This document shows positions 1-64,000 of a stretch of DNA of 64,000 nucleotides, one piece after another. The DNA comes from Listeria seeligeri serovar 1/2b str. SLCC3954 (GTDB lineage: Bacteria > Bacillota > Bacilli > Lactobacillales > Listeriaceae): NCBI RefSeq assembly GCF_000027145.1, contig NC_013891.1, positions 2,108,001 through 2,172,000 on the forward strand, in the 5' to 3' direction. Position 1 is the first letter of the stretch. The number at the start of each line of letters is the position of its first letter. The translations under genes and the position numbers were made by a program. The notes below the pieces were generated by a model that had not been told where the DNA came from, did not search any database, and worked only from the letters and a program-made list of their open reading frames with translations.

Positions 1-14
1 TCATGTTCTTCCAT
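1..14 (-). CDS. start of a further gene, cut by the left edge
   Basis: On the minus strand an ATG at 14-12 opens a frame (Met-Glu-Glu-His...) that runs off the window. An AGAAGG ribosome binding site lies upstream at about 25-30, inside the end of the preceding gene, so translation looks coupled to it. Only four codons are visible, so no function can be given. By position it would be a further member of the type VII toxin cassette, for example a second immunity or orphan toxin gene, but that is inference. Confidence 0.4.
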
Positions 15-19
15 ATTTA

Positions 20-289
20 TCATTCCTTCTCAATTTCATCAATATACTTAGCTAGCTTTTCTAATTCTATTAAAATAGTACTAGAATAGTCCCCTGTATC
101 ATCTACATAATTTCTTGCTAGGCTTTGAAAATCTATATTCTTGTGTATTATTTCTCCATTATTAATCTCGTTCAACAATTGATTAACCATATGTTTAATT
201 CGTTTAATGCTATAATTACTTTCTTCTCTTAGTATGCTTTTCTCCAATAAATCCAACATTTTATAACATTGTTTTTTTAAGTTGTCCAT
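20..289 (-). CDS. putative immunity protein for the adjacent LXG toxin
   Basis: An 89-residue soluble protein without signal peptide or membrane segment, rich in Lys, Glu, Asn and Ile and probably all-helical. I recognise no named family. The immunity role is inferred from position: it directly follows the LXG toxin gene, and its AGGAGG site overlaps the toxin stop codon, so the two are translationally coupled. This is the usual layout of polymorphic toxin and antitoxin pairs. The gene is very AT-rich, like the 3' half of the toxin gene, which fits their exchange as one unit. Confidence 0.6.
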   Translation of the reverse strand: MDNLKKQCYKMLDLLEKSILREESNYSIKRIKHMVNQLLNEINNGEIIHKNIDFQSLARNYVDDTGDYSSTILIELEKLAKYIDEIEKE

Positions 290-298
290 ATAAACCTC

Positions 299-1714
299 CT
301 ATTTGCTTGGTACGACTCTTAAATTAGTTATCCAATCAGTAGACCATCCCTGAGGTAATAATATTTGATCTGCACCTCCTGATAATATAGTTCCTGTAGA
401 TTTAATCGTTTGTGGCGCAACTTTTCCAATATTAAGTATTGTCCCTTCAGGTATTGTGATTTCAATTTCCTGCTTTCTGCTATTACCCCACTCTGGTAAT
501 AAAGCTGTTTCTATTTTTGCATCTATTCTTGTTTTTGCTACTGAAGTTGTTGCAAATCCACCCTCTTTTTTTGCTTTTCCTCCATAAGTTCTATAAACTT
601 TAACTTCTTCTGTGGTTTCAACAGTTCGATAATTTCCATCTGTATAACTTTCTTTTATCCAGTTCGGTAGTTCTGCTTTCTCCACTTCTATCACTTTAGA
701 ATCTATTTTTGTGTTGTATTTATTACTAGAGTTTTTAATTTTTGCCAATTCATTCCTGGATAGAGATATTTTTTTTCCTTTATATTTTCTACTTGTATAA
801 TAAAACAGTAATCCACTTATCAAGGATAAACTTTGCGCTTTACTTATTTCTTGTCCCGTAAGTGGAGCCCTTCCATTTCGAATAGAATGAATAATTTTTT
901 CTAACATTTCAGCACTTAATTCTGCCTGGTTTGCTTCATGGGGCAGTGTTCCATTTAAGATAGCTTCGTTGTAAGCATCGGTGGCTTCTGCATCTACTTT
1001 GCCGTCTTTCATTAAGATCCAGGTGTGGCCTTGATAGGTTTTTTGATAATCATCAAAGTTAATAGTCTCTTCATTGTCTTTTGCTTTTTTTAGTGCTTGG
1101 CGCATTCGTTCTAGCGATTGGATGTCTAATTTGCTCATGTCATAGGTACCTGTTTGGCTATTGAACTGGACGTTTGTGCTTAATTCTTTGACGGTTTGCT
1201 TGATGCTTTGGACAAGTTCATTTAAGGTGTCGAAAAAGTTGCCGTGACCTTGTTCAAAGGACAGGTATTTTTCTAGGATAGCTTCTTTTTTGTATGCTGT
1301 TGCGAGTTCCGAACGGTAATTTTGCATCGTGCCTTCTGAGCCACTATTCATTTGCTGGGCTAGCGCTTCTTTTTTACTTTCGATTCCATCAATAATTTTC
1401 CCTAGTTCGTAGAGCCCTTCTGCGTCTATTTTAGCACTTGGAGAGCTGTCCACTTGTGCTTCAAAGTCTTGGATGTACTGGGTGAGGCGTTCTTCGCTTT
1501 CGTTCATGGCTTCTTTTAGTGCGTTGCAGAGAGAAAAGTAGGTGGTTTGATAGTATTTTTTGGAAGCATCAATAGCCTTCCCTTTTAAACTATCATCTTC
1601 TGCGTAATTTGTCACGACTGTTTGGATGGCTTGGATAGCTTTTTCACTTTGTAGGTTGGTATATTTCAGTTGGGCTAAGAAATTTTGTACTTCCCCGATG
1701 TCGATGCGGCTCAT
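299..1714 (-). CDS. LXG-domain polymorphic toxin (predicted type VII secretion substrate), TNT/ART-like C-terminus
   Basis: 471 residues. Residues 1 to about 210 are a long helical, coiled-coil-like region beginning 'MSRIDIGEVQNFLAQLKYTN', typical of LXG domains that mediate export by the ESX/Yuk type VII apparatus. Residues about 210-330 form a linker. Residues about 345-471 look like a separate catalytic domain: Tyr-Arg-Thr-Tyr-Gly-Gly at 374-379, Phe-Ala-Thr-Thr-Ser at 387-391, Gly-Lys-Val-Ala-Pro at 430-434 and 'GGADQILLP' at 446-454. These resemble the Arg / Ser-Thr / Gln blocks of NAD-using toxins (tuberculosis necrotizing toxin, ADP-ribosyltransferases), but that is my alignment by eye. 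Its ATG overlaps the stop of the upstream gene by 4 nt. Toxin class is confident; NAD chemistry is tentative. Confidence 0.8.
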   Translation of the reverse strand: MSRIDIGEVQNFLAQLKYTNLQSEKAIQAIQTVVTNYAEDDSLKGKAIDASKKYYQTTYFSLCNALKEAMNESEERLTQYIQDFEAQVDSSPSAKIDAEGLYELGKIIDGIESKKEALAQQMNSGSEGTMQNYRSELATAYKKEAILEKYLSFEQGHGNFFDTLNELVQSIKQTVKELSTNVQFNSQTGTYDMSKLDIQSLERMRQALKKAKDNEETINFDDYQKTYQGHTWILMKDGKVDAEATDAYNEAILNGTLPHEANQAELSAEMLEKIIHSIRNGRAPLTGQEISKAQSLSLISGLLFYYTSRKYKGKKISLSRNELAKIKNSSNKYNTKIDSKVIEVEKAELPNWIKESYTDGNYRTVETTEEVKVYRTYGGKAKKEGGFATTSVAKTRIDAKIETALLPEWGNSRKQEIEITIPEGTILNIGKVAPQTIKSTGTILSGGADQILLPQGWSTDWITNLRVVPSK

Positions 1715-2079
1715 CTTACTAGCTCCTTTTGTATACTTTGTTGCTTATCTTCTAATTGATAAATGGTGTTTTGGCAACGGTTTATTTGGGTTTGGAGGCG
1801 TTCATTTTTAGCTTGAAAATTTTTACGCCAGCTGGTTTTTTCTTGTTCGTGCAAATCTTCTAGATAATACCCGAAGCTGGTGGCGTTTGGGCTTTGCCAG
1901 ACTTCTCGTAGAAATTCGATAGATTCACGTTCTTCGTGGCAGACACGTGCGAAGTCTTCTTCTAGCCATGCTTGGTCATTTCGGTCCCGTTTTAGTTTTT
2001 CTAAAGTGTTTTCGGCTTCGATTTGTTGTTTTTTCAAGTTATGTAGTTGTTGTTCTAATGCTTGGCTGCTCGCGTCCAT
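1711..2079 (-). CDS. DUF3958-like small helical partner of the LXG toxin
   Basis: 122 residues, almost entirely charged heptad-like helix ('LEQQLHNLKKQQIEAENTLE' near the N-terminus, 'QINRCQNTIYQLEDKQQSIQ' near the C-terminus), so a helical hairpin. In Streptococcus LXG systems a DUF3130 and a DUF3958 protein bind the LXG domain and form a targeting complex for type VII export; order and size here match that arrangement. It starts one base from the stop of the upstream DUF3130-like gene, with a GGGGAAA binding site, and overlaps the toxin gene by ATGA. The family name rests on context and helical pattern. Confidence 0.68.
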   Translation of the reverse strand: MDASSQALEQQLHNLKKQQIEAENTLEKLKRDRNDQAWLEEDFARVCHEERESIEFLREVWQSPNATSFGYYLEDLHEQEKTSWRKNFQAKNERLQTQINRCQNTIYQLEDKQQSIQKELVR

Positions 2080-2080
2080 A

Positions 2081-2365
2081 TTATTTCCCCTTTAAACCCA
2101 TTTTTTGTTTTAGCTCGTTGTCTTTTTTGGTGAAGGAGGCGCCCAGTTGTTTAAGGCGTTTGGCATCGGTACCGACGACGCTTTGAAATTCGTCCACAAC
2201 TTCTACAAGGTCAAACATCGCTGTCCGGAAGTGGTTGATGGAATTGGCTCGGGAGTATGACATGTTTCCACCTTGCATCGGTAAATATTCCACGGCCTCG
2301 CCTTTGTCTTTTAGTTTAGTGGCATAGTCTTTTAAAGTCTCTTCGTTTACATTGATTTTAGTCAT
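2081..2365 (-). CDS. DUF3130 / SACOL2603-family WXG100-like type VII targeting protein
   Basis: 94 residues, helical, with the family's look ('YLPMQGGNMSYSRANSINHF' around residues 26-45, then a second helix). First gene of the toxin operon; such proteins pair with the LXG domain for export. An in-frame ATG at 2374 gives three more residues, but the AGAAAGG binding site abuts that codon, while it sits 9 nt before the ATG at 2365. I therefore take 2365 as the start. No ESX core genes (essC, yukD, esaA) are in the window, so the secretion machine must be encoded elsewhere. Confidence 0.72.
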   Translation of the reverse strand: MTKINVNEETLKDYATKLKDKGEAVEYLPMQGGNMSYSRANSINHFRTAMFDLVEVVDEFQSVVGTDAKRLKQLGASFTKKDNELKQKMGLKGK

Positions 2366-2459
2366 CTTTGTCATCCTTTCTGTCTATATGCTCAGTAATT
2401 AACAAATAAAACAATGATTATTGAATTTGTTCACATTTCTCCCGTAAAAATGACAAAAC

Positions 2460-2485
2460 GCCAATAACTCGTTAAAGTCATTGGC
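2460..2485 (-). terminator. putative terminator downstream of bsh
   Basis: A 9-bp stem (one mismatch) with an 8-nt loop. On the minus strand it is followed by GTTTTGTCATTTTTAC. It lies about 120 bp past the bsh stop and before the toxin operon, so it probably ends bsh transcription. The T-tract is interrupted, so this is moderate evidence. Confidence 0.5.
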
Positions 2486-2605
2486 ATTTATTATAGTGGT
2501 TTTTGGCCACGAATAATCAAAAATTTAGCTATTCTTTTCGTTTACAATCATACCATTTTTTTCAATGTTAATAAAGAATAAATTTTTCATTACCATTGCT
2601 AGTAA

Positions 2606-3583
2606 TTATTTATTGACCAAGTTCACTTGTTGGTTATTGATAAGTGGATAAACAACTAGTTCCTTGCTTTCCAAGTCTTCTTGGTGCATATCCACACCAG
2701 TAATTTGGCTATTTTCATAAGTTTTATAGTAATAAATTCCTTTATCCATATTGCAGCAAGATGAATAAATCGTATGCTCGTATTTTTCTCCACCAACATC
2801 ACAAAGACCTTTTTGTTGTTCCACAGATCCTAAAATATGGAAAAATTGACCGATACTTTCTGATTCAGAATTTCCGGAGACCGAATTTAATTTAGTGAAG
2901 GTAGCTTTAACAAAACGCGACATAGATGATAAATCGCCTGGTAGACCGATTCCGCCCATGCCACGGCTATAAGCATCCAAATCAAGGTCTTTTGAAAAAT
3001 TATTTTCTGGAGTTTTACTGGACAACACGCGATAATTATTTAAATTAAACAGCTGATAATTAAATGGTGGATTATTCGTTAAAACACCAACTGGATTATC
3101 ATATATGTGAAGACCATCTTTCAGAGATTCAATTACGATTGATTCTGTTTGATCTGCCATCAACCAATGTAGTGGAGAAAGTGGCAGGTTATCACTAAAA
3201 TTAATGTTTACAAGGTTGATTTTTTCAAGTAATACTCTTGCTTCTTTTACGGTAGCGCATTGCCCAAGAATCCACGGGATAAATTCAAATGGTGTCACAT
3301 TATCTTTATCTTCCGCAAGTTCTTTATAATCTGCATTTCCGGAGAAGTTAAGCCCTGCAATGCTAAGGCCTTTTTCATTTGTAGCATCGTAATACAAAGG
3401 ATAGTTTTCCATGACCGCTGCAATACCAATTAGCGCATAATGTTGAGGCATATCCTCTACCTTACGAAAATGGAACGGGTAATTTTTCGGCGTGACAACG
3501 ACAACCTCTTTATAAGAAAGTTCATAATCGAAATTCCTTCCAAAATAGTGATCTCTAGTTGTATAAGTTATTGACGTACACAT
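2606..3583 (-). CDS. bsh: bile salt hydrolase (choloylglycine hydrolase)
   Basis: 325 residues, the usual size for the Ntn-hydrolase choloylglycine family. The protein starts Met-Cys-Thr-Ser; removal of Met exposes Cys2 as catalytic nucleophile. Other expected residues are present: Arg in 'FGRNFDYE', Asn in 'GLNFSGNADY', 'LTNNPPFNYQ' and Arg in 'SSMSRFVKA'. It cleaves glycine or taurine from conjugated bile salts and is a known gut-persistence factor of L. monocytogenes. The start has a strong GAGGAGGG site. Monocistronic: convergent or terminated on both sides, with its own promoter region. Confidence 0.95.
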   Translation of the reverse strand: MCTSITYTTRDHYFGRNFDYELSYKEVVVVTPKNYPFHFRKVEDMPQHYALIGIAAVMENYPLYYDATNEKGLSIAGLNFSGNADYKELAEDKDNVTPFEFIPWILGQCATVKEARVLLEKINLVNINFSDNLPLSPLHWLMADQTESIVIESLKDGLHIYDNPVGVLTNNPPFNYQLFNLNNYRVLSSKTPENNFSKDLDLDAYSRGMGGIGLPGDLSSMSRFVKATFTKLNSVSGNSESESIGQFFHILGSVEQQKGLCDVGGEKYEHTIYSSCCNMDKGIYYYKTYENSQITGVDMHQEDLESKELVVYPLINNQQVNLVNK

Positions 3584-3624
3584 TCAAAATCCCTCCTCTA
3601 ATTTTTCACCCTACATTAGTAACA

Positions 3625-3684
3625 GTACCCTTGAGATTTTTTCGCAAAACCTTTTCTGTGGTTTTTTTCACAAAAATTATACCA
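3625..3684 (-). promoter_or_regulatory. bsh promoter region: sigma-B-like site and extended -10
   Basis: Two candidate promoters read toward bsh. The nearer has GTTT at 3650-3647 and GGGTAC at 3630-3625 with a 16-nt spacer, close to the sigma-B consensus GTTT/GGGWAW. The farther has a perfect extended -10, TGG-TATAAT, at 3684-3676 with no good -35. Sigma-B and PrfA control of bsh is known from L. monocytogenes. I find only a degenerate PrfA-box-like stretch near 3700, with no clean palindrome. Confidence 0.6.
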
Positions 3685-3730
3685 AATTGCTAAATTTTAC
3701 AGATAATTAAACCTCCAATTTACTACAAAA

Positions 3731-3764
3731 AAAGAGACCTTTGAAATTTCCCAAAGGTCTCTTT
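3731..3764 (-). terminator. groESL terminator
   Basis: Perfect 13-bp inverted repeat (AAAGAGACCTTTG and its complement, 8-nt loop) followed on the minus strand by a run of seven T. It lies 42 bp after the groEL stop. Confidence 0.92.
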
Positions 3765-3805
3765 CCTTATTTTAAATACAGAGCTAATTTTAGTAAGTGT
3801 TAACC

Positions 3806-5461
<1,656 letters not shown>

Positions 5462-5464
5462 TCA

Positions 5465-5749
5465 TTATTTGGTAATTGCTAAAATGTCACTTTCACGTAA
5501 AATCAAATAGTCCGTGCCTTCATATGTCACTTCAGTTCCAGAGTATTTTGCAAAAATAACTGTGTCACCTTCGACTACTTCAAGTGGTTCTTTTGTTCCG
5601 TTTTCTAGGATACGACCTGAACCAACTGCAATAATTTTACCTGATTGTGGCTTTTCTTTGGCAGAGTCTGGTAATACAATACCACTTGCTGTTTTTTCCT
5701 CTGCTTCCAGTACCTCAATTACAACACGATCTCCTAATGGTTTTAACAA
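5465..5749 (-). CDS. groES: co-chaperonin GroES (10 kDa)
   Basis: 94 residues with the GroES signature at the N-terminus ('[17 protein letters not shown]') and the mobile-loop region rich in Lys-Thr-Ala-Ser-Gly. It forms the heptameric lid of the GroEL chamber. An AGGAGG-type site precedes the ATG. First gene of groESL, downstream of a vegetative promoter and CIRCE operator. Confidence 0.98.
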
Positions 5750-5786
5750 TGTAAATGACCTCCTCTGATATATTCATACTTTTATT

Positions 5787-5813
5787 TTAGCACTCGACAC
5801 ATTAGAGTGCTAA
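5787..5813 (-). promoter_or_regulatory. CIRCE operator (HrcA binding site)
   Basis: Exact consensus: TTAGCACTC, 9-nt spacer, GAGTGCTAA. It lies just downstream of the predicted start of groES transcription and binds the heat-shock repressor HrcA. Confidence 0.97.
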
Positions 5814-5823
5814 CACAGTTATT

Positions 5824-5851
5824 ATGATACCAAACCTGACAAAAAATGCAA
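5824..5851 (-). promoter_or_regulatory. groESL vegetative promoter
   Basis: TTGCAT at 5851-5846, 16-nt spacer, TATCAT at 5829-5824 preceded by TGG (extended -10). The predicted start falls at the edge of the CIRCE element, as expected for HrcA control. Confidence 0.6.
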
Positions 5852-5883
5852 GTATAAACGTTCAAAAATGAGAGAATTCTAAT

Positions 5884-5912
5884 TTGCGCTAGGGTTAGAT
5901 AACTTGTACAAT
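5884..5912 (+). promoter_or_regulatory. promoter for the CPBP protease gene
   Basis: TTGCGC, 17-nt spacer, TACAAT, reading right toward the gene at 5981. It is divergent from the groES promoter, and the CIRCE element is not between this promoter and its gene. Confidence 0.55.
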
Positions 5913-5980
5913 AAGGAGAGTTATTTCTGTTAAATTTAAGCAATTTTAGCTTGATTTATTTATAGAGGGGATGCGTTTTT

Positions 5981-6667
5981 TTGGCTAAACGTTATATGAC
6001 GATTGTTTTTGTTTATTTATTACTACTATTTTCTGCATCGGTTGGGATTCCGATTGTTTATCATATTTTAACGAGTACAACATCTATTTCTAGTGCAGAC
6101 GCAAATGCATATAGTATGATTATTTGGTCGATTTTTTCTAATATCCTTTCACTTATTATTATTTTTGCCATTCTTTATAAAAAGCCTGAGGAAAATAAAA
6201 TCATTCGTGGTGAAAAAACTTCTCCGCTTCGTAGCATCGTTTGGATTATTGGCGGGGTTATTGGTTTATACATTGCGCAAATTATTTGTAGTATTATTAT
6301 TTCGCTGATTTCCGGGAATATTAATGAATCTGCTAATACAGAACGATTAGTTAATTTAACGAAAGCTGCGCCGATTTTCTTGATATTCATTTCTATACTT
6401 GGTCCTATTTTAGAAGAACTTGTTTTTAGGAAAGTCATTTTTGGTGGTTTGAGTAATGTGATGAATATTCATGTGGCCGCTGTGATTAGTTCGTTATTCT
6501 TTGGTTTATTGCACGGTGATATTTCCTTTTTACTTTCTTATTTTGTGATTGGACTAATACTTTGTTTCCTTTATACAAAAACGAAACGGATTTCTGTTTC
6601 GATGGGTGCTCATATTTTGATGAATACGATTGTTTTACTATTAAGTCTAGGGCTTATTGGAGGCTAA
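5981..6667 (+). CDS. CPBP family intramembrane metalloprotease (Abi/CAAX-like)
   Basis: 228 residues with about six membrane segments. All three family motifs are present: Glu-Glu-x-x-x-Arg in 'EELVFRKVIFGG', Phe-x-x-x-His in 'FGLLHGD' and His-x-x-x-Asn in 'GAHILMNT'; the Glu and His residues bind the metal. Relatives include CAAX prenyl proteases and bacteriocin self-immunity proteins; the substrate here is unknown. I take the TTG at 5981 as start because a GAGGGG site lies 10 nt upstream; an ATG at 5996 is the alternative. A small membrane protein gene follows after one base. Confidence 0.88.
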   Translation: MAKRYMTIVFVYLLLLFSASVGIPIVYHILTSTTSISSADANAYSMIIWSIFSNILSLIIIFAILYKKPEENKIIRGEKTSPLRSIVWIIGGVIGLYIAQIICSIIISLISGNINESANTERLVNLTKAAPIFLIFISILGPILEELVFRKVIFGGLSNVMNIHVAAVISSLFFGLLHGDISFLLSYFVIGLILCFLYTKTKRISVSMGAHILMNTIVLLLSLGLIGG

Positions 6668-6668
6668 T

Positions 6669-6869
6669 ATGAAAAATTCATTAATTAAGCAAAGTTTTCT
6701 CTATTTTGCGCTTGCTTTAGTATTTGCGTATTTTGTATTTATTCGAGTGATTGAAAATGGTTATGATGTTATGGCGTATATTTTAATTATCGTAACTATA
6801 ATTGATTTTGGGATTGGAATCGCCCTTATTATTGTTGGATTTAGAAGAAAACGCAAAAAAAACCTGTAG
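6669..6869 (+). CDS. small two-helix membrane protein of unknown function
   Basis: 66 residues with two hydrophobic segments (about 8-27 and 34-56) and a basic C-terminal tail of Arg and Lys. No family recognised. The ATG at 6669 is preceded by a GGAGG site inside the end of the CPBP gene, whose stop is one base away, so the two are co-translated. It may assist or be processed by that protease, but nothing in the sequence proves it. Confidence 0.75.
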   Translation: MKNSLIKQSFLYFALALVFAYFVFIRVIENGYDVMAYILIIVTIIDFGIGIALIIVGFRRKRKKNL

Positions 6870-6900
6870 AAAGTAAGTTGTTGCTTACCTTCTACAGGTT
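6861..6900. terminator. bidirectional terminator between the CPBP operon and rex
   Basis: 17-bp stem with one mismatch (AACCTGTAGAA...TTCTACAGGTT) and T-tracts on both strands. It contains the stop codon of the small membrane protein and abuts the rex stop. Confidence 0.9.
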
Positions 6901-6902
6901 TT

Positions 6903-7550
6903 TTATTCAGATTTCGCTGGATAGTTTTCCAGGAAATAAATTAATGTTTGTAATTCGGTAGTCAAGTCAATGTGATGCACACGAACTTGTTTTGGAACGC
7001 TGATACGAGCTGGCGTAAAGTTTAAAATACCTTTTACATCTGCTTCGATTAAACGGTCCACAGTTACTTGTGCTTCATCAGCTGGAACTGTTAAAATTAC
7101 TACTTCAACACCATTTTCACGTACAATTTCTTCCATATCATTTAAGTGATAAATTGGAATATCTTGCTGAACACTACCTACTTTCGCTGGATCTACATCA
7201 AATGCAGCAACGATTTTGATATTATTATTTTTCATGAAATTATAATGTAATAATGCTGTCCCAAGGTTACCAACACCAATTAGTGCAACATTTGTCTGTT
7301 TGTCTTGACTAAGTGTTTTGCTAAAAAAGTCGAGTATGTATGAAACGTTATACCCGTATCCTTTCTTACCCAATGCGCCAAAATATGAAAAATCACGTCG
7401 AATTGTTGCTGAATCAACTTTCACAGCTTCACTCAGTTCTGCTGATGATACTCGTTCCTTACCTGACTCATCAAGGTATTTCAAGTAACGATGATATAAT
7501 GGTAAGCGTTTTGCTGTCGCTTGTGGAATTTTAGTTGTTTCCTCCATCAT
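6903..7550 (-). CDS. rex: redox-sensing transcriptional repressor Rex
   Basis: 215 residues. N-terminal winged helix (about 1-80, '[17 protein letters not shown]') and C-terminal Rossmann domain with the NAD(H) motif '[16 protein letters not shown]' near residue 87. Rex senses the NADH/NAD+ ratio and represses fermentation and respiration genes when NADH is low. Two Met codons open the frame; AAGGGA lies 8 nt before the first. The neighbourhood (tsaD, ABC-F, rex) matches the ydi region of Bacillus subtilis. Confidence 0.97.
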
Positions 7551-7859
7551 GCCTTCTGTCCCTTCTTCTTAAAATTTTTTCTGAAGTTGAAGCGTTTGTG
7601 AACTGTACTTCCTTTCACATGCTTGCTTATCTACTATAAACATTTCACAAGGATTGCACAAACTTTTTGCTCACAACTATGAAGCAAAGTTTTGGCCCGC
7701 AAAATATCTAGTCTTATCCTTCTTTTCTATTCTACGCCAAAATCACAAATAATGCGAGCGATTTCACAAACTGACGAATAAGTGAAAAACCGCTTGTTCC
7801 ATTGCGATTACTTAGGTTTTAAGATAAACTAGTAAAGAGAACATTCGAGGAGAGAGAAT
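7551..7859. other. intergenic region between divergent rex and ABC-F genes
   Basis: 309 bp with no open reading frame. It holds the ABC-F promoter at its right end. It also contains several Rex-box-like half-sites: TTGTGA at 7596, TTTCACA at 7613, TTTCACAA at 7643 and TTTCACAA at 7762. No full TTGTGA-N6-TCACAA site is formed with correct spacing. Confidence 0.6.
7802..7830 (+). promoter_or_regulatory. promoter for the ABC-F gene
   Basis: TTGCGA, 17-nt spacer, TAAACT. It lies 30 bp before the ATG and is followed by a GAGGAGAG ribosome binding site. Confidence 0.5.
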
Positions 7860-9812
7860 ATGATTTTATTACAAGTTCAGCAAATTTCTAAATTCTTCGG
7901 TGCAGAAGTTATTTTAGATAATATTAAATTAGAAGTAAAAACGGGTGATCGTATTGCTTTAGTCGGTCGAAACGGTGCCGGAAAATCAACGCTACTCAAA
8001 ATCATCGCTGGAAAAATGAGCTACGACAGCGGAATGATTTCCAAACCCAAAAGTGTGGAAATTGGTTATTTAGCTCAAAATACCGGACTAGAATCCACTA
8101 AAACTATTTGGGACGAAATGTTAAGTGTTTTTGACTCGCTTCGAAAAATGGAAGCAGACTTACGTAAGATGGAAATGCGTCTCGGGGAACCTGAACTTTA
8201 TAACCACCCTGAGAACTATCAAGCGCTGATGAAAGATTACGACACCTTGCAACACACCTTTAAAGAAATCGGTGGCTACACTTACGAAGCAGAAATTCGC
8301 TCGGTTTTAAATGGCCTCCGTTTTTATCCAGCAGATTATAATGTGGAAATTGCTTCTTTAAGTGGTGGACAAAAAACTCGGCTTGCACTAGCTAAACTAC
8401 TGCTCGCAAAACAAGATATTCTGGTACTAGATGAACCTACCAACCACTTGGATATCGAAACATTATCATGGTTAGAAACCTATTTGCAAAATTACCACGG
8501 CTCGCTTTTAATTGTTTCTCATGACCGTTATTTCCTTGATAAAGTAGTTAATCAAGTCTATGAAATTAGTCGGACCAAAATTGATCACTACAAAGGCAAT
8601 TACAGTTCTTTTGTCAGCCAAAAACAAGCAAAATTAGAGCAAATGTGGAAAGAGTTTGATAAACAGCAAAAACAAATTGCTAAATTAGAAGATTTTGTTG
8701 CTAGAAACCTTGTTCGTGCTTCGACAACGAAACGAGCACAAAGTAGACGCAAACAATTAGAAAAAATGGATGTGCTAGGTCGACCACAAGGCGATGAAAA
8801 AGCCGCTCATTTTGGTTTTCATTTTGAGAAGCAGACCGGTAAAGATGTGTTGATGGTGGATGGGCTTAGTATTGGTTATGCGAAAGATAAGCGGATTGCC
8901 TCTAATCTTACGTTTGAAATGAAACGCCAAGACAGCCTTGCGCTCGTTGGTCCAAATGGAATTGGCAAATCCACACTCTTAAAAACACTTATTCGCGATA
9001 TCCCGCCGCTTAGTGGAGAATTTCACTTTGGTGCTGGTGTGAAAATTGGTTACTATGACCAAGAACAAGCGAAACTCACATCTAACAAAACCGTTTTAAT
9101 GGAGCTTTGGGATGATTATCCTGAATTAAATGAAGTAAATATCCGTACAACATTAGGTAATTTTTTATTTTCTGATGACGATGTCTTAAAAAACGTTCAA
9201 TCGCTTAGTGGTGGTGAAAAAGCTAGGCTCGCCCTTGCCAAACTCACTTTACTTCAAGCCAATGTACTTATTCTTGATGAACCTACCAACCATTTAGACA
9301 TTGAAAGTAAAGAAGTTTTGGAAGCAGCTTTAATTGATTTTGAAGGAACTATTTTATTCGTTTCTCATGACCGTTATTTCATTAATCGAATCGCTTCCAA
9401 AGTAGTCGAACTTGCTCCAGAAAAAGCAACTGTCTATCTTGGCGATTATGATTATTACCAAGAAAAATTGGCTGAAATCAAAGAACTGGCACGACTTGAT
9501 GCCGAAGACCGCAGAAAAAATGGTGAAGAAGTCCCCGCCACCGCTTCGACGCGGAAATTAAATTATCAAGAAGAAAAAGAACAACAAAAATTGCTCCGTC
9601 AAAGAAAACGCAAGCTGGAAGAAATCGAGCAACTTATGGAAGAAACAGATGCAACCATCGCCTCGCTTGAACTTGAATTAACCAAACCTGAAATTTTTCA
9701 AGATCATGAGAAAACACTCGAAATTACCGGAAAATTAGATTCTGCAAAAGAAGTTGTAGAAAAACTAATGGAAGAGTGGGAAGAAATAAGCGAAGAATTA
9801 GAAACGATGTAA
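7860..9812 (+). CDS. ABC-F family ATPase (YdiF-like, ribosome-associated)
   Basis: 650 residues, two ABC domains and no membrane segments. First domain: Walker A 'GRNGAGKST' near residue 37, signature 'LSGGQKTRLALAK', Walker B 'ILVLDEPTNHLD'. Second domain: 'GPNGIGKST' near 367, 'LSGGEKARLALAK', 'VLILDEPTNHLD'. A charged inter-domain linker and a C-terminal coiled coil complete the ABC-F layout. Such proteins act on the ribosome (translation factors or antibiotic protection). By neighbourhood and size it is the YdiF ortholog, a housekeeping type; a resistance role is not indicated. Confidence 0.93.
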   Translation: MILLQVQQISKFFGAEVILDNIKLEVKTGDRIALVGRNGAGKSTLLKIIAGKMSYDSGMISKPKSVEIGYLAQNTGLESTKTIWDEMLSVFDSLRKMEADLRKMEMRLGEPELYNHPENYQALMKDYDTLQHTFKEIGGYTYEAEIRSVLNGLRFYPADYNVEIASLSGGQKTRLALAKLLLAKQDILVLDEPTNHLDIETLSWLETYLQNYHGSLLIVSHDRYFLDKVVNQVYEISRTKIDHYKGNYSSFVSQKQAKLEQMWKEFDKQQKQIAKLEDFVARNLVRASTTKRAQSRRKQLEKMDVLGRPQGDEKAAHFGFHFEKQTGKDVLMVDGLSIGYAKDKRIASNLTFEMKRQDSLALVGPNGIGKSTLLKTLIRDIPPLSGEFHFGAGVKIGYYDQEQAKLTSNKTVLMELWDDYPELNEVNIRTTLGNFLFSDDDVLKNVQSLSGGEKARLALAKLTLLQANVLILDEPTNHLDIESKEVLEAALIDFEGTILFVSHDRYFINRIASKVVELAPEKATVYLGDYDYYQEKLAEIKELARLDAEDRRKNGEEVPATASTRKLNYQEEKEQQKLLRQRKRKLEEIEQLMEETDATIASLELELTKPEIFQDHEKTLEITGKLDSAKEVVEKLMEEWEEISEELETM

Positions 9813-9837
9813 TCTGCATAAAAAAAAGGAGCAAACT

Positions 9838-10797
9838 ATGAAAAAGATTTTAATTATTTCTGGTTCTATTTTAGTAGGGTTATTCCTAATTATCACCATT
9901 TGCGCAAGTTTTTACTTATATAGTTATGCGCTAGCTCGTGATAATACCAGTATGAATGATGAACCGACAACTGATGAAACAACTGATACAGCTAAACTTG
10001 CCAAGAAAAATCGTGAAGAAAACCAAGCTTGGATGGAAAAGCAAGAACTCGTTCGCTGGACAGAACAATCCAGTGATGATTTAAAGCTAGTAGCTAATTA
10101 CTTAGCAGCCGATAAACCTTCAAATACAACCATTATTCTCGCTCATGGCTACCGCGGAACAAGTGGTAAAGTCGAAATGGCTGGTCTAGCAAAAATGTAT
10201 CATGAAAAGTTTGGCTATAATGTTTTAATGCCTGATGCAAGAGCACACGGTGAAAGTGAAGGCGAAAACATTGGCTTCGGCTGGCCGGAAAGAAAAGATT
10301 ATGTGCAGTGGATTAATCAAGTCATCGAAAAAAATGGTACCGACGAAGAAATCGCTTTGCATGGAGTTTCCATGGGTAGTTCAACTGTTTTAATGACTAG
10401 TGGAGAAGATTTACCTAAACAAGTCAAAAGTATTATCGCGGATTGTGGCTATACTTCCATGGACGCTGAACTTTCATATCAACTAAAAGCTATGTTCCAT
10501 TTGCCAAGTTTCCCAATCATTCCAACTGCAAGCTTAATTAATAAATTCAAAGAAGGCTTTTATTTTAGTGAGGCTAGCGCAATCGACGCCGTATCCAAGA
10601 CTGACTTACCAATTTTCTACATTCATGGCGACGAGGATGCGTTTGTCCCAACTTATATGGTAGATGAACTTTATGATGCAACTAATAGTTATAAAGAAAA
10701 ATGGATTGTCAAAGGTGCTGAACATGGTCAAGCTTATACGGTAGACCCAGAAACTTACGAAGAAAAAGTACGACAATTCTTAAATAAAACAATGTAA
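9838..10797 (+). CDS. membrane-anchored alpha/beta hydrolase
   Basis: 319 residues. N-terminal hydrophobic anchor (about 5-28), then an outward-facing hydrolase domain. Visible features are the oxyanion region 'LAHGYRGT', nucleophile elbow Gly-Val-Ser-Met-Gly with the catalytic Ser, Asp in 'HGDEDAFVP' and His in 'GAEHGQAY'. Resembles the BAAT/YqkD-type serine hydrolases; substrate unknown. It follows the ABC-F gene by 25 bp with an AAAGGAG site, so probably shares its transcript, which ends at the hairpin directly after this gene. Confidence 0.85.
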   Translation: MKKILIISGSILVGLFLIITICASFYLYSYALARDNTSMNDEPTTDETTDTAKLAKKNREENQAWMEKQELVRWTEQSSDDLKLVANYLAADKPSNTTIILAHGYRGTSGKVEMAGLAKMYHEKFGYNVLMPDARAHGESEGENIGFGWPERKDYVQWINQVIEKNGTDEEIALHGVSMGSSTVLMTSGEDLPKQVKSIIADCGYTSMDAELSYQLKAMFHLPSFPIIPTASLINKFKEGFYFSEASAIDAVSKTDLPIFYIHGDEDAFVPTYMVDELYDATNSYKEKWIVKGAEHGQAYTVDPETYEEKVRQFLNKTM

Positions 10798-10834
10798 AAA
10801 AGAGTGCGGGATAGCGTCATCCTGCACTCTTTTT
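10797..10834. terminator. bidirectional terminator between hydrolase and tsaD
   Basis: 16-bp stem with one G-U pair (AAAAAGAGTGC...), 6-nt loop, T-tracts on both strands; serves both convergent operons. Confidence 0.9.
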
Positions 10835-11857
10835 CTATATATCTTCTAATAATAATCCTGGGTCAGCATTCATTTCAAAATTACTACGTTTTCCTTGTAA
10901 AAAGCTCACTGTTCCAGCTGCTGCAATCATCGCTGCATTATCCCCACATAAGGAAAGTGGTGGAATAATTAATTCAGTATCTGGAAGTTCCATTTCGACT
11001 TCTTGAATAAGTTGTGCACGCAAACCTTGATTGGCTGCTACACCACCAGCAAGAAGCAGTTGATTTACTTGGTATTTTTTAGCTGCCCGAATTGTTTTAG
11101 CAACCAAAACATCCACTACACTCGCTTGGAAACTTGCTGCCATGTCATTTGGATTCGGCTCGTCTCCGCGTTGTCTTAAATTGTGCAATGTATTTATGAA
11201 AGAAGATTTCAAACCACTAAAACTAAAATCAAACGAACCATCATCCATCATCGCTCTTGGAAAATGGAAGGTATCTTCGCCGTCTTTCGCAAGTTTATCA
11301 ATTTGGACACCGCCTGGATAAGCTAACCCAAGTGTCCGAGCAACTTTGTCATATGCTTCACCAGCTGCATCATCTCTTGTTTCGCCAATAATCTCGAATT
11401 TATTTTCAGCGCGCATTAAAACAAGTTCCGTGTGTCCACCACTAACAACTAAAGATAATAGCGGGAATTTCATTTCTGTTTCAAACCGATTTGCATAAAT
11501 ATGCCCAGCGATGTGATGCACGCCAATTAAAGGTAAATCATGCATAAAGGCAAGTGTTTTGGCTGCATTTACGCCAATTAAAAGTGCTCCAACAAGACCT
11601 GGTCCTTCTGTTACAGCAATACCATCTAAGTCATCCATTGTTACATTGGCTTTTTTTAGAGCTTCTTCAATCACCAGTGTAATTTGCTCTACATGATGCC
11701 TTGATGCAATTTCAGGAACTACTCCACCAAAACGTTTATGGCTTTCTATTTGAGAAGCCACTACACTTGATATAATTTCGTTACCATTTTTCACGACAGA
11801 AGCAGCGGTTTCATCACAGCTTGATTCTATCCCTAGAATTAATATATTTTTTTTCAT
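10835..11857 (-). CDS. tsaD: tRNA N6-adenosine threonylcarbamoyltransferase TsaD
   Basis: 340 residues from the preferred start. ASKHA-fold metalloenzyme that, with TsaB and TsaE, transfers threonylcarbamoyl from the adenylate onto A37 of tRNAs reading ANN codons. Metal-binding His pair in '[11 protein letters not shown]', N-terminal '[11 protein letters not shown]' and 'SFSGLKSS' are typical. The ATG at 11857 overlaps the rimI stop as ATGA; a GTG at 11869 would add four residues but has no well-placed binding site. Last gene of the tsaE-tsaB-rimI-tsaD operon. Confidence 0.97.
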
Positions 11858-12333
11858 AAGTCCACCCACATCACTAGCGCATCCTCTTTCGTATCCGGAT
11901 AATAGTTTTTCCGAATAGCGCCGTCTTGAAATCCTAATTTTTTATAGAGCCCTTGTGCTACATCATTGGAAACGCGAACTTCTAAAGTTATCCGAATTAC
12001 TCCACGCTCTTTCGCAATCCGAATCATTTCACGAAGAAGTGCCTCGCCGTAATGGTTTCCTTGATAATCAGGATGAATCGCAATATTCGTAACATGCCCT
12101 TCATCTAGTACTAGCCAAATTCCAGCATAGCCCACTACTTCATCGTTGTAAGTCGCAAGTATATAATACGCATATTGATTAATAATAAATTCGTTCCGAA
12201 AAGCTGCCTCAGTCCATGGTACAGTAAAGGAAGCATTTTCGACATTCATAATACTCTTCAAATCAGCAATCGTTGCTTCTCGAAATGATAATGGCTCTTC
12301 CAAACTCACTCGGAACGCCTCGATTCTAGCCAC
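11854..12333 (-). CDS. rimI: ribosomal protein S18-alanine N-acetyltransferase RimI
   Basis: A 159-residue GNAT acetyltransferase. Acetyl-CoA loop in '[15 protein letters not shown]' and the C-terminal motif '[14 protein letters not shown]' are typical of RimI, which acetylates the N-terminus of ribosomal protein S18. It sits between tsaB and tsaD, overlapping both, the usual operon order in Firmicutes. Two starts are possible: GTG at 12333 (GGAG 5 nt upstream) or GTG at 12309, which overlaps the tsaB stop as GTGA and gives 151 residues, nearer the family length. Confidence 0.92.
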
Positions 12334-13004
12334 TTGCTCTCCGCTTCAGCTAATTTCAAATAATCTGGCACAAAATTGTCTGCTGGCTCTCCGGGTAATT
12401 TGTTTGCTAATTTTACTAGTGAACTCGCTCGCGAATAAGTATAATCACTACTAGCAAAAACAGCTCGTTCCCCGAGGATATCTGTAATCGTTAAGCAAAT
12501 TTGTTCATTCAACGTACCAGTAAATAAAATCGTTTTTGTTTCACCATCTTGTTTTAACTGTTCAAGCAAATCTGTTAGCGCGATATGGCTATCTGGTATA
12601 AGATTTTTCATCGCGCCTTTATCAGCTTGGTAAACACCCGCATAAACATTTCCTCGGCGTGCATCCATTAACGGAACCACTTTTCCAGAAAAATACAGCC
12701 CATTTTCAGCTAAAAGTGCTAAGGAAGATATCCCTACTAGTGGGATCCCAGCATCCCAAGCCATCGTTTTCGCCACTGTTACGCCAATTCGAAGCCCAGT
12801 GTAGGAACCCGGTCCTTTTGCAACAGCGATTTTTTCTAAGTTGGCTGGTTTTACTCCGCATTCTTCCATTAAAGCAGCAATTGCAGGAAGAAGACGTACA
12901 CTATGATTTTTTTTCAAATTAGTCGTATATTCGCCAATAACTGCATCATTATCAAAAAGCGCTATCGTCATCGTGTCAGAAGACGTATCCATTCCAAGTA
13001 TCAT
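12306..13004 (-). CDS. tsaB: t6A biosynthesis protein TsaB
   Basis: 232 residues, an inactive TsaD paralog with the N-terminal 'ILGMDTSSDTMTIALFD' and 'VAKGPGSYTGLRIGV' motifs. It scaffolds TsaD in the TsaBDE complex for threonylcarbamoyladenosine formation. Its ATG overlaps the tsaE stop (ATGA) and its 3' end overlaps rimI, so the four genes are translationally coupled. Confidence 0.96.
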   Translation of the reverse strand: MILGMDTSSDTMTIALFDNDAVIGEYTTNLKKNHSVRLLPAIAALMEECGVKPANLEKIAVAKGPGSYTGLRIGVTVAKTMAWDAGIPLVGISSLALLAENGLYFSGKVVPLMDARRGNVYAGVYQADKGAMKNLIPDSHIALTDLLEQLKQDGETKTILFTGTLNEQICLTITDILGERAVFASSDYTYSRASSLVKLANKLPGEPADNFVPDYLKLAEAESKWLESRRSE

Positions 13005-13462
13005 TTCTCAAAAACCTCCATCGCAAGTTGCTCATACCTTTTACCAACTGGCTTAACAACCATTTTACGTGTATTCTCATCCATATGAAAAAGCCGAATT
13101 TCCAAGTACTCACTCGGCAAGTCTTCCTTCACAAATTGCGCCCATTCTACTACACTTACCCCGGGACCGTAAAAGTATTCCTCTAGACCAAGGTCATCTG
13201 CCGAAGCATCTTCCAACCGATATACATCCATATGATAAAGTGGCAAGCGCCCTTTCTTGTATTCCCGGATAATCGTAAATGTCGGACTCTTTATCATTTG
13301 CGGAATTAGCAAACCTTCGCCAATCCCCTTAGTAAAAGTTGTTTTTCCTGCACCAAGGTCTCCTTCAAGTAAAAGCACATCACCAGCTTGAAGTTTCTCG
13401 CCTAGTTTTTTTGCAAGAAGTTTTGTGTCTGATTCGTTTGTCATCACTAATTCGAATTCCAT
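13001..13462 (-). CDS. tsaE: t6A biosynthesis ATPase TsaE
   Basis: 153 residues with P-loop 'GDLGAGKTTFTKGIG' near residue 35 and downstream 'SPTFTIIREY' and 'MDVYRLED', all family motifs. TsaE binds the TsaB-TsaD pair and its ATPase activity resets the complex. First gene of the operon; a GTGAGGTAATG context supplies the start. Confidence 0.96.
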   Translation of the reverse strand: MEFELVMTNESDTKLLAKKLGEKLQAGDVLLLEGDLGAGKTTFTKGIGEGLLIPQMIKSPTFTIIREYKKGRLPLYHMDVYRLEDASADDLGLEEYFYGPGVSVVEWAQFVKEDLPSEYLEIRLFHMDENTRKMVVKPVGKRYEQLAMEVFEK

Positions 13463-13530
13463 TACCTCACCCGTCCATCATTTTCTCTACATATCATACC
13501 ATAAAGCGTCCTTAAAATAAAAAACAAAAA

Positions 13531-13554
13531 ACGCAACGACATAAGCCGTTGCGT
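13531..13554 (-). terminator. terminator of the 380-residue lipoprotein gene
   Basis: 8-bp perfect stem (ACGCAACG/CGTTGCGT) followed on the minus strand by a long T-rich tract (TTTTTGTTTTTTATTTT). It lies just past the stop at 13568 and separates that gene from the tsa operon. Confidence 0.88.
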
Positions 13555-13567
13555 CTTTTCCAAAGAA

Positions 13568-14710
13568 TTAAAGTCCTGAACCTGTTAAGTCCATTCCGCT
13601 ATACATTTGTGAATAAAACTCTGTCATAATTTCTGATAATTCATCGCTTGTAATAATTTCGTCTTTTGTTGGGAAATCATCAATCGGCGTGAACTCTTCT
13701 GCTTTTGTTTTTACAGTGAAAGTAATAGACTGAGGTTCGTCTTTATTTGATTTATCTGCTACGTTTACTTTAAGTGTTAATGCATCTAGAGAATTATCTT
13801 TTCCTGGTTTTACAGAAATTTTGATGTTTATAGCGGTGTCTTTATTTTCTTTTAACTCTTTTGCACCATCCTGTAAACTTGATTTCATATCCGCGTAACT
13901 AGTATCGAAATCTGTTAGTGATTCTGTTCCTTGGCTTTCTAAAAGTACTTTAAAGTCAGCTTTTACTTTTTCGTCATCCATTAATTTAGCTGCTTTCGAC
14001 ATAAGGTTCGACAAGTCTGCATTTGTTAATGTAACAGAAATCGTGCCATCTTTCGCTTCTTTAAAACGATCTTTTTCTAAACCAGTGAAATAACTATTTA
14101 AAAGTTTGTTTGCTTTTTTATTTAAGTCTTTGGATGCTGCTTCGATTTTTTTAGTATCTACTGCTGTGTCAGGTAGCGTTTCACCTGCTAAAGTGCTAGT
14201 TAGCTCTTCTGTGCTTAAGTATTTATTTTTTAAATCAGGATACTGTGTGTTAAGTTTTGACCACATACCATTTGTTGCTTGGTCTAAATAATTAAGCAAT
14301 GACGCATCAGGTTCTATAATGGATTTTAGTGGGATAAATGCGCCACCTGTTTTTGTATTAACTAAAAAATCTAAGTCAATCGAAATTGGAAATAGGTTGT
14401 TTGTTGAGGTAACATTTAATTTAGATTCTGATTTACCGGCTTTTTTATCTGTGGAAGTTTTCATTGAAAGTTTAATATCTTTTAGAATTCCCATAGATGC
14501 AGCACTTGAATCCGTACTTGGAACAGTAATATCTGTTACTCCGAAAGTGGTCGTGTAACTTGATTGATCTGGCACATCAGAAGCATTTTCTACTGTTTGA
14601 ACAAATTTTCCTTGTGGTGTTTTTGCGGCTTTTTCTTCGGCACTTTCCCCACAAGCGCTAAAAACTAATAATACTGCTAATAACAGCGAAAATAAAATCC
14701 CTTTTTTCAT
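13568..14710 (-). CDS. lipoprotein of unknown function
   Basis: 380 residues. Signal peptide with lipobox Phe-Ser-Ala-Cys (lipidated Cys near residue 20), so anchored on the outer face of the membrane. The mature part is Lys/Asp/Ser/Thr-rich with repeated beta-strand-like segments ('SYTTTFGVTDITVPS', 'LTLKVNVADKSN', 'SITFTVKTKAEE'); no enzyme motif seen. I do not recognise a named family. Monogenic: own binding site, terminator after it, about 330 bp from the next minus-strand gene upstream. Confidence 0.82.
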   Translation of the reverse strand: MKKGILFSLLLAVLLVFSACGESAEEKAAKTPQGKFVQTVENASDVPDQSSYTTTFGVTDITVPSTDSSAASMGILKDIKLSMKTSTDKKAGKSESKLNVTSTNNLFPISIDLDFLVNTKTGGAFIPLKSIIEPDASLLNYLDQATNGMWSKLNTQYPDLKNKYLSTEELTSTLAGETLPDTAVDTKKIEAASKDLNKKANKLLNSYFTGLEKDRFKEAKDGTISVTLTNADLSNLMSKAAKLMDDEKVKADFKVLLESQGTESLTDFDTSYADMKSSLQDGAKELKENKDTAINIKISVKPGKDNSLDALTLKVNVADKSNKDEPQSITFTVKTKAEEFTPIDDFPTKDEIITSDELSEIMTEFYSQMYSGMDLTGSGL

Positions 14711-14822
14711 ATAAATCCTCCATTTTTTATGTAATACTTTAAAATTAACATACGCAAGCTACATAAAACAAGCGCTTTCTTGATAATTCACTTAGCTGAC
14801 ACAAATTTGCTTCTAACAGCTA

Positions 14823-14858
14823 AAAAAGTGTTCCCCTAGAACGAGGAGAGCACTTTTT
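14823..14858 (-). terminator. terminator of the 126-residue lipoprotein gene
   Basis: 15-bp stem with a G-U pair and one mismatch; overlaps the stop codon region of the gene at 14857. T-tract on the minus strand. Confidence 0.8.
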
Positions 14859-15237
14859 ACTTTGGATTTACTTTTATAGAAGTGGCGCTTTCGGAAATTT
14901 CTCCTGGGGCTGGTGAAGTCACATTTGAACCATCTGGAAAGACAGCTTTAATCGTGTCCCCATTTTTGATATCAGAAATTTTCATCGCTTTGCCGTTTGA
15001 TTCATTTGTCACAGAAGTGTTGCCGGTAACTGTGATAATCACTTCACTGGAATAATCATTTTTTTCCCCGCTCCAAGTTAATACACCGTTTACCGTTAGT
15101 TCATTATTATTTTCTAACAAACTAGCATCCGTCACTGTTCCATCAAGCACTAGTGCAGGAACCTCTTCCTGATTACAGCCTGCTAAAAACAATACGAGTA
15201 GTAACATTGGTATCATTACTTTTTTTAAACCTGTCAT
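14857..15237 (-). CDS. small lipoprotein, DUF3221-like beta-domain
   Basis: 126 residues with a lipobox Leu-Ala-Gly-Cys near residue 21. The mature domain is an OB-like beta fold pattern ('VNGVLTWSGEKNDYSSEVII', then 'ISDIKNGDTIKAVF'). It resembles another lipoprotein in this window at 42985 in layout (short beta domain after a Cys, ending 'IKVN' or 'IKIIKVND'). Function unknown; presumably facing the wall side of the membrane. Confidence 0.78.
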   Translation of the reverse strand: MTGLKKVMIPMLLLVLFLAGCNQEEVPALVLDGTVTDASLLENNNELTVNGVLTWSGEKNDYSSEVIITVTGNTSVTNESNGKAMKISDIKNGDTIKAVFPDGSNVTSPAPGEISESATSIKVNPK

Positions 15238-15331
15238 TGCTCTTCTCGTCCTCTCTGAAGCCTATCGTTCTTCTTAGCATAGCATTTCGAACAAACACAG
15301 GCAATTGTTTTCCTATTTTCTTAAACAATTC

Positions 15332-15688
15332 TTATATACCAACCATCATACCAACAAAAGCTGCAACTAGACCAAAAATATAGCTAAGTCCTAAATAGGA
15401 AAAAAGGACGCGGTAATTAGCTTTCCATTTTAATTCCATACTTTCTACTTTAAAAGTGGAGAAAGTTGTGTATCCACCCATAAAACCTGTCCCTAAAAGA
15501 AGTTGCCAAGCTGGGCCAATTGCCGACGAAACAAGAAATCCAAGTAGAAATGAACCGGTAATATTAATAAAAAAAGTCGCATATGGAAAGTTAGTCTGCC
15601 ATTTACTTTTAACAAAAACGGATATGCCGTAACGAAGCATTGCACCAAGAGCCGCACCAAAACCGACCAGTAAGAAATTAACCAACAT
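15332..15688 (-). CDS. crcB: fluoride channel subunit CrcB/Fluc (second copy)
   Basis: 118 residues, four membrane helices. Family motifs: Gly-rich 'FGAALGAMLRYG', pore Asn in 'YATFFINITGSFLLGF', and the Phe-box / Na+ site region 'GFMGGYTTFSTF'. Fluc channels are dual-topology dimers exporting F-. The ATG at 15688 has a GGGGGA site; a GTG at 15691 overlaps the upstream stop. It is directly downstream of another crcB, and in Firmicutes such tandem copies usually form an antiparallel heterodimer. Confidence 0.94.
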   Translation of the reverse strand: MLVNFLLVGFGAALGAMLRYGISVFVKSKWQTNFPYATFFINITGSFLLGFLVSSAIGPAWQLLLGTGFMGGYTTFSTFKVESMELKWKANYRVLFSYLGLSYIFGLVAAFVGMMVGI

Positions 15689-15690
15689 CA

Positions 15691-16068
15691 CTAGTCCCCC
15701 CTTCTTAACAAGCGCGTACTAAGCATTGCTCCAAACTTCACCATCAAAAGACCGCCAATAAAACTAATTAGTATATAACTAATCGCAAGCACTATTTCCC
15801 CGTTTTTGAGTAACTGAATTGCATCCACACTAAAAGCTGAAAAAGTCGTGAATGCGCCAATAAATCCGGTTCCAATCCCATTCAACATCACTAGCGAAAT
15901 GCGCGACTTCTCAGCTAAAAATCGCATAACAAAAGCTAATAAAAAACAACCAATCAAATTAACAACCAAAGTGGCAAACGGAAAGTCGCCTCCAACTAAC
16001 CATAAATTAATTGCATAGCGACACATTCCACCAAGCGCCCCAAACAAACCTACATATAAAAAATACAT
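15691..16068 (-). CDS. crcB: fluoride channel subunit CrcB/Fluc (first copy)
   Basis: 125 residues, four membrane helices, with 'FGALGGMCRYAINLW', 'FATLVVNLIGCFLL' and 'GFIGAFTTFSAFSVD' as the family blocks. Forms the partner of the copy downstream, whose start touches its stop codon. I see no fluoride riboswitch (crcB motif) in the 105 bp upstream, which contain the terminator of the preceding gene. Confidence 0.94.
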   Translation of the reverse strand: MYFLYVGLFGALGGMCRYAINLWLVGGDFPFATLVVNLIGCFLLAFVMRFLAEKSRISLVMLNGIGTGFIGAFTTFSAFSVDAIQLLKNGEIVLAISYILISFIGGLLMVKFGAMLSTRLLRRGD

Positions 16069-16097
16069 CCTCTAAAAACCCCGCTTTATGAAAAACC

Positions 16098-16121
16098 GCC
16101 CTGAAATAAGTAATTTCGGGC
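16098..16121 (-). terminator. terminator of the GyrI-like gene
   Basis: Stem GCCCGAAAT/ATTTC(A)GGGC with one bulge, followed on the minus strand by GGTTTTTCAT. Separates the GyrI-like gene from crcB. Confidence 0.75.
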
Positions 16122-16173
16122 AGTTACCGTAGTTCTATTTCTTCTATACTATAACGCATAACATTCCTATTAT

Positions 16174-16800
16174 TCAACTTACCGGAAGTCGGAGGATTGT
16201 TCGCATTTTCGCTTGGTCAGTTTTCCGAGGATCACTCAAATATATCTCATGATGCTTCCGAACCGCGCCTGTATCATTGTGAAGCCCTTCTTCCACCATA
16301 AATTGATGTAATTTAGCGGTTGTTTCCACTTCTTCACTAAACGGTCCGATATGCATCATTTGGACACATTCCCCTTCTAAAAATCGCTCTAATTTCACTC
16401 GGCTTGTATCAATAGCAGGCTTTTTCTTCTTAGCAGACTTTTTCGCCCATTCAAGCACTTCTGCTGTCACAAAATCCGGTTGCCTAAGAAGGGAAGTCCA
16501 TAGCCATGCATCTCGATCTGCCAAATCAAACTTCCCTTCCGACCACCAAAATCCTTCCAGCGGCGGCACAACAAAATCATTATAACTAGCTAAGCGCGTA
16601 TCTCCCATTTTACTCATTTTAATTGTATAAGCAATTGTATAAAGCGCTTGAACTGCCACTTGGTACTCTGGGCCATCCGGATCACCTTTACCGTCCACCA
16701 TTAAAAAATTAATTTCAGGAACAAAAATACGTTCTGGTTTGCGTTTCGGTGCATAAAGCTCCTTTTCTAATTTTTTAAAATCAATTTTTTCTTCCGCCAT
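16174..16800 (-). CDS. GyrI-like small-molecule-binding domain protein
   Basis: 208 residues of the GyrI-like (SOUL/RobA effector-binding) fold, as in proteins beginning 'IDFKKLEKELYAPKRKPE' with 'GKGDPDGPEYQVAVQALY'. No DNA-binding domain is attached, so it probably binds or hydrolyses a small ligand; some relatives act in drug sequestration. The ATG at 16800 has an AGGAGG site 7 nt upstream; an in-frame codon at 16827 has none. It follows the phosphotransferase gene directly (its binding site overlaps that stop), so they form an operon. Confidence 0.85.
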   Translation of the reverse strand: MAEEKIDFKKLEKELYAPKRKPERIFVPEINFLMVDGKGDPDGPEYQVAVQALYTIAYTIKMSKMGDTRLASYNDFVVPPLEGFWWSEGKFDLADRDAWLWTSLLRQPDFVTAEVLEWAKKSAKKKKPAIDTSRVKLERFLEGECVQMMHIGPFSEEVETTAKLHQFMVEEGLHNDTGAVRKHHEIYLSDPRKTDQAKMRTILRLPVS

Positions 16801-16811
16801 TTGAATTCCTC

Positions 16812-17693
16812 CTAATTGGTCATCCATTTTGGTGTTAATTTCCGAAAATTATCGTGGCTACTTACTGTCTTTATCGCGTAAGACTCTAACTTTTCTAGAT
16901 TGCGCGTATCATTTTCACTTGCCCAGCTTAGAGCAAAAACAATATGCATTGCTGTATAAAGTGCATAAAGTTTCCAAAAATCAGTAATATCTTCTTTTCC
17001 AATATAGCCCAAAATATTCCCTTTCGCAAAAGCGATACTGCTGTTTGTTGTAAAAAAACCAATTTTAGCTAAATCAAATAATGGATCACCAAACTCCAAA
17101 CGGTTAAAATCAATTATTCCAGAAAATTGATGATTCTTTAAAATGATATTTGCTGGATGAAAATCACCTTGTTGTAGTCGAATCTCTCTTCCCTTCATTA
17201 AATCTAAATTATTTTCAATAAAAGACTCTAGTTCTTGAAGAAATACTACTTCTATATTTGATTTTTTTAACTTACTTAATTTACGATAATATTTTTCTTT
17301 TTGTAAATCATACCAATTTAATTCTGTCGCATTTATATCCATTTTATGTATTTTCCGCAAAACTGCTCCTGCTGAAACTCCTGCTTGGAGCTGTTCTGCT
17401 TTAGACAAATGTGTCATTCCGCTCTCAGCATCTTCGCCTAACACATAATCCATCACCATATATCCTTTTCCTTGAAGAAGACCAAAATCCAACGCTCGTG
17501 GTACTTTAGGAGCTAATGGACTTAATTTTTGGATTGCTTCAAATTCCACTTTTCGCTCTTCCCACATATTTTCCGGGAAAACACGAACTAGATAGCTATT
17601 GTCTACTTGGTATTTTTGATCTATTGAAAAACCTTTCTTTATTTCTTTTATCACTTTTGCATTTTTTAACATTTCAATAGCTCTTAAATCCAA
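16812..17693 (-). CDS. aminoglycoside phosphotransferase-family (APH) kinase-like protein
   Basis: 293 residues from TTG at 17693, which has GAAGG 7 nt upstream; an ATG at 17738 lacks a binding site. Kinase-fold motifs: catalytic loop 'QQGDFHPANIIL' (Asp and Asn of Brenner's motif) and metal-binding 'IIDFNRLEFGDPLFDLAKIG'. The family phosphorylates small alcohols such as aminoglycosides, choline or macrolides; the substrate cannot be told here. Paired in an operon with a GyrI-like ligand-binding protein. A resistance role is possible but unproven. Confidence 0.83.
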   Translation of the reverse strand: MDLRAIEMLKNAKVIKEIKKGFSIDQKYQVDNSYLVRVFPENMWEERKVEFEAIQKLSPLAPKVPRALDFGLLQGKGYMVMDYVLGEDAESGMTHLSKAEQLQAGVSAGAVLRKIHKMDINATELNWYDLQKEKYYRKLSKLKKSNIEVVFLQELESFIENNLDLMKGREIRLQQGDFHPANIILKNHQFSGIIDFNRLEFGDPLFDLAKIGFFTTNSSIAFAKGNILGYIGKEDITDFWKLYALYTAMHIVFALSWASENDTRNLEKLESYAIKTVSSHDNFRKLTPKWMTN

Positions 17694-17778
17694 ATTCCCA
17701 CCTTCTTTCAAGTAAATTAATTTCTCTCTATTATACAAGAAACCACTTACCTTTAACTAGCTAAATCCGCATAAATTA

Positions 17779-17808
17779 TTGACAAAAGAAAGCTTTCAAT
17801 ATTATAAT
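17779..17808 (+). promoter_or_regulatory. promoter of tRNA-Leu
   Basis: TTGACA, 18-nt spacer, TATAAT: perfect hexamers. It ends 20 bp before the tRNA. Confidence 0.85.
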
Positions 17809-17827
17809 TAATTTTGCTAATGTACAC

Positions 17828-17911
<84 letters not shown>

Positions 17912-17919
17912 TAGAACGC

Positions 17920-17960
17920 AAGGAATCCAAGGTTATTTTCTAACCTTGGATTCCTTTTTT
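17920..17960 (+). terminator. terminator of tRNA-Leu
   Basis: Perfect 16-bp stem (AAGGAATCCAAGGTTA and complement, 5-nt loop) ending in seven T on the plus strand. Confidence 0.95.
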
Positions 17961-17966
17961 TACTGC

Positions 17967-19679
17967 TCAATTATTTCTTCTATACATTAATGCTATTCCA
18001 GCTGTAGCCAATAAAGCTCCACCAAATAGTACATTTTTGTTTGTGCTATCACCAGTTTGTGGTAAATTGCCTTTTTTTGTTTTAGCATTTTTATCTACTT
18101 CTTTAATTACTATTCCATCAGTGCTATTGCCATCAGTACCGCTTGGTGTTGGCGTCACTTTTATCTTGGTATCGCTAAACGTTACATTAACAGGACCTTG
18201 TGGATTAAATGGTATCGTGACGCGCATTTCTTTGTTTGATTTTTCATAGCCTTCTGGTGCGTCTGTTTCTTTTACAATGTAGGTTCCTGGTGGCAAATTA
18301 CTCGCGAGCGCATAGCCTTTTGCATTAGATGTTACTTTCTTAATGACTTTTCCATTTTCCGTTTCTACTGTAAAAATCGCATTTTCGAGGCCTTTTTTGG
18401 TCGCTCCATCTTGTTTAAAAATCATGATGGCACCCATTTTTTCTATATTTTGGAAAGTTAATTTTACTGGATCGGTATTGCCGTAAACAATTGTAAAGCT
18501 CTTTGGTCTAGGATTTTTTTGATAGCCTATTGGAGCAGTTATTTCGGTTGCTGTATATTTTCCAGGTGGCAATCCTTCTGCAGTTCCCAAACCATTTTCT
18601 GCGGTAGTTACTTTTGCGACTTCGGTTCCTGTACTGTCTTTAATAGAATAAACAGCATCACTTAGCGCTTTTTGACCAGAAAGTTTTTGAATTTCTACTT
18701 TTCCATTTGTCGTAAGTCCAGCATCAACATCAAAGTTTTCTGTTCTAAGTGTAGGTACATTAACATTAGTAAGACCGGTTGAATCCACTTTGGAATTGAT
18801 TTCTGGGTTATTTCCTTGATTTGCTTTAGAGAAAATATAATCATTATTTGGTAATGTGAATTTAACTTGGTAATCGCCTGGCAAAACATCGGTAAATAAA
18901 TAGGAGCCAATGTCATTTGTCACCGTGCTCTTTGTTACGGTTCCATTGTCATCTATTAAATCTACTTTTACATTTGGAGCTGGCTCTTCATTGTCTTGTT
19001 GAATTCCATCACCATTAATATCATACCAAGCTAAATCGCCAATTTTTGCTCCTTCAATATTAATATATAGTTCTACATCATCTAAAAAGTTCCCATTGGT
19101 GAGTGAACCACTTGCTGTTGAAATAGGATTAAAGGTCAATCTGGTAATCGTTTGACCAGGTGGAACAACATAATTCCCTTCATAATCTCCCCAAGCAGTA
19201 TTATCATCTGACACCCGTGAAACCTCCACTTGTGTTTCAGGAGAACCAATAAGTAAGTCAGCCACATCCATGCCACTCCGACCACGGTGAGCAAATTTCC
19301 AAGTTAGGACAGTCCCGGGAATAGTACGAATATCTTGATAAACTGGGCCAATTCCATCTGAATTAAGTTCAATAAAATTAGTGCCTGAAAAAGGTGGTAC
19401 ATTATAGCCATTTCCTGCTTGCCAAACTTCTATTTTACCCGAGGGATTCTCAGTTCCCCATGCGGCAACACCAGCTTGGTCAACCATCCAAACATTGGGT
19501 GATCCTGCATTATGTCCATAATTCTCGATATCTACATCTTCAAAATCACTATTTTTGATAGCCCATTTAAGTTGCCAACCATTCGCAGATACTGGTGACG
19601 CCTGCGCTTTCTCTGTGAAACCTCCGAAAATAAGTAGTATTAATACAACTATTAAACTAGCTACTATTTTTTTCTGCAT
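17967..19679 (-). CDS. LPXTG cell-wall-anchored protein with SdrD-B-like and Cna-B-like domains
   Basis: 570 residues. Signal peptide to about residue 29 (Ala-Gln-Ala before the cut), an N-terminal jelly-roll-like domain (about 30-200), an SdrD B-type repeat with 'WYDINGDGIQQDNEEPAPNV' near 215, then two Cna-B/SpaA-like domains that begin 'VEIQKLSGQK' and 'GAIMIFKQDG' and each contain 'PPGKYTATE' or 'PPGTYIVKE'; their Lys and Glu can form isopeptide bonds. The C-terminus has Leu-Pro-Gln-Thr-Gly (about 539-543), a hydrophobic segment and Arg-Arg: a sortase A substrate. The ATG at 19679 has AGGGAG 8 nt upstream. Matches what I know as lmo2085 in EGD-e; likely an adhesin. Confidence 0.93.
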   Translation of the reverse strand: MQKKIVASLIVVLILLIFGGFTEKAQASPVSANGWQLKWAIKNSDFEDVDIENYGHNAGSPNVWMVDQAGVAAWGTENPSGKIEVWQAGNGYNVPPFSGTNFIELNSDGIGPVYQDIRTIPGTVLTWKFAHRGRSGMDVADLLIGSPETQVEVSRVSDDNTAWGDYEGNYVVPPGQTITRLTFNPISTASGSLTNGNFLDDVELYINIEGAKIGDLAWYDINGDGIQQDNEEPAPNVKVDLIDDNGTVTKSTVTNDIGSYLFTDVLPGDYQVKFTLPNNDYIFSKANQGNNPEINSKVDSTGLTNVNVPTLRTENFDVDAGLTTNGKVEIQKLSGQKALSDAVYSIKDSTGTEVAKVTTAENGLGTAEGLPPGKYTATEITAPIGYQKNPRPKSFTIVYGNTDPVKLTFQNIEKMGAIMIFKQDGATKKGLENAIFTVETENGKVIKKVTSNAKGYALASNLPPGTYIVKETDAPEGYEKSNKEMRVTIPFNPQGPVNVTFSDTKIKVTPTPSGTDGNSTDGIVIKEVDKNAKTKKGNLPQTGDSTNKNVLFGGALLATAGIALMYRRNN

Positions 19680-19716
19680 GCTCTCAACTCCCTTTCGCGA
19701 ATCCCAACAAGTTACT

Positions 19717-19742
19717 TTACCCAAATAAAGACATCAAAAAAC
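19717..19742 (-). promoter_or_regulatory. sigma-B-type promoter of the LPXTG gene
   Basis: GTTT at 19742-19739, 16-nt spacer, GGGTAA at 19722-19717; both elements are exact consensus. It lies 38 bp before the ATG and its -35 is inside the preceding terminator. The L. monocytogenes counterpart lmo2085 is reported in the sigma-B regulon. Confidence 0.72.
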
Positions 19743-19769
19743 ACCCGCGCTAAAATAAACGCAGGTGTT
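19740..19769 (-). terminator. terminator of the RRNPP-like regulator gene
   Basis: 10-bp stem with one T-G pair (AACACCTGCG...CGCGGGTGTT), then six T on the minus strand. The T-tract overlaps the -35 of the next promoter. Confidence 0.82.
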
Positions 19770-19777
19770 AGCATTGA

Positions 19778-21058
19778 TTATGACAAAATATCATAAGCCA
19801 TTTTATACTTCGTTGAATTTGCAAAGTGTTTGCTGGCATGTTTTTTTACACGATTAATTAAAGCTGGGTCATTCGAATTGTTAATTTTTTTGAGTAACTG
19901 TAACATTTTTTCCTCATAACTTGTTTGCTGATTCTGATGATAAAATTGTAACGTTTCTGCGTATTCAATAAAAAAGTCAAGCTCCATCACATGCTCTTCA
20001 ACATCATTCATAATGTTAATTAATTCATTTACTTCAGAAATAAATCCTTGTTCTGCAAAAATAACCATCAGTTCCGTTATAACTAAAAAATCATTGTTGT
20101 TAAACTCAATATTTAACGCTTTATGAGCCACTATTTCATTATATAAAGTCATTAATTTTTCATTAAAAGCTACCTCATTACCTTCTAATTGCTGAATTTC
20201 TGCAAGCTTGAATTGAATTAAGAAATAATAAATAGGTGCTGCTTTTGGGTATTCCGAGAAATAAATCATTGCTTGTTCAAATTTATTCTTAGCTTCTTTC
20301 ATAAAACCGATTTGGAAATAAATGTATCCATAAAAATAGAGAACTGAGATGATTCGCTCTTGTTTTCCACTTTCGAAGGTTTGAATTAAATCGGCTGCCC
20401 TCGCTACATATTTTAAAGCAGGTTCATATTTACTTTCACAAATATAATAAGTACAAATATAACTATTAAAAACTACCTGAAAATCTGGTTTAGTTGTTAA
20501 TTCAATGCTTTTTTTCCAATACTTTCTAGAAAGGCTGTAATTACAAGTAGCATGTGCATTTTTGACTCCCTGACAATAATAGTAGAAACTTTGCAAATAG
20601 GTTGGAAAAGTTTTTGCAGAATGTTTTGCTACGTTATTGAGATGTTTTCTTTCTATCTCTTCTGCTTTGGAAAATTTCCATGTTTTATAATATAATCCAG
20701 CTTGCAGACAATAAAATCCTAGTTCAATGGCTGGCAATTCATAGCGTAAATCGACATTTTCGGCGATGTTGTTTAATTTTTGTTCTGCTTCCATCGTATT
20801 GGAAAAGACAAGTGCTTCAAATATACTATTAAGTTCCTGTAAAATACTGAAATCAGTTTTTTCTTCCGCTACTAATAAAACTTCCTCAGGTATTTCAAGT
20901 CGATTAGCAATATGAATTAAAGTTTCAATTGAAGCGGTTTTTACGCCATTTTCAATGTTTGCTAAATAAGGAATCGAAATAATTCCCTGAGATACTTCTT
21001 TTAGTGTTTGTTGCTTTTCTTTACGGATATTTTTAATTCGGATGCCGATTAAACTCAA
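19778..21058 (-). CDS. HTH + TPR-type (RRNPP/NprR-like) transcriptional regulator
   Basis: 426 residues from TTG at 21058 (GGTGGTGG just upstream); an ATG at 21100 would add 14 residues but lacks a binding site. Residues 1-60 form an HTH of the Xre type ('IGIRIKNIRKEKQQTLKEVS'). The rest is helical repeat sequence rich in Tyr/Phe/Leu (for example 'FYYYCQGVKNAHATCNYSLS'), as in TPR regulators of the Rgg/PlcR/PrgX/NprR group that bind exported peptide pheromones. Size fits NprR best. It is co-directional with a lipoprotein gene upstream and the LPXTG gene downstream; no terminator separates it from the lipoprotein gene. Peptide sensing is inferred. Confidence 0.8.
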   Translation of the reverse strand: MSLIGIRIKNIRKEKQQTLKEVSQGIISIPYLANIENGVKTASIETLIHIANRLEIPEEVLLVAEEKTDFSILQELNSIFEALVFSNTMEAEQKLNNIAENVDLRYELPAIELGFYCLQAGLYYKTWKFSKAEEIERKHLNNVAKHSAKTFPTYLQSFYYYCQGVKNAHATCNYSLSRKYWKKSIELTTKPDFQVVFNSYICTYYICESKYEPALKYVARAADLIQTFESGKQERIISVLYFYGYIYFQIGFMKEAKNKFEQAMIYFSEYPKAAPIYYFLIQFKLAEIQQLEGNEVAFNEKLMTLYNEIVAHKALNIEFNNNDFLVITELMVIFAEQGFISEVNELINIMNDVEEHVMELDFFIEYAETLQFYHQNQQTSYEEKMLQLLKKINNSNDPALINRVKKHASKHFANSTKYKMAYDILS

Positions 21059-21130
21059 GTTGTCCACCACCAATACTATTTTCCCTTTAATTATAACCAT
21101 TTATTGGTGGAAAACAAGGCATTTATTACT

Positions 21131-22138
21131 TTAATTTAAGGCTGGAAAATCCGCATATTCTGATACTAAGTTTTTATAACTGTGTAATAGTTTTTCTGGT
21201 GTTCCTGTTGTTTTTTCTAAAACAGTATTATTATCTAATACATCATCTGTTATGGCTTCCTTACTCTCAACACGTTCTATGATTGATTTGCCATCTATTT
21301 TCACTTGGTTTGCCTTTGCTTTTAATGTTCTAATATCTGCTTCAGAAAAACCCGATTTAGCAACTTTCCCTTTATCTTTAGTAGCAGTTTCAAGCTCTAT
21401 ATAAGTGTTCACAAGTTTGTCATATTTCAGTGAATAAGCACAGGTATCCAGTTTCAAAATATTCACTGCCTGCATATGTTGATTTTGCAATTCTACATTA
21501 ACTGCTTCAGCGTCCTTGATAAATTGAATTAAACTATAGGTTACTGTGTCCCCGTTGTTTTTTAATTCTTCCATTTTAGCCAAATGTTGTTCTTCCATAA
21601 GTTTGTCAACTTCCTTATTGAAGCTAGCGATATCCGAATTGGTTTTTTTAGTTGTTTTCAGCAAAGAATCATGTAATTTCTTGGCTTTTCGGAAATCATC
21701 TTTTGTATATTCTTTTGTTTCATAGTAATCGGCCATTTCTTCCAGAATTTCTATTTCGCCTTTAACTTCTGGAATTAAACTCTGGGCTGTTTTTTTAAGT
21801 GGTAGAGTGGCTTTTTTCTGTAACATTTCTTTTAAATCATTGATGCTTTGATGCGTTTGATCAACATTCGGGATAAATATTTCTTTTGCCGTATCGGGCG
21901 TTACATAGTTCAAATCAGCATCCGAATAGTTAGCAAAATAACTTTCCTTTGTTTTTAGAAACTCTCCTTTTAGATTATTGCTAAAATTAATATACATATA
22001 GTATTCTGCCAGTTCTTTTCCTGTATAAACACCTTGCACATCATCATTCTTATTGCTTTTTGATGTGCTAGAACACGCAGTTAGTACTAGTACGGACAAT
22101 ATGAGTAAACTAACAAACCTACATACCTTGTAAAACAT
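21131..22138 (-). CDS. DUF3829-like lipoprotein
   Basis: 335 residues from the ATG at 22138, which has AGAGGG 6 nt upstream. Short signal peptide ending Leu-Thr-Ala-Cys (lipidated Cys at residue 22). The mature part is mostly helical ('EIEILEEMADYYETKEYTKD', 'FRKAKKLHDSLLKTTKKTNS'), matching the DUF3829/YiiG pattern, function unknown. It precedes the RRNPP-like regulator in the same operon. The last residues of its signal peptide ('LSVLVLTA') have the length and hydrophobicity of pheromones cut from lipoprotein signals; see findings. Confidence 0.82.
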   Translation of the reverse strand: MFYKVCRFVSLLILSVLVLTACSSTSKSNKNDDVQGVYTGKELAEYYMYINFSNNLKGEFLKTKESYFANYSDADLNYVTPDTAKEIFIPNVDQTHQSINDLKEMLQKKATLPLKKTAQSLIPEVKGEIEILEEMADYYETKEYTKDDFRKAKKLHDSLLKTTKKTNSDIASFNKEVDKLMEEQHLAKMEELKNNGDTVTYSLIQFIKDAEAVNVELQNQHMQAVNILKLDTCAYSLKYDKLVNTYIELETATKDKGKVAKSGFSEADIRTLKAKANQVKIDGKSIIERVESKEAITDDVLDNNTVLEKTTGTPEKLLHSYKNLVSEYADFPALN

Positions 22139-22176
22139 AATTTCCCTCTTTCCAATTAATAATTGATGCAAATTTA

Positions 22177-22204
22177 AAATCCTTCATTCCCACATGAAGG
22201 ATTT
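22177..22204 (-). promoter_or_regulatory. leader hairpin upstream of the lipoprotein-regulator operon
   Basis: Perfect 11-bp inverted repeat (AAATCCTTCAT/ATGAAGGATTT, 6-nt loop) between the likely promoter and the lipoprotein start, followed on the minus strand by TAAATTTGC (TTTTAAATTTG counting the stem end). It looks like an attenuator or mRNA-stabilising hairpin. A possible -10 (TAAAAT) lies about 60 nt farther upstream. Confidence 0.5.
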
Positions 22205-22354
22205 ATATTTAGAAACAACCCACAGTCTCCCATTTTAACACTATAATTTCATAAAACTGAAAAAAGGATAAAACACACATTCCCGCCCTTTTTGTTTTTA
22301 TTTTAGTATGAATTTATCCAATGTTTCTGCTGGTTTTAACACTTTAATCACAGA

Positions 22355-22388
22355 AAAAAGCCCAGAAATCAAATTTTCCGGGCTTTTT
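22355..22388 (-). terminator. terminator of the tetR-MATE operon
   Basis: 14-bp stem with one mismatch (AAAAAGCCCGGAAA), 6-nt loop and T-tract on the minus strand directly after the MATE stop. Confidence 0.9.
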
Positions 22389-22389
22389 C

Positions 22390-23721
22390 CTATTTAAATA
22401 AAATATGTTTTTTCTTCATATAAATGACAATGGAAGCTGCTACAATCATTTCAGAAATTGGGATTGCTAGCCAAACACCTGTGATACCAATTATGGAAGG
22501 TAAAATTAACAAGAAAATAACCATGAAAATAATCTCCCGTGAAATGGTAATCCAGGTTGCCATTTTTACTTTGTCAGATGTTTGGAAGTAAGTCATCATC
22601 ACAAAGTTAAAACCCATAAATAAGTAGGCTGTATAGAAAAGTTTGATTCCGGAGCTTGCTAGATCTTTAATCTCAGGGGTGAAATTACCGAACATTGAGA
22701 CAAGTAAATTCGATGCGAACAGGCCAACTAGTAAGAAACCAACTCCGGTACAGAACGCCACTAGAATCGCGATTTTTAACGTTTCTAGTTCTTTTTCTCT
22801 TGCTTTTGCTCCTCTGTAGTAACTAATTAATGGTTGAATTGCTGAACCCATTCCGAGGAACAGCATCAAAATCACACTGTGCGTATAGTTTAATACTGAG
22901 AATGCAGCAACACCAGCAGTTCCAGCAATTGCAGCTAGTGAAATATTATAGCCGAATGTAAATACGGATACACCAACTTCCGCTAGAAAACTCGGAAGAC
23001 CGATTGAAAATGTCTTTTTAAAAAAAGCTTTATTCCAATTTAAGCGAACAAATTTTAATCGACTTGATTTTTTAAAGAAATGGGTAGTGAGAATTAGCAC
23101 TCCAACAATAATCGCAATCATTGTTGCAAGAGCAGAGCCAGTTACACCCCATTCAAAAATAAATAGGAAAAAATAATTTAAAATAACATTACAAATGGCT
23201 GTAACAACAAGCGCAATCATGGATAAATTCGGATCGCCATCATTTCTTACAAAGATACTTAAAATATTTTCTAAAGTAAGTGCAAATCCAAAAATAAGTA
23301 GAACATTCATATATTCGAGTACGTAACCAATCGTATCATCATTCGCACCTAAAAAATAAGCGAGCGGAACTTTAAAAATGAATGCAATAATCGCGATAAC
23401 AATTGTAATCGAGACAACAGCTAGAATCGCATTTGTAAAAATAGTTTGCGCTTTTTTAACATTTTTCTCCCCAATCGCAAATGAGAATTGGGTTGCTGCT
23501 CCAATACCAATCCAAATCGAAATAGCGGTAAAGATAGTAAAGACTGGTACTGCAATATTTATCCCAGCAAGCGCAGTGCCGCCGAGTTTATGTCCAACGA
23601 AAATTCCGTCAATAACGATATTTAATGACATTAATAACATCCCGACTAAGGAAGGTATTAAATATTTAAAATAAATCTTTTTTACTGAATCTGTTTCTAA
23701 AATTTCGATATTTTTTGCCAT
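22390..23721 (-). CDS. MATE family multidrug efflux transporter
   Basis: 443 residues, about 12 membrane helices in two halves. Starts 'ILETDSVKKIYFKYLIPSLV' and contains 'DGIFVGHKLGGTALAGINIA', the typical first MATE repeat. Such pumps use Na+ or H+ gradients to expel cationic drugs or dyes. It lies 14 bp after a TetR gene in the same direction, which probably represses both. Substrate not predictable. Confidence 0.93.
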   Translation of the reverse strand: MAKNIEILETDSVKKIYFKYLIPSLVGMLLMSLNIVIDGIFVGHKLGGTALAGINIAVPVFTIFTAISIWIGIGAATQFSFAIGEKNVKKAQTIFTNAILAVVSITIVIAIIAFIFKVPLAYFLGANDDTIGYVLEYMNVLLIFGFALTLENILSIFVRNDGDPNLSMIALVVTAICNVILNYFFLFIFEWGVTGSALATMIAIIVGVLILTTHFFKKSSRLKFVRLNWNKAFFKKTFSIGLPSFLAEVGVSVFTFGYNISLAAIAGTAGVAAFSVLNYTHSVILMLFLGMGSAIQPLISYYRGAKAREKELETLKIAILVAFCTGVGFLLVGLFASNLLVSMFGNFTPEIKDLASSGIKLFYTAYLFMGFNFVMMTYFQTSDKVKMATWITISREIIFMVIFLLILPSIIGITGVWLAIPISEMIVAASIVIYMKKKHILFK

Positions 23722-23735
23722 ATAGCACCTCTAAT

Positions 23736-24320
23736 TTAAGCTTTTAGCGTAATTCCTCTCCAGAAAATTTGCCATAAAGCTGTGATTTTCTTTTGTGTTC
23801 TTTGTGGTTCATTTACATAAACAATCTCGACAATAACTGCATCAAGAATGCCCATGTATGCTTCTTTCATCGTTTCAACATCTTGTTCTGGAATTAGTTT
23901 TTGCTCCATCCAGCTACTGAATAATTCAGTGAAGTCTTGCTCCATTTGACTCACATTATCGCTAATTTCCGCTTGGACAATATCGTATAAATGTTTAGGC
24001 GGATAAAAGCCATATCGTAACCAAAACTGAAATGCTGCATCGGTATCGTATAAGTTTTTCACCCCAAAAAGCAAACTAGCTAGTACTAAATCTGGTCTAG
24101 ATAAGTCACTATTCTGAAGATGCGCCCGGTAGTAGTCGATTTCTGTTGACTTTGCATCCTTCATAATCGATAAAAATAAATCATCTTTATCTTTAAAATG
24201 AGAATAAATGGATTGCTTCTTTAAACCTACAACTCCCGCAATATCCGCGAGTGATGTTCCTTCAAATCCATTGGTTGCAAAAAGTTCTAAAGCAGCTTGT
24301 TTAATTTCTTCTTTTCTCAT
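23736..24320 (-). CDS. TetR family repressor of the MATE transporter
   Basis: 194 residues from the ATG at 24320 (AAAGGAG 7 nt upstream); in-frame codons to 24395 are not supported by a binding site. N-terminal HTH 'GTSLADIAGVVGLKKQSIYS' (about 25-45), followed by a helical ligand domain. Leads the operon; a near-palindromic operator lies 27 bp upstream of its start, so autorepression is likely. Confidence 0.92.
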   Translation of the reverse strand: MRKEEIKQAALELFATNGFEGTSLADIAGVVGLKKQSIYSHFKDKDDLFLSIMKDAKSTEIDYYRAHLQNSDLSRPDLVLASLLFGVKNLYDTDAAFQFWLRYGFYPPKHLYDIVQAEISDNVSQMEQDFTELFSSWMEQKLIPEQDVETMKEAYMGILDAVIVEIVYVNEPQRTQKKITALWQIFWRGITLKA

Positions 24321-24346
24321 TTCCACACTCCTTTCGCATAAAACTG

Positions 24347-24358
24347 ACGACCGTTCGT
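24347..24358 (-). promoter_or_regulatory. candidate TetR operator
   Basis: ACGACCGTTCGT, matching its reverse complement at 10 of 12 positions, placed just downstream of the predicted -10 of tetR. Binding is inferred. Confidence 0.6.
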
Positions 24359-24362
24359 AAGT

Positions 24363-24392
24363 TATCTTCTCACGAAAAAAAATGATTGTCAA
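24363..24392 (-). promoter_or_regulatory. tetR-MATE promoter
   Basis: TTGACA at 24392-24387 with an AAGATA -10 after 18 nt. The -35 sits next to the T-tract of the esterase terminator, and the operator lies just past the -10. Confidence 0.55.
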
Positions 24393-24395
24393 CAA

Positions 24396-24427
24396 AAAAA
24401 TCCACCCCGATAAAAGAGTGGATTTTT
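24396..24427 (-). terminator. terminator of the esterase gene
   Basis: 10-bp stem (AAAAATCCAC/GTGGATTTTT), 12-nt loop, then T-run on the minus strand just after the stop at 24432. Confidence 0.85.
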
Positions 24428-24431
24428 CTAT

Positions 24432-25475
24432 TTATTTTTCTTCTAAAAACTCACTGATTAATTCGTATGTTTCATCAGTTGCTTCGGAGCTTGTTGTCAT
24501 ATAACCATGTGGTACTTTTTCAAAACGTTTTGCGAATACTTCAACGCCGGCATTTTTTAATTTTTCAGCGTATGCTTCCCCTTGATCTCTTAGTGGATCA
24601 AATTCAGCTGTTGCTAAGAATGTTTTTGGAAGTCCTGCTAAATCTTTGCTACGAATAGGCGCAACAAGTGGATCATATTTACGATCAGTGGCGTTTGAAA
24701 TATATAGTTTAAAGAATTTATCTAATGATTCTTTTGTTAATACATAACCTTCTGCAAATTCATCCATGGACGGATAAAGGACAGATGCGTCTCGGCTGAA
24801 AATATCTGTGGTTGGATAAAGCAAGATTTGTGCGGTGATGCTTGGTGCACCTTTTGCTTTAGCGATTTGTGTCACTACGGTTGCCAAGTTTGCTCCAACA
24901 CTATCTCCTGCAACAATGATATCTGCGGATTTAGCACGCAAGCTTGTACGATGGCTTTGAACCCAAAGTAGCGCTGCATAAGCATCTTCTACTGCTGCCG
25001 GGAATGGATTTTCCGGAGCTAAACGATAATCAACCGTAACTACACGTGCGCCAGTTGTTTGTACTAGTTTACGAGCAACAGCATCATGCGTTTGTAGCCC
25101 ACCTAATACAAATCCACCGCCGTGATAATAAACAATGATTTCGAATGGCCCATCTTCTTTTGGAGTGTAAATCCGAATTGGGATTTTCCCGCCTGGTCCA
25201 TCAATTTTTTTGTTTTCAACGTCGCCAATTTCGATATCTTTAGCAGATGGCAAGGCTTTTGTTGCAAGTCTCATATATTTATATCGTGAGTCTACATCAG
25301 ATAATGGTGAAGTATTTTTCACGAATTCTTGTGAGGCTTCATCTAAATTCTCCAGTACCTCTGGATTATATTCTTTTCTTCCAACCGCTTTTTTGTAAAT
25401 AAAGAACACGATTAATAATGGAAGCAGAATTATTCCAGCAAAACTAATAGCAACCCATTTTATTGTATTTTTCAC
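24432..25475 (-). CDS. membrane-anchored HSL-family esterase/lipase
   Basis: 347 residues. N-terminal membrane segment (about 7-25), then an alpha/beta hydrolase of the hormone-sensitive lipase family: oxyanion motif 'YYHGGGFVLGG', nucleophile 'GDSVGANLA', acid in 'AEFDPLRDQGE' and His in 'PHGYM'. Carboxylester hydrolase, substrate unknown. Start is a GTG with AAGGAG 10 nt upstream. Monogenic between two regulatory regions. Confidence 0.9.
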   Translation of the reverse strand: MKNTIKWVAISFAGIILLPLLIVFFIYKKAVGRKEYNPEVLENLDEASQEFVKNTSPLSDVDSRYKYMRLATKALPSAKDIEIGDVENKKIDGPGGKIPIRIYTPKEDGPFEIIVYYHGGGFVLGGLQTHDAVARKLVQTTGARVVTVDYRLAPENPFPAAVEDAYAALLWVQSHRTSLRAKSADIIVAGDSVGANLATVVTQIAKAKGAPSITAQILLYPTTDIFSRDASVLYPSMDEFAEGYVLTKESLDKFFKLYISNATDRKYDPLVAPIRSKDLAGLPKTFLATAEFDPLRDQGEAYAEKLKNAGVEVFAKRFEKVPHGYMTTSSEATDETYELISEFLEEK

Positions 25476-25618
25476 ACTTGCTCAACTCCTTCAATATAAC
25501 TTCATTAATAAGTATAGCAGTTTTAGTTAAAGGAACCAATTTATTACTATTTTAATCGAGAAATTTTCAGGACTAATGTATTTTTAAACATTTATATGAA
25601 TAATTCAAAATATAAAGG

Positions 25619-25647
25619 TTGATATATAAAGACATCAATGTTAATAT
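25619..25647 (+). promoter_or_regulatory. argGH promoter
   Basis: TTGATA, 17-nt spacer, TAATAT. An ARG-box-like stretch (TATGAATAATTCAA, 25595-25608) lies just upstream, compatible with ArgR control. Confidence 0.6.
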
Positions 25648-25649
25648 AA

Positions 25650-25665
25650 ATACAAATGTTTGTAT
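25650..25665 (+). repeat. inverted repeat at the argG transcription start
   Basis: ATACAAA-TG-TTTGTAT, a perfect 7-bp dyad lying from about +3 to +18 of the predicted transcript. It looks like an operator; the regulator is not identifiable from the sequence. Confidence 0.5.
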
Positions 25666-25689
25666 ATTTATGAATAGGAGATGTTTAAG

Positions 25690-26904
25690 ATGACGAAAGA
25701 AAAGATTGTATTAGCTTACTCAGGTGGATTAGATACTTCTGTTGCCATTCAGTGGTTAGTAGAAGCCGGATATGAGATAATCGCATGTTGTTTAGATGTT
25801 GGTGAAGGAAAAAATTTGGACTTTATCAAGGAAAAAGCAATTACTGTTGGAGCAAGCCAGTCTTATACGATTGATGCAAAAGAAGAATTTGCGGAAGATT
25901 TCGCTTTAATTGCTCTTCAAGCACATGCCTATTATGAAGGGAAGTACCCGCTTATTTCCGCACTAAGTCGCCCTCTTATTGCTAAGAAACTAGTAGAAGT
26001 AGCTCGGAAAGAAGGCGCGTCTGCCATCGCTCACGGTTGTACTGGTAAAGGAAATGACCAAGTTCGGTTTGAAGTAGCGATTCATGCGCTTGCACCAGAT
26101 TTAAAAGTTGTTTCTCCTGTTCGTGATTGGAAATGGTCGAGAGAAGAAGAAATAAATTATGCACAGGAACACAATATTCCTGTTCCAATTGATTTAGATA
26201 ATCCTTTTTCTATTGACCAAAATCTTTGGGGTAGAAGTAATGAATGTGGCGTCCTAGAAAATCCGTGGACAACACCACCGGAAGCTGCTTACGACTTAAC
26301 CGTTAGTTTAGAAGAAGCGCCAGATACAGCGGATATTATCGAAATCACTTTTGATGCTGGTATTCCAATTTCTTTAAATGGAGAAAACATGAGTCTAGCT
26401 AACCTTATTTTGACATTAAATGAAATCGCTGGTAAACATGGCGTCGGTAGAATTGACCATATCGAAAACCGTCTAGTCGGTATTAAATCACGTGAAGTTT
26501 ATGAGTGTCCTGCTGCAGTGACTTTAATCGCGGCACATAAAGAATTAGAAGACTTAACTTTTGTTCGGGAAGTGGCTCACTTCAAACCTATTATTGAACA
26601 AAAAATTAGCGAAACTATTTACAATGGCTTATGGTTCTCACCTTTAACTGAAGCATTGGTTGCTTTCTTAAAATCTACCCAAAAATTCGTTAATGGAACT
26701 ATTCGGGTAAAACTGTTTAAAGGCCATGCGATTGTTGAAGGAAGAAAATCACCAAACTCCCTTTATGATGAAAATTTAGCAACATATACTTCCTCTGACA
26801 CATTTGATCAAGATGCAGCTGTTGGTTTCATCAAACTTTGGGGATTACCAACTAAAGTGAGCGCAGAAGTTAATTCCAAAGCGACGATCACAACTGAGGT
26901 GTAA
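25690..26904 (+). CDS. argG: argininosuccinate synthase
   Basis: 404 residues; N-terminal ATP-pyrophosphatase motif '[15 protein letters not shown]'. Joins citrulline and aspartate with ATP in the penultimate step of arginine synthesis. The ATG at 25690 has AGGAG 9 nt upstream; one at 25681 abuts the site and is rejected. argH follows after 2 bp. Confidence 0.98.
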
Positions 26905-26906
26905 AA

Positions 26907-28277
26907 ATGGAAAAATTATGGGGCGGACGTTTTCAAGGGAAAAGTGAAGCATGGATAGATGACTTCGGTGCTTCGATTTCTTTTGATCAAAAAATGGCGA
27001 AAGAAGATTTAATTGGTAGTTTGGCTCACGTGGCGATGCTTTCGAAATGCGGCATTATTTCTAGCACGGAAGCAGATGAAATTACTGCTGGACTTAAGGT
27101 TTTACAAGCGAAGTTAGCACAAGGCGAGCTGGAATTCAGCACGGAAAATGAAGATATTCATTTAAATATCGAGAAACTTTTACATGCGGAAATCGGGGCG
27201 GTTGCCGGGAAACTTCATACTGCTCGTAGTCGAAATGACCAGGTCGCCACTGATATGCATTTGTATTTGAAACAAGCTGTCGCAGAAATTATTACTTCCT
27301 TAAAACACCTCCGTGTCGTTCTCATCGAAAAAGCAGAACCTCATGTGGAAACGATTATGCCTGGTTATACGCATTTACAACACGCACAACCGATTTCATT
27401 TGCCCATCACTTGCTAGCTTACTTCGGGATGTTTACACGTGATTTAGAGCGGTTAGAAGAAAGTGTCAAACGAATTGATATTTCTCCGCTCGGTTCAGCT
27501 GCTCTTGCTGGGACAACTTTTCCGATTGATCGGATGTATAGCGCCGAACTCCTAGGCTTTTCAACAGTTTATGAAAATAGTTTGGACGGCGTTAGTGATC
27601 GTGATTTTATTATTGAATTTCTTAGTAATAGTTCGCTATTGATGATGCATTTATCTCGTTTTTGCGAAGAGTTGATACTTTGGACGAGTCATGAGTTTCA
27701 ATTTGTCGAGCTAACGGATGCTTTTTCAACAGGTAGTTCCATTATGCCGCAAAAGAAAAATCCAGATATGGCGGAACTGATTCGGGGGAAAACTGGTCGT
27801 GTTTACGGAAATCTATTCGGTATGTTAACGGTGCTAAAAGGACTTCCGCTTGCTTATAACAAGGACTTACAAGAGGATAAAGAAGGCATGTTTGATACGC
27901 TAGAAACAGTGCAAACTAGTCTAGATATATTTGCTGGAATGATTGAAACGATGAAAATTAATACAGCTATTATGGAAGAATCTACTCAAAAAGATTTTTC
28001 TAATGCAACAGAACTAGCTGATTATTTAGCAAAAAAAGGCGTTCCTTTCCGAGCAGCACATGAAATTGTTGGGAAATTAGTACTTGAATGTACGCAAAAT
28101 GGTAGTTATTTACAAGACGTGGAACTTTCCCGTTATCAGGAAATAAGTCCACTCATTGAAGCAGATATTTATGACGTGCTTGCTTCTAAAACAGCCGTCA
28201 AAAAAAGAAATTCATATGGTGGCACGGGATTTGATCAAATTCATATCGCGATTGCCAATGCCAAGAAAACATTATAA
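26907..28277 (+). CDS. argH: argininosuccinate lyase
   Basis: 456 residues; fumarase-superfamily signature '[15 protein letters not shown]' near residue 278 and substrate-binding '[13 protein letters not shown]'. Splits argininosuccinate into arginine and fumarate. Second gene of argGH; the transcript ends at the hairpin at 28283. Confidence 0.98.
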
Positions 28278-28282
28278 AAAAT

Positions 28283-28312
28283 ATGGAATGCGAGCAAGAA
28301 TACGCGTTCCAT
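28283..28312 (+). terminator. argGH terminator
   Basis: 10-bp stem with one G-U pair (ATGGAATGCG/CGCGTTCCAT) followed by GTTTTTTG. Confidence 0.88.
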
Positions 28313-28347
28313 GTTTTTTGTTTATTTCTTTGAAAATTATCGCTCAT

Positions 28348-28411
28348 TTGTCAAACTATCCATTTATTTGTTACTATAAATAGGATGTTACCTTTTTCAA
28401 ACTTAGGGAAA
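28348..28411 (+). promoter_or_regulatory. betL promoters: vegetative and sigma-B-like
   Basis: Vegetative candidate: TTGTCA at 28348-28353, 18-nt spacer, TACTAT at 28372-28377. Downstream, a sigma-B-like site has GTTA at 28387-28390, 15-nt spacer and GGGAAA at 28406-28411. Sigma-B control of betL is known in L. monocytogenes. Confidence 0.6.
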
Positions 28412-28443
28412 TACATACAGAGAAAAGAAAAGGAAGTGATGCA

Positions 28444-29967
28444 ATGAAAAAATTAACTACTGTTTTTTGGGGAGCTAGTTTATTAGTTTTGTTGGCTGTT
28501 TTGTTCGGAGCTTTTTTTCCTGATCAATTTGGAACACTAACAACTAATGTGCAACAATTTTTAACAAGTAATTTTGGTTGGTATTATTTATTCGTTGTGG
28601 CAATTATTATTATTTTTTGCCTATTTTTAGTGTTAAGTCCGATTGGTTCGATTCGACTTGGCAAACCTGGGGAAAAACCAGAGTATAGTAATCTTTCATG
28701 GTTTGCGATGCTATTTAGTGCTGGTATGGGGATTGGTTTAGTGTTTTGGGGAGCTGCTGAGCCATTATCTCACTATGCTGTTCAAGCGCCCGGTGGTGAA
28801 GTTGGTACACAAGCTGCAATGAAAGATGCACTGCGCTACTCGTTCTTTCACTGGGGAATTTCTGCCTGGGCGATTTATGCAATTGTCGCACTCGCACTGG
28901 CTTACTTTAAATTCAGAAAAAATGCACCCGGCTTAATAAGTGCTACATTATATCCGATTTTAGGAAAACATGCGAAAGGCCCGATTGGTCAACTCATTGA
29001 TATTATTGCTGTTTTTGCAACGGTAATCGGTGTTGCAACCACACTTGGACTTGGAGCTCAACAGATCAATGGTGGGTTAACGTATTTGTTTGGAGTACCG
29101 AATAATTTTAGTGTACAACTGACGATTATTGTTATTGTCACGATTTTATTCTTACTTTCCGCAATGTCTGGGCTTGATAAAGGGATTCAACTACTTAGTA
29201 ATGTAAATATTTATGTGGCAGGAGTTTTACTGGTTTTAACTCTTATTCTCGGTCCTACACTTTTTATTATGAATAACTTTACCAATTCGTTTGGTGATTA
29301 TTTACAAAATATTATTCAAATGAGTTTCCAAACTGCTCCTGATGCGCCAAGTGCTCGAGCTTGGATTGATTCTTGGACGATTTTCTACTGGGCTTGGTGG
29401 CTATCTTGGTCTCCTTTCGTTGGTATTTTTATCGCACGGATTTCTCGTGGTCGGACCATTCGCCAATTTTTACTTGGTGTTATCGTGCTGCCTTCGCTAG
29501 TTAGTATTTTCTGGTTTGCAGTCTTTGGTGGTTCTGCTATTTTTGTTGAACAACATGCTAATGCTGGTCTTTCTAAACTTGCGACCGAGCAGGTACTGTT
29601 TGGAGTCTTTAATGAGCTTCCAGGTGGAATGATTTTATCAATAGTTGCGATGATTTTAATCGCCGTATTTTTCATTACTTCCGCCGATTCAGCGACTTTT
29701 GTTCTCGGAATGCAAACAACGGGTGGTTCATTAAACCCGCCAAACTCAGTTAAAGTAACATGGGGACTCTTACAAGCAGGAATTGCCAGTGTTTTACTTT
29801 ATGCAGGTGGTTTGACTGCTCTACAAAATGCGTCAATTATCGCCGCGTTTCCGTTTTCGATTGTTATTATCTTAATGATTGTCTCGCTATTTGTATCACT
29901 TACTAGAGAACGAGAGAAATTAGGACTTTATGTAAGACCGAAGAAATCACAACGGTCACTACTATAA
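28444..29967 (+). CDS. betL: Na+-coupled glycine betaine transporter BetL (BCCT family)
   Basis: 507 residues, 12 membrane helices. BCCT motifs: '[14 protein letters not shown]' (substrate and Na+ site region) and the signature '[20 protein letters not shown]'. Imports glycine betaine for osmotic and chill tolerance. AGGAAG binding site; monogenic, ending at a bidirectional terminator. Confidence 0.96.
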
Positions 29968-29971
29968 AAAT

Positions 29972-30031
29972 GAAAAAAGGATGGAAAACTGACTTTTGAG
30001 CGTTTGCCTCATCAGATTTCCATCCTTTTTC
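29972..30031. terminator. bidirectional terminator between betL and the PTS operon
   Basis: About 15-bp stem (GAAAAAGGATGGAAA with one extra A) around a 29-nt loop; T-tracts on both sides. The loop is longer than usual. Confidence 0.8.
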
Positions 30032-30032
30032 A

Positions 30033-30230
30033 TTATCCTTTTTTCTGCTTTGCTGCAATTATTTCACGGTAACTTCTTGTTTTCCTAGGATATTTTTTCC
30101 GAAAGAAATGTTGCGAGATAACCGCTAAAACAAGCGATATTGCAGTAATCGGAATGGAACTTTTAAATATCCCAACCATTAATAGTAAGGCACTTGTAAA
30201 GAGAGTTGCATTAAAAAGGAATTTCTCCAT
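30033..30230 (-). CDS. small membrane protein at the end of the galactitol-type PTS operon
   Basis: 65 residues, two hydrophobic segments (about 6-24 and 25-43) and a strongly basic tail ('FFRKKYPRKTRSYREII'). No family recognised. Its GGAGGAG site overlaps the stop of the aldolase gene two bases upstream, so it belongs to the operon; role unknown. Confidence 0.72.
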   Translation of the reverse strand: MEKFLFNATLFTSALLLMVGIFKSSIPITAISLVLAVISQHFFRKKYPRKTRSYREIIAAKQKKG

Positions 30231-30232
30231 TG

Positions 30233-30883
30233 TTACTCCTCCAGATTATAATTTAATTCCCCGTCGTGTACTAGTTTTTTAATACCTAATGCATCGAAAA
30301 CCATCGCTTTTTCGGCAATATAAGCATTATACTCAATTCGCTCTAACATATCGTATGCTTTATGCAAAGTGGATTCTAATACCACAATTCCGTGTTTATT
30401 AAGTAAGCTAGCACTGGGAACAGCTTTATCGCCTAATTCAATGACATGTTTCCGAACGATTTCTGCTAGTTCTGGACTTGTAGCTGGGGCAAAAGTTAGT
30501 GTAGGGATTTGTCCTAATTTTTGCGTTGCTTCTGTTAAATTTGGAAGCTCCATGCCAAGCGTTGCGAACAACATGGATTCTTTTGGATGCGCATGAAGTA
30601 CACAACCGATATCCGGATTTTCTACGTAACAAGCACGATGCAAATTAATTTCCCGCGTGATTCTACCGTCTCCTTCTACCACTTCATTATTATTATCCAC
30701 GACTAAAATTTCATATGGTGACAGGTCACAAAGCCGTGCTTGACTCATTAAGGTTGGCGTCATAATAATATGCTCGTTATTCATACGCACGCTGACATTT
30801 CCACCCGCGGCATTCGTTTCAAAACGATCAAACATTGTCTTCACTATTTTCGCTAAATCTTCACGCTCTTTTTGGTATAACAT
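30233..30883 (-). CDS. class II (L-fuculose-phosphate type) aldolase
   Basis: 216 residues of the AraD/FucA family. Zn-binding His residues in 'LHAHPKES' and 'NKHGIVVL', catalytic Glu region 'NLTEATQKLG' and N-terminal 'GNVSVRM'. Splits a ketose-phosphate into dihydroxyacetone-phosphate and an aldehyde. Directly follows a PfkB-type kinase, so the pair probably converts a phosphorylated PTS sugar to triose phosphates. Exact sugar unknown. Confidence 0.9.
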   Translation of the reverse strand: MLYQKEREDLAKIVKTMFDRFETNAAGGNVSVRMNNEHIIMTPTLMSQARLCDLSPYEILVVDNNNEVVEGDGRITREINLHRACYVENPDIGCVLHAHPKESMLFATLGMELPNLTEATQKLGQIPTLTFAPATSPELAEIVRKHVIELGDKAVPSASLLNKHGIVVLESTLHKAYDMLERIEYNAYIAEKAMVFDALGIKKLVHDGELNYNLEE

Positions 30884-30884
30884 T

Positions 30885-31817
30885 TTATCTCTCCTCTAAT
30901 TGTATAATACTTACTTGATTTTTTAATTGTCCGGCTGCTTCTAAATCAAAACTCGAGCTATCAAGCTGCATCACTTTACTAGCTGAACAGCCTGTCGCTA
31001 CTTTTAATGTCTCCATAATTGGCATATTCATCGCTAGTCCAGCAATAAAAGCTCCGACAAAAACATCTCCTGCTCCTGTATCATTTCGTTCTTTTACGAC
31101 TGGTGGAATAGCTTGGTATAATTTGCCATTATGCGCGCAAATCGAACCTTTTCCTCCGAGCGAAACGACTAAATAAGGAATTTTGAGAGCAAGCGAGCGA
31201 ATATTTTCTTCGAGTGATTCCGTCTTTTCTGCCAAAATAGCCACCACTTCCTCTTCATTTGGTTTAATAAAATCAACACCCAATTGAACAGCAAGTTTTA
31301 AGTAATCACCGGAACTATCACAAGCTAAAAAAGCACCCGTGTTCTTAACGGTTTCTAGTAGTTCTTTAAAATCAGATAATGTATAATGAGGAGGCGGAGA
31401 TCCAGCAATCACCACCATATCCTCTTTTTTAACTTTTTTAGCGATTTGTTTTAAAAGATTCGTTTTGTTGGTTTGACTTACGGAAAAACCAGCTTCCGGT
31501 ATCATTGTGCTGCCATTTGTGTCATCACTAAGGACGACGAAGCATTCTCTTGTCGAAGTTCCAGCTTCCACAAGAAAATCATGGTTAATGTGCTTTTCTT
31601 CTAGAATCGCATATAGTTGGTCAAGGTTGTTTGATCCCGCAATTCCAAGTGCTTCATTTTTAATACCGAATTTGGATAATACTCCTGAAACATGAAGCCC
31701 CTTTCCCCCGCAATCAAAAGCTGTTTTTATAACTCGATTTGTCTTCCTTTTTTCTAACTCACCATTAATAAAAAGTAACCGATCAATCGCTGGATTTAAC
31801 GTTATTGTGTAAATCAT
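30885..31817 (-). CDS. PfkB family sugar-phosphate kinase (1-phosphofructokinase / tagatose-6-phosphate kinase like)
   Basis: 310 residues. N-terminal 'TITLNPAIDRLLFINGE' and the catalytic signature 'NDTGAGDVFVGAFIAGL' with the base Asp near residue 250. Phosphorylates a ketose monophosphate to the bisphosphate. It precedes the aldolase by one base and follows the PTS permease gene. Confidence 0.9.
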   Translation of the reverse strand: MIYTITLNPAIDRLLFINGELEKRKTNRVIKTAFDCGGKGLHVSGVLSKFGIKNEALGIAGSNNLDQLYAILEEKHINHDFLVEAGTSTRECFVVLSDDTNGSTMIPEAGFSVSQTNKTNLLKQIAKKVKKEDMVVIAGSPPPHYTLSDFKELLETVKNTGAFLACDSSGDYLKLAVQLGVDFIKPNEEEVVAILAEKTESLEENIRSLALKIPYLVVSLGGKGSICAHNGKLYQAIPPVVKERNDTGAGDVFVGAFIAGLAMNMPIMETLKVATGCSASKVMQLDSSSFDLEAAGQLKNQVSIIQLEER

Positions 31818-31834
31818 CTCATCACTCCTACTTT

Positions 31835-33184
31835 TTAAGAGCTCGCTTTTTCTAGTTCAATTGTTCGTTTTTTCATCATTTTTACATAAAATACTAGTAA
31901 TAGTACCCAAATTGTGACAAAAATAAAGCCGAGAAGCGTAAACTTGCTTGCCTCTGCAAAAATATAACGGAAGACTGGATACTCAAGTGTACTCCATGTG
32001 ATTTCTTGGCCCGCTTTAAGTGAAATCGCGCCAGTTGAATGCGCCAAATCAGTTATTGTTCCGGCAAAGAAAGTGGATACATATAAGAAAATCGGTGTTG
32101 TCACGATGCCAAGAATAATCATTCGAATTAAATTACCACCTGTTACAATTAAGGCTGGCGCACATAGAGAAATATTTAGTATTCCTGCAAATGGAAGAAC
32201 GCCATTTCCTGGTAAAATAAGCGCGAAAATAAGTGTTACCGGAACCATAAGTACGATAGCAACCCAAACCTCACTACATCCCGCTAAAATTGGCCAATCT
32301 AGCCCGATAAATAATTCCCGGTTTTTAAATTTACGTTTCATAAATTCAGAAATACCGTCCGAAAGTGGCGATAAAGCCTGCATAAATAATTTTGCTACCA
32401 TTGGGAATAACGTAAGCGCCGCCGCAGCTTGCATCGCTAACATTAACGTTTTCGCCACGTCATAACCTGCTGCAATTCCCAAAAGTCCACCAATAATAAA
32501 TCCCATCACATGGTTTTCAGCAAAAATCCCAATTTTGTCTTTTAGTGCATTGGCATCCATGTCTTTACGAAGTGCCGGAATTTTCTTTAATAGCCAGTCA
32601 ATTGGCATTAAGAAAATACAGAAAATCATCATTCCGTGCGAAACTGTCACACCTGGAATTCCGTTCAGTTCTTGAATTTGGCGTTGGTTCGCATCACATA
32701 GAATTAGTTCTGTCACGATTTGAATTCCAGCCACAATAAAGGCTAAGTAAACATTATCTGTTACACCAATGATTAACACCGCTGTCAAAATTTTTCCCCA
32801 AACGTTCCATAAATCGACATTCAAGGTTTTTGTTTTATTAATAACAAGCATAATGGCATTAATCCCTAATTGTAACGGGAACATCAAGAAGGCGAATGGC
32901 CATGCCCAAGCAAGTGTTGCCATTGATGTCCAACCACCATCCAAAATGCTTAAATTAATTCCAGTTCGCTCTGCTAGTCCTTGTGCAGCAGGGGTTAAAG
33001 CTTCAATCATAAAGCCAATAACAATATTCATTCCAAGGAAAGCAACCCCAAGAATAATCCCCGCGCTCACTGCATCTCTTACTTTCATCCGTACAATTAG
33101 CCCAATAATAATCATTAATGCTGGAACAAAAACGGCCGCTCCAAGATTCAAAATAAATTGTATCACTGATTGTAATGACTCCAT
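31835..33184 (-). CDS. PTS galactitol-type permease, EIIC component
   Basis: 449 residues, 10-12 membrane helices, of the Gat family of EIIC proteins ('GLAERTGINLSILDGGW', 'GITGVW'-like loops absent, 'LDWPILAGCSEVWVAIVLM' typical). Forms the translocation channel. Transported sugar uncertain: galactitol-type permeases also carry other polyols and ketoses. Lies between EIIB and the kinase. Confidence 0.9.
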   Translation of the reverse strand: MESLQSVIQFILNLGAAVFVPALMIIIGLIVRMKVRDAVSAGIILGVAFLGMNIVIGFMIEALTPAAQGLAERTGINLSILDGGWTSMATLAWAWPFAFLMFPLQLGINAIMLVINKTKTLNVDLWNVWGKILTAVLIIGVTDNVYLAFIVAGIQIVTELILCDANQRQIQELNGIPGVTVSHGMMIFCIFLMPIDWLLKKIPALRKDMDANALKDKIGIFAENHVMGFIIGGLLGIAAGYDVAKTLMLAMQAAAALTLFPMVAKLFMQALSPLSDGISEFMKRKFKNRELFIGLDWPILAGCSEVWVAIVLMVPVTLIFALILPGNGVLPFAGILNISLCAPALIVTGGNLIRMIILGIVTTPIFLYVSTFFAGTITDLAHSTGAISLKAGQEITWSTLEYPVFRYIFAEASKFTLLGFIFVTIWVLLLVFYVKMMKKRTIELEKASS

Positions 33185-33211
33185 TTTTCCACGCTCCCTT
33201 TTCTAGCTTGT

Positions 33212-33487
33212 TTATTTTAAGGCGTTAATTAGTTTTTCTGTCTCTTCTTCCATGCCCATACCAGTTAAAAAAGCAATTCCGTTTAGAGTTGGAATATCAT
33301 ATTCTTTATTTGCTTTGGTAATTGCGACATAGACATCACTCGTTCTAACATGTTGGTCGAGTGACTTAATATCAACGGCTTCCACAGTTGCGCGAACTCC
33401 TTTTTCTTTTAAAATCCGTTCTACTTTTGATGCGACTGTTTGACTTGTTGCCACTCCAGAACCACATGCTACGATAACTTTTTTCAC
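33212..33487 (-). CDS. PTS galactitol-type EIIB component
   Basis: 91 residues with the phosphocysteine loop 'VIVACGSGVATSQTVASK' at the N-terminus. Passes phosphate from EIIA to the sugar. The GTG at 33487 has GGAGAG 8 nt upstream; a GTG at 33496 overlapping the EIIA stop is too close to that site. Confidence 0.93.
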   Translation of the reverse strand: MKKVIVACGSGVATSQTVASKVERILKEKGVRATVEAVDIKSLDQHVRTSDVYVAITKANKEYDIPTLNGIAFLTGMGMEEETEKLINALK

Positions 33488-33492
33488 TGTAA

Positions 33493-33960
33493 TCACTCTC
33501 CAAATTGTTTTTTTAGAAAATCACATAATGCTGTGCTATCATTGATTTGTTTCAGTTGTTCCACAAACGCTGCTTCCATGAATTTCTCCATGATACTTGA
33601 AAGCAGTGGAACTTGGTCTTTCGGTTGTTTGATTCCAAGCATAAAAATGACTTCCACATCAATCCATTTCTCGCTCGAACCCATTTGGATGAATGGGATT
33701 GGCGTCGAAAGTTTATTTACGAGCACAAAAGGCTGTTTGACATAAATAGTATCTGTGTGGGGAATGGCGATTTTAATCCCATTCATCTCTAATCCAGTAG
33801 GAAAAACTACTTCTCTATTCGTTACTGCTTCTCTAAAAGTCGCTTCTACATACTGTTCTTGTTCTAAAATTTTACTGGTGCATTCAAAAAGTTCCGCCTG
33901 ACTTTGGTAAGTGGAATTTATCAGGGTTAACTCTTTTTGAAATAAATCATGGTAATCCAC
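33493..33960 (-). CDS. PTS EIIA component (fructose/mannitol/galactitol type)
   Basis: 155 residues of the PTS_EIIA_2 fold with the active His in 'IKIAIPHTDTIY'. Takes phosphate from HPr. I prefer GTG at 33960 (GGGGGTGAG 6 nt upstream, still overlapping the regulator gene is avoided) to a codon at 33993 that would overlap the regulator by 26 nt. Confidence 0.9.
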   Translation of the reverse strand: MDYHDLFQKELTLINSTYQSQAELFECTSKILEQEQYVEATFREAVTNREVVFPTGLEMNGIKIAIPHTDTIYVKQPFVLVNKLSTPIPFIQMGSSEKWIDVEVIFMLGIKQPKDQVPLLSSIMEKFMEAAFVEQLKQINDSTALCDFLKKQFGE

Positions 33961-33967
33961 GTACCGC

Positions 33968-35974
33968 TCACCCCCTTTCAAGGATTTCAACAATTTTTTG
34001 TTTGTTAGTAGAAGCTAAAATTTCTGCTAATTTCTTCGGCTGTAAAAAAACTTCATTTAATTTTAGTAGTAATGGAATATGCTTATTCTGCTCTGAAGGT
34101 GCAAGAGCAATCATCATTTTGACTTTTGTACTCTGGGGTGTTTTTATCGCTGTTTTAAGAATCATTAATTGAATGTCTTGGGTTTTTGCGCCGTTTATTG
34201 GCTTGGCATGGGGCAAATAAATATTCGGGCCAATCATCATCTGTTCGTAATTTTGATAAAATATTTCTTCACACGTGCTGACATAACAGCTATCAATCGT
34301 TTTCCGTTTAAGCATTGGTGCGAATGCCTCGCGAACTAACTGATTCCACTCAGCAGGATGCTCTAAAAAATGAATTTGTTCTGCTGTAATTCGTAACTCT
34401 GCTGGCTGCTCTACCTGCGTTTCCACTTCTTTTTTATTGAAAAAAGATTCTACTTTGGCTTGCACTTGGCAGATTTTTTCTTCAGGAATTTCATCTTTTA
34501 ACATCGCGAGTAGTTCTTTGGTTTTTTTATTGCTATCCATTTCGATTGCTTTATCTACTTGTCCTCTTAAGATTTGTCGGCTGTCTTTGCTCAAGATGGA
34601 CGGAATGACAAATATAGTCGCATTACTTTGCACTGGTACGGTTGTAAAAATAAAATCAATATCCTTAGCAACAGTGTTTAACTGTCGTACCGCATAAGCT
34701 CCCTGAAAATCAATATTCGGGAACATCGTTTTTAAATTTTCGAGTAATAATTTCGAGATCGAGGTCCCGCTTTTGCAAAGTACAACTGCCCGAAAAATCG
34801 GCTGCTTAGTTTCCTCGATTTGATACATCCAACCAAGTACAATCATGGAAAGATAAACAATTTCCTCATCTGACCATTTATGCCCGACCAGCTTTTCGAA
34901 TGGTTTCGATGCTTTTTCAACAATATTAAATGTTGGGGTATACTCACTAATAAACTGCTCTTTAAGTGGATTGTTAATTTGAAACCCTAGGATTGTTCGA
35001 TAAATTGCTGGTCGGACATGTAAAATCACTTTTTCTTTAAATTCGTTTTTCTTAATGATTTCGATTGCGAAGTACATTTCAAGTAGGCGGATAAATTCAT
35101 CCACGGCATAGGCGATTTCTTCACTGTCTGAGAAATGAAGGGCCGATTCAACTAAATTAGAAGCAAGTACTTGCAAGGATAAATAAAGTAAATCATTTTC
35201 ACTTAAAAAGTCATAACCCCAAAACATTTCTTTCATAATCGGGAATTCACGGGTGTTTTTAATGTCATACATTTCGATTTTAAAAGTCCATTTCTTGTTC
35301 GTTACTTTGGCTCGTTTGATAATACCGTGAAGAATGTAAGGAAGTTCTTCCATCTGCTCATCTGTAAAAGTAATTTGCAACTTGCTTTCTACTTTTTCTA
35401 GACGTTTTTTCAGTAGAAATACCTCACTGACGGTAATTAGTTTTTTTTCGTCGAGGACAAATTTTCCGTAAGGTGTCTGGATAACTTCGCGAATTAGTTC
35501 GGCAAGCAAGTTACGAATTAAAAACTCCGAACCGGAAACCGCATAGCCATCTTTTCGTGAATAGTCTAATTGGATTTCAAACTCATGCATGCTCTCCTTA
35601 ATACTTTTCACATCCGTCAGCATGGTGTTTTTACTTACATAGACATACTCCGCCAGCGCACCGAGCGACATATAGTGATTATGAAGCAATAATTTAATCA
35701 TAATAAGTTTGCGCCGGATATTTACTTCATAAAAAGAAAATAATTGCTGTTCTTCTGCGGTTAACAGCCGATAACAAGCTTCCCTACAAGCATCTGTAAC
35801 AAAAATCATGTCATGGTCAATCAAAATTGGTTCTGACTTTAGTAGATGGTTTATTTTTGTAATCTGTACGCTGATTGCTTCTGTCGATACTTTGAAGTTT
35901 TTAGAAACATTTTTTAGATTCACTTGCCGATTCAAGAGCAGATAAGTAATAAACTCCTTACAATTCTGTTCCAT
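33968..35974 (-). CDS. PTS-regulated transcriptional activator (HTH-PRD-EIIB-EIIA, MtlR/ManR type)
   Basis: 668 residues. N-terminal HTH pair (about 1-150), two PRD domains (about 190-400) with regulatory His, a GatB-like IIB domain with Cys in 'RAVVLCKSGTSISKLLL' (about 410) and a C-terminal EIIA domain with His in 'IYLPHAKPING' (about 590). Phosphorylation by HPr and EIIA/EIIB sets its activity. First gene of its own operon, so it probably activates the EIIA-EIIB-EIIC-kinase-aldolase genes downstream. Confidence 0.93.
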   Translation of the reverse strand: MEQNCKEFITYLLLNRQVNLKNVSKNFKVSTEAISVQITKINHLLKSEPILIDHDMIFVTDACREACYRLLTAEEQQLFSFYEVNIRRKLIMIKLLLHNHYMSLGALAEYVYVSKNTMLTDVKSIKESMHEFEIQLDYSRKDGYAVSGSEFLIRNLLAELIREVIQTPYGKFVLDEKKLITVSEVFLLKKRLEKVESKLQITFTDEQMEELPYILHGIIKRAKVTNKKWTFKIEMYDIKNTREFPIMKEMFWGYDFLSENDLLYLSLQVLASNLVESALHFSDSEEIAYAVDEFIRLLEMYFAIEIIKKNEFKEKVILHVRPAIYRTILGFQINNPLKEQFISEYTPTFNIVEKASKPFEKLVGHKWSDEEIVYLSMIVLGWMYQIEETKQPIFRAVVLCKSGTSISKLLLENLKTMFPNIDFQGAYAVRQLNTVAKDIDFIFTTVPVQSNATIFVIPSILSKDSRQILRGQVDKAIEMDSNKKTKELLAMLKDEIPEEKICQVQAKVESFFNKKEVETQVEQPAELRITAEQIHFLEHPAEWNQLVREAFAPMLKRKTIDSCYVSTCEEIFYQNYEQMMIGPNIYLPHAKPINGAKTQDIQLMILKTAIKTPQSTKVKMMIALAPSEQNKHIPLLLKLNEVFLQPKKLAEILASTNKQKIVEILERG

Positions 35975-36033
35975 CTACTTTCCCCTCCCTTAACTTAATA
36001 GTAAATGATAACCCTTACATAAAAATGCTCATT

Positions 36034-36073
36034 CATCACAACTTGTCTTTTAACAGAAAGATTTATTGTGATG
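36034..36073. promoter_or_regulatory. hairpin upstream of the PTS operon
   Basis: 8-bp perfect stem (CATCACAA/TTGTGATG) with further partial pairing outside and T-rich tracts on both strands. It lies between the pdxR terminator and the regulator start at 35974. Either a second terminator for pdxR or an operator/attenuator for the PTS operon. Confidence 0.5.
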
Positions 36074-36155
36074 AGTCTTTTTTCCGGGTCACTTTTCATT
36101 ATAAAATAGAAGCATTTGGAGGAATAGATGGAAAGCGAATGAAGACAATAAAAAA

Positions 36156-36171
36156 CCCCCAAATTTTTGGG
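36156..36171 (-). terminator. weak terminator of pdxR
   Basis: Short stem (CCCAAA/TTTGGG) with T6 on the minus strand, 7 bp after the pdxR stop. The loop is only 2 nt, so pairing must be partial. Confidence 0.5.
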
Positions 36172-36177
36172 AGTTCG

Positions 36178-37608
36178 CTAGTTTTCAGTTACTATTTTTT
36201 TTATTATCTGCGCAACTTGGAATGCTTCTTTTTGATTCAATCTAGCATAAGTGACTCGAATGATTGTTTCTTTTACACCGAACAAAAATCCTGGCATAAT
36301 CAGTAAATCATTATTCGCAAAAATATCGAAATCACGAATCGAGCGAAATTCCATCGGTAGGCTAATCCATAAATGAAAGCCCCCTGCTGGTTTATTGTAG
36401 ATGAGCTCATTTGGTAAGGTTTCTTCTAGTGCTCTAATCAGAAAGTCCCTGCGCTCCATCAAAATTTGCTGCAATTGTTTTACATGGGCGTCATATCCAG
36501 TAGTATTAAGTACGGCACTTGCTAACACTTGTGGAAAAATACTTAAACCAAAATCCATTTCATTTCTAGCGAGTGCGAGTCGTTCGATTACTGCGGCTGG
36601 ACCGATTAGCCAACCAATGCGTGTCGTTGATCCCATGATTTTTGAAAGCGAACCAATATATAAAACATTGTCTTTATCTAGTTGTTTGAGTGGCACAGGG
36701 ATATTTTTGTCTAACGCAGCAAGTTCAGAAAATGGGTCATCTTCCACAATCGGGATTTGCAAATGAGCGCAAACTTTTACGAGTTCTTTTCTCCTTTGCA
36801 AACTCATTACTAGTCCAGTTGGATTTTGAAATGTCGGATTAACAAAAACCATTTTTACGCGATGCTTATGATATAAATCTTTTAACTCAGAAATAATAAC
36901 TCCTTCTGAATCCATTGGTAATGCGAAAATCCTTAAACCTGCTGATTGAAATAATGATAAGGAATAAAAATAAGAAGGTGATTCAATCGCAACGGCATCC
37001 CCTGGTTTTAATAAGCATTGCGTAATCAGGAATAAAGCTTGTTGCGCACCAGATGTAATCAAGATTTGTTCGGGTCTAACATTTAAGTCATATGCCGCCC
37101 TCATTTGTTTCTCAATTGTTTCTCGAAGTGGCTGATAACCCGCCGCATCTTCTAACTGTTCTTCCGCAATAAAAGACTGCCATGAACGGCTTGGGGTTTC
37201 TAATTTTGGAGTCATTTCAAGTGGAAGCTCACCGGTCGAAGCATCAATTATTTTATCCGAGTGATGCTTTTCGATTATTCCCGTTTGACGAACATAAGGT
37301 ACAGTTGGTGTAAATCCGCCTTGGGTCAAATAGTGCCGCCAATTCGTAGACTGACCTGCAAAAAGCCCCCATTTTTCCGCGTTAACAGTCGTACCGCTTC
37401 CTTGTTTTCGAACAATGACTGCTCTCGAAGTTAATTCGTCAAGCGCACGTACGACAGTAGAACGATTTACTCCAAACAAAGCAGCAAGTTTTCTTTCTGA
37501 TGGTAATTTTTCTTCAGGCAAAAGTTCACCGTTCATGATTTTCGTTTCAATTAAATCAACAATTTGTAAGTAAATCGGTAATTTTGAGTCAGAATTTAGC
37601 TGCCACAT
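36178..37608 (-). CDS. pdxR: MocR-type regulator PdxR
   Basis: 476 residues. N-terminal GntR-like winged helix (about 1-75, '[20 protein letters not shown]') fused to an aminotransferase-like domain with the PLP-binding Lys in '[16 protein letters not shown]'. In L. monocytogenes PdxR activates pdxST when PLP is short and represses itself. Divergent from pdxS, with a clear dyad between them. Confidence 0.95.
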
Positions 37609-37629
37609 TCATTTATCCCTCCCATTAAA

Positions 37630-37655
37630 ATTGGATGGAGAATTTAACATCCAAT
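37630..37655. promoter_or_regulatory. candidate PdxR operator
   Basis: Perfect 8-bp inverted repeat ATTGGATG-N10-CATCCAAT in the pdxR-pdxS gap, centred about 20 bp upstream of the pdxS -35. Its position suits an activator of pdxS that also represses pdxR. Binding inferred. Confidence 0.65.
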
Positions 37656-37662
37656 TGGCCGT

Positions 37663-37690
37663 TTGTAAGAAATGGCTTTTAGCTTATCAT
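37663..37690 (+). promoter_or_regulatory. pdxST promoter
   Basis: TTGTAA, 16-nt spacer, TATCAT, directly downstream of the dyad. The weak -35 is consistent with a need for activation. Confidence 0.6.
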
Positions 37691-37732
37691 AATAATCAGG
37701 TAAATTCAATTAAGTTGATGGAGGTTGTTAAT

Positions 37733-38620
37733 ATGGAGAAAAAAGTTGGTACAGATAGAGTAAAACGTGGTATGGCGCAAATGCAAAAAGGTGGCGTCAT
37801 TATGGATGTAGTAAATGCGGAACAAGCAAAAATCGCTGAAGCTGCTGGTGCAGTTGCTGTCATGGCGCTTGAACGTGTTCCTTCCGATATCCGTGCAGCG
37901 GGTGGAGTAGCTCGTATGGCTGACCCTCGTATTGTTGAAGACGTGATGAATGCCGTTTCAATTCCAGTTATGGCAAAAGCAAGAATTGGTCATATAACCG
38001 AAGCTCGTGTTTTAGAAGCAATGGGTGTTGATTATATTGATGAAAGTGAAGTATTAACCCCTGCTGATGACGAATTCCATTTGTTAAAATCAGATTTTAC
38101 TGTTCCATTCGTATGTGGTTGCCGTGATATCGGTGAAGCGTTGCGTCGAATTGGTGAAGGAGCCGCGATGCTTCGTACTAAAGGGGAACCTGGAACTGGA
38201 AATATCGTGGAAGCTGTCCGTCATATGCGCCAAGTAAACGGTCAAATCCGCCAAATTGCTGGTATGACAGATGATGAATTAATGGTTGCAGCAAAGAATT
38301 TCGGTGCTCCTTATGAATTAATCAAAGAAATTAAAACACTTGGTAAGCTTCCAGTTGTTAATTTTGCTGCTGGTGGAATTGCTACTCCGGCTGATGCAGC
38401 TCTAATGATGGAACTCGGAGCTGATGGTGTTTTCGTAGGTTCTGGTATTTTCAAATCCGATAACCCAGCTAAATTTGCCAATGCGATTGTCCAAGCAACT
38501 ACTTACTATACGGATTATGAATTAATCGGCAAACTTTCTAAAGAGTTAGGTTCACCGATGAAAGGAATCGAAATGTCCCGCCTTAATCCAGAAGATCGCA
38601 TGCAAGATCGGAGTTTTTAA
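37733..38620 (+). CDS. pdxS: pyridoxal 5'-phosphate synthase subunit PdxS
   Basis: 295 residues, TIM barrel. The active-site Lys in '[16 protein letters not shown]' (about 82) and the phosphate loop '[11 protein letters not shown]' (Lys nearby about 150) identify the family. Makes PLP from ribose 5-phosphate, glyceraldehyde 3-phosphate and ammonia supplied by PdxT. ATG at 37733 with GGAGG 8 nt upstream; upstream in-frame codons are rejected. Confidence 0.98.
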
Positions 38621-38621
38621 T

Positions 38622-39188
38622 ATGAAAACAATTGGTGTTCTTGCGATTCAAGGAGCTGTTGATGAACATGTGCGCATGATTGAATCTGCTGGTGCTCTTC
38701 CTAAAAAAGTAAAACATGCAAGTGATTTAGCTGAACTTGATGGCCTTATTTTACCAGGTGGAGAAAGTACGACGATGCGCAAAATAATGAAGCATTACGA
38801 CTTAATGGAACCTGTCAGAGCATTTGCGAAAGATGGGAAAGCAATTTTTGGTACTTGTGCTGGACTTGTTCTTTTATCAAAAGAAATTGAGAGCGGCGAA
38901 GAAAGTTTAGGCCTTATTGACGCAACTGCTGTCCGCAATGGCTTTGGACGTCAGAAAGAAAGTTTTGAAGCGGAATTACCTGTCGAAGTATTTGGATCAA
39001 CTTCTTTTGAAGCAGTATTCATCCGCGCTCCTTATTTAACAGCGCCAAGCAAAAATGTCACTGTGCTAGCAACGATGGATGATAGGATTGTAGCAGCAAG
39101 ACAAGATAAAATATTAGTAACCGCCTTCCACCCTGAATTAACAGATGATAATCGCTGGATGCGTTACTTTTTAGAAAAAATCGTATAA
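38622..39188 (+). CDS. pdxT: PLP synthase glutaminase subunit PdxT
   Basis: 188 residues, class I glutamine amidotransferase. Nucleophile Cys in 'FGTCAGLVLL' (about 79), 'LPGGESTTMRK' oxyanion region and His-Glu in 'AFHPELTDD'. Supplies ammonia to PdxS. One base after the pdxS stop; coupled. Confidence 0.98.
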   Translation: MKTIGVLAIQGAVDEHVRMIESAGALPKKVKHASDLAELDGLILPGGESTTMRKIMKHYDLMEPVRAFAKDGKAIFGTCAGLVLLSKEIESGEESLGLIDATAVRNGFGRQKESFEAELPVEVFGSTSFEAVFIRAPYLTAPSKNVTVLATMDDRIVAARQDKILVTAFHPELTDDNRWMRYFLEKIV

Positions 39189-39223
39189 AAAAACAGTAGA
39201 CTCACGCGAGTCTACTGTTTTTT
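39187..39223. terminator. bidirectional terminator between pdxST and pta
   Basis: Perfect 16-bp stem (AAAAAACAGTAGACTC and complement) with 4-nt loop, T-tracts on both strands. Confidence 0.95.
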
Positions 39224-39228
39224 GCTAA

Positions 39229-40206
39229 TTATTTGTTTACTGCTTGAGCGGCAGTAATTAGTGTTAAATTATAAACATCGTCTGTATTACAGCCACGAGA
39301 CAAGTCATTAACTGGTGCATTTAAGCCTTGTAAAATTGGGCCAACTGCTTCAAAATTACCTAAACGTTGCGCAATTTTGTAACCAATATTTCCTGCTTCT
39401 AGACTTGGGAAAATAAATACGTTTGCATCCCCTTTAATAACAGAACCTGGTGCTTTTTTCTCTGCAACAGTAGGAACAAATGCAGCGTCAAATTGGAATT
39501 CGCCATCAAGTGTAAGTTCTGACGCTTTTTCTTTTGCAAGTGCAGTTGCTTCTACAACTTTTTCTGTCTCATCGGATTTTGCAGAACCTTTTGTTGAGAA
39601 ACTTAACATGGCAACACGTGGATCAATGCCAAAAATTGCCGCCGTTTCCGCACTTACAATAGCGTTCTCAGCTAAGTCTGCTGCAACTGGTGCGATATTG
39701 ATTGCTACATCACTGAATAAGTAGCGTTCTTCCCCACGAACCATAATCATTGCCCCAGCCACTTTACTTACACCTGGTTTTGTTTTAATAATTTGTAGTG
39801 CTGGACGAACTGTGTCGCCTGTAGAATGAGCTGCACCACTTACTAATCCTTCTGCTTTACCTGTGTATACAAGCATAGTTCCAAAATAGTTTGGATCTGC
39901 AAGCATTTTACGAGCAGCTTCTTCAGTTGCTTTACCTTTACGGCGTTCCACAAATGCAGCCACTAATTCATCAAAAAGTGGATCAGTTGCAGGTTCGTGA
40001 ATAGCGATTCCTTCAACAGAAACACCAATTTCTTTCGCTACTGCTTCTACTTCGCTTTTATTTCCAAGTAAAATCGGTGTAACAATGTTTTCTTTTTTTA
40101 GACGTGCAGCTGCTCCGACGATACGTTCATCCGTACCTTCTGGAAGTACAATGCGCACGTTTTTCCCAGTAACTTGTCCTTTAATCGTAGTAAATAAATC
40201 ACTCAT
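39229..40206 (-). CDS. pta: phosphate acetyltransferase
   Basis: 325 residues, short (single-domain) Pta type. Signature region 'LVSGAAHSTGDTVRPALQII' and C-terminal 'GLNAPVNDLSRGCNTDDVY'. Interconverts acetyl-CoA and acetyl phosphate in the acetate overflow pathway. Alone on its transcript; a GGAGGAAAATAACAC context precedes the ATG. Confidence 0.97.
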   Translation of the reverse strand: MSDLFTTIKGQVTGKNVRIVLPEGTDERIVGAAARLKKENIVTPILLGNKSEVEAVAKEIGVSVEGIAIHEPATDPLFDELVAAFVERRKGKATEEAARKMLADPNYFGTMLVYTGKAEGLVSGAAHSTGDTVRPALQIIKTKPGVSKVAGAMIMVRGEERYLFSDVAINIAPVAADLAENAIVSAETAAIFGIDPRVAMLSFSTKGSAKSDETEKVVEATALAKEKASELTLDGEFQFDAAFVPTVAEKKAPGSVIKGDANVFIFPSLEAGNIGYKIAQRLGNFEAVGPILQGLNAPVNDLSRGCNTDDVYNLTLITAAQAVNK

Positions 40207-40436
40207 GTGTTATTTTCCTCCATTAATATAAAATGTTATAGATACTATTTTACTATAAAAACAAGTAACTTGATAGGTAAAAACCGATTAAAAACAGCTC
40301 TGGCACTTATTTCCGTGTATCAATACAGACGTAAAAAGGCATGACAATAAGACGAAAGAGCTATCTGAAGTTCAGAAACTTTTTTGCTGTTATACCATAC
40401 TTTTTTGTCGTTTAACTAATTAAATCCAAAAAAAGC

Positions 40437-40465
40437 TTCATATTAAATTCCATTCGTGATAAAAT
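40437..40465 (+). promoter_or_regulatory. feo promoter
   Basis: TTCATA, 17-nt spacer, TAAAAT with a TGA extended -10. The Fur box starts about 10 bp downstream. Confidence 0.55.
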
Positions 40466-40475
40466 GAACATAGTT

Positions 40476-40494
40476 GATAATGATTATCATATTC
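40476..40494 (+). promoter_or_regulatory. Fur box upstream of feoA
   Basis: GATAATGATTATCATATTC matches the 19-bp Fur consensus at 17 positions. It covers the start of the feo transcript, so iron-loaded Fur should block it. Confidence 0.92.
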
Positions 40495-40527
40495 ATTACA
40501 TAATTTAAAAAGGAGGCCTGTTTGCTT

Positions 40528-40755
40528 ATGCAATTAAATGAAACTGCCATTGGTGATAAAGTTTGTATTTCAGAATTAAAACTAGAAAACGCGATGCTTA
40601 AACGTCGCCTACTCGCGCTCGGCTGTGACGAAGGTTGTGAAATTTGTATCAAACAAAAAGGTTTATTTGGCGGACCATGTACTTTTGAAACAAAGGGGCA
40701 ATATATTAGTATTAGGCAATGTGATGCTTGTGCCATTATGGTGGAACGCCGATGA
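40528..40755 (+). CDS. feoA: ferrous iron transport protein FeoA
   Basis: 75 residues, SH3-like. '[20 protein letters not shown]' is the typical FeoA core. Small cytosolic partner of FeoB. ATG at 40528 with AGGAGG 11 nt upstream; a TTG at 40522 at 5 nt spacing is possible. The stop overlaps the feoB start. Confidence 0.93.
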
Positions 40756-42746
40756 GCCAAAATACGTTTTGTTTACTTGGAAATCCTAATACAGGAAAAA
40801 CCTCTTTATTTAATGCACTAACTGGCTCTTATGAATACGTTGGGAACTGGAGCGGCGTCACAGTTGAAAAGAAAGTCGGTACTTTACGATCCAAAACGGG
40901 AAAATTAATTGATTTGCCAGGCATTTATGATTTAAACCCGATTTCACGTGACGAAACAGTGGTCACCCGTTTTTTATTAGAAGAAAAATTTGATTGCATG
41001 CTAAATATTGTCGATTCCTCGCAAATTGAACGAAACTTAAATTTAACGATTCAATTGCTTGAGTTTGGCGCGCCTGTTGTTATGGGACTAAATATGATTG
41101 ATGTCGCAGCAGGTCGAGGCATTCATTTAAACATTCAAAATCTTGCTAAAAAACTCCGGATCCCGATTCTACCAGTCGTTGCTAGATCTGGCAAAGGAAC
41201 CGATGATATTTTAACGACATTATCCGAAAAACACGTCGCACCAGCGATTCCACTAGTTTTACCGTACGGGCAACTAGCTGAAAAAGCCATTAGCGACATT
41301 CAAAATTTAACAAAAGATTTAATCCCTGCAAAACAGTCTCGGTGGCTGGCTGTACAATTTCTTTCAAAAAATGAAGTTACGGAAGAATTCTTAGCAACGA
41401 ATTATGTTTTTGAACAACTTGTTTCCATTCGAAGTCAGCTCGAGGAAGCGCTTGATGGCAAACTAGAAAATCATTTTCACCAAGTTCGTGTTACTTATAT
41501 TCAAGATATTTGTTTGACTTCCGTTGAATACACACGTACTTCTGATATCCCGCTATCTGACAAACTAGATAAAATTTTCACGCATAAATGGTTAGGAATT
41601 CCCATTTTCTTAGGGATTATGTGGTTGATTTTCCAAATAACCTTTACTTGGGTTGGCGCACCGCTATCTGACTTAATTGACGGCTTTATCGGCGGCACGT
41701 TTACTGACTTTGTTACCTCATTTTTAACTACGATTGGTGCATCTGGTTTTATTATTGACTTGATTGCGGATGGAATTATCGCTGGTGTTGGTGGCGTTCT
41801 CGTTTTTGTTCCGCAAATTTTAGTTATTTTTTTCTTCATATCTGTCCTAGAAGATTCCGGTTATATGGCGCGAATTGCCGTTGTGATGGACCGTATCATG
41901 GAAATGTTTGGTCTTAACGGAAAAGCATTTATCCCAATGATTATTGGTTTTGGTTGTAATGTTCCTGGAATTATGGCAGCAAGATCCATCGAGGAATCCA
42001 AAGAACGTATGCTCACAATTCTTGTTTCTCCTTTTATGTCATGTTCGGCACGCCTTCCAGTATATGCACTTTTCGTTGGCGTATTCTTTGAGCAGTATCA
42101 GGCGCTGGTCGTTCTTTCACTATATGTCATTGGTATTTTAATGGCGCTAATCGTCACTAAGATTCTTTCTAAAACACTGCTTAAAAAAGATAATTCCGTG
42201 TTTGTAGTAGAGCTACCACCTTACCGTCTTCCTTCACTAAGAACTTTATGGCGTAGCACTTGGGAAAAAGGAAAAGGATTTTTACGCAAAGCAGGAACAT
42301 TTATTTTTGCCGGTTCGGTGATTATTTGGTTACTCAATTATGCTGGTCCATCTGGTTTTGGCGTTCCGATGGGAGAAAGTTTCTTAGCAATTATCGGCGG
42401 CGTCCTTGCACCACTACTCGTTCCACTTGGATTTGGAACTTGGCAAGCTGGAGCAACACTGATTCCCGGATTTTTAGCAAAAGAAGTGGTTGTTTCCACG
42501 ATGGCAATCATTTACGCAGTTGGTGAAAGTTCGATGGGGAGTGTCGTTAGTACTTTCTATACCCCGCTATCCGCTTATTGCTTTATGCTATTTATTCTTT
42601 TATACATTCCTTGTCTGGCAACGGTTGCTGCAATTCGAAAAGAAACTAGTTCGTGGAAATGGACCGCATTCTCTGTCGCCTATCCACTCGTAACTGCGTA
42701 TGTACTTGTATTTCTTGTCTATCAAATTGGTAGTTTGTTCGTTTAA
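40752..42746 (+). CDS. feoB: ferrous iron transporter FeoB
   Basis: 664 residues. N-terminal G domain with P-loop '[14 protein letters not shown]' and '[10 protein letters not shown]'; then about nine membrane helices with two Gate motifs ('[13 protein letters not shown]', '[16 protein letters not shown]' with conserved Cys). GTP-dependent Fe2+ uptake. ATG at 40752 overlaps feoA as ATGA. Confidence 0.97.
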
Positions 42747-42760
42747 GGAGGATGTTTTAA

Positions 42761-42934
42761 GTGAGTATTATCGTTAACTTATTGCTCGGTGGCGCCATTT
42801 TTGGCTATACCATTTACGCAATTATAAAATTTGTAAAACGTAGCAAAGAAGGAAAATGTGGCGGCTGCGAGTTGGAAAAAGCTTGTAACTGCGAATCCGA
42901 AGAACATACTAATTTGGATCATATATTTAAATGA
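42761..42934 (+). CDS. FeoB-associated Cys-rich small membrane protein
   Basis: 57 residues, below the usual size cutoff. GTG at 42761, with AAGGAGG 8 nt upstream, 14 bp after the feoB stop. One membrane helix (about 3-25), a basic stretch, then Cys at 33, 36, 42 and 44 in 'GKCGGCELEKACNC'. This matches the small Cys-rich proteins that follow feoB in Firmicutes (FeoC-like position), which may bind iron or an Fe-S cluster. The operon ends at the hairpin that follows. Confidence 0.85.
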   Translation: MSIIVNLLLGGAIFGYTIYAIIKFVKRSKEGKCGGCELEKACNCESEEHTNLDHIFK

Positions 42935-42935
42935 A

Positions 42936-42975
42936 AAAGAAGAGCTGAATGGATTTCATTCGGCTCTTCTTTTTT
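42936..42975 (+). terminator. feo operon terminator
   Basis: 16-bp stem with one G-U pair (AAAGAAGAGCTGAATG), 5-nt loop, then T6. Confidence 0.93.
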
Positions 42976-42984
42976 ATGACCTTT

Positions 42985-43335
42985 TTAGTCATTTACTTTA
43001 ATTATTTTTATCACGTACTTGGCATTTATTTGAGCTGGAGAAGTTTCTTGGACGTTATAATCTTCTGCTAGTTGAATTTTAACTTTATCATTTTCACTTA
43101 TATCGGTTAATTTAATTTTTGCACCATCTTCAATATAATATTTATCAGCTATTTGAAATCTGATCCCATCAGTACTTGGCTCAGTTCCTTCTTCCTGAAA
43201 ATCTTTAATCAATATCGAACCAGTTTCCACCTTTTCAACTACACCACTAGCTTCGACAATTGATTCTTTTGCCGGAGGGGGCGAACAAGCAGTCAAAACT
43301 AGTAATAACAAAACAACGCTGCAAATTTTTTTCAT
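42985..43335 (-). CDS. small lipoprotein, DUF3221-like
   Basis: 116 residues with lipobox Leu-Thr-Ala-Cys (Cys near residue 17). The mature domain is a single beta-rich unit ('ASGVVEKVETGSILIKDFQE'; 'ISENDKVKIQLAED'), like the other small lipoprotein at 14857. Located outside the membrane; function unknown. Confidence 0.78.
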   Translation of the reverse strand: MKKICSVVLLLLVLTACSPPPAKESIVEASGVVEKVETGSILIKDFQEEGTEPSTDGIRFQIADKYYIEDGAKIKLTDISENDKVKIQLAEDYNVQETSPAQINAKYVIKIIKVND

Positions 43336-43365
43336 TAGCTTACTCCTGTATCTTAATATAATTGT

Positions 43366-44217
43366 TTAGATTTTAGGCTTAATCATCACTTCGACAATTT
43401 CATACGGATTTCCTAATCGCGGAAAGGCTTTTTGGTGAAAACTTCCTGCACCAAGTCCCGCAGAAATAATCATTGTCTTGCCATCTTTCGTATGTTCACC
43501 ATAAACATAATCAGGTAAAATTAGTCGCTGTGGGCCTGGAGCAATCGCACCTATATTAGTAAACGGGATTCGCACAATTCCGCCGTGCGTATGTCCGCTT
43601 AACGTTAAATCAAAATCATTAGCCACATATAGCTCAAAATAATCCGGCATATGGGAAAGTAATACTTGATAATAGGCTGGATTCTGTTGCTTTTTAATTT
43701 CTGCCAAACCTTCTTTATAATAAGGATAATCGTAAGCTAGATTGGCACTACTGCGCAATCCCGACATTTGAAATTTTTGTCCATCAACATCAATTGTCAC
43801 CGTTTTATCTTCTAAGTTAATTACACCTGCTTCTTCTAAAAAAGGTTTGTAATCATCTTCGTACGCATTTTCAACATCATACTCATGATTCCCCGGCGAA
43901 AAATAAACTGGGGCAATTTTTGTTAATTGCTTAATCAAAGACTTTGGTATGCTATCTCCTTGTTTATCAAACAAGTCTCCTGTAATCGCAATGACATCCG
44001 GCTTTAATTCCGAAACTTTCGAGACCAACTTGCTATTGTTATCGCCAAATTCACTAAAATGCAAATCTGATAATTGCACAAGTTTTATTTCTTTTGCTAT
44101 TTTGTCTGAAGTCACCTCATATTGCTTGACAGTTAACCTTGTCCCAGCAAACCAACCCACAACAAGCAAAATCGAAATAACGCCAAACACAATAATCAGC
44201 TTCTTTTTCCAAGTCAT
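43366..44217 (-). CDS. membrane-anchored metallophosphoesterase (YkuE/YaeI type)
   Basis: 283 residues. N-terminal membrane helix (about 5-24), then a calcineurin-like domain with metal motifs 'LSDLHFSEFGDN', 'ITGDLFDKQGD', 'GNHEYDVENA', 'LLSHMPDYF' and 'SGHTHGG'. Faces outside; relatives act on lipids or UDP-sugars. ATG at 44217 with GAGGTG upstream is preferred to 44241. About 30 bp upstream of a lipoprotein gene, probably one operon. Confidence 0.88.
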   Translation of the reverse strand: MTWKKKLIIVFGVISILLVVGWFAGTRLTVKQYEVTSDKIAKEIKLVQLSDLHFSEFGDNNSKLVSKVSELKPDVIAITGDLFDKQGDSIPKSLIKQLTKIAPVYFSPGNHEYDVENAYEDDYKPFLEEAGVINLEDKTVTIDVDGQKFQMSGLRSSANLAYDYPYYKEGLAEIKKQQNPAYYQVLLSHMPDYFELYVANDFDLTLSGHTHGGIVRIPFTNIGAIAPGPQRLILPDYVYGEHTKDGKTMIISAGLGAGSFHQKAFPRLGNPYEIVEVMIKPKI

Positions 44218-44255
44218 TTTTTCACCTCTATGCTGTCTCATTTTTCACCAAAAAA

Positions 44256-44282
44256 GGCTCTGCTGTATGAAACAGCAAAGCC
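44256..44282 (-). terminator. manA terminator
   Basis: 11-bp stem with one mismatch (GGCTTTGCTGT) and T6 on the minus strand after the manA stop. Confidence 0.85.
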
Positions 44283-44291
44283 CTCATTTCA

Positions 44292-45248
44292 TTACTTAAC
44301 AGGTGGATTAGAGACAATCGCTGTGATTTTACCAGCTATTTCCCAAGTTTTCACATCATTTGGTAAAACAAAATGGTCACCTTTTTTTATAGTTTGTTCG
44401 TTACCAGCAATTGTAAGTACTGCTTCTCCGTCTAAAATACTAACTAACGTGTAAGGCGCTTTTGCTGTGAATTCAGCAGCCCCATCCACTTTCCATTTGA
44501 AGACACTGAAGAAATCATTGGAAACAAAAGTGGTTTCTGTCAAACCGCCACGTGTTTCAGTTTTGATATCTAGTTTCGCATCAACATGGGGAGCGGTTGT
44601 TACATCAATTGCTTTATCTAAGTGTAATTCGCGTAAGTTTCCTTCTGCATCTTTACGGTCATAATCATATACCCGGTAAGTGGTGTCTGAGCTTTGTTGC
44701 GTTTCAAGAACTAATGTCCCTGTTCCAAGCGCATGAATCGTACCACTAGGAACATAATAAAATTCGCCCGGTTTAATTGCCACTTTACGGAGTAGTTTGT
44801 CCCATTCACCATTTTTAGCCCAACTCGCAAATTCCTCTTTGCTAGCTGCTTTATGTCCATAAATTAATTCAGCACCCGGAGCACAGTCAATGATATACCA
44901 GCATTCTGTTTTGCCTAGTTCGCCATTTTCGTGTGTTTTTGCATACTCATCATTTGGATGTACTTGAACCGAAAGATCGGTATTTGCATCTAAAATCTTC
45001 GTTAAAAGTGGAAAAACAGCTTCTGTCGGATTTCCAAAAAGTGCTGGATTTTCTTTCCATAACTCTGCTAACGTTTTCCCTTTAAATTCACCGTTTTTAA
45101 TTACGGAAGGACCATTTGGATGCGCGGAAATCGCCCAGTCTTCACCAGTCGTATCAGACGGGATGTCATAACCAAAGTAATCATGTAATTTCGTTCCACC
45201 CCAAATTCGATCTTGGAAAACAGGGTTTAAAAATAGTGCTTCTGTCAT
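44292..45248 (-). CDS. manA: mannose-6-phosphate isomerase (class I)
   Basis: 318 residues, cupin fold. Zn ligands in 'SVQVHPNDEYA', Glu in 'GKTECWYII' and His in 'YVPSGTIHALGTG'. Interconverts mannose-6-P and fructose-6-P. The ATG at 45248 has GGAGG about 10 nt upstream; a TTG at 45254 is also possible. Monogenic. Confidence 0.96.
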   Translation of the reverse strand: MTEALFLNPVFQDRIWGGTKLHDYFGYDIPSDTTGEDWAISAHPNGPSVIKNGEFKGKTLAELWKENPALFGNPTEAVFPLLTKILDANTDLSVQVHPNDEYAKTHENGELGKTECWYIIDCAPGAELIYGHKAASKEEFASWAKNGEWDKLLRKVAIKPGEFYYVPSGTIHALGTGTLVLETQQSSDTTYRVYDYDRKDAEGNLRELHLDKAIDVTTAPHVDAKLDIKTETRGGLTETTFVSNDFFSVFKWKVDGAAEFTAKAPYTLVSILDGEAVLTIAGNEQTIKKGDHFVLPNDVKTWEIAGKITAIVSNPPVK

Positions 45249-45328
45249 TATCAACTTACCTCCATTCCAGCTTTTTGCGCTGGGTTTTGTCTCTTAAAAG
45301 TATATACTAATAACGGGGAAGATGCTAG

Positions 45329-46060
45329 TTATTTCCCGCCTAAAAAGCCTCTTTCTTTTATTTCCTCTGTTAAATTTGGATAGTATGGTTTATCATAAAA
45401 TTTCGCTAGTTGTTCAGTATAAGAAACAAATCCTTCTCGCTCTGAAAATGGAATAATTTCTTTATCATAAGCTTCCAGTAAAGGCATAACATCTGTCTGA
45501 TAAGTCTCTTCAAAATAAACTGCTTCTTTTGGTAGCCTTGGCTTTACTGGAGCTTCCACATCTGGTACTCCGATACAAAGTCCGACAACCGGCATAACAA
45601 ATTCCGGTAAACCAAGAAAAGCAGACGTATCAGTAATATTTCGTCTTAATCCACCAATACAAATCGTCCCATATTCCAGCGATTCCGCAGCAGTTAGGGC
45701 ATTTTGCATACTAAGCCCAATATCTGTTGCCGCAACCATTAGTAAATCTTCTTCACCAGCAATTTCAAAACTTTTTCCGTGCATTTCACTTGCGACTTTT
45801 ACCCGGTAAAAATCTGCCACAAAACAAAGAAAAACAGAACACTCAGCTATGTATGGTTGATTACCGCAAAGTTCGGCCATTTTATTTTTGCGTTCTTGAT
45901 CTTTAATTGCAATAATAGAATAGTGTTGCCCGTTAATCCACGATGGTGCGCTCTGGGCCGCTCGGATAATCGCATCTAATTTTTCCTCAGGGATTGTCAC
46001 TCCTTTTTTATACTTGCGAAATGAGCGATGATTTCTTAGCAAAGCGAGAACGTCATTCAT
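45329..46060 (-). CDS. NfrA-like FMN nitroreductase
   Basis: 243 residues of the nitroreductase (NfrA/FRP) family: N-terminal 'LLRNHRSFRKYKKGVTIPEE', 'QSAPSWINGQHYSII' and 'TAAESLEYGTICIGGLRRN' (FMN contacts). NAD(P)H-dependent flavoenzyme, probably for flavin, nitro or quinone substrates. The ATG at 46060 has GGAGG 7 nt upstream. Confidence 0.92.
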   Translation of the reverse strand: MNDVLALLRNHRSFRKYKKGVTIPEEKLDAIIRAAQSAPSWINGQHYSIIAIKDQERKNKMAELCGNQPYIAECSVFLCFVADFYRVKVASEMHGKSFEIAGEEDLLMVAATDIGLSMQNALTAAESLEYGTICIGGLRRNITDTSAFLGLPEFVMPVVGLCIGVPDVEAPVKPRLPKEAVYFEETYQTDVMPLLEAYDKEIIPFSEREGFVSYTEQLAKFYDKPYYPNLTEEIKERGFLGGK

Positions 46061-46182
46061 ATTCATACCTCCAAATTTTATTGATTAATTAAAGTATAGC
46101 TTGTTTTTAAGTAATTGTTAATGTTTTCTCTTGTATTTCCGCGAGATATTTTCTACACTTAGAGAGAAAGAGGTGAAAAGGC

Positions 46183-46413
46183 ATGCGCCAACAACAAATT
46201 GACTTTAAATGGTTAGAAGAAAACTTCCTGACAGCAAATGAAGCAGCCGAGTTTTTAGGTATTTCAAAACAAGCGCTCCTTTCGCTAGCAAAACGTAGCG
46301 TTATCCCCTTTACAAAAAAAGGAAATATGGTTTTGTTTCACCGCATTGATATTGAACTTCGCCTCGAAAAACAACAAAACTTACGCAAAAAATACCGTCC
46401 ATTTGAAATTTAG
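46183..46413 (+). CDS. small excisionase-type HTH protein
   Basis: 76 residues carrying a MerR/excisionase-like HTH ('LTANEAAEFLGISKQALLSL' about 16-35, wing 'GNMVLFHRIDIE'). No recombinase or phage gene is nearby, so it is probably a DNA-binding accessory rather than Xis. It sits 82 bp before hemQ on the same strand, with AGAGGTG upstream; there is no clear terminator between the two, so they may be cotranscribed. Confidence 0.8.
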   Translation: MRQQQIDFKWLEENFLTANEAAEFLGISKQALLSLAKRSVIPFTKKGNMVLFHRIDIELRLEKQQNLRKKYRPFEI

Positions 46414-46495
46414 ATTCACAAACAGCGAAACAGACGAACCCAAGTTGATATGTTACACTTTAGTTAGTGATATTCTAAACAAGGAGTGATACATA

Positions 46496-47251
46496 GTGAA
46501 TGAAGCAGTAAAAACACTAGACGGTTGGTTCTGTCTACATGATTTTCGTTCGATTGACTGGGCAGCTTGGCGAGAATTAAATCCAACTAATCAAGAGTTA
46601 ATGTTAAATGAATTAAGCCATTTTTTAAGTGATATGGAAATTACGAAAAATATTGGTGAAGGAGAACATACGATATACAGTATTCTCGGTCAAAAAGCTG
46701 ATCTTGTATTTTTCACTTTACGCGATTCGCTCGAAACTTTAAATGAAGTGGAAAATCAATTCAATAAACTAGCAATTGCTGATTACTTATTACCTACCTA
46801 TTCTTATATATCCGTCGTTGAACTAAGTAATTACCTTGCATCCCATATGGCTGGCGAGGGAGACCCTTACCAAAATAAAGGCGTGCGTGCGAGACTTTAT
46901 CCAGCACTTCCACCTAAAAAGCACATTTGTTTTTATCCAATGAGTAAAAAACGAGATGGCGCTGATAATTGGTATATGCTTCCGATGGAGGAACGTCAAA
47001 AACTTATCCGTGATCACGGGTTAATTGGTCGTTCTTACGCTGGCAAAGTTCAACAAATCATCGGTGGCTCCATTGGGTTTGATGACTATGAATGGGCCGT
47101 TACCCTGTTTTCTGATGATGCACTTGAGTTCAAACGAATCGTTACTGAAATGCGTTTTGATGAAGCAAGTGCCCGCTATGCAGAATTTGGTTCTTTCTTT
47201 ATTGGCAACCTGCTCCCATCTGAAAATCTTTCGAAACTATTTACTATTTAA
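46496..47251 (+). CDS. hemQ: coproheme decarboxylase HemQ
   Basis: 251 residues, chlorite-dismutase fold. Arg133, Tyr147, His174 (heme ligand, '[14 protein letters not shown]') and Gln187 occur at the positions known for L. monocytogenes HemQ. Catalyses the last step of the coproporphyrin-dependent heme pathway. GTG start with AAGGAG upstream. Confidence 0.97.
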
Positions 47252-47260
47252 AAATGTAAT

Positions 47261-47318
47261 AACTGGAATTCTTTAAATAAATCTGTTGAAAAATGATTTG
47301 TTTAAAGAAATTCCAGTT
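47261..47318 (+). terminator. hemQ terminator
   Basis: Long stem (AACTGGAATT-TTTAAA and complements, with a few bulges), 11-nt loop and T7 downstream. Confidence 0.9.
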
Positions 47319-47344
47319 TTTTTAATTCACTAAACTAACAATTT

Positions 47345-47370
47345 TGTAAGGATAATTGTTACTATTGTCA
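47345..47370 (+). promoter_or_regulatory. direct repeats upstream of anrAB (response-regulator-type site)
   Basis: Three TGTNA pentamers: TGTAA 47345, TGTTA 47357, TGTCA 47366, spaced 12 and 9 bp apart. Such repeats are typical of OmpR-type regulators. The L. monocytogenes AnrAB genes are under VirRS control, so VirR is the candidate; binding is not proven. Confidence 0.5.
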
Positions 47371-47456
47371 TTTGAGACGATGGAACCAACCTTTTTTAAA
47401 CGGTAAAATGATACATATACTCAAACGAAATTAGTTTATCTAAGGAGTGAAAAAAA

Positions 47457-48224
47457 ATGGAAACAGTTTTACAAGCAAAAAATGTAAGAAAAATTTATGG
47501 AATAAAAGGAAATGTTTATACAGCTCTTGAAAATATTAGTATTGATATTAAACAAGGTGAATTCACTGGCATTATGGGTCCATCTGGTGCAGGGAAATCA
47601 ACCTTACTAAATGTATTATCAACTATTGACAAACCAACTTCTGGTGAGATTATGATTTCCGGACAAGGACTTGAAAACATGAATGAACAACAAATGTCTA
47701 CGTTCCGCCGTAATAAACTAGGTTTTATTTTCCAAGATTACAACTTACTTGATACCCTGACAGTTCGTGAAAATATCGTTCTACCACTAGCACTTGCCAA
47801 ACGTCCAGTTAAAGAAATAGAAGCAAAACTCGCTGTTATTAGTGAAAAATTTGGCATCACAGACATCCTTGATAAATATCCGAGCGAAGTTTCTGGGGGG
47901 CAAAAACAACGTACCGCTGCATCGAGAGCTATCGTTACTTCTCCAAGCTTAATCTTTGCTGATGAGCCAACTGGTGCACTAGACTCTAAATCAGCTACCA
48001 ATCTGTTAGAAAGCTTGAGAGATTTGAATGAACAAGACAACGCAACCATTATGATGGTAACGCACGATGCCTTTGCCGCAAGTTTCTGCAAACGAATTTT
48101 ATTTATTAAAGACGGAGAATTATATACTGAAATCTATCGTGGAAGTAAATCGCGTAAGGAGTTCTTCCAAAAAATCCTAGACGTTCTTGCTAAGCTGGGA
48201 GGCGACGCTGATGACGTTATTTGA
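47457..48224 (+). CDS. anrA: BceA-type ABC transporter ATPase (AnrA)
   Basis: 255 residues. Walker A 'GPSGAGKSTLLNVL' near residue 42, Q-loop 'FIFQDYNLLD', signature 'VSGGQKQRTAASRAIV' and Walker B 'LIFADEPTGALD'. ATPase of a peptide-antibiotic detoxification transporter; in L. monocytogenes AnrAB protects against nisin and bacitracin. Its 3' end overlaps the permease gene by 14 nt. Confidence 0.94.
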   Translation: METVLQAKNVRKIYGIKGNVYTALENISIDIKQGEFTGIMGPSGAGKSTLLNVLSTIDKPTSGEIMISGQGLENMNEQQMSTFRRNKLGFIFQDYNLLDTLTVRENIVLPLALAKRPVKEIEAKLAVISEKFGITDILDKYPSEVSGGQKQRTAASRAIVTSPSLIFADEPTGALDSKSATNLLESLRDLNEQDNATIMMVTHDAFAASFCKRILFIKDGELYTEIYRGSKSRKEFFQKILDVLAKLGGDADDVI

Positions 48225-50151
48225 TTTAGCTAAAAAGAATATTCGCCATAATTTTGTTCATTACTTTTTATATTTTGCCTCCATGATTTTTAGTATTATG
48301 ATTTACTTTACCTTTCTCGTTCTCTCCAAAGATCCTTCTGTAGTAGAGCGAATTGACAAGTCTACAAAATTATCCACTGCTTTTTCGACTTCTTCTATAA
48401 TTTTACTTATTTTTGTAGCGATTTTTATTCTTTACTCCAATAATTTCTTTACGAGAAAACGAAAAAAAGAAATTGGGCTTTATTCGTTACTTGGCTTACG
48501 AAAAAAAGAAATTGGCCGGATGTTATTTTACGAAAATTTCCTTATGGGGCTTGGCGCTCTAGTAGTCGGTATTTTAGCAGGTACTTTACTTTCTAAAATT
48601 TTCGTTACTATTTTGCTAAACTTGATTAATATCGAAAATATTGGTGGATTTGCTTTTTCGTGGGATGCCGTAATCCAAACTAGTATTGTCTTCTTAATTA
48701 TTACACTTTTCACCTCATTCTCTGGTTATCGAATCATTTATCGTACAACTTTACTTGATTTATTCCATTCCGAAGCAAAACGAGAAAAAAGCCCAAAACC
48801 ATCATTCATTTTGGCGCTACTTTCACTATTATTAATCGCGCTTGGATACACCATCGCAGGACAACCACTTGAATCAAAAGGATCTATTTGGATAAAACTT
48901 GGCTTACCAGTAGGCGCACTCGTTATTCTAGCTTCTGTTATTATAGGAACAGCGCTTTTCATCACATTCTTCCTACCTTATTTATTAGCAAAACTGAGAA
49001 ATAATAAAAAACTTTTTTATAAAGGTAGCAATATTATTTCCACATCACAATTAACATTTCGTATTTCATCCAATGCCAAAACTTTAATTGTGATTTCTAT
49101 CCTTAGTGCGACTACGCTTTCAGTAATAGGCACTATAAGCAGTATTTACTACCAAGCTAATAAATCTGCTGGCACCACAGCACCATCTAGTTTTGAATAT
49201 GTGATTCCAAAAGATGCTAAAACAAATAATACGATTCTGAAAACAGCAGAAAGTGACCCAGAACATCCAGTTGAATTCAAAGAGGAAAGTACTTATTATA
49301 TAGTCAAAGCAAAAGAAACAGATCCTGATTTTATCGAATACAGTATAAATGAAGGTTTTCCAGTTATTTCAGAATCTGATTATAATGAGCTTGTCAAAAA
49401 ACAAGAAACTCCCGAAAATATTGTTCAATTGAAGGACAACCAAGCGCAAATGGTCCTTTCGTTTACGTATGATGAACGCTCGAGAAATCAAATGGTTGGC
49501 GAAAAATATACGTTAGCTTCACCTGGTAGCCCAACCGTTCAAATTAAATCAGTCGTACAAGACTCCCCACTCGGAAATGTTCAAGGGCTGCTCGTTATGA
49601 CAGACAAGCAAGTAGCGCAAATTGCTACAGACAAAAACATTCCATCTGTAAATCTTGAGTCCATTTCAATAAAGAATCCGAAAAAAGCTCAAGAACTAGA
49701 TGAAAAACTTCAAGCAGTAGTTCCAAAAGATAGCATGCTTCTTTCTTACACAGCAACCTATCAAGAAATCATCACTGTGACAGGCGTTCTGCTATTCATA
49801 GGAATGTTTATCGGTTTTGTTTTTTTAGCAGCGACAGGAAGTATTATCTATTTCAAGCAATTAACGGAAGCTTATAATGATATCGGCACCTTTGATATCT
49901 TGCAAAAAATCGGTCTTAACCGGAAAGACATTCGAAAAACGCTTGCTAAACAATTACTTGTTATCTTCTTAATTCCGCTCGTCATTGGTATTTTGCATAG
50001 TAGTTTTGCACTGATTGGTCTTTCTCATATGTTAGCCTTAGATTTGACCATGCCAGTAATCATTTCAACAGGAATCTACACATTAATGTACATCGTCTAC
50101 TACTTCCTTACATTAAATAGTTATACGAATATTGTAGTAGGTAAAAAGTAA
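48211..50151 (+). CDS. anrB: BceB-type ABC transporter permease (AnrB)
   Basis: 646 residues, ten membrane helices with the large extracellular domain between helices 7 and 8 (about 320-530), the hallmark of BceB permeases that recognise cell-wall antibiotics. FtsX-like segments at both ends. The ATG at 48211 has GGGAGG 8 nt upstream and overlaps anrA; an in-frame codon at 48187 has none. Unlike many BceAB pairs no two-component genes are adjacent. Confidence 0.94.
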   Translation: MTLFDLAKKNIRHNFVHYFLYFASMIFSIMIYFTFLVLSKDPSVVERIDKSTKLSTAFSTSSIILLIFVAIFILYSNNFFTRKRKKEIGLYSLLGLRKKEIGRMLFYENFLMGLGALVVGILAGTLLSKIFVTILLNLINIENIGGFAFSWDAVIQTSIVFLIITLFTSFSGYRIIYRTTLLDLFHSEAKREKSPKPSFILALLSLLLIALGYTIAGQPLESKGSIWIKLGLPVGALVILASVIIGTALFITFFLPYLLAKLRNNKKLFYKGSNIISTSQLTFRISSNAKTLIVISILSATTLSVIGTISSIYYQANKSAGTTAPSSFEYVIPKDAKTNNTILKTAESDPEHPVEFKEESTYYIVKAKETDPDFIEYSINEGFPVISESDYNELVKKQETPENIVQLKDNQAQMVLSFTYDERSRNQMVGEKYTLASPGSPTVQIKSVVQDSPLGNVQGLLVMTDKQVAQIATDKNIPSVNLESISIKNPKKAQELDEKLQAVVPKDSMLLSYTATYQEIITVTGVLLFIGMFIGFVFLAATGSIIYFKQLTEAYNDIGTFDILQKIGLNRKDIRKTLAKQLLVIFLIPLVIGILHSSFALIGLSHMLALDLTMPVIISTGIYTLMYIVYYFLTLNSYTNIVVGKK

Positions 50152-50160
50152 TTCATATAA

Positions 50161-50194
50161 AAACAAAGCCCTCCAAATTTAGAGGGCTTTGTTT
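50161..50194. terminator. bidirectional terminator after anrB
   Basis: 13-bp perfect stem (AAACAAAGCCCTC), 8-nt loop, T-tracts on both strands. Confidence 0.93.
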
Positions 50195-51026
50195 ATTTTT
50201 TAGCAATGTAAGCAAAAATACTAGAAATAAATGCCGAAGCACCCATTAAAAACTGCATACCAAATACTTGGCGTTCATTGCTACCAAACGTAATTGATAA
50301 ATTATCCTTAGCAAAATCAATCCAGCTAGTAACCGATAAGTAATTAGTAAATAAAATAAAAGATGCTCCCATCAGGATTCCAATTAAAATGAAAGATACC
50401 TTTTTCCAAGCAAAAACCATTACGAGAATAAAAATCACTGCCATAAAACAAGCGAAGTAACCATCAAGTGGCATCGTAAATAGATAACCTTCTTTTATAC
50501 TCTCAGAATGAAGTTGCTTAAAAATGGTTATTGCGGCAAAAATCGAAGTCACGGCACCAACTAACGAAAAAAATCCCGCAGCATAACGCCATTTTGTTTT
50601 CCAACCTTGATCTGCCTTTACTTCATTCGCTTTAAATTTCGGAGCAATAAGTAAAGTAATTAGGACGAGTAACCCTGAAGCAAACAGTATCGTTCCCGAC
50701 CATTCAAACGGTGCATTTTTTTGAATCTCTGCTAATACTCTAAGTTGATAATAATATACGGAAAATCCTTGAAATATCGTAAATAAGAGTACGAAAATTG
50801 TACCAATAAGATGATACTTTTCTTTCCTTATTAAGCCAATTCCAGAAGCAAAAAGCGCCAACCCAAATACTAAAATCACCCAATAGTTCCATACAATAAC
50901 AAAACTATTTTCTTCTGCACTAAAATACCCGACAATCACACTAATAAAACTATATAGCTGCGTAACGCCAAGAGCAATCAGCAAACTACCACATATTCCT
51001 CTTAATTTTCCAGGCAATTTGCCCAC
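50193..51026 (-). CDS. polytopic membrane protein of unknown function
   Basis: 277 residues with about eight hydrophobic helices arranged as two similar halves; the middle loop ('APKFKANEVKADQGWKTKWR') is cytosolic by charge. No family recognised. The start is uncertain: GTG at 51026 or TTG at 51017. Divergent from the GNAT gene next to it and convergent with anrB. Confidence 0.75.
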   Translation of the reverse strand: MGKLPGKLRGICGSLLIALGVTQLYSFISVIVGYFSAEENSFVIVWNYWVILVFGLALFASGIGLIRKEKYHLIGTIFVLLFTIFQGFSVYYYQLRVLAEIQKNAPFEWSGTILFASGLLVLITLLIAPKFKANEVKADQGWKTKWRYAAGFFSLVGAVTSIFAAITIFKQLHSESIKEGYLFTMPLDGYFACFMAVIFILVMVFAWKKVSFILIGILMGASFILFTNYLSVTSWIDFAKDNLSITFGSNERQVFGMQFLMGASAFISSIFAYIAKK

Positions 51027-51077
51027 TTCCCTTCCATTAAATAATGTTCCATGTTACCCTAAAAATGAGGTGATAAA

Positions 51078-51539
51078 ATGAACTGGATAACTTGGGATAA
51101 ACACACACAAGTCCCGCTTGACCTTCTACTAGAAGCCGATCCCAGCGAAAAACAAATTGCTAAATACCTATGTAAATCAACTGTTTTCGGTTTGAGTAGT
51201 AAGGAACAAACTATCGGAATCGTCTGTCTGTTACCACTAAACGATAACCAATTAGAAATTATGAATATAGCTGTTTTAAAATCTGCTCGAAACAAAGGAA
51301 TTGGGAAAAAACTACTTGAAAAAGCGTTTGAATTTGCCACACTCCAAAATTTTACAGAGATTATAGTTAAAACAGGTAACTCAAGTATTGATCAGCTTGC
51401 CTTTTACCAGAAAAATGGTTTTCGTATGCAACAAATTATTCCTGATTATTTTTCAGAACATTATCCTGAACAAGAGATTACCGAAAACGGCATAGCTTGT
51501 TTAGATCAAATCATTTTAATAAAAGAAATAAAATCCTGA
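51078..51539 (+). CDS. GNAT family N-acetyltransferase
   Basis: 153 residues. Acetyl-CoA loop 'KSARNKGIGKKLLEKAFEFA' and C-terminal 'DQLAFYQKNGFRMQQIIPDY' are standard GNAT parts. Substrate unknown. GAGGTGAT site before the ATG; own terminator. Confidence 0.9.
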   Translation: MNWITWDKHTQVPLDLLLEADPSEKQIAKYLCKSTVFGLSSKEQTIGIVCLLPLNDNQLEIMNIAVLKSARNKGIGKKLLEKAFEFATLQNFTEIIVKTGNSSIDQLAFYQKNGFRMQQIIPDYFSEHYPEQEITENGIACLDQIILIKEIKS

Positions 51540-51565
51540 TGAAGTATGTCCATCAGGATTTTTTG
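51530..51565. terminator. bidirectional terminator between GNAT gene and glmM
   Basis: 12-bp perfect stem (AAAATCCTGATG), 9-nt loop, T6 on the plus strand and A/T tract on the other. Confidence 0.88.
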
Positions 51566-51573
51566 TTTTCTGT

Positions 51574-52926
51574 TTAGTCATTAAGCGCCATTTCAGCACG
51601 AACAACTGCTGAAATACGTTCACAATACTCATCTGTTTCTTCTTTTGAAGCAGCTTCAACCATAACTCTAACAAGTGGTTCTGTTCCAGATGGGCGAACA
51701 AGCACTCGACCGTTTCCAGCCATTTCTGCTTCTACTTCGCTAATTACTTTACTAACTTTTGGATTATCCGCGACATGATTTTTGTCACTTACACGAATAT
51801 TTTCTAGTTTTTGCGGGAATGTTTTCATTTCAGAAGCAAGTTCCGATAATTTTTTCCCTGTTGCTTTCATTACGTTAATTAACTGAATTCCCGAAAGCAG
51901 ACCATCACCGGTCGTATTATGATCCAAGAAAATAATATGACCTGATTGTTCTCCACCAAGGTTAAAGTTGCCTTCACGCATTGCTTCGACTACGTAACGG
52001 TCGCCAACAGCTGTTTGAACATCTTCAATATTAAGTTCTTTTAATCCTTTGTAAAAACCTAAGTTACTCATTACAGTAGAAACGATGGTATTGCTATTTA
52101 GAAGTCCTTGTTCGCGCAAATATTTGGCGCAAATGAACATAATTTTGTCTCCGTCGACAATTTGGCCGATTTCGTCAATAGCAATGACACGGTCTCCGTC
52201 GCCATCAAATGCTAAACCAACATCCGCTTTCTTTTCTAATACGAAAGCAGCTAGGGCTTCTGGGTGAGTGGAGCCGACACCGTCATTGATATTTAATCCA
52301 TTCGGGGACGCACCCATTGAACTAATATCAGCATCCAAGTCCGCAAATAAATGCGTTGCTAAACCTGAAGTGGCACCATTTGCACAGTCTAGAGCAATAT
52401 GATAACCATTGAAGTCGTTTTCGATTGTTTGTTTTAAATACTGAATATATTTTTGTTTTCCTTCAAAATAATCACTAACAGTTCCTAAACCTTCGCCACT
52501 TGGACGTGGTAATGTATCTTCTTCTGTATCAAGAAGTTGTTCAATTTCTTCTTCTTGATCATCCGAAAGTTTGAAGCCATCAGAACCGAAGAATTTAATT
52601 CCATTGTCATCTACTGGATTATGGCTAGCAGAAATCATTACACTTGCAGATGCTCCTTGTGCCTTTGTTAAATAAGCTACTCCTGGAGTGGAAATAACAC
52701 CCAAACGCATTACTTCAATTCCAACTGAGACAAGTCCAGCAATCAAAGCGGATTCAAGCATTTCTCCGGAGATTCGAGTGTCACGAGCTACAAGCACACG
52801 TGGATGTTCACCTACATGACGGGTTAAAACATAACCACCCATTCGACCTAATCGGAATGCAAGCTCTGGGGTTAATTCCGAGTTTGCTACACCTCTAACT
52901 CCGTCCGTACCAAAATATTTACCCAT
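51574..52926 (-). CDS. glmM: phosphoglucosamine mutase
   Basis: 450 residues, alpha-D-phosphohexomutase family. Active phosphoserine in '[19 protein letters not shown]' (about 100), Mg2+ loop '[11 protein letters not shown]' (about 240) and '[12 protein letters not shown]' near the end. Converts GlcN-6-P to GlcN-1-P for UDP-GlcNAc and the wall. Third gene of the conserved cdaA-cdaR-glmM cluster; GlmM is also known to bind and inhibit CdaA. Confidence 0.97.
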
Positions 52927-53036
52927 TTTATTACTCTCCTTCTAAGTCATTCATTATCTAAATGATTTTTGTTTGTAATTATAGACTTGCTTTTTCCAAA
53001 TTCTGGTTTCTATATGTACTCTCAACCATATCTGTT

Positions 53037-53042
53037 ATTATA
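53037..53042 (-). promoter_or_regulatory. candidate internal -10 upstream of glmM
   Basis: Perfect TATAAT about 110 bp before the glmM start with no clear -35. It suggests glmM can be transcribed apart from cdaA-cdaR. Confidence 0.4.
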
Positions 53043-53130
53043 CCTTTTTTAGGGAAATATTTCATCCTTCTGCAATAAAACGTTGCTAATTACTAATTTA
53101 TGCTATGTAAAAAATCAATTTTGTACATAA

Positions 53131-53164
53131 GGAGGAGTATGAGATTTTTCCTCCCATACTCCTT
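53131..53164 (-). terminator. intercistronic hairpin after cdaR (no T-tract)
   Basis: 9-bp core stem (GGAGTATGA-type, 53133-53141 with 53155-53163) just past the cdaR stop. The minus-strand sequence after it is CCTTATGTAC, not a T-run, so it is a weak terminator or a stability element allowing read-through to glmM. Confidence 0.5.
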
Positions 53165-53168
53165 ATTC

Positions 53169-54533
53169 CTATGTGTTTTTAGATGGAACTGAATTTTGAG
53201 CTTCTTTTTCAGTCAGGATAAAATCAGCGTTTGTTGGATTAATTACATAAGCAACATTGTCAGGCAAACCATTGAGTTCGAGTGGAATGGAGTAATCACC
53301 CGCTTTTCCTTTGCTTAAATTAGCAATAACGCTTAAATCTTTAGCGGAAATTCCATCGATAGTTTTTTTATCGCCAGTAATTGTTACAGAAACTTTTCCA
53401 TTCGCTGGTGTAATCATTTGGGCGTCTAATGTACTTTTCAAACCGCTCATATATACTTGGATGTTGGAGAAAGACTTAGATATTTTTGTATCATTGTCTC
53501 CTGAGTCATCTTTTGTTGAATCATTCGAGTCAGTATCGTCGTTTTTATTATTATCTGAGGTGTTTGTTTCGGTATTCGCTTCAGACTTTTTTATGGTTTT
53601 TATTTTAACCTCTATTGTCGTAGGTTGGACTGATTTTGCACCATTTGGCACAGGTACCGTCACTTCTTTGACCGTGTCTGCTTTTATTTTTGAGACATCA
53701 ATTGGTATTTCGATTTCTTTGATTTTATCAAGGACCGCGTCATCACCAACAACGACAACTTCTGACTTATCTGGAGTCATACTCGAAATTTCAATGTCGC
53801 TTTCTGGCGTTCCTTCTTGTTTGATTTTGATAGGAACTGATTTGCCGACTTTTTCAACAGGAACGGTAACTTCCACTTCTTGCGGACTGACATCTACATC
53901 TAGTTTGTTTAAATTGCTATCAAACACAGAAACAGTAGCTTTATCGGTGAATTCTGATTTATGATTCCCATCATCCTCAAGAGTTGCTTTGACATAAGCG
54001 ATTTGCTCAATGGTGTCTTTTGCGCCTGTAATCGAAACTTTTTTAGGATCAATGATTGGTGTCCCGGCTTGGTAACCATCAGCAATAACTGATTTACTTA
54101 GCTCAACATCTACAGAGAATTTTTTCGTTACTTTTTCTTGGACATTGACACTTACTGATGCTGGATCTATTTTTACTTTCAGTCTATCTGAAAGGTCTTT
54201 AACTTGTAATTTCACTTCTTGTGTTCCAATCGAAGCATTTTTCAAATCGGCGTAAACGGTGAAATCTTGCTGTGCTTTAGCTGATTGTACAATACTTCTT
54301 GGACCAGAAATGGTAACTGTGACTGTTTCTGGAACACCTGAAATATATAAATTAGTTTTGTCATAATAAACTTTTACAGGTACGTTTTCGATAACTTCGG
54401 AATCACTTGATGAAGTTGTTGAAAAGCTAGTTGTATCTTTATTACTAGCGTGAACTGATGTAAAAAGGATGGCTGCAAGTAATAGAGCAATAATCCGAAT
54501 CGACCACTTGTTATTTAAAATTCGATCCATCAT
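53169..54533 (-). CDS. cdaR: CdaA regulatory protein CdaR (YbbR)
   Basis: 454 residues. N-terminal membrane helix (about 8-26), then four YbbR-type beta repeats (for example 'IENVPVKVYYDKTNLYISGV', 'EVTVPVEKVGKSVPIKIKQE') outside the membrane. A Ser/Asn/Asp-rich linker lies before the last repeat. Binds and modulates the diadenylate cyclase CdaA. The start at 54533 overlaps the cdaA stop as ATGA, with GGAGG upstream. Confidence 0.95.
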   Translation of the reverse strand: MMDRILNNKWSIRIIALLLAAILFTSVHASNKDTTSFSTTSSSDSEVIENVPVKVYYDKTNLYISGVPETVTVTISGPRSIVQSAKAQQDFTVYADLKNASIGTQEVKLQVKDLSDRLKVKIDPASVSVNVQEKVTKKFSVDVELSKSVIADGYQAGTPIIDPKKVSITGAKDTIEQIAYVKATLEDDGNHKSEFTDKATVSVFDSNLNKLDVDVSPQEVEVTVPVEKVGKSVPIKIKQEGTPESDIEISSMTPDKSEVVVVGDDAVLDKIKEIEIPIDVSKIKADTVKEVTVPVPNGAKSVQPTTIEVKIKTIKKSEANTETNTSDNNKNDDTDSNDSTKDDSGDNDTKISKSFSNIQVYMSGLKSTLDAQMITPANGKVSVTITGDKKTIDGISAKDLSVIANLSKGKAGDYSIPLELNGLPDNVAYVINPTNADFILTEKEAQNSVPSKNT

Positions 54534-55351
54534 TCGCTTTTGCCTCCTTTCCATTTAGAAAAGATAGAAGGTTTTTTAGCGGTTACTGTGACTAGTTCTT
54601 TTAGAAGAATCTTATGTAACTCTTCTTCGGAAACATCACGGAAAAGTTCTCCACCTTTAGTTAATGAAATTCCTCCTGTTTCTTCGGATACAACAATCGT
54701 AATACTGTCTGTCACTTCACTAATTCCTAGAGCAGCCCGGTGACGAGTTCCAAGTTCTTTGGACAAAAACGGACTATCAGAAAGTGGCAAATAACTTGCT
54801 GCCGATGCGATTTCATTTCCTTTGATAATAACTGCGCCATCATGAAGCGGCGTATTTGGAATAAAAATATTAATTAATAACTGAGAAGAAATTTTTGCGT
54901 TTAAAGGAATTCCTGTTTCAATGTAATCATCCATCCCAGTGTCACGCGCAACCGAAATTAGCGCTCCGATACGACGTTTTGCCATATATTGGGTAGATTT
55001 TTCGATTGATTCAATTAAATGATGCTGTTCACGCTCAATTCTTGAACCATAGCGGGTAAAAATATTCCCTCGACCAAGCGTCTCTAAAGCACGGCGCAAT
55101 TCTGGTTGGAAGATAATTATTATTGCGAGAAATCCCCAAGTAAGCATCTGATCCGTAATCCATTCTACTGTTTGGAGACCAAAAAATCCGCTTAATAATT
55201 TTACTGCAATGATAATAAAAATACCTTTTAATAATTGAACTGCTTTTGTCCCTCGGATTAGCATGATCACTTTATAAATTACAAACCATACGACAAGAAT
55301 ATCTACAATATTTGCTAGATAATGCATTATCGACATATTGGAAAAATCCAT
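54530..55351 (-). CDS. cdaA: diadenylate cyclase CdaA (DacA)
   Basis: 273 residues, the known length in L. monocytogenes. Three N-terminal membrane helices (to about 85), then a DisA_N catalytic domain with 'PNTPLHDGAVII' and 'GTRHRAALGISE'. Makes c-di-AMP from two ATP; required for osmolyte and wall control. ATG at 55351 with GGAGG 7 nt upstream (upstream Met at 55381 not supported). Confidence 0.97.
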   Translation of the reverse strand: MDFSNMSIMHYLANIVDILVVWFVIYKVIMLIRGTKAVQLLKGIFIIIAVKLLSGFFGLQTVEWITDQMLTWGFLAIIIIFQPELRRALETLGRGNIFTRYGSRIEREQHHLIESIEKSTQYMAKRRIGALISVARDTGMDDYIETGIPLNAKISSQLLINIFIPNTPLHDGAVIIKGNEIASAASYLPLSDSPFLSKELGTRHRAALGISEVTDSITIVVSEETGGISLTKGGELFRDVSEEELHKILLKELVTVTAKKPSIFSKWKGGKSE

Positions 55352-55421
55352 CACTTCACCTCCGCGCCTTTTGTAAACCATTTATGCTAATTTACTAGTC
55401 ATTTAATTGTTCACTTTCTTT

Positions 55422-55430
55422 ATTATAGCA
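55422..55430 (-). promoter_or_regulatory. cdaA promoter, extended -10
   Basis: TGC-TATAAT, a perfect extended -10, about 70 bp before the cdaA start; no strong -35 needed. Confidence 0.6.
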
Positions 55431-55492
55431 TAAGAGACCAGGCGGAAAAAGGAATCATCACGGCAAAAATCGGAAAGATTTGTTAAAGAAAA

Positions 55493-55532
55493 AAACTTAC
55501 CTAAAACGATTTCCACTGTTTTAGGCAAGTTT
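55493..55532 (-). terminator. mal operon 3' terminator
   Basis: 15-bp stem with one G-U pair (AAACTTGCCTAAAAC), 10-nt loop and T7 on the minus strand, directly after the phosphorylase stop. Confidence 0.93.
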
Positions 55533-55536
55533 TCCA

Positions 55537-57801
55537 TTACGGGATTGGGATAGTTACTGTGGTTTTTAGTAAATAGTTTTTCTTATACATTTCTAAATCT
55601 ATCGGTTCTCCGTGACATAATTTAATGGTCACATCACCTTCAGCAACATTCACTTCTAGCAAGCGATCGCGGAAGTTAATTTTAAAACGATAGTTGTTCC
55701 AGCCAGTTGGTAAAAATGGAGCAAATCTAAGTTTACCTTCTGAAATTCGCATACCAGCAAAACCTTGCACAATCGAAAGCCAACTGCCTGCCATAGATGT
55801 AATGTGGAGGCCATCTTCCGTATCATTATTAATGTTGTCTAAATCAAGCCTTGCTGTTCGTTTATAAAGTTCCACTGCTTTATCATACTTGCCAATTTCA
55901 GCTGCTAAAACCGAATGGACAGCAGGAGATAAACTTGATTCATGAACGGTTAGTGGTTCATAAAATTCAAAATTACGTTGTTTCGTATCAAAGTCAAAGT
56001 CATCATGGAATAAATACAACCCTTGCAGAACATCCGCCTGTTTAATGAAGCAAGAACGCAAAATCTTATCCCAAGACCAGTTTTGATTAATAGGTCTGTC
56101 TTCTGCTTTCAGTGTATCTGTTGACCGTAATTCTTTGTCTAAGAATGTATCGTGCTGAACGAAAATTTGCCATTTTTCATCGAAAGGATAGTACATTCTG
56201 TGCACGATATCTTCCCATTTAGCAATTTCAAATTCTGTAATACCAAAACGTTTTTTCGATTCAGTGTCTAGATTTTGAAGCGTGTAGCGAATTGTCCACG
56301 CAGCAATATAGTTGGTATACCAGTTATTGCTGACGTTATTATCATATTCATTCGGTCCTGTAACACCATGAATCATGTATTTATCTAAGCGATCAGATAA
56401 ATGCACTCGGTCAGCCCAGAAACGAGTAATTTCAGTTAGAACTTCGATACCATCTGTTTTCAAATAGCTGTCATCGCCCGTATAATTTGTATAGTTATAA
56501 ATCGCATAAGCAATCGCACCATTTCTGTGGATTTCTTCAAAAGTGATTTCCCATTCGTTGTGGCATTCTACACCTGTAAAAGTAACCATTGGATAAAGCG
56601 CGCCGTCTAAACCAACTTTCTTGGCATTGATTTTGGCTCCCGCTAATTGGTCGTGACGATATTTCAATAAATTGTGACTGACAGATTTATCGGTTAATGA
56701 TAAGTACATTGGTAAGGCAAATGCTTCCGTGTCCCAATAAGTTGCACCGCCATATTTTTCACCTGTAAAGCCTTTAGGGCCAATGTTTAACCGAGCATCT
56801 TCACCGTAATAAGTCGCAAATAATTGGAAAATATTAAAACGGATTCCTTGTTGCGCGGAATCATCTCCAGCAATTTCCACATCAGCTTTATCCCAGCGTT
56901 CGCGCCAACCGGCAACGTGAGCTGCGAGAAGTTCTTCGTAAGAGCTTGAGGCAAGTTTATTCAAGATAGCCTCCCCAGCACCTAGAACCTCTACCTCGGA
57001 AAAGTCACGAGAAGTCGTAATTACCACTCGTTTTTCAATTTGCGCCACTTCATTTGCTTTTAAATCAAAGTGATACTTATTTTCTGTGTAAAGTGATTTC
57101 GTTTGATTTGTTTCGTTGGTCGCATTGGTACGATTTTCCACCACAGCAGAAACAGTAAAACGTGGTGTATCAAAGTTATTCGGAATCGTTTTTGTAATTA
57201 GTGAACCTTTATTTGCATCAGAAAATTGCTCGACTTCTTGCCAAAACATTTCTTCATAGTTGGCATCTTCATTTTGAACATTACCATCTACATAAGAAGT
57301 TAATTCAACTGTCGCATCACTTAAAGCTTCCACTTGGTAACGAATAACTGCCAGCTCTTTTGTTTCAACACTTAAAAACCGTTCTGCCGAAACTCGGAAA
57401 GATTTGTTATTTTTAACTACTGTGAAATGACGACTGAGGGTACCTTTTTCCATATCTAAAATAAGCTCGAAATCGCTCACTTCATCTGTGAATAAATCAA
57501 GTTTTTCACCATCAAGTCGAACGTCAATCCCAATAAAATTTAGTCCATTAATGACTTTGCCAAAATAATCTGGGTAGCCATTTTTCCACCAACCAACACG
57601 TGTTTTATCAGGAAACCATACACCTGCATAATAAGTTCCAATATGGCCATCGCCGGAGTATCCTTCTTCAAAATTCCCGCGCATTCCCATGTAACCATTA
57701 CCAAGCGAAGTTAAACTTTCTTGGAGTCGCTTGTTTTCTTTATCTAGTGTAGTTGTTCGTAATGTCCATGGATTTATTTCAAATAATTGCTTCTGTGCCA
57801 T
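55537..57801 (-). CDS. GH65 maltose phosphorylase-type enzyme
   Basis: 754 residues. Central (alpha/alpha)6 barrel with catalytic acid Glu in '[19 protein letters not shown]' (about 485) and phosphate-site '[17 protein letters not shown]' near 640. Splits maltose (or a related disaccharide such as kojibiose) with phosphate to glucose and beta-glucose-1-phosphate. Sits at the end of a maltodextrin uptake operon, which favours maltose. No beta-phosphoglucomutase gene is visible next to it. Confidence 0.93.
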
Positions 57802-57816
57802 ACTAAATCCTCCTAA

Positions 57817-58650
57817 TTAGCGACTAGCAGCCATATTTTTCTCACTAGTCTTATAAAATCTTGTCTTTAAAAATGTCCAAGCTATCATTAGCACCATTCC
57901 AAGCGACTGCACAGCCATAATAATTGTAATATCAAAATAGATAAAACCAATCAGACATGCGACAATCACTGGAATTCCTAGTGCGTTTAAAGTTAAATTT
58001 AATGATTCTTTAAAAGAAGCAATCTTTGAAAAACTGCTCCGTTTTGTCATCCAAATGAAAAGCGTTGTAAATATTGCTAGCATAAGCGAACTCACGAATA
58101 CAATTGAACCAATCATCATTACCATGGATAGGAAAACAAATGCTTGGTTTTCTAAATACCACTGCGCAGAAATCCAATTAACTAGCGATTCCCCGGAAGT
58201 AATTTCAGCTAATGTGGCGTCTTTTGGATAACTTACTTCAAATGTATAACCACTCGCATCTTTTAGTTGCATTTCGTTTGTTTTGAGGTTAATCACATTC
58301 TCCGCATCTCTAAGTTCAGCATCGGTTAAGTTAACTCCAGCAACTCCAGTATCCGATTTTTCTACCAAATGAGTATTTTTATCGGTTAATTCTCCGTTTT
58401 CCAGTGATAAATTTTTGATGTCATTCGCGAATTGATCCGTTCCGAGTGCAGCCATTCCCGGCATTATTTCTGGTAAATCAAAACTCGACTGATTAGCAAA
58501 ATGAGCCGAAACTGGTAATAATAGTAACGCATTTAAGAAAATAAACACGATAACCATCTGCCAAAATTTAAGCACTTTCCGACCATCAAAAATTGCACTT
58601 GGTCCTAGCGTACTTTTTGCATATTGAATGATAAATGGAACTTTTTTCAT
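57817..58650 (-). CDS. DUF1189 membrane protein of the maltose operon
   Basis: 277 residues; about five membrane helices, one near 28-48 and four in the C-terminal half, around an outside domain. Matches DUF1189 (MalA-like) proteins found in Firmicute maltodextrin operons; function not established. Located between malG and the phosphorylase. Start ATG at 58650, or GTG at 58659. Confidence 0.82.
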   Translation of the reverse strand: MKKVPFIIQYAKSTLGPSAIFDGRKVLKFWQMVIVFIFLNALLLLPVSAHFANQSSFDLPEIMPGMAALGTDQFANDIKNLSLENGELTDKNTHLVEKSDTGVAGVNLTDAELRDAENVINLKTNEMQLKDASGYTFEVSYPKDATLAEITSGESLVNWISAQWYLENQAFVFLSMVMMIGSIVFVSSLMLAIFTTLFIWMTKRSSFSKIASFKESLNLTLNALGIPVIVACLIGFIYFDITIIMAVQSLGMVLMIAWTFLKTRFYKTSEKNMAASR

Positions 58651-58677
58651 TGATATCACAGCCTTTTTAAAAATCGA

Positions 58678-59529
58678 TTATCCTTTTGTTCCACCTGCTG
58701 TTAAGCCAGAAACAAAATTCTTTTGTAAGAAGAAGAACAGTAAGCAAATCGGCAATGCGGCAAGAATAGCACCTGCTGCGAATAGCGCGACTTTTTGTTG
58801 TTGTGGATTGGCGATGAATGTTTGAAGTCCAACCGCAATCGTTAAATTTTCTGGCGTTCTTAGTAAGAATTTAGCAAGTAGGAAATCGCCGAATGGTCCC
58901 ATGAATGCCCATAAAGCTTGAACTGCAATCATCGGTCTTACTAGTGGTAAAATGATTTGTGCGAAAATCCGGAAATGCCCTGCTCCATCAAGTTTTGCAG
59001 ATTCATCTAGATCCCGCGGAACAGTATCAAAGTATCCTTTCATCAACCAAGTGTTCATCGGAATTCCGCCACCGATATAAATCAATGTCAGGAACCAGTA
59101 TTGGTCAAGTGCTCCTAAAAGCATTGCTAAAACGTAAAATGCTGTAAGAGCTGCCATTGTTGGTACCATTTGGATAATCAAGAAGAAAATCAAGCTGTTT
59201 TTTCGACCTTTAAAACGGTAACGGCTGTATGTATAACCAGCAAGTGTTACAATCGTTACTTGCATAATCATCGTTACAACAGCAATAATTAGCGTATTTT
59301 TGTACCAATCAAGGTAAAGTGTTTCGTTAAATAGTCTCGTAAAGTTATTAAGTGTCCAACTGTCCGACCACTCTAGCGTAAATGCTGCGATATTCCCTGG
59401 TTTGAAGGCAGAAGAGGCAGTAATTAGAATCGGATACAAAATAATAATCGTCAACACGGTTAAAAATAAATACGTGAAAAACTGTGTTAAAAACTTCGTC
59501 GTCCGCTGATCTTTCATAAAGTCTCTCAT
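58678..59529 (-). CDS. malG: maltose/maltodextrin ABC permease MalG
   Basis: 283 residues, six membrane helices with the EAA loop '[20 protein letters not shown]' (about 190) that docks on the ATPase. Sugar permease subunit paired with MalF. GAGGAG site; the ATG follows the malF stop directly. The ATPase (MsmX-type) is not in this window. Confidence 0.95.
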
Positions 59530-60837
59530 TTACATCATCTCCTCGTTCCCAAAGGCATTCGTTTTCTTAAAGGCAATCATCGAAACCGTGATGACGATAA
59601 TTGAGATAAGTAGCGTCACAGCAGCTGCTACAGCGTATTGTGGCGAAGTACCTGTTGTTAATTTGTAAATCCATGAAATCAAGATATCAGTTGATCCTGC
59701 GCCTGCTCCGACACTTCCAGGACCACCTTCATTAAATAAGTATATAATTGAGAAGTTATTGAAGTTAAATGTATATTGTGTAATAAACACTGGCGCTGTT
59801 ACGAATAAAATCATTGGTAAAGTGATTTTACGAAAACGTTGAATCGCACTTGCCCCGTCAATTCTCGCTGCTTCATAAAGTTCACCAGGAATTGCTTGTA
59901 AAACCCCTGTTACCATAACATAAATATACGGGAATCCAAGCCAACCTTGAATACTAATTAATGCTACTTTTGTCCAGAAAGGATCTGTTTTCCAAGCAAT
60001 TGCATTCATATCAACAAACGGTAAATGATTTAGTAATGGAATGACTTGTGTATTAATCGCCCCGATACTGTCATTAAACATATTCGAGAAACTCATAATT
60101 GTGATAAAAGCTGGTACCGCCCACGGAAGCAAGAAAACAACTCCGAATAAGCGTTTACCTTTAATAAAGCTTTGGTTGGCAACAATTGCCGTGAATACCC
60201 CAACGACAATTTGTAAAGAAGTAGCACAAATTGTCCAAACAAGCGTCCATGAAAATACACTTAAGAAAGTATCACGATACGAACTTAGGAAGAAAATATT
60301 GAAAAAGTTCTTAAAACCGACCCAGTCAATCAAATTAGCTGGTGGAATATGATAAAAGTCGTAGTTAGTAAACGCCATAAAAAGTGTCACTAATACTGGG
60401 AAAATAATTACAAAAGTCATAACTAAGTATGCTGGTAAGGTTAGTAAGTACGGAAAACCTTTATCGAGCATATTTTTTATAATAGCAAGTGCGGATCTAT
60501 TAACAGTTTCTCCCAAGTTCCACTGCATAGCCACGCTTCTTGCATCAAAAATATTTATAAACCAAAAGCCTATAAATAGTAATGTCACAATTAATTGTAA
60601 AGTACCTTCAATCATTAAAAATAAGGAATGGTCAACACCAGGAACAGAACCTAATGTGAACAGGCCAATAAGTGCATTTAGGCCAATTGTAAATAATTCT
60701 ATGATAAACAAAGCAAATACTGCAAAAAAGACAATCCCTTTAAAATTTTGCTTATTATAAAACTGACCAAGCCCAGGAATGATTGATAACAAAGTCGCCT
60801 TGCGAACATTTTTTATTTGTTTTTGCTCTAGTTTCAT
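59530..60837 (-). CDS. malF: maltose/maltodextrin ABC permease MalF
   Basis: 435 residues, longer than MalG due to an N-terminal region with extra helices ('LSIIPGLGQFYNKQNFKGI'). EAA loop 'YEAARIDGASAIQRFRKITL' (about 325). Inner membrane channel partner of MalG. A GC-rich hairpin upstream separates it from malE. Confidence 0.95.
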   Translation of the reverse strand: MKLEQKQIKNVRKATLLSIIPGLGQFYNKQNFKGIVFFAVFALFIIELFTIGLNALIGLFTLGSVPGVDHSLFLMIEGTLQLIVTLLFIGFWFINIFDARSVAMQWNLGETVNRSALAIIKNMLDKGFPYLLTLPAYLVMTFVIIFPVLVTLFMAFTNYDFYHIPPANLIDWVGFKNFFNIFFLSSYRDTFLSVFSWTLVWTICATSLQIVVGVFTAIVANQSFIKGKRLFGVVFLLPWAVPAFITIMSFSNMFNDSIGAINTQVIPLLNHLPFVDMNAIAWKTDPFWTKVALISIQGWLGFPYIYVMVTGVLQAIPGELYEAARIDGASAIQRFRKITLPMILFVTAPVFITQYTFNFNNFSIIYLFNEGGPGSVGAGAGSTDILISWIYKLTTGTSPQYAVAAAVTLLISIIVITVSMIAFKKTNAFGNEEMM

Positions 60838-60886
60838 TTTGTTACCCTCAATTCTAGATATAGATTCACTGACTAAGTTTAAAAAA

Positions 60887-60920
60887 ATTCGGCGGGCGCG
60901 CTACCGATGCCCCGCCGAAT
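60887..60920 (-). terminator. malE-malF intercistronic terminator (partial read-through)
   Basis: 10-bp GC-rich perfect stem (ATTCGGCGGG/CCCGCCGAAT), 14-nt loop, then T7 on the minus strand, between malE and malF. It should end many transcripts after malE. Confidence 0.85.
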
Positions 60921-60925
60921 CATTA

Positions 60926-62188
60926 TTATTTCGTATATTTTTGCGTTACATTGTCTTCAATTACTTTAACCGCGTCGTCTGCTGATTGTTGCGGTGTTTT
61001 AGAACCAGATGCTGCATCAAACATTAGATTTTCTGCGCCAGTCCAAACTTCAGACATTTCTGGGATATTCGGCATTGGTTGCGCATTTTTGTATTGTTCG
61101 ATAACTGCATTAGTCAATTCATCATTTTTAGATTGTGCAGTATCACGTGCTTTTAAGTTTGCTGGTACTTCATTTGTCATATCATAAAGTGTTTCTTGAT
61201 TTTTTTGGTTTGTTACATAATCTAACCATTTTTGTGCTACATCTTTATTTTTAGAATAGTTACTTACAACCCAACCTTTACCACCTGCAAACGGAGAGTA
61301 TTCTTTACCATTATTAAGTGTTGGGATTTTTGCTACACCATAATTAATTTTTGCTTCTTTGTAGTTAGCTGCTGACCATGGTCCACCTAAGATTGCTGCT
61401 GTTTTCCCTTTGACAAATTGGTCTTGGATAAAGTCATCAGCACTCTTATTATCTTGCATTCCTTTTGGCCATACATCTTGGAACCATTTAGTTGCATAAG
61501 TAATTCCTTCAACAGAACCTTTATTGTTTAAACCAATATCTTTTGGATTCGTACCTTCATCACCGAAAACATAACCACCATAACCTGCAAGTAGACCGTA
61601 AGAGAAGTAGAAGTCAGTCCATTTAGCTAAGAAACCAGTGTTTTTACCTTTTTCAGAAGTGAAAGCAAAACGAGGATCTTTCGCAAGTGTTTCTAAATCT
61701 TTAAATGTTTCTGGAGCTTTATCAAGCAAGTCTTTATTATAGTAAAGAACTAATGTTTCAATAATTGCTGGTGCGCCGTAAATTTTATCATCAATTGTTA
61801 CTTGTTTTTGGTCTTTTTCATCATAATCCGCTTTATTATCAAGTTTTACTTCCGCTAAGTGCCCTTGTTGTCCAAGGCTTCCGATTCTATCAAAAGCGGA
61901 CATCATTACGTCTGGTGCAGTACCAGCTGGCCCGTCAAGTGGAAGAGCTTCAAGTGTTTCAAACATATCTTTTTCAACTACTTTTACTTTTACGTTATTA
62001 TCACTTTCAAAATCACCTTTTATTTTGTTCACGTAGTCTTTATAACCTGCGTCAACTGAAACCGTTAGTGTTTTTTCCGCGTCAGATGAGCCCGATTTAC
62101 TAGTATCTTTTCCACCACCACATGCTGCTAAGCTTAAAGCCATTACTAAAACCGCTGAAACTATTCCCACTTTTTTAAAACGCTTCAT
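60926..62188 (-). CDS. malE: maltose/maltodextrin-binding lipoprotein MalE
   Basis: 420 residues. Lipobox Leu-Ala-Ala-Cys (Cys near 23), then an extracellular solute-binding protein of the family-1 fold ('YGAPAIIETLVLYYNKDLLD', 'ILGGPWSAANYKEA'). Captures maltodextrins for MalFG. First gene of malE-F-G-DUF1189-phosphorylase. Confidence 0.95.
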   Translation of the reverse strand: MKRFKKVGIVSAVLVMALSLAACGGGKDTSKSGSSDAEKTLTVSVDAGYKDYVNKIKGDFESDNNVKVKVVEKDMFETLEALPLDGPAGTAPDVMMSAFDRIGSLGQQGHLAEVKLDNKADYDEKDQKQVTIDDKIYGAPAIIETLVLYYNKDLLDKAPETFKDLETLAKDPRFAFTSEKGKNTGFLAKWTDFYFSYGLLAGYGGYVFGDEGTNPKDIGLNNKGSVEGITYATKWFQDVWPKGMQDNKSADDFIQDQFVKGKTAAILGGPWSAANYKEAKINYGVAKIPTLNNGKEYSPFAGGKGWVVSNYSKNKDVAQKWLDYVTNQKNQETLYDMTNEVPANLKARDTAQSKNDELTNAVIEQYKNAQPMPNIPEMSEVWTGAENLMFDAASGSKTPQQSADDAVKVIEDNVTQKYTK

Positions 62189-62281
62189 CTACTTTTCCTC
62201 CTCTTTATGAAAAAAGTTGCTTTATCTGTCTGATCCATTGGTCCCTTCTTTTTTCAAATTCTTTTTTTCAAGTTTGTGAAT

Positions 62282-62293
62282 TAGGTTAACCTA
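62282..62293. promoter_or_regulatory. palindromic operator at the malE start site
   Basis: TAGGTTAACCTA, a perfect 12-bp palindrome about 8 bp downstream of the malE -10. A likely site for a local LacI-type regulator such as MalR, which is not in the window. Confidence 0.55.
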
Positions 62294-62300
62294 TGCATTT

Positions 62301-62330
62301 ATTATATGCTGATATCGAAAGCGTTTTCAA
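62301..62330 (-). promoter_or_regulatory. malE promoter
   Basis: TTGAAA at 62330-62325, 18-nt spacer, perfect TATAAT at 62306-62301. Confidence 0.75.
62316..62329 (-). promoter_or_regulatory. cre site (CcpA) overlapping the malE -35
   Basis: TGAAAACGCTTTCG matches the cre consensus TGNNANCGNTNNCA except at the last base. It overlaps the -35, so CcpA with HPr-Ser-P should repress the operon when glucose is present. Confidence 0.82.
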
Positions 62331-62338
62331 GAAAATTC

Positions 62339-62378
62339 CACATGTTACCGATAACAACATTTTTCTAGATAACATGTG
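62339..62378 (-). terminator. hairpin between the amylase gene and malE promoter
   Basis: Perfect 9-bp stem (CACATGTTA/TAACATGTG) with a 22-nt loop, 24 bp after the amylase stop; the minus strand continues with GAATTTTCTTG. Probably a weak terminator of the amylase gene, or a divided operator upstream of malE. Confidence 0.5.
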
Positions 62379-62401
62379 AAAAATTCCTATACTATGTTGA
62401 T

Positions 62402-64000
62402 TTAACTGTTTTCTTTAATAACAAGGAATCCTTTAGCAGGTACAGTTAGATTTTCAGTTACAACTTCCTTATTCCAAATATCTGTCGCTTGATTTTCAAA
62501 AGATATTGTGAAATTTTTATTTTCCGTTGCTTGGTTAAATACGAAATACAGTTTTTCACCATTTAGTTCTCGTTTGAATGCCGTGATTCCTGTTTCACTG
62601 CTTGCTGCCAGCCAACTTAACTCTCCTGAAGTAATAATTGCTTGATTTTCTTTTCTAAGCGCAATTAATTTTTTAGTGAAAGCGAGCATGTCTTGATTTT
62701 GTTTTTTCGTGTCCCATTCCATGCATTTCCGGCAACCAGGGTCATTTCCGCCGTTCATACCAATTTCTGTTCCGTAGTAAATACACGGGGAGCCAGTGTG
62801 CGCAAACATGAAGGTTAATGCTTGTTTTACTTTATCAATGTCATTATTTGCTCTTGTTAAGATTCGCGCAGTATCATGGCTATCAAGCATATTAAACATC
62901 ACTTCATTTACTTGATTTGGATAGCGCATGTATTGCTCATTAATACCTGAAACCATTTGTTCCGGTGTAATTTTTTCTTCAATAAAGTTTTCAATAATTG
63001 TTTGGGTAAACGGATAATTCATTACTGCATGGAATTCATCGCCAAGCAACCAAATCCAGGAATCATGCCAAATTTCGCCTAATATATAGATATCTTCTTT
63101 CTCCGCTTGCACTGCCTTTTTAAATTCTTTCCAGAAAGCATGATCTACCTCATTAGCCACATCCAAACGCCAACCGTCAATATCAAATTCGCGAATCCAA
63201 TAAGTCGCAATATCAAGCAAATACGCTTGAACTTCAGGGTTTGCAGTATTTAATTTAGGCATATGCGTTGTAAATGCGAATGTATCATAAGAAAGAGTAG
63301 GTTCTCCTTCTATATTGCCATTTTCATTCGGGCGAACTGGGAAACTATGAATATGGAACCAATCACGATAGGCTGATTTTTCTTCTTTTTCCACAACATC
63401 TTGCCATTCTGCCGACGTATCTCCAATATGATTAAATACAGCATCTAACATAATGCGAATGCCACGTTTATGCGCTTCTTGAACTAACTTTCTAAAAGCT
63501 TCTTTATCGCCAAAATGCGGATCAATTTTTTTATAGTCAATCGTATCGTATTTGTGATTTGTCGGTGCTTCAAAAACTGGTGTTAGATAGACGCCATTAA
63601 TTCCTAACTCTACTAAATAATCTAAATGCTGAGTGATTCCTTCGATGTCCCCACCGAAAAAGTCAGTTGGCGTCGGATCTTTACTTCCCCATGGCAACAC
63701 ATTTTCAGGCGACAAACTTGGATTCCCATTTGCAAAACGTTCAGGGAAAATTTGATACCAAATCGTATTTCCAACCCACTCAGGCGCTTCAAAAGTATCC
63801 ACCGCATGAATAAACGGAAATTTAAAGTAATAATCCATCGTTTCTAAATTTGCTTCTGTTGCTTCAAAAAAACCGCGTCCACCGTAAAAGGTTGTTTCGC
63901 CTTCTGTATCAGTAATTAAAAAGCCATATTGCAAACGTCTATGTTCTGGTGTTACAGGGATAAACCAATAATCATGTTCTTCTGTTTCCGCTATTTTCCG
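62402..64000 (-). CDS. GH13 maltodextrin-degrading amylase (neopullulanase/cyclomaltodextrinase type), 5' end cut
   Basis: Open frame to the right edge (533 codons visible), so the start is outside; family members are near 590 residues. The N-terminal part is a CBM34-like domain, then the catalytic barrel: region I 'LDAVFNHIGD', region II 'GWRLDVANEVDH' (nucleophile Asp), region III 'ILGEIWHDSW' (acid Glu), region IV 'MLDSHDTARI'. Cytosolic; hydrolyses imported maltodextrins or cyclodextrins. It lies upstream of malE on the same strand and shares its pathway. Confidence 0.94.
   Translation of the reverse strand, partial: RKIAETEEHDYWFIPVTPEHRRLQYGFLITDTEGETTFYGGRGFFEATEANLETMDYYFKFPFIHAVDTFEAPEWVGNTIWYQIFPERFANGNPSLSPENVLPWGSKDPTPTDFFGGDIEGITQHLDYLVELGINGVYLTPVFEAPTNHKYDTIDYKKIDPHFGDKEAFRKLVQEAHKRGIRIMLDAVFNHIGDTSAEWQDVVEKEEKSAYRDWFHIHSFPVRPNENGNIEGEPTLSYDTFAFTTHMPKLNTANPEVQAYLLDIATYWIREFDIDGWRLDVANEVDHAFWKEFKKAVQAEKEDIYILGEIWHDSWIWLLGDEFHAVMNYPFTQTIIENFIEEKITPEQMVSGINEQYMRYPNQVNEVMFNMLDSHDTARILTRANNDIDKVKQALTFMFAHTGSPCIYYGTEIGMNGGNDPGCRKCMEWDTKKQNQDMLAFTKKLIALRKENQAIITSGELSWLAASSETGITAFKRELNGEKLYFVFNQATENKNFTISFENQATDIWNKEVVTENLTVPAKGFLVIKENS

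Follow-up and report, generated by a model that had tools for sequence, protein, structure and literature searches.

The question raised by this locus is whether a lipoprotein gene, a regulator gene and a surface-protein gene lying in a row form a peptide-sensing circuit, in which the tail of the lipoprotein signal peptide would be the signal, the regulator its receptor and the surface protein its target. The window analysed here, a stretch of 64,000 nt, comes from a genome of the genus Listeria (2.80 Mb, single contig), and the features concerned are the following:

22232 to 22267, minus strand: P1, a promoter-like sequence, CCTTTTT-N20-TGnTAAAAT, with exactly this spacing in 13/13 regulator genomes
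21131 to 22138, minus strand: DUF3829 lipoprotein gene, 335 aa, with a syntenic copy in 2/13 regulator genomes
21087 to 21117, minus strand: P2, TTGTTT-N16-TATAATTAA, the putative own promoter of the regulator gene, recognized by conservation
19778 to 21058, minus strand: HTH-TPR regulator gene, 426 aa, Rap/NprR-like predicted fold, counterpart of lmo2086
19740 to 19769, minus strand: intrinsic terminator downstream of the regulator gene, from a terminator scan
19717 to 19742, minus strand: sigma-B-like promoter of the surface-protein gene, overlapping the terminator tail
17967 to 19679, minus strand: LPQTG surface-protein gene, 570 aa, counterpart of lmo2085

All three ORFs were confirmed, with their coordinates, as consecutive on one strand. 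The lipoprotein carries both marks of its class, the DUF3829 domain (PF12889, E 2.5e-32) and a lipobox with LTA directly before the Cys, its signal peptide ends in LSVLVLTA as the original prediction had it, and the scan shows nothing terminator-like between the lipoprotein and regulator genes. No description of such a circuit was found among the listed titles and abstract starts of the literature on Listeria RRNPP regulators, pheromones, PplA, PrgX/Rgg (the first 15 of 38) and lmo2085-lmo2087. Our analyses nevertheless favour another arrangement, three transcription units in which the regulator controls P1, whose cargo differs between lineages, a reading to which we assign a probability of about 0.5.

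The regulator and its relatives

Translation of the regulator starts at a TTG, where 12 orthologues have an ATG in the alignment. The N-terminal HTH that marks RRNPPA proteins is recognized by Pfam (HTH_19, E 6.2e-10; HTH_3, E 2.7e-6), the structure model itself being poor in this part, and the TPR models of Pfam match the protein weakly, below the Pfam cut-off. The predicted structure contains the other mark of the family, 5-9 TPRs in a right-handed superhelix, and its residues 64-416 aligned in a structure comparison to residues 64-401 of NprR among the matches listed. PrgX, Rgg and ComR were absent among these matches (the 50 VIA rows listed), which does not speak against them. Of the earlier assignment to an NprR/PrgX type, a Rap/NprR-like predicted TPR fold is supported. 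When the regulator was compared with PDB sequences the matches were mainly at the level of the HTH, including weak ones to the ComR HTH (E about 0.6), and NprR was not among them. The TPR groove is likely to bind a small ligand, by analogy probably an imported peptide. A conserved small secreted ORF upstream of the regulator was not seen in the gaps of the 13 genomes that encode it, whose ORF lists were inspected by eye.

Among 295 genomes of the order, relatives outside Listeria were found twice in G131 and once, over two frames, in G117 (stretches L096, L097 and L098); no lipoprotein was seen beside them in ORF lists inspected by eye, and a P1-like site was not found near them in the fetched stretches. 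A protein search with the regulator returned 6 plasmid and 5 phage records, with full-length matches confined to Listeria records. The regulator occurs in the plasmid- or phage-filed Listeria records NZ_CP030101.1, NZ_LR134401.1, OR846807.1, OR848137.1, OR848176.1 and OR846815.1, which may be pieces of chromosome, since they hold the chromosomal regulator.

Conservation of the neighbouring genes in Listeria

A full-length match to the regulator was present in 13 of 25 Listeria genomes; seven of the remainder gave weak partial matches (E 1e-5 to 1e-3) and five none, and a profile search added G014 (regulator residues 7-187, E 1.3e-9). Comparison of 11 kb around the regulator in all 13 genomes located the esterase, TetR and MATE neighbours in every one of them (the esterase of L061 is cut by the stretch end and the MATE gene of L066 lies in two pieces), the surface protein in eight and the lipoprotein in two, the window genome (G000) and G013, whose copy is 58% identical. 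Relatives of the lipoprotein at 32-34% identity were encoded elsewhere in seven other regulator genomes, and four genomes gave none at E 0.001. Distant DUF3829-type lipoproteins of seven genomes (L023-L029) lie near an ORF that resembles a class A sortase. In the L. monocytogenes record NZ_LR134401 the order is alpha/beta hydrolase, fepR, fepA, regulator, SpaA-type surface protein, phosphotransferase and GyrI-like protein, and no lipoprotein is annotated in the interval of 634 nt that separates fepA from the regulator.

Identity of the regulator to the window copy ranged from 57 to 66%, and that of the adjoining MATE and esterase from 91 to 96%; taken together, regulator and surface protein showed 57-77% (window 16812-25475, L060-L072). 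Mean dN/dS was 0.109 for the regulator (17 pairs, dS < 1), compared with 0.025 for MATE (33 pairs) and 0.026 for the esterase (63), the rows of L066 and L061, respectively, being left out (12/13 each used), and with 0.157 for the surface protein (14 pairs, L061 left out, 7/8 used). The regulator is therefore under purifying selection, and since the 14 regulator pairs listed were all between genomes lacking the lipoprotein, it is kept without it.

These data bear directly on the proposal of a lipoprotein pheromone. A pheromone of the cAD1/PplA type would be expected to have its tail kept together with the receptor; here the lipoprotein is absent beside 11 of the 13 regulators, and the tail of the signal peptide showed no higher conservation than the mature protein in the comparison of G000 with G013, with 4/8 residues identical, three of them belonging to the lipobox LTA, as against 10/21 for the whole signal peptides and 181/314 for the mature parts. 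Nothing singles out the tail as a conserved signal, although two genomes constitute weak evidence. A count of lipoprotein signals in the window gave no usable yardstick, because the rule already required a hydrophobic core; all four candidates have hydrophobic octamers. The tail as a pheromone was rejected as the main reading on the strength of the lipoprotein distribution.

The surface protein fits the supposed circuit no better. It contains SdrD_B, SpaA and Gram_pos_anchor domains and a C-terminal LPQTG, so that an anchored surface protein is confirmed, with 'adhesin' an interpretation of its domains. Its gene is separated from the regulator by the terminator (19769-19740), and the T-run of the latter overlaps the sigma-B-like promoter (window 19717-19769). 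The consensus of sigma-B promoters is GTTT-N-GGGTA, and this motif precedes the gene in 8/8 genomes that have it and occurs in 0/5 of those that do not, as counted without a shuffle control. In G013 the gene is split over two frames meeting near residue 171 (L061, about 2783-4481, minus strand). In the literature, lmo2085 is among the cell-wall protein genes detected in a study of the sigma-B regulon (PMC2248587), and tables of a study of sigB and sigBL mutants give it unlabelled values of -3.3/-3 and -3.2/-3.6 beside sigB (PMC7690807). The sigma-B-like promoter, the terminator before it and the absence of the gene from five regulator genomes speak against the surface protein as a target of the circuit.

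Promoter-like sequences and an RNA candidate

In layout P1 resembles a promoter of the extended -10 type, with a T-rich box immediately before the place of the -35. It lies upstream of the lipoprotein gene and at the equivalent place, with the same spacing, in the 11 gaps that lack it; a pattern search across the genus detected it in 13/13 regulator genomes and in 0/12 genomes without a full-length regulator, a reversed-pattern control giving one match in each of 2/25 genomes. Since the 13 genomes probably form one clade, this co-occurrence does not represent 13 independent events. Twelve of them have only this one site; the second P1-like site, in G005 (L101, G005:C1:34191-34226), is probably a chance one, and the sole ORF of at least 150 codons in the 3 kb fetched as L101 precedes it, with none after. 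Beside the regulator P1 is exactly conserved, unlike much of the remaining gap. P2 is likewise general, its TATAATTAA element occurring in 13/13 regulator genomes, with a -35 of TTGT(A/T)T in 12 and TTGCCA in G013. L. marthii and L. cossartiae, species of low pathogenicity, are among the carriers of regulator, P1 and P2. Both were found by conservation; a consensus promoter scan lists neither, and its promoter count equals that of shuffles (19 vs 17.8).

Other candidates around these sites were discarded: an inverted repeat, CCACCAATA/TATTGGTGG, considered as an operator around P2, represents one site in the window genome not seen in orthologues; a 38-aa ORF after P1 in 5/11 gaps, in which a Shine-Dalgarno-like GGGA abuts the ATG, is not kept elsewhere; and a 23-aa ORF of the window genome, which has a GGGCGGGA lead, overlaps P1 itself and did not turn up in other genomes.

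Between fepA and the regulator, eight genomes without the lipoprotein (L062-L068 and L070) contain a candidate RNA of about 340 nt that ends in a terminator, exemplified by:

L068, 6028 to 6369, minus strand: RNA candidate, from alignment and covariation

The alignment comprises 351 columns, from just after the -10 of P1 to the terminator helix, by which its end was set. RNAalifold proposed 79 pairs, 12 of them changed on both sides; 94.9% of cells pair (0/500 shuffles as high), both-sides changes amount to 12 pairs (10/500 as high) and 26 cells (0/500), and the covariation score was 0.201 vs 0.155 (0/500 as high), values favoured by the derivation of the structure from the same alignment of related sequences. 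Slid versions of the structure scored far lower, and further pair types were not raised above shuffles (493/500 as high). Folding of single sequences gave z of -5.7 (L068) and -3.0 (L064), these being the two of eight tested. Taken together, covariation, folding stability beyond shuffles and the retention of the terminator helix suggest that the RNA structure is under selection. With the L068 RNA as query, 8/25 genomes matched, at this place only, two of them by their ends only. No Rfam family matched the candidate, tRNA alone reaching gathering level and six sub-threshold matches being taken as chance. GGGA motifs were noted in or near its predicted loops.

The RNA may have its origin in the lipoprotein gene. 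Run over 18 sources, a covariance model of the 150 nt at its 5' end also matched L069 (E about 1e-5) and, weakly, G013 from the P1 leader into the signal-peptide and lipobox codons (E 0.0057, and 0.0013 in a smaller search, both rough values); L096 gave E 0.98, and there was no match in the window (G000), L071 or L072. The gap of L071 (G005) shares a 20-nt exact match with the G013 lipoprotein gene, the longest in 60 shuffles being 13, and in the other 21/22 gap-gene comparisons the longest exact match was within the shuffle range. Local scores did not clearly exceed those of shuffles, of which between 34 and 448 of 500 scored as high, and chained scores did not exceed them either (best 4/200 as high, most far more), although the positions of BLAST matches recur, interior ones reaching E 6.8e-5 against 0.004 for the best reversed-control match. 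Frames with an LVACG or IVACG lipobox in 6/11 gaps were set aside, as they mostly have no suitable start codon, and may hint at a decayed gene. The covariance-model match in G013 and the 20-nt match suggest that gap and lipoprotein gene share ancestry, which the whole-gap scores do not show.

Readings of the locus and known systems

In the arrangement that we favour, a first unit would consist of P1 and its cargo, which in the window genome and one relative is the DUF3829 lipoprotein and in eight other genomes the structured RNA of about 340 nt; a second would be the regulator, made from P2 with possible read-through from P1; and the sigma-B-type surface protein would form the third. The regulator would most likely bind at P1 and switch the cargo, as P1 and P2 are the only non-coding elements that accompany it in every genome, and the switch would respond to a small ligand sitting in the groove of the TPRs, an imported peptide by analogy. 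The lipoprotein would be cargo and not signal, and in at least 11 genomes the ligand would not come from an adjoining lipoprotein. A bolder version, which we consider doubtful, would make the NprR-fold regulator and its private P1 a conserved switch whose output has changed, either the lipoprotein or an RNA derived from the 5' end of the lipoprotein gene (leader and signal-peptide codons), possibly under a peptide imported from elsewhere. What the computations establish are the ORFs, the conservation of the promoter-like sequences, the distribution of the genes, the resemblance of the fold and the covariation of the RNA; promoter activity, the control of P1 by the regulator, the peptide ligand and the order of the cargoes we infer.

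A rather unlikely, yet serious, alternative holds that P1 is independent of the regulator, which would act elsewhere or on itself alone among unrelated passengers. The regulator does have its own promoter-like P2, its tie to P1 derives from sequence comparison, and the content of the neighbourhood changes between genomes; the exact conservation of P1 beside the regulator, not shared by much of the gap, and its uniqueness in 12/13 regulator genomes argue to the contrary. Less probable still is that the RNA of the eight genomes is a decaying, functionless lipoprotein pseudogene, so that only read-through from P1 into the regulator would matter: the weak similarity of the RNA 5' half to the G013 gene and the 20-nt match in L071 would fit such decay, but covariation, folding stability and the retained terminator helix would not, and the remaining gap-gene comparisons stayed near shuffle levels. 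As for a tail LSVLVLTA that is excised, taken up again and recognised by a regulator controlling operon and surface protein, we regard it as highly improbable. The genes adjoin on one strand, the scan places no terminator-like site after the lipoprotein gene and before the regulator gene, the predicted TPR fold is of a peptide-receptor type and PplA offers a published Listeria precedent; still, most regulator-bearing relatives keep regulator and promoter without the lipoprotein, which makes the circuit unlikely, the tail is not preferentially conserved, and the surface-protein gene follows a sigma-B-type promoter and is missing in 5/13. In place of that poorly supported circuit, the locus now offers a testable set formed by a Rap/NprR-fold regulator, a nearly unique promoter and an RNA candidate. 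Should the lipoprotein gene really be the source of the RNA, a coding gene would have turned into a regulated RNA.

Among known systems, PplA/pPplA and the enterococcal cAD1 resemble the window lipoprotein in a signal peptide that ends hydrophobic before the Cys, and differ from it in that the lipoprotein is missing beside 11/13 regulators and the tail is 4/8 identical in its two carriers. The available part of the 2015 PplA paper shows no receptor for pPplA and names Lmo0833 as the closest TraA relative; the regulator is one more candidate receptor for that peptide. NprR, a quorum sensor of Bacillus, shares with the regulator the layout of an HTH followed by TPRs and a similar length; it differs in that the upstream gap of the regulator shows, by eye, no conserved small exported propeptide ORF. 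According to a survey (PMC9765709), a propeptide was found for 40% of NprR in its table, and Rap phosphatases are TPR peptide receptors without an HTH, unlike the regulator. A further comparison is with L. monocytogenes, where lmo2085 and lmo2086 are the same genes as the surface protein and the regulator, in synteny, at a locus which, unlike the window, has no lipoprotein annotated (NZ_LR134401). According to PMC4154695, lmo2086, the form of this uncharacterised Listeria regulator in strain EGD-e, encodes a 423-aa DNA-binding protein beside fepRA.
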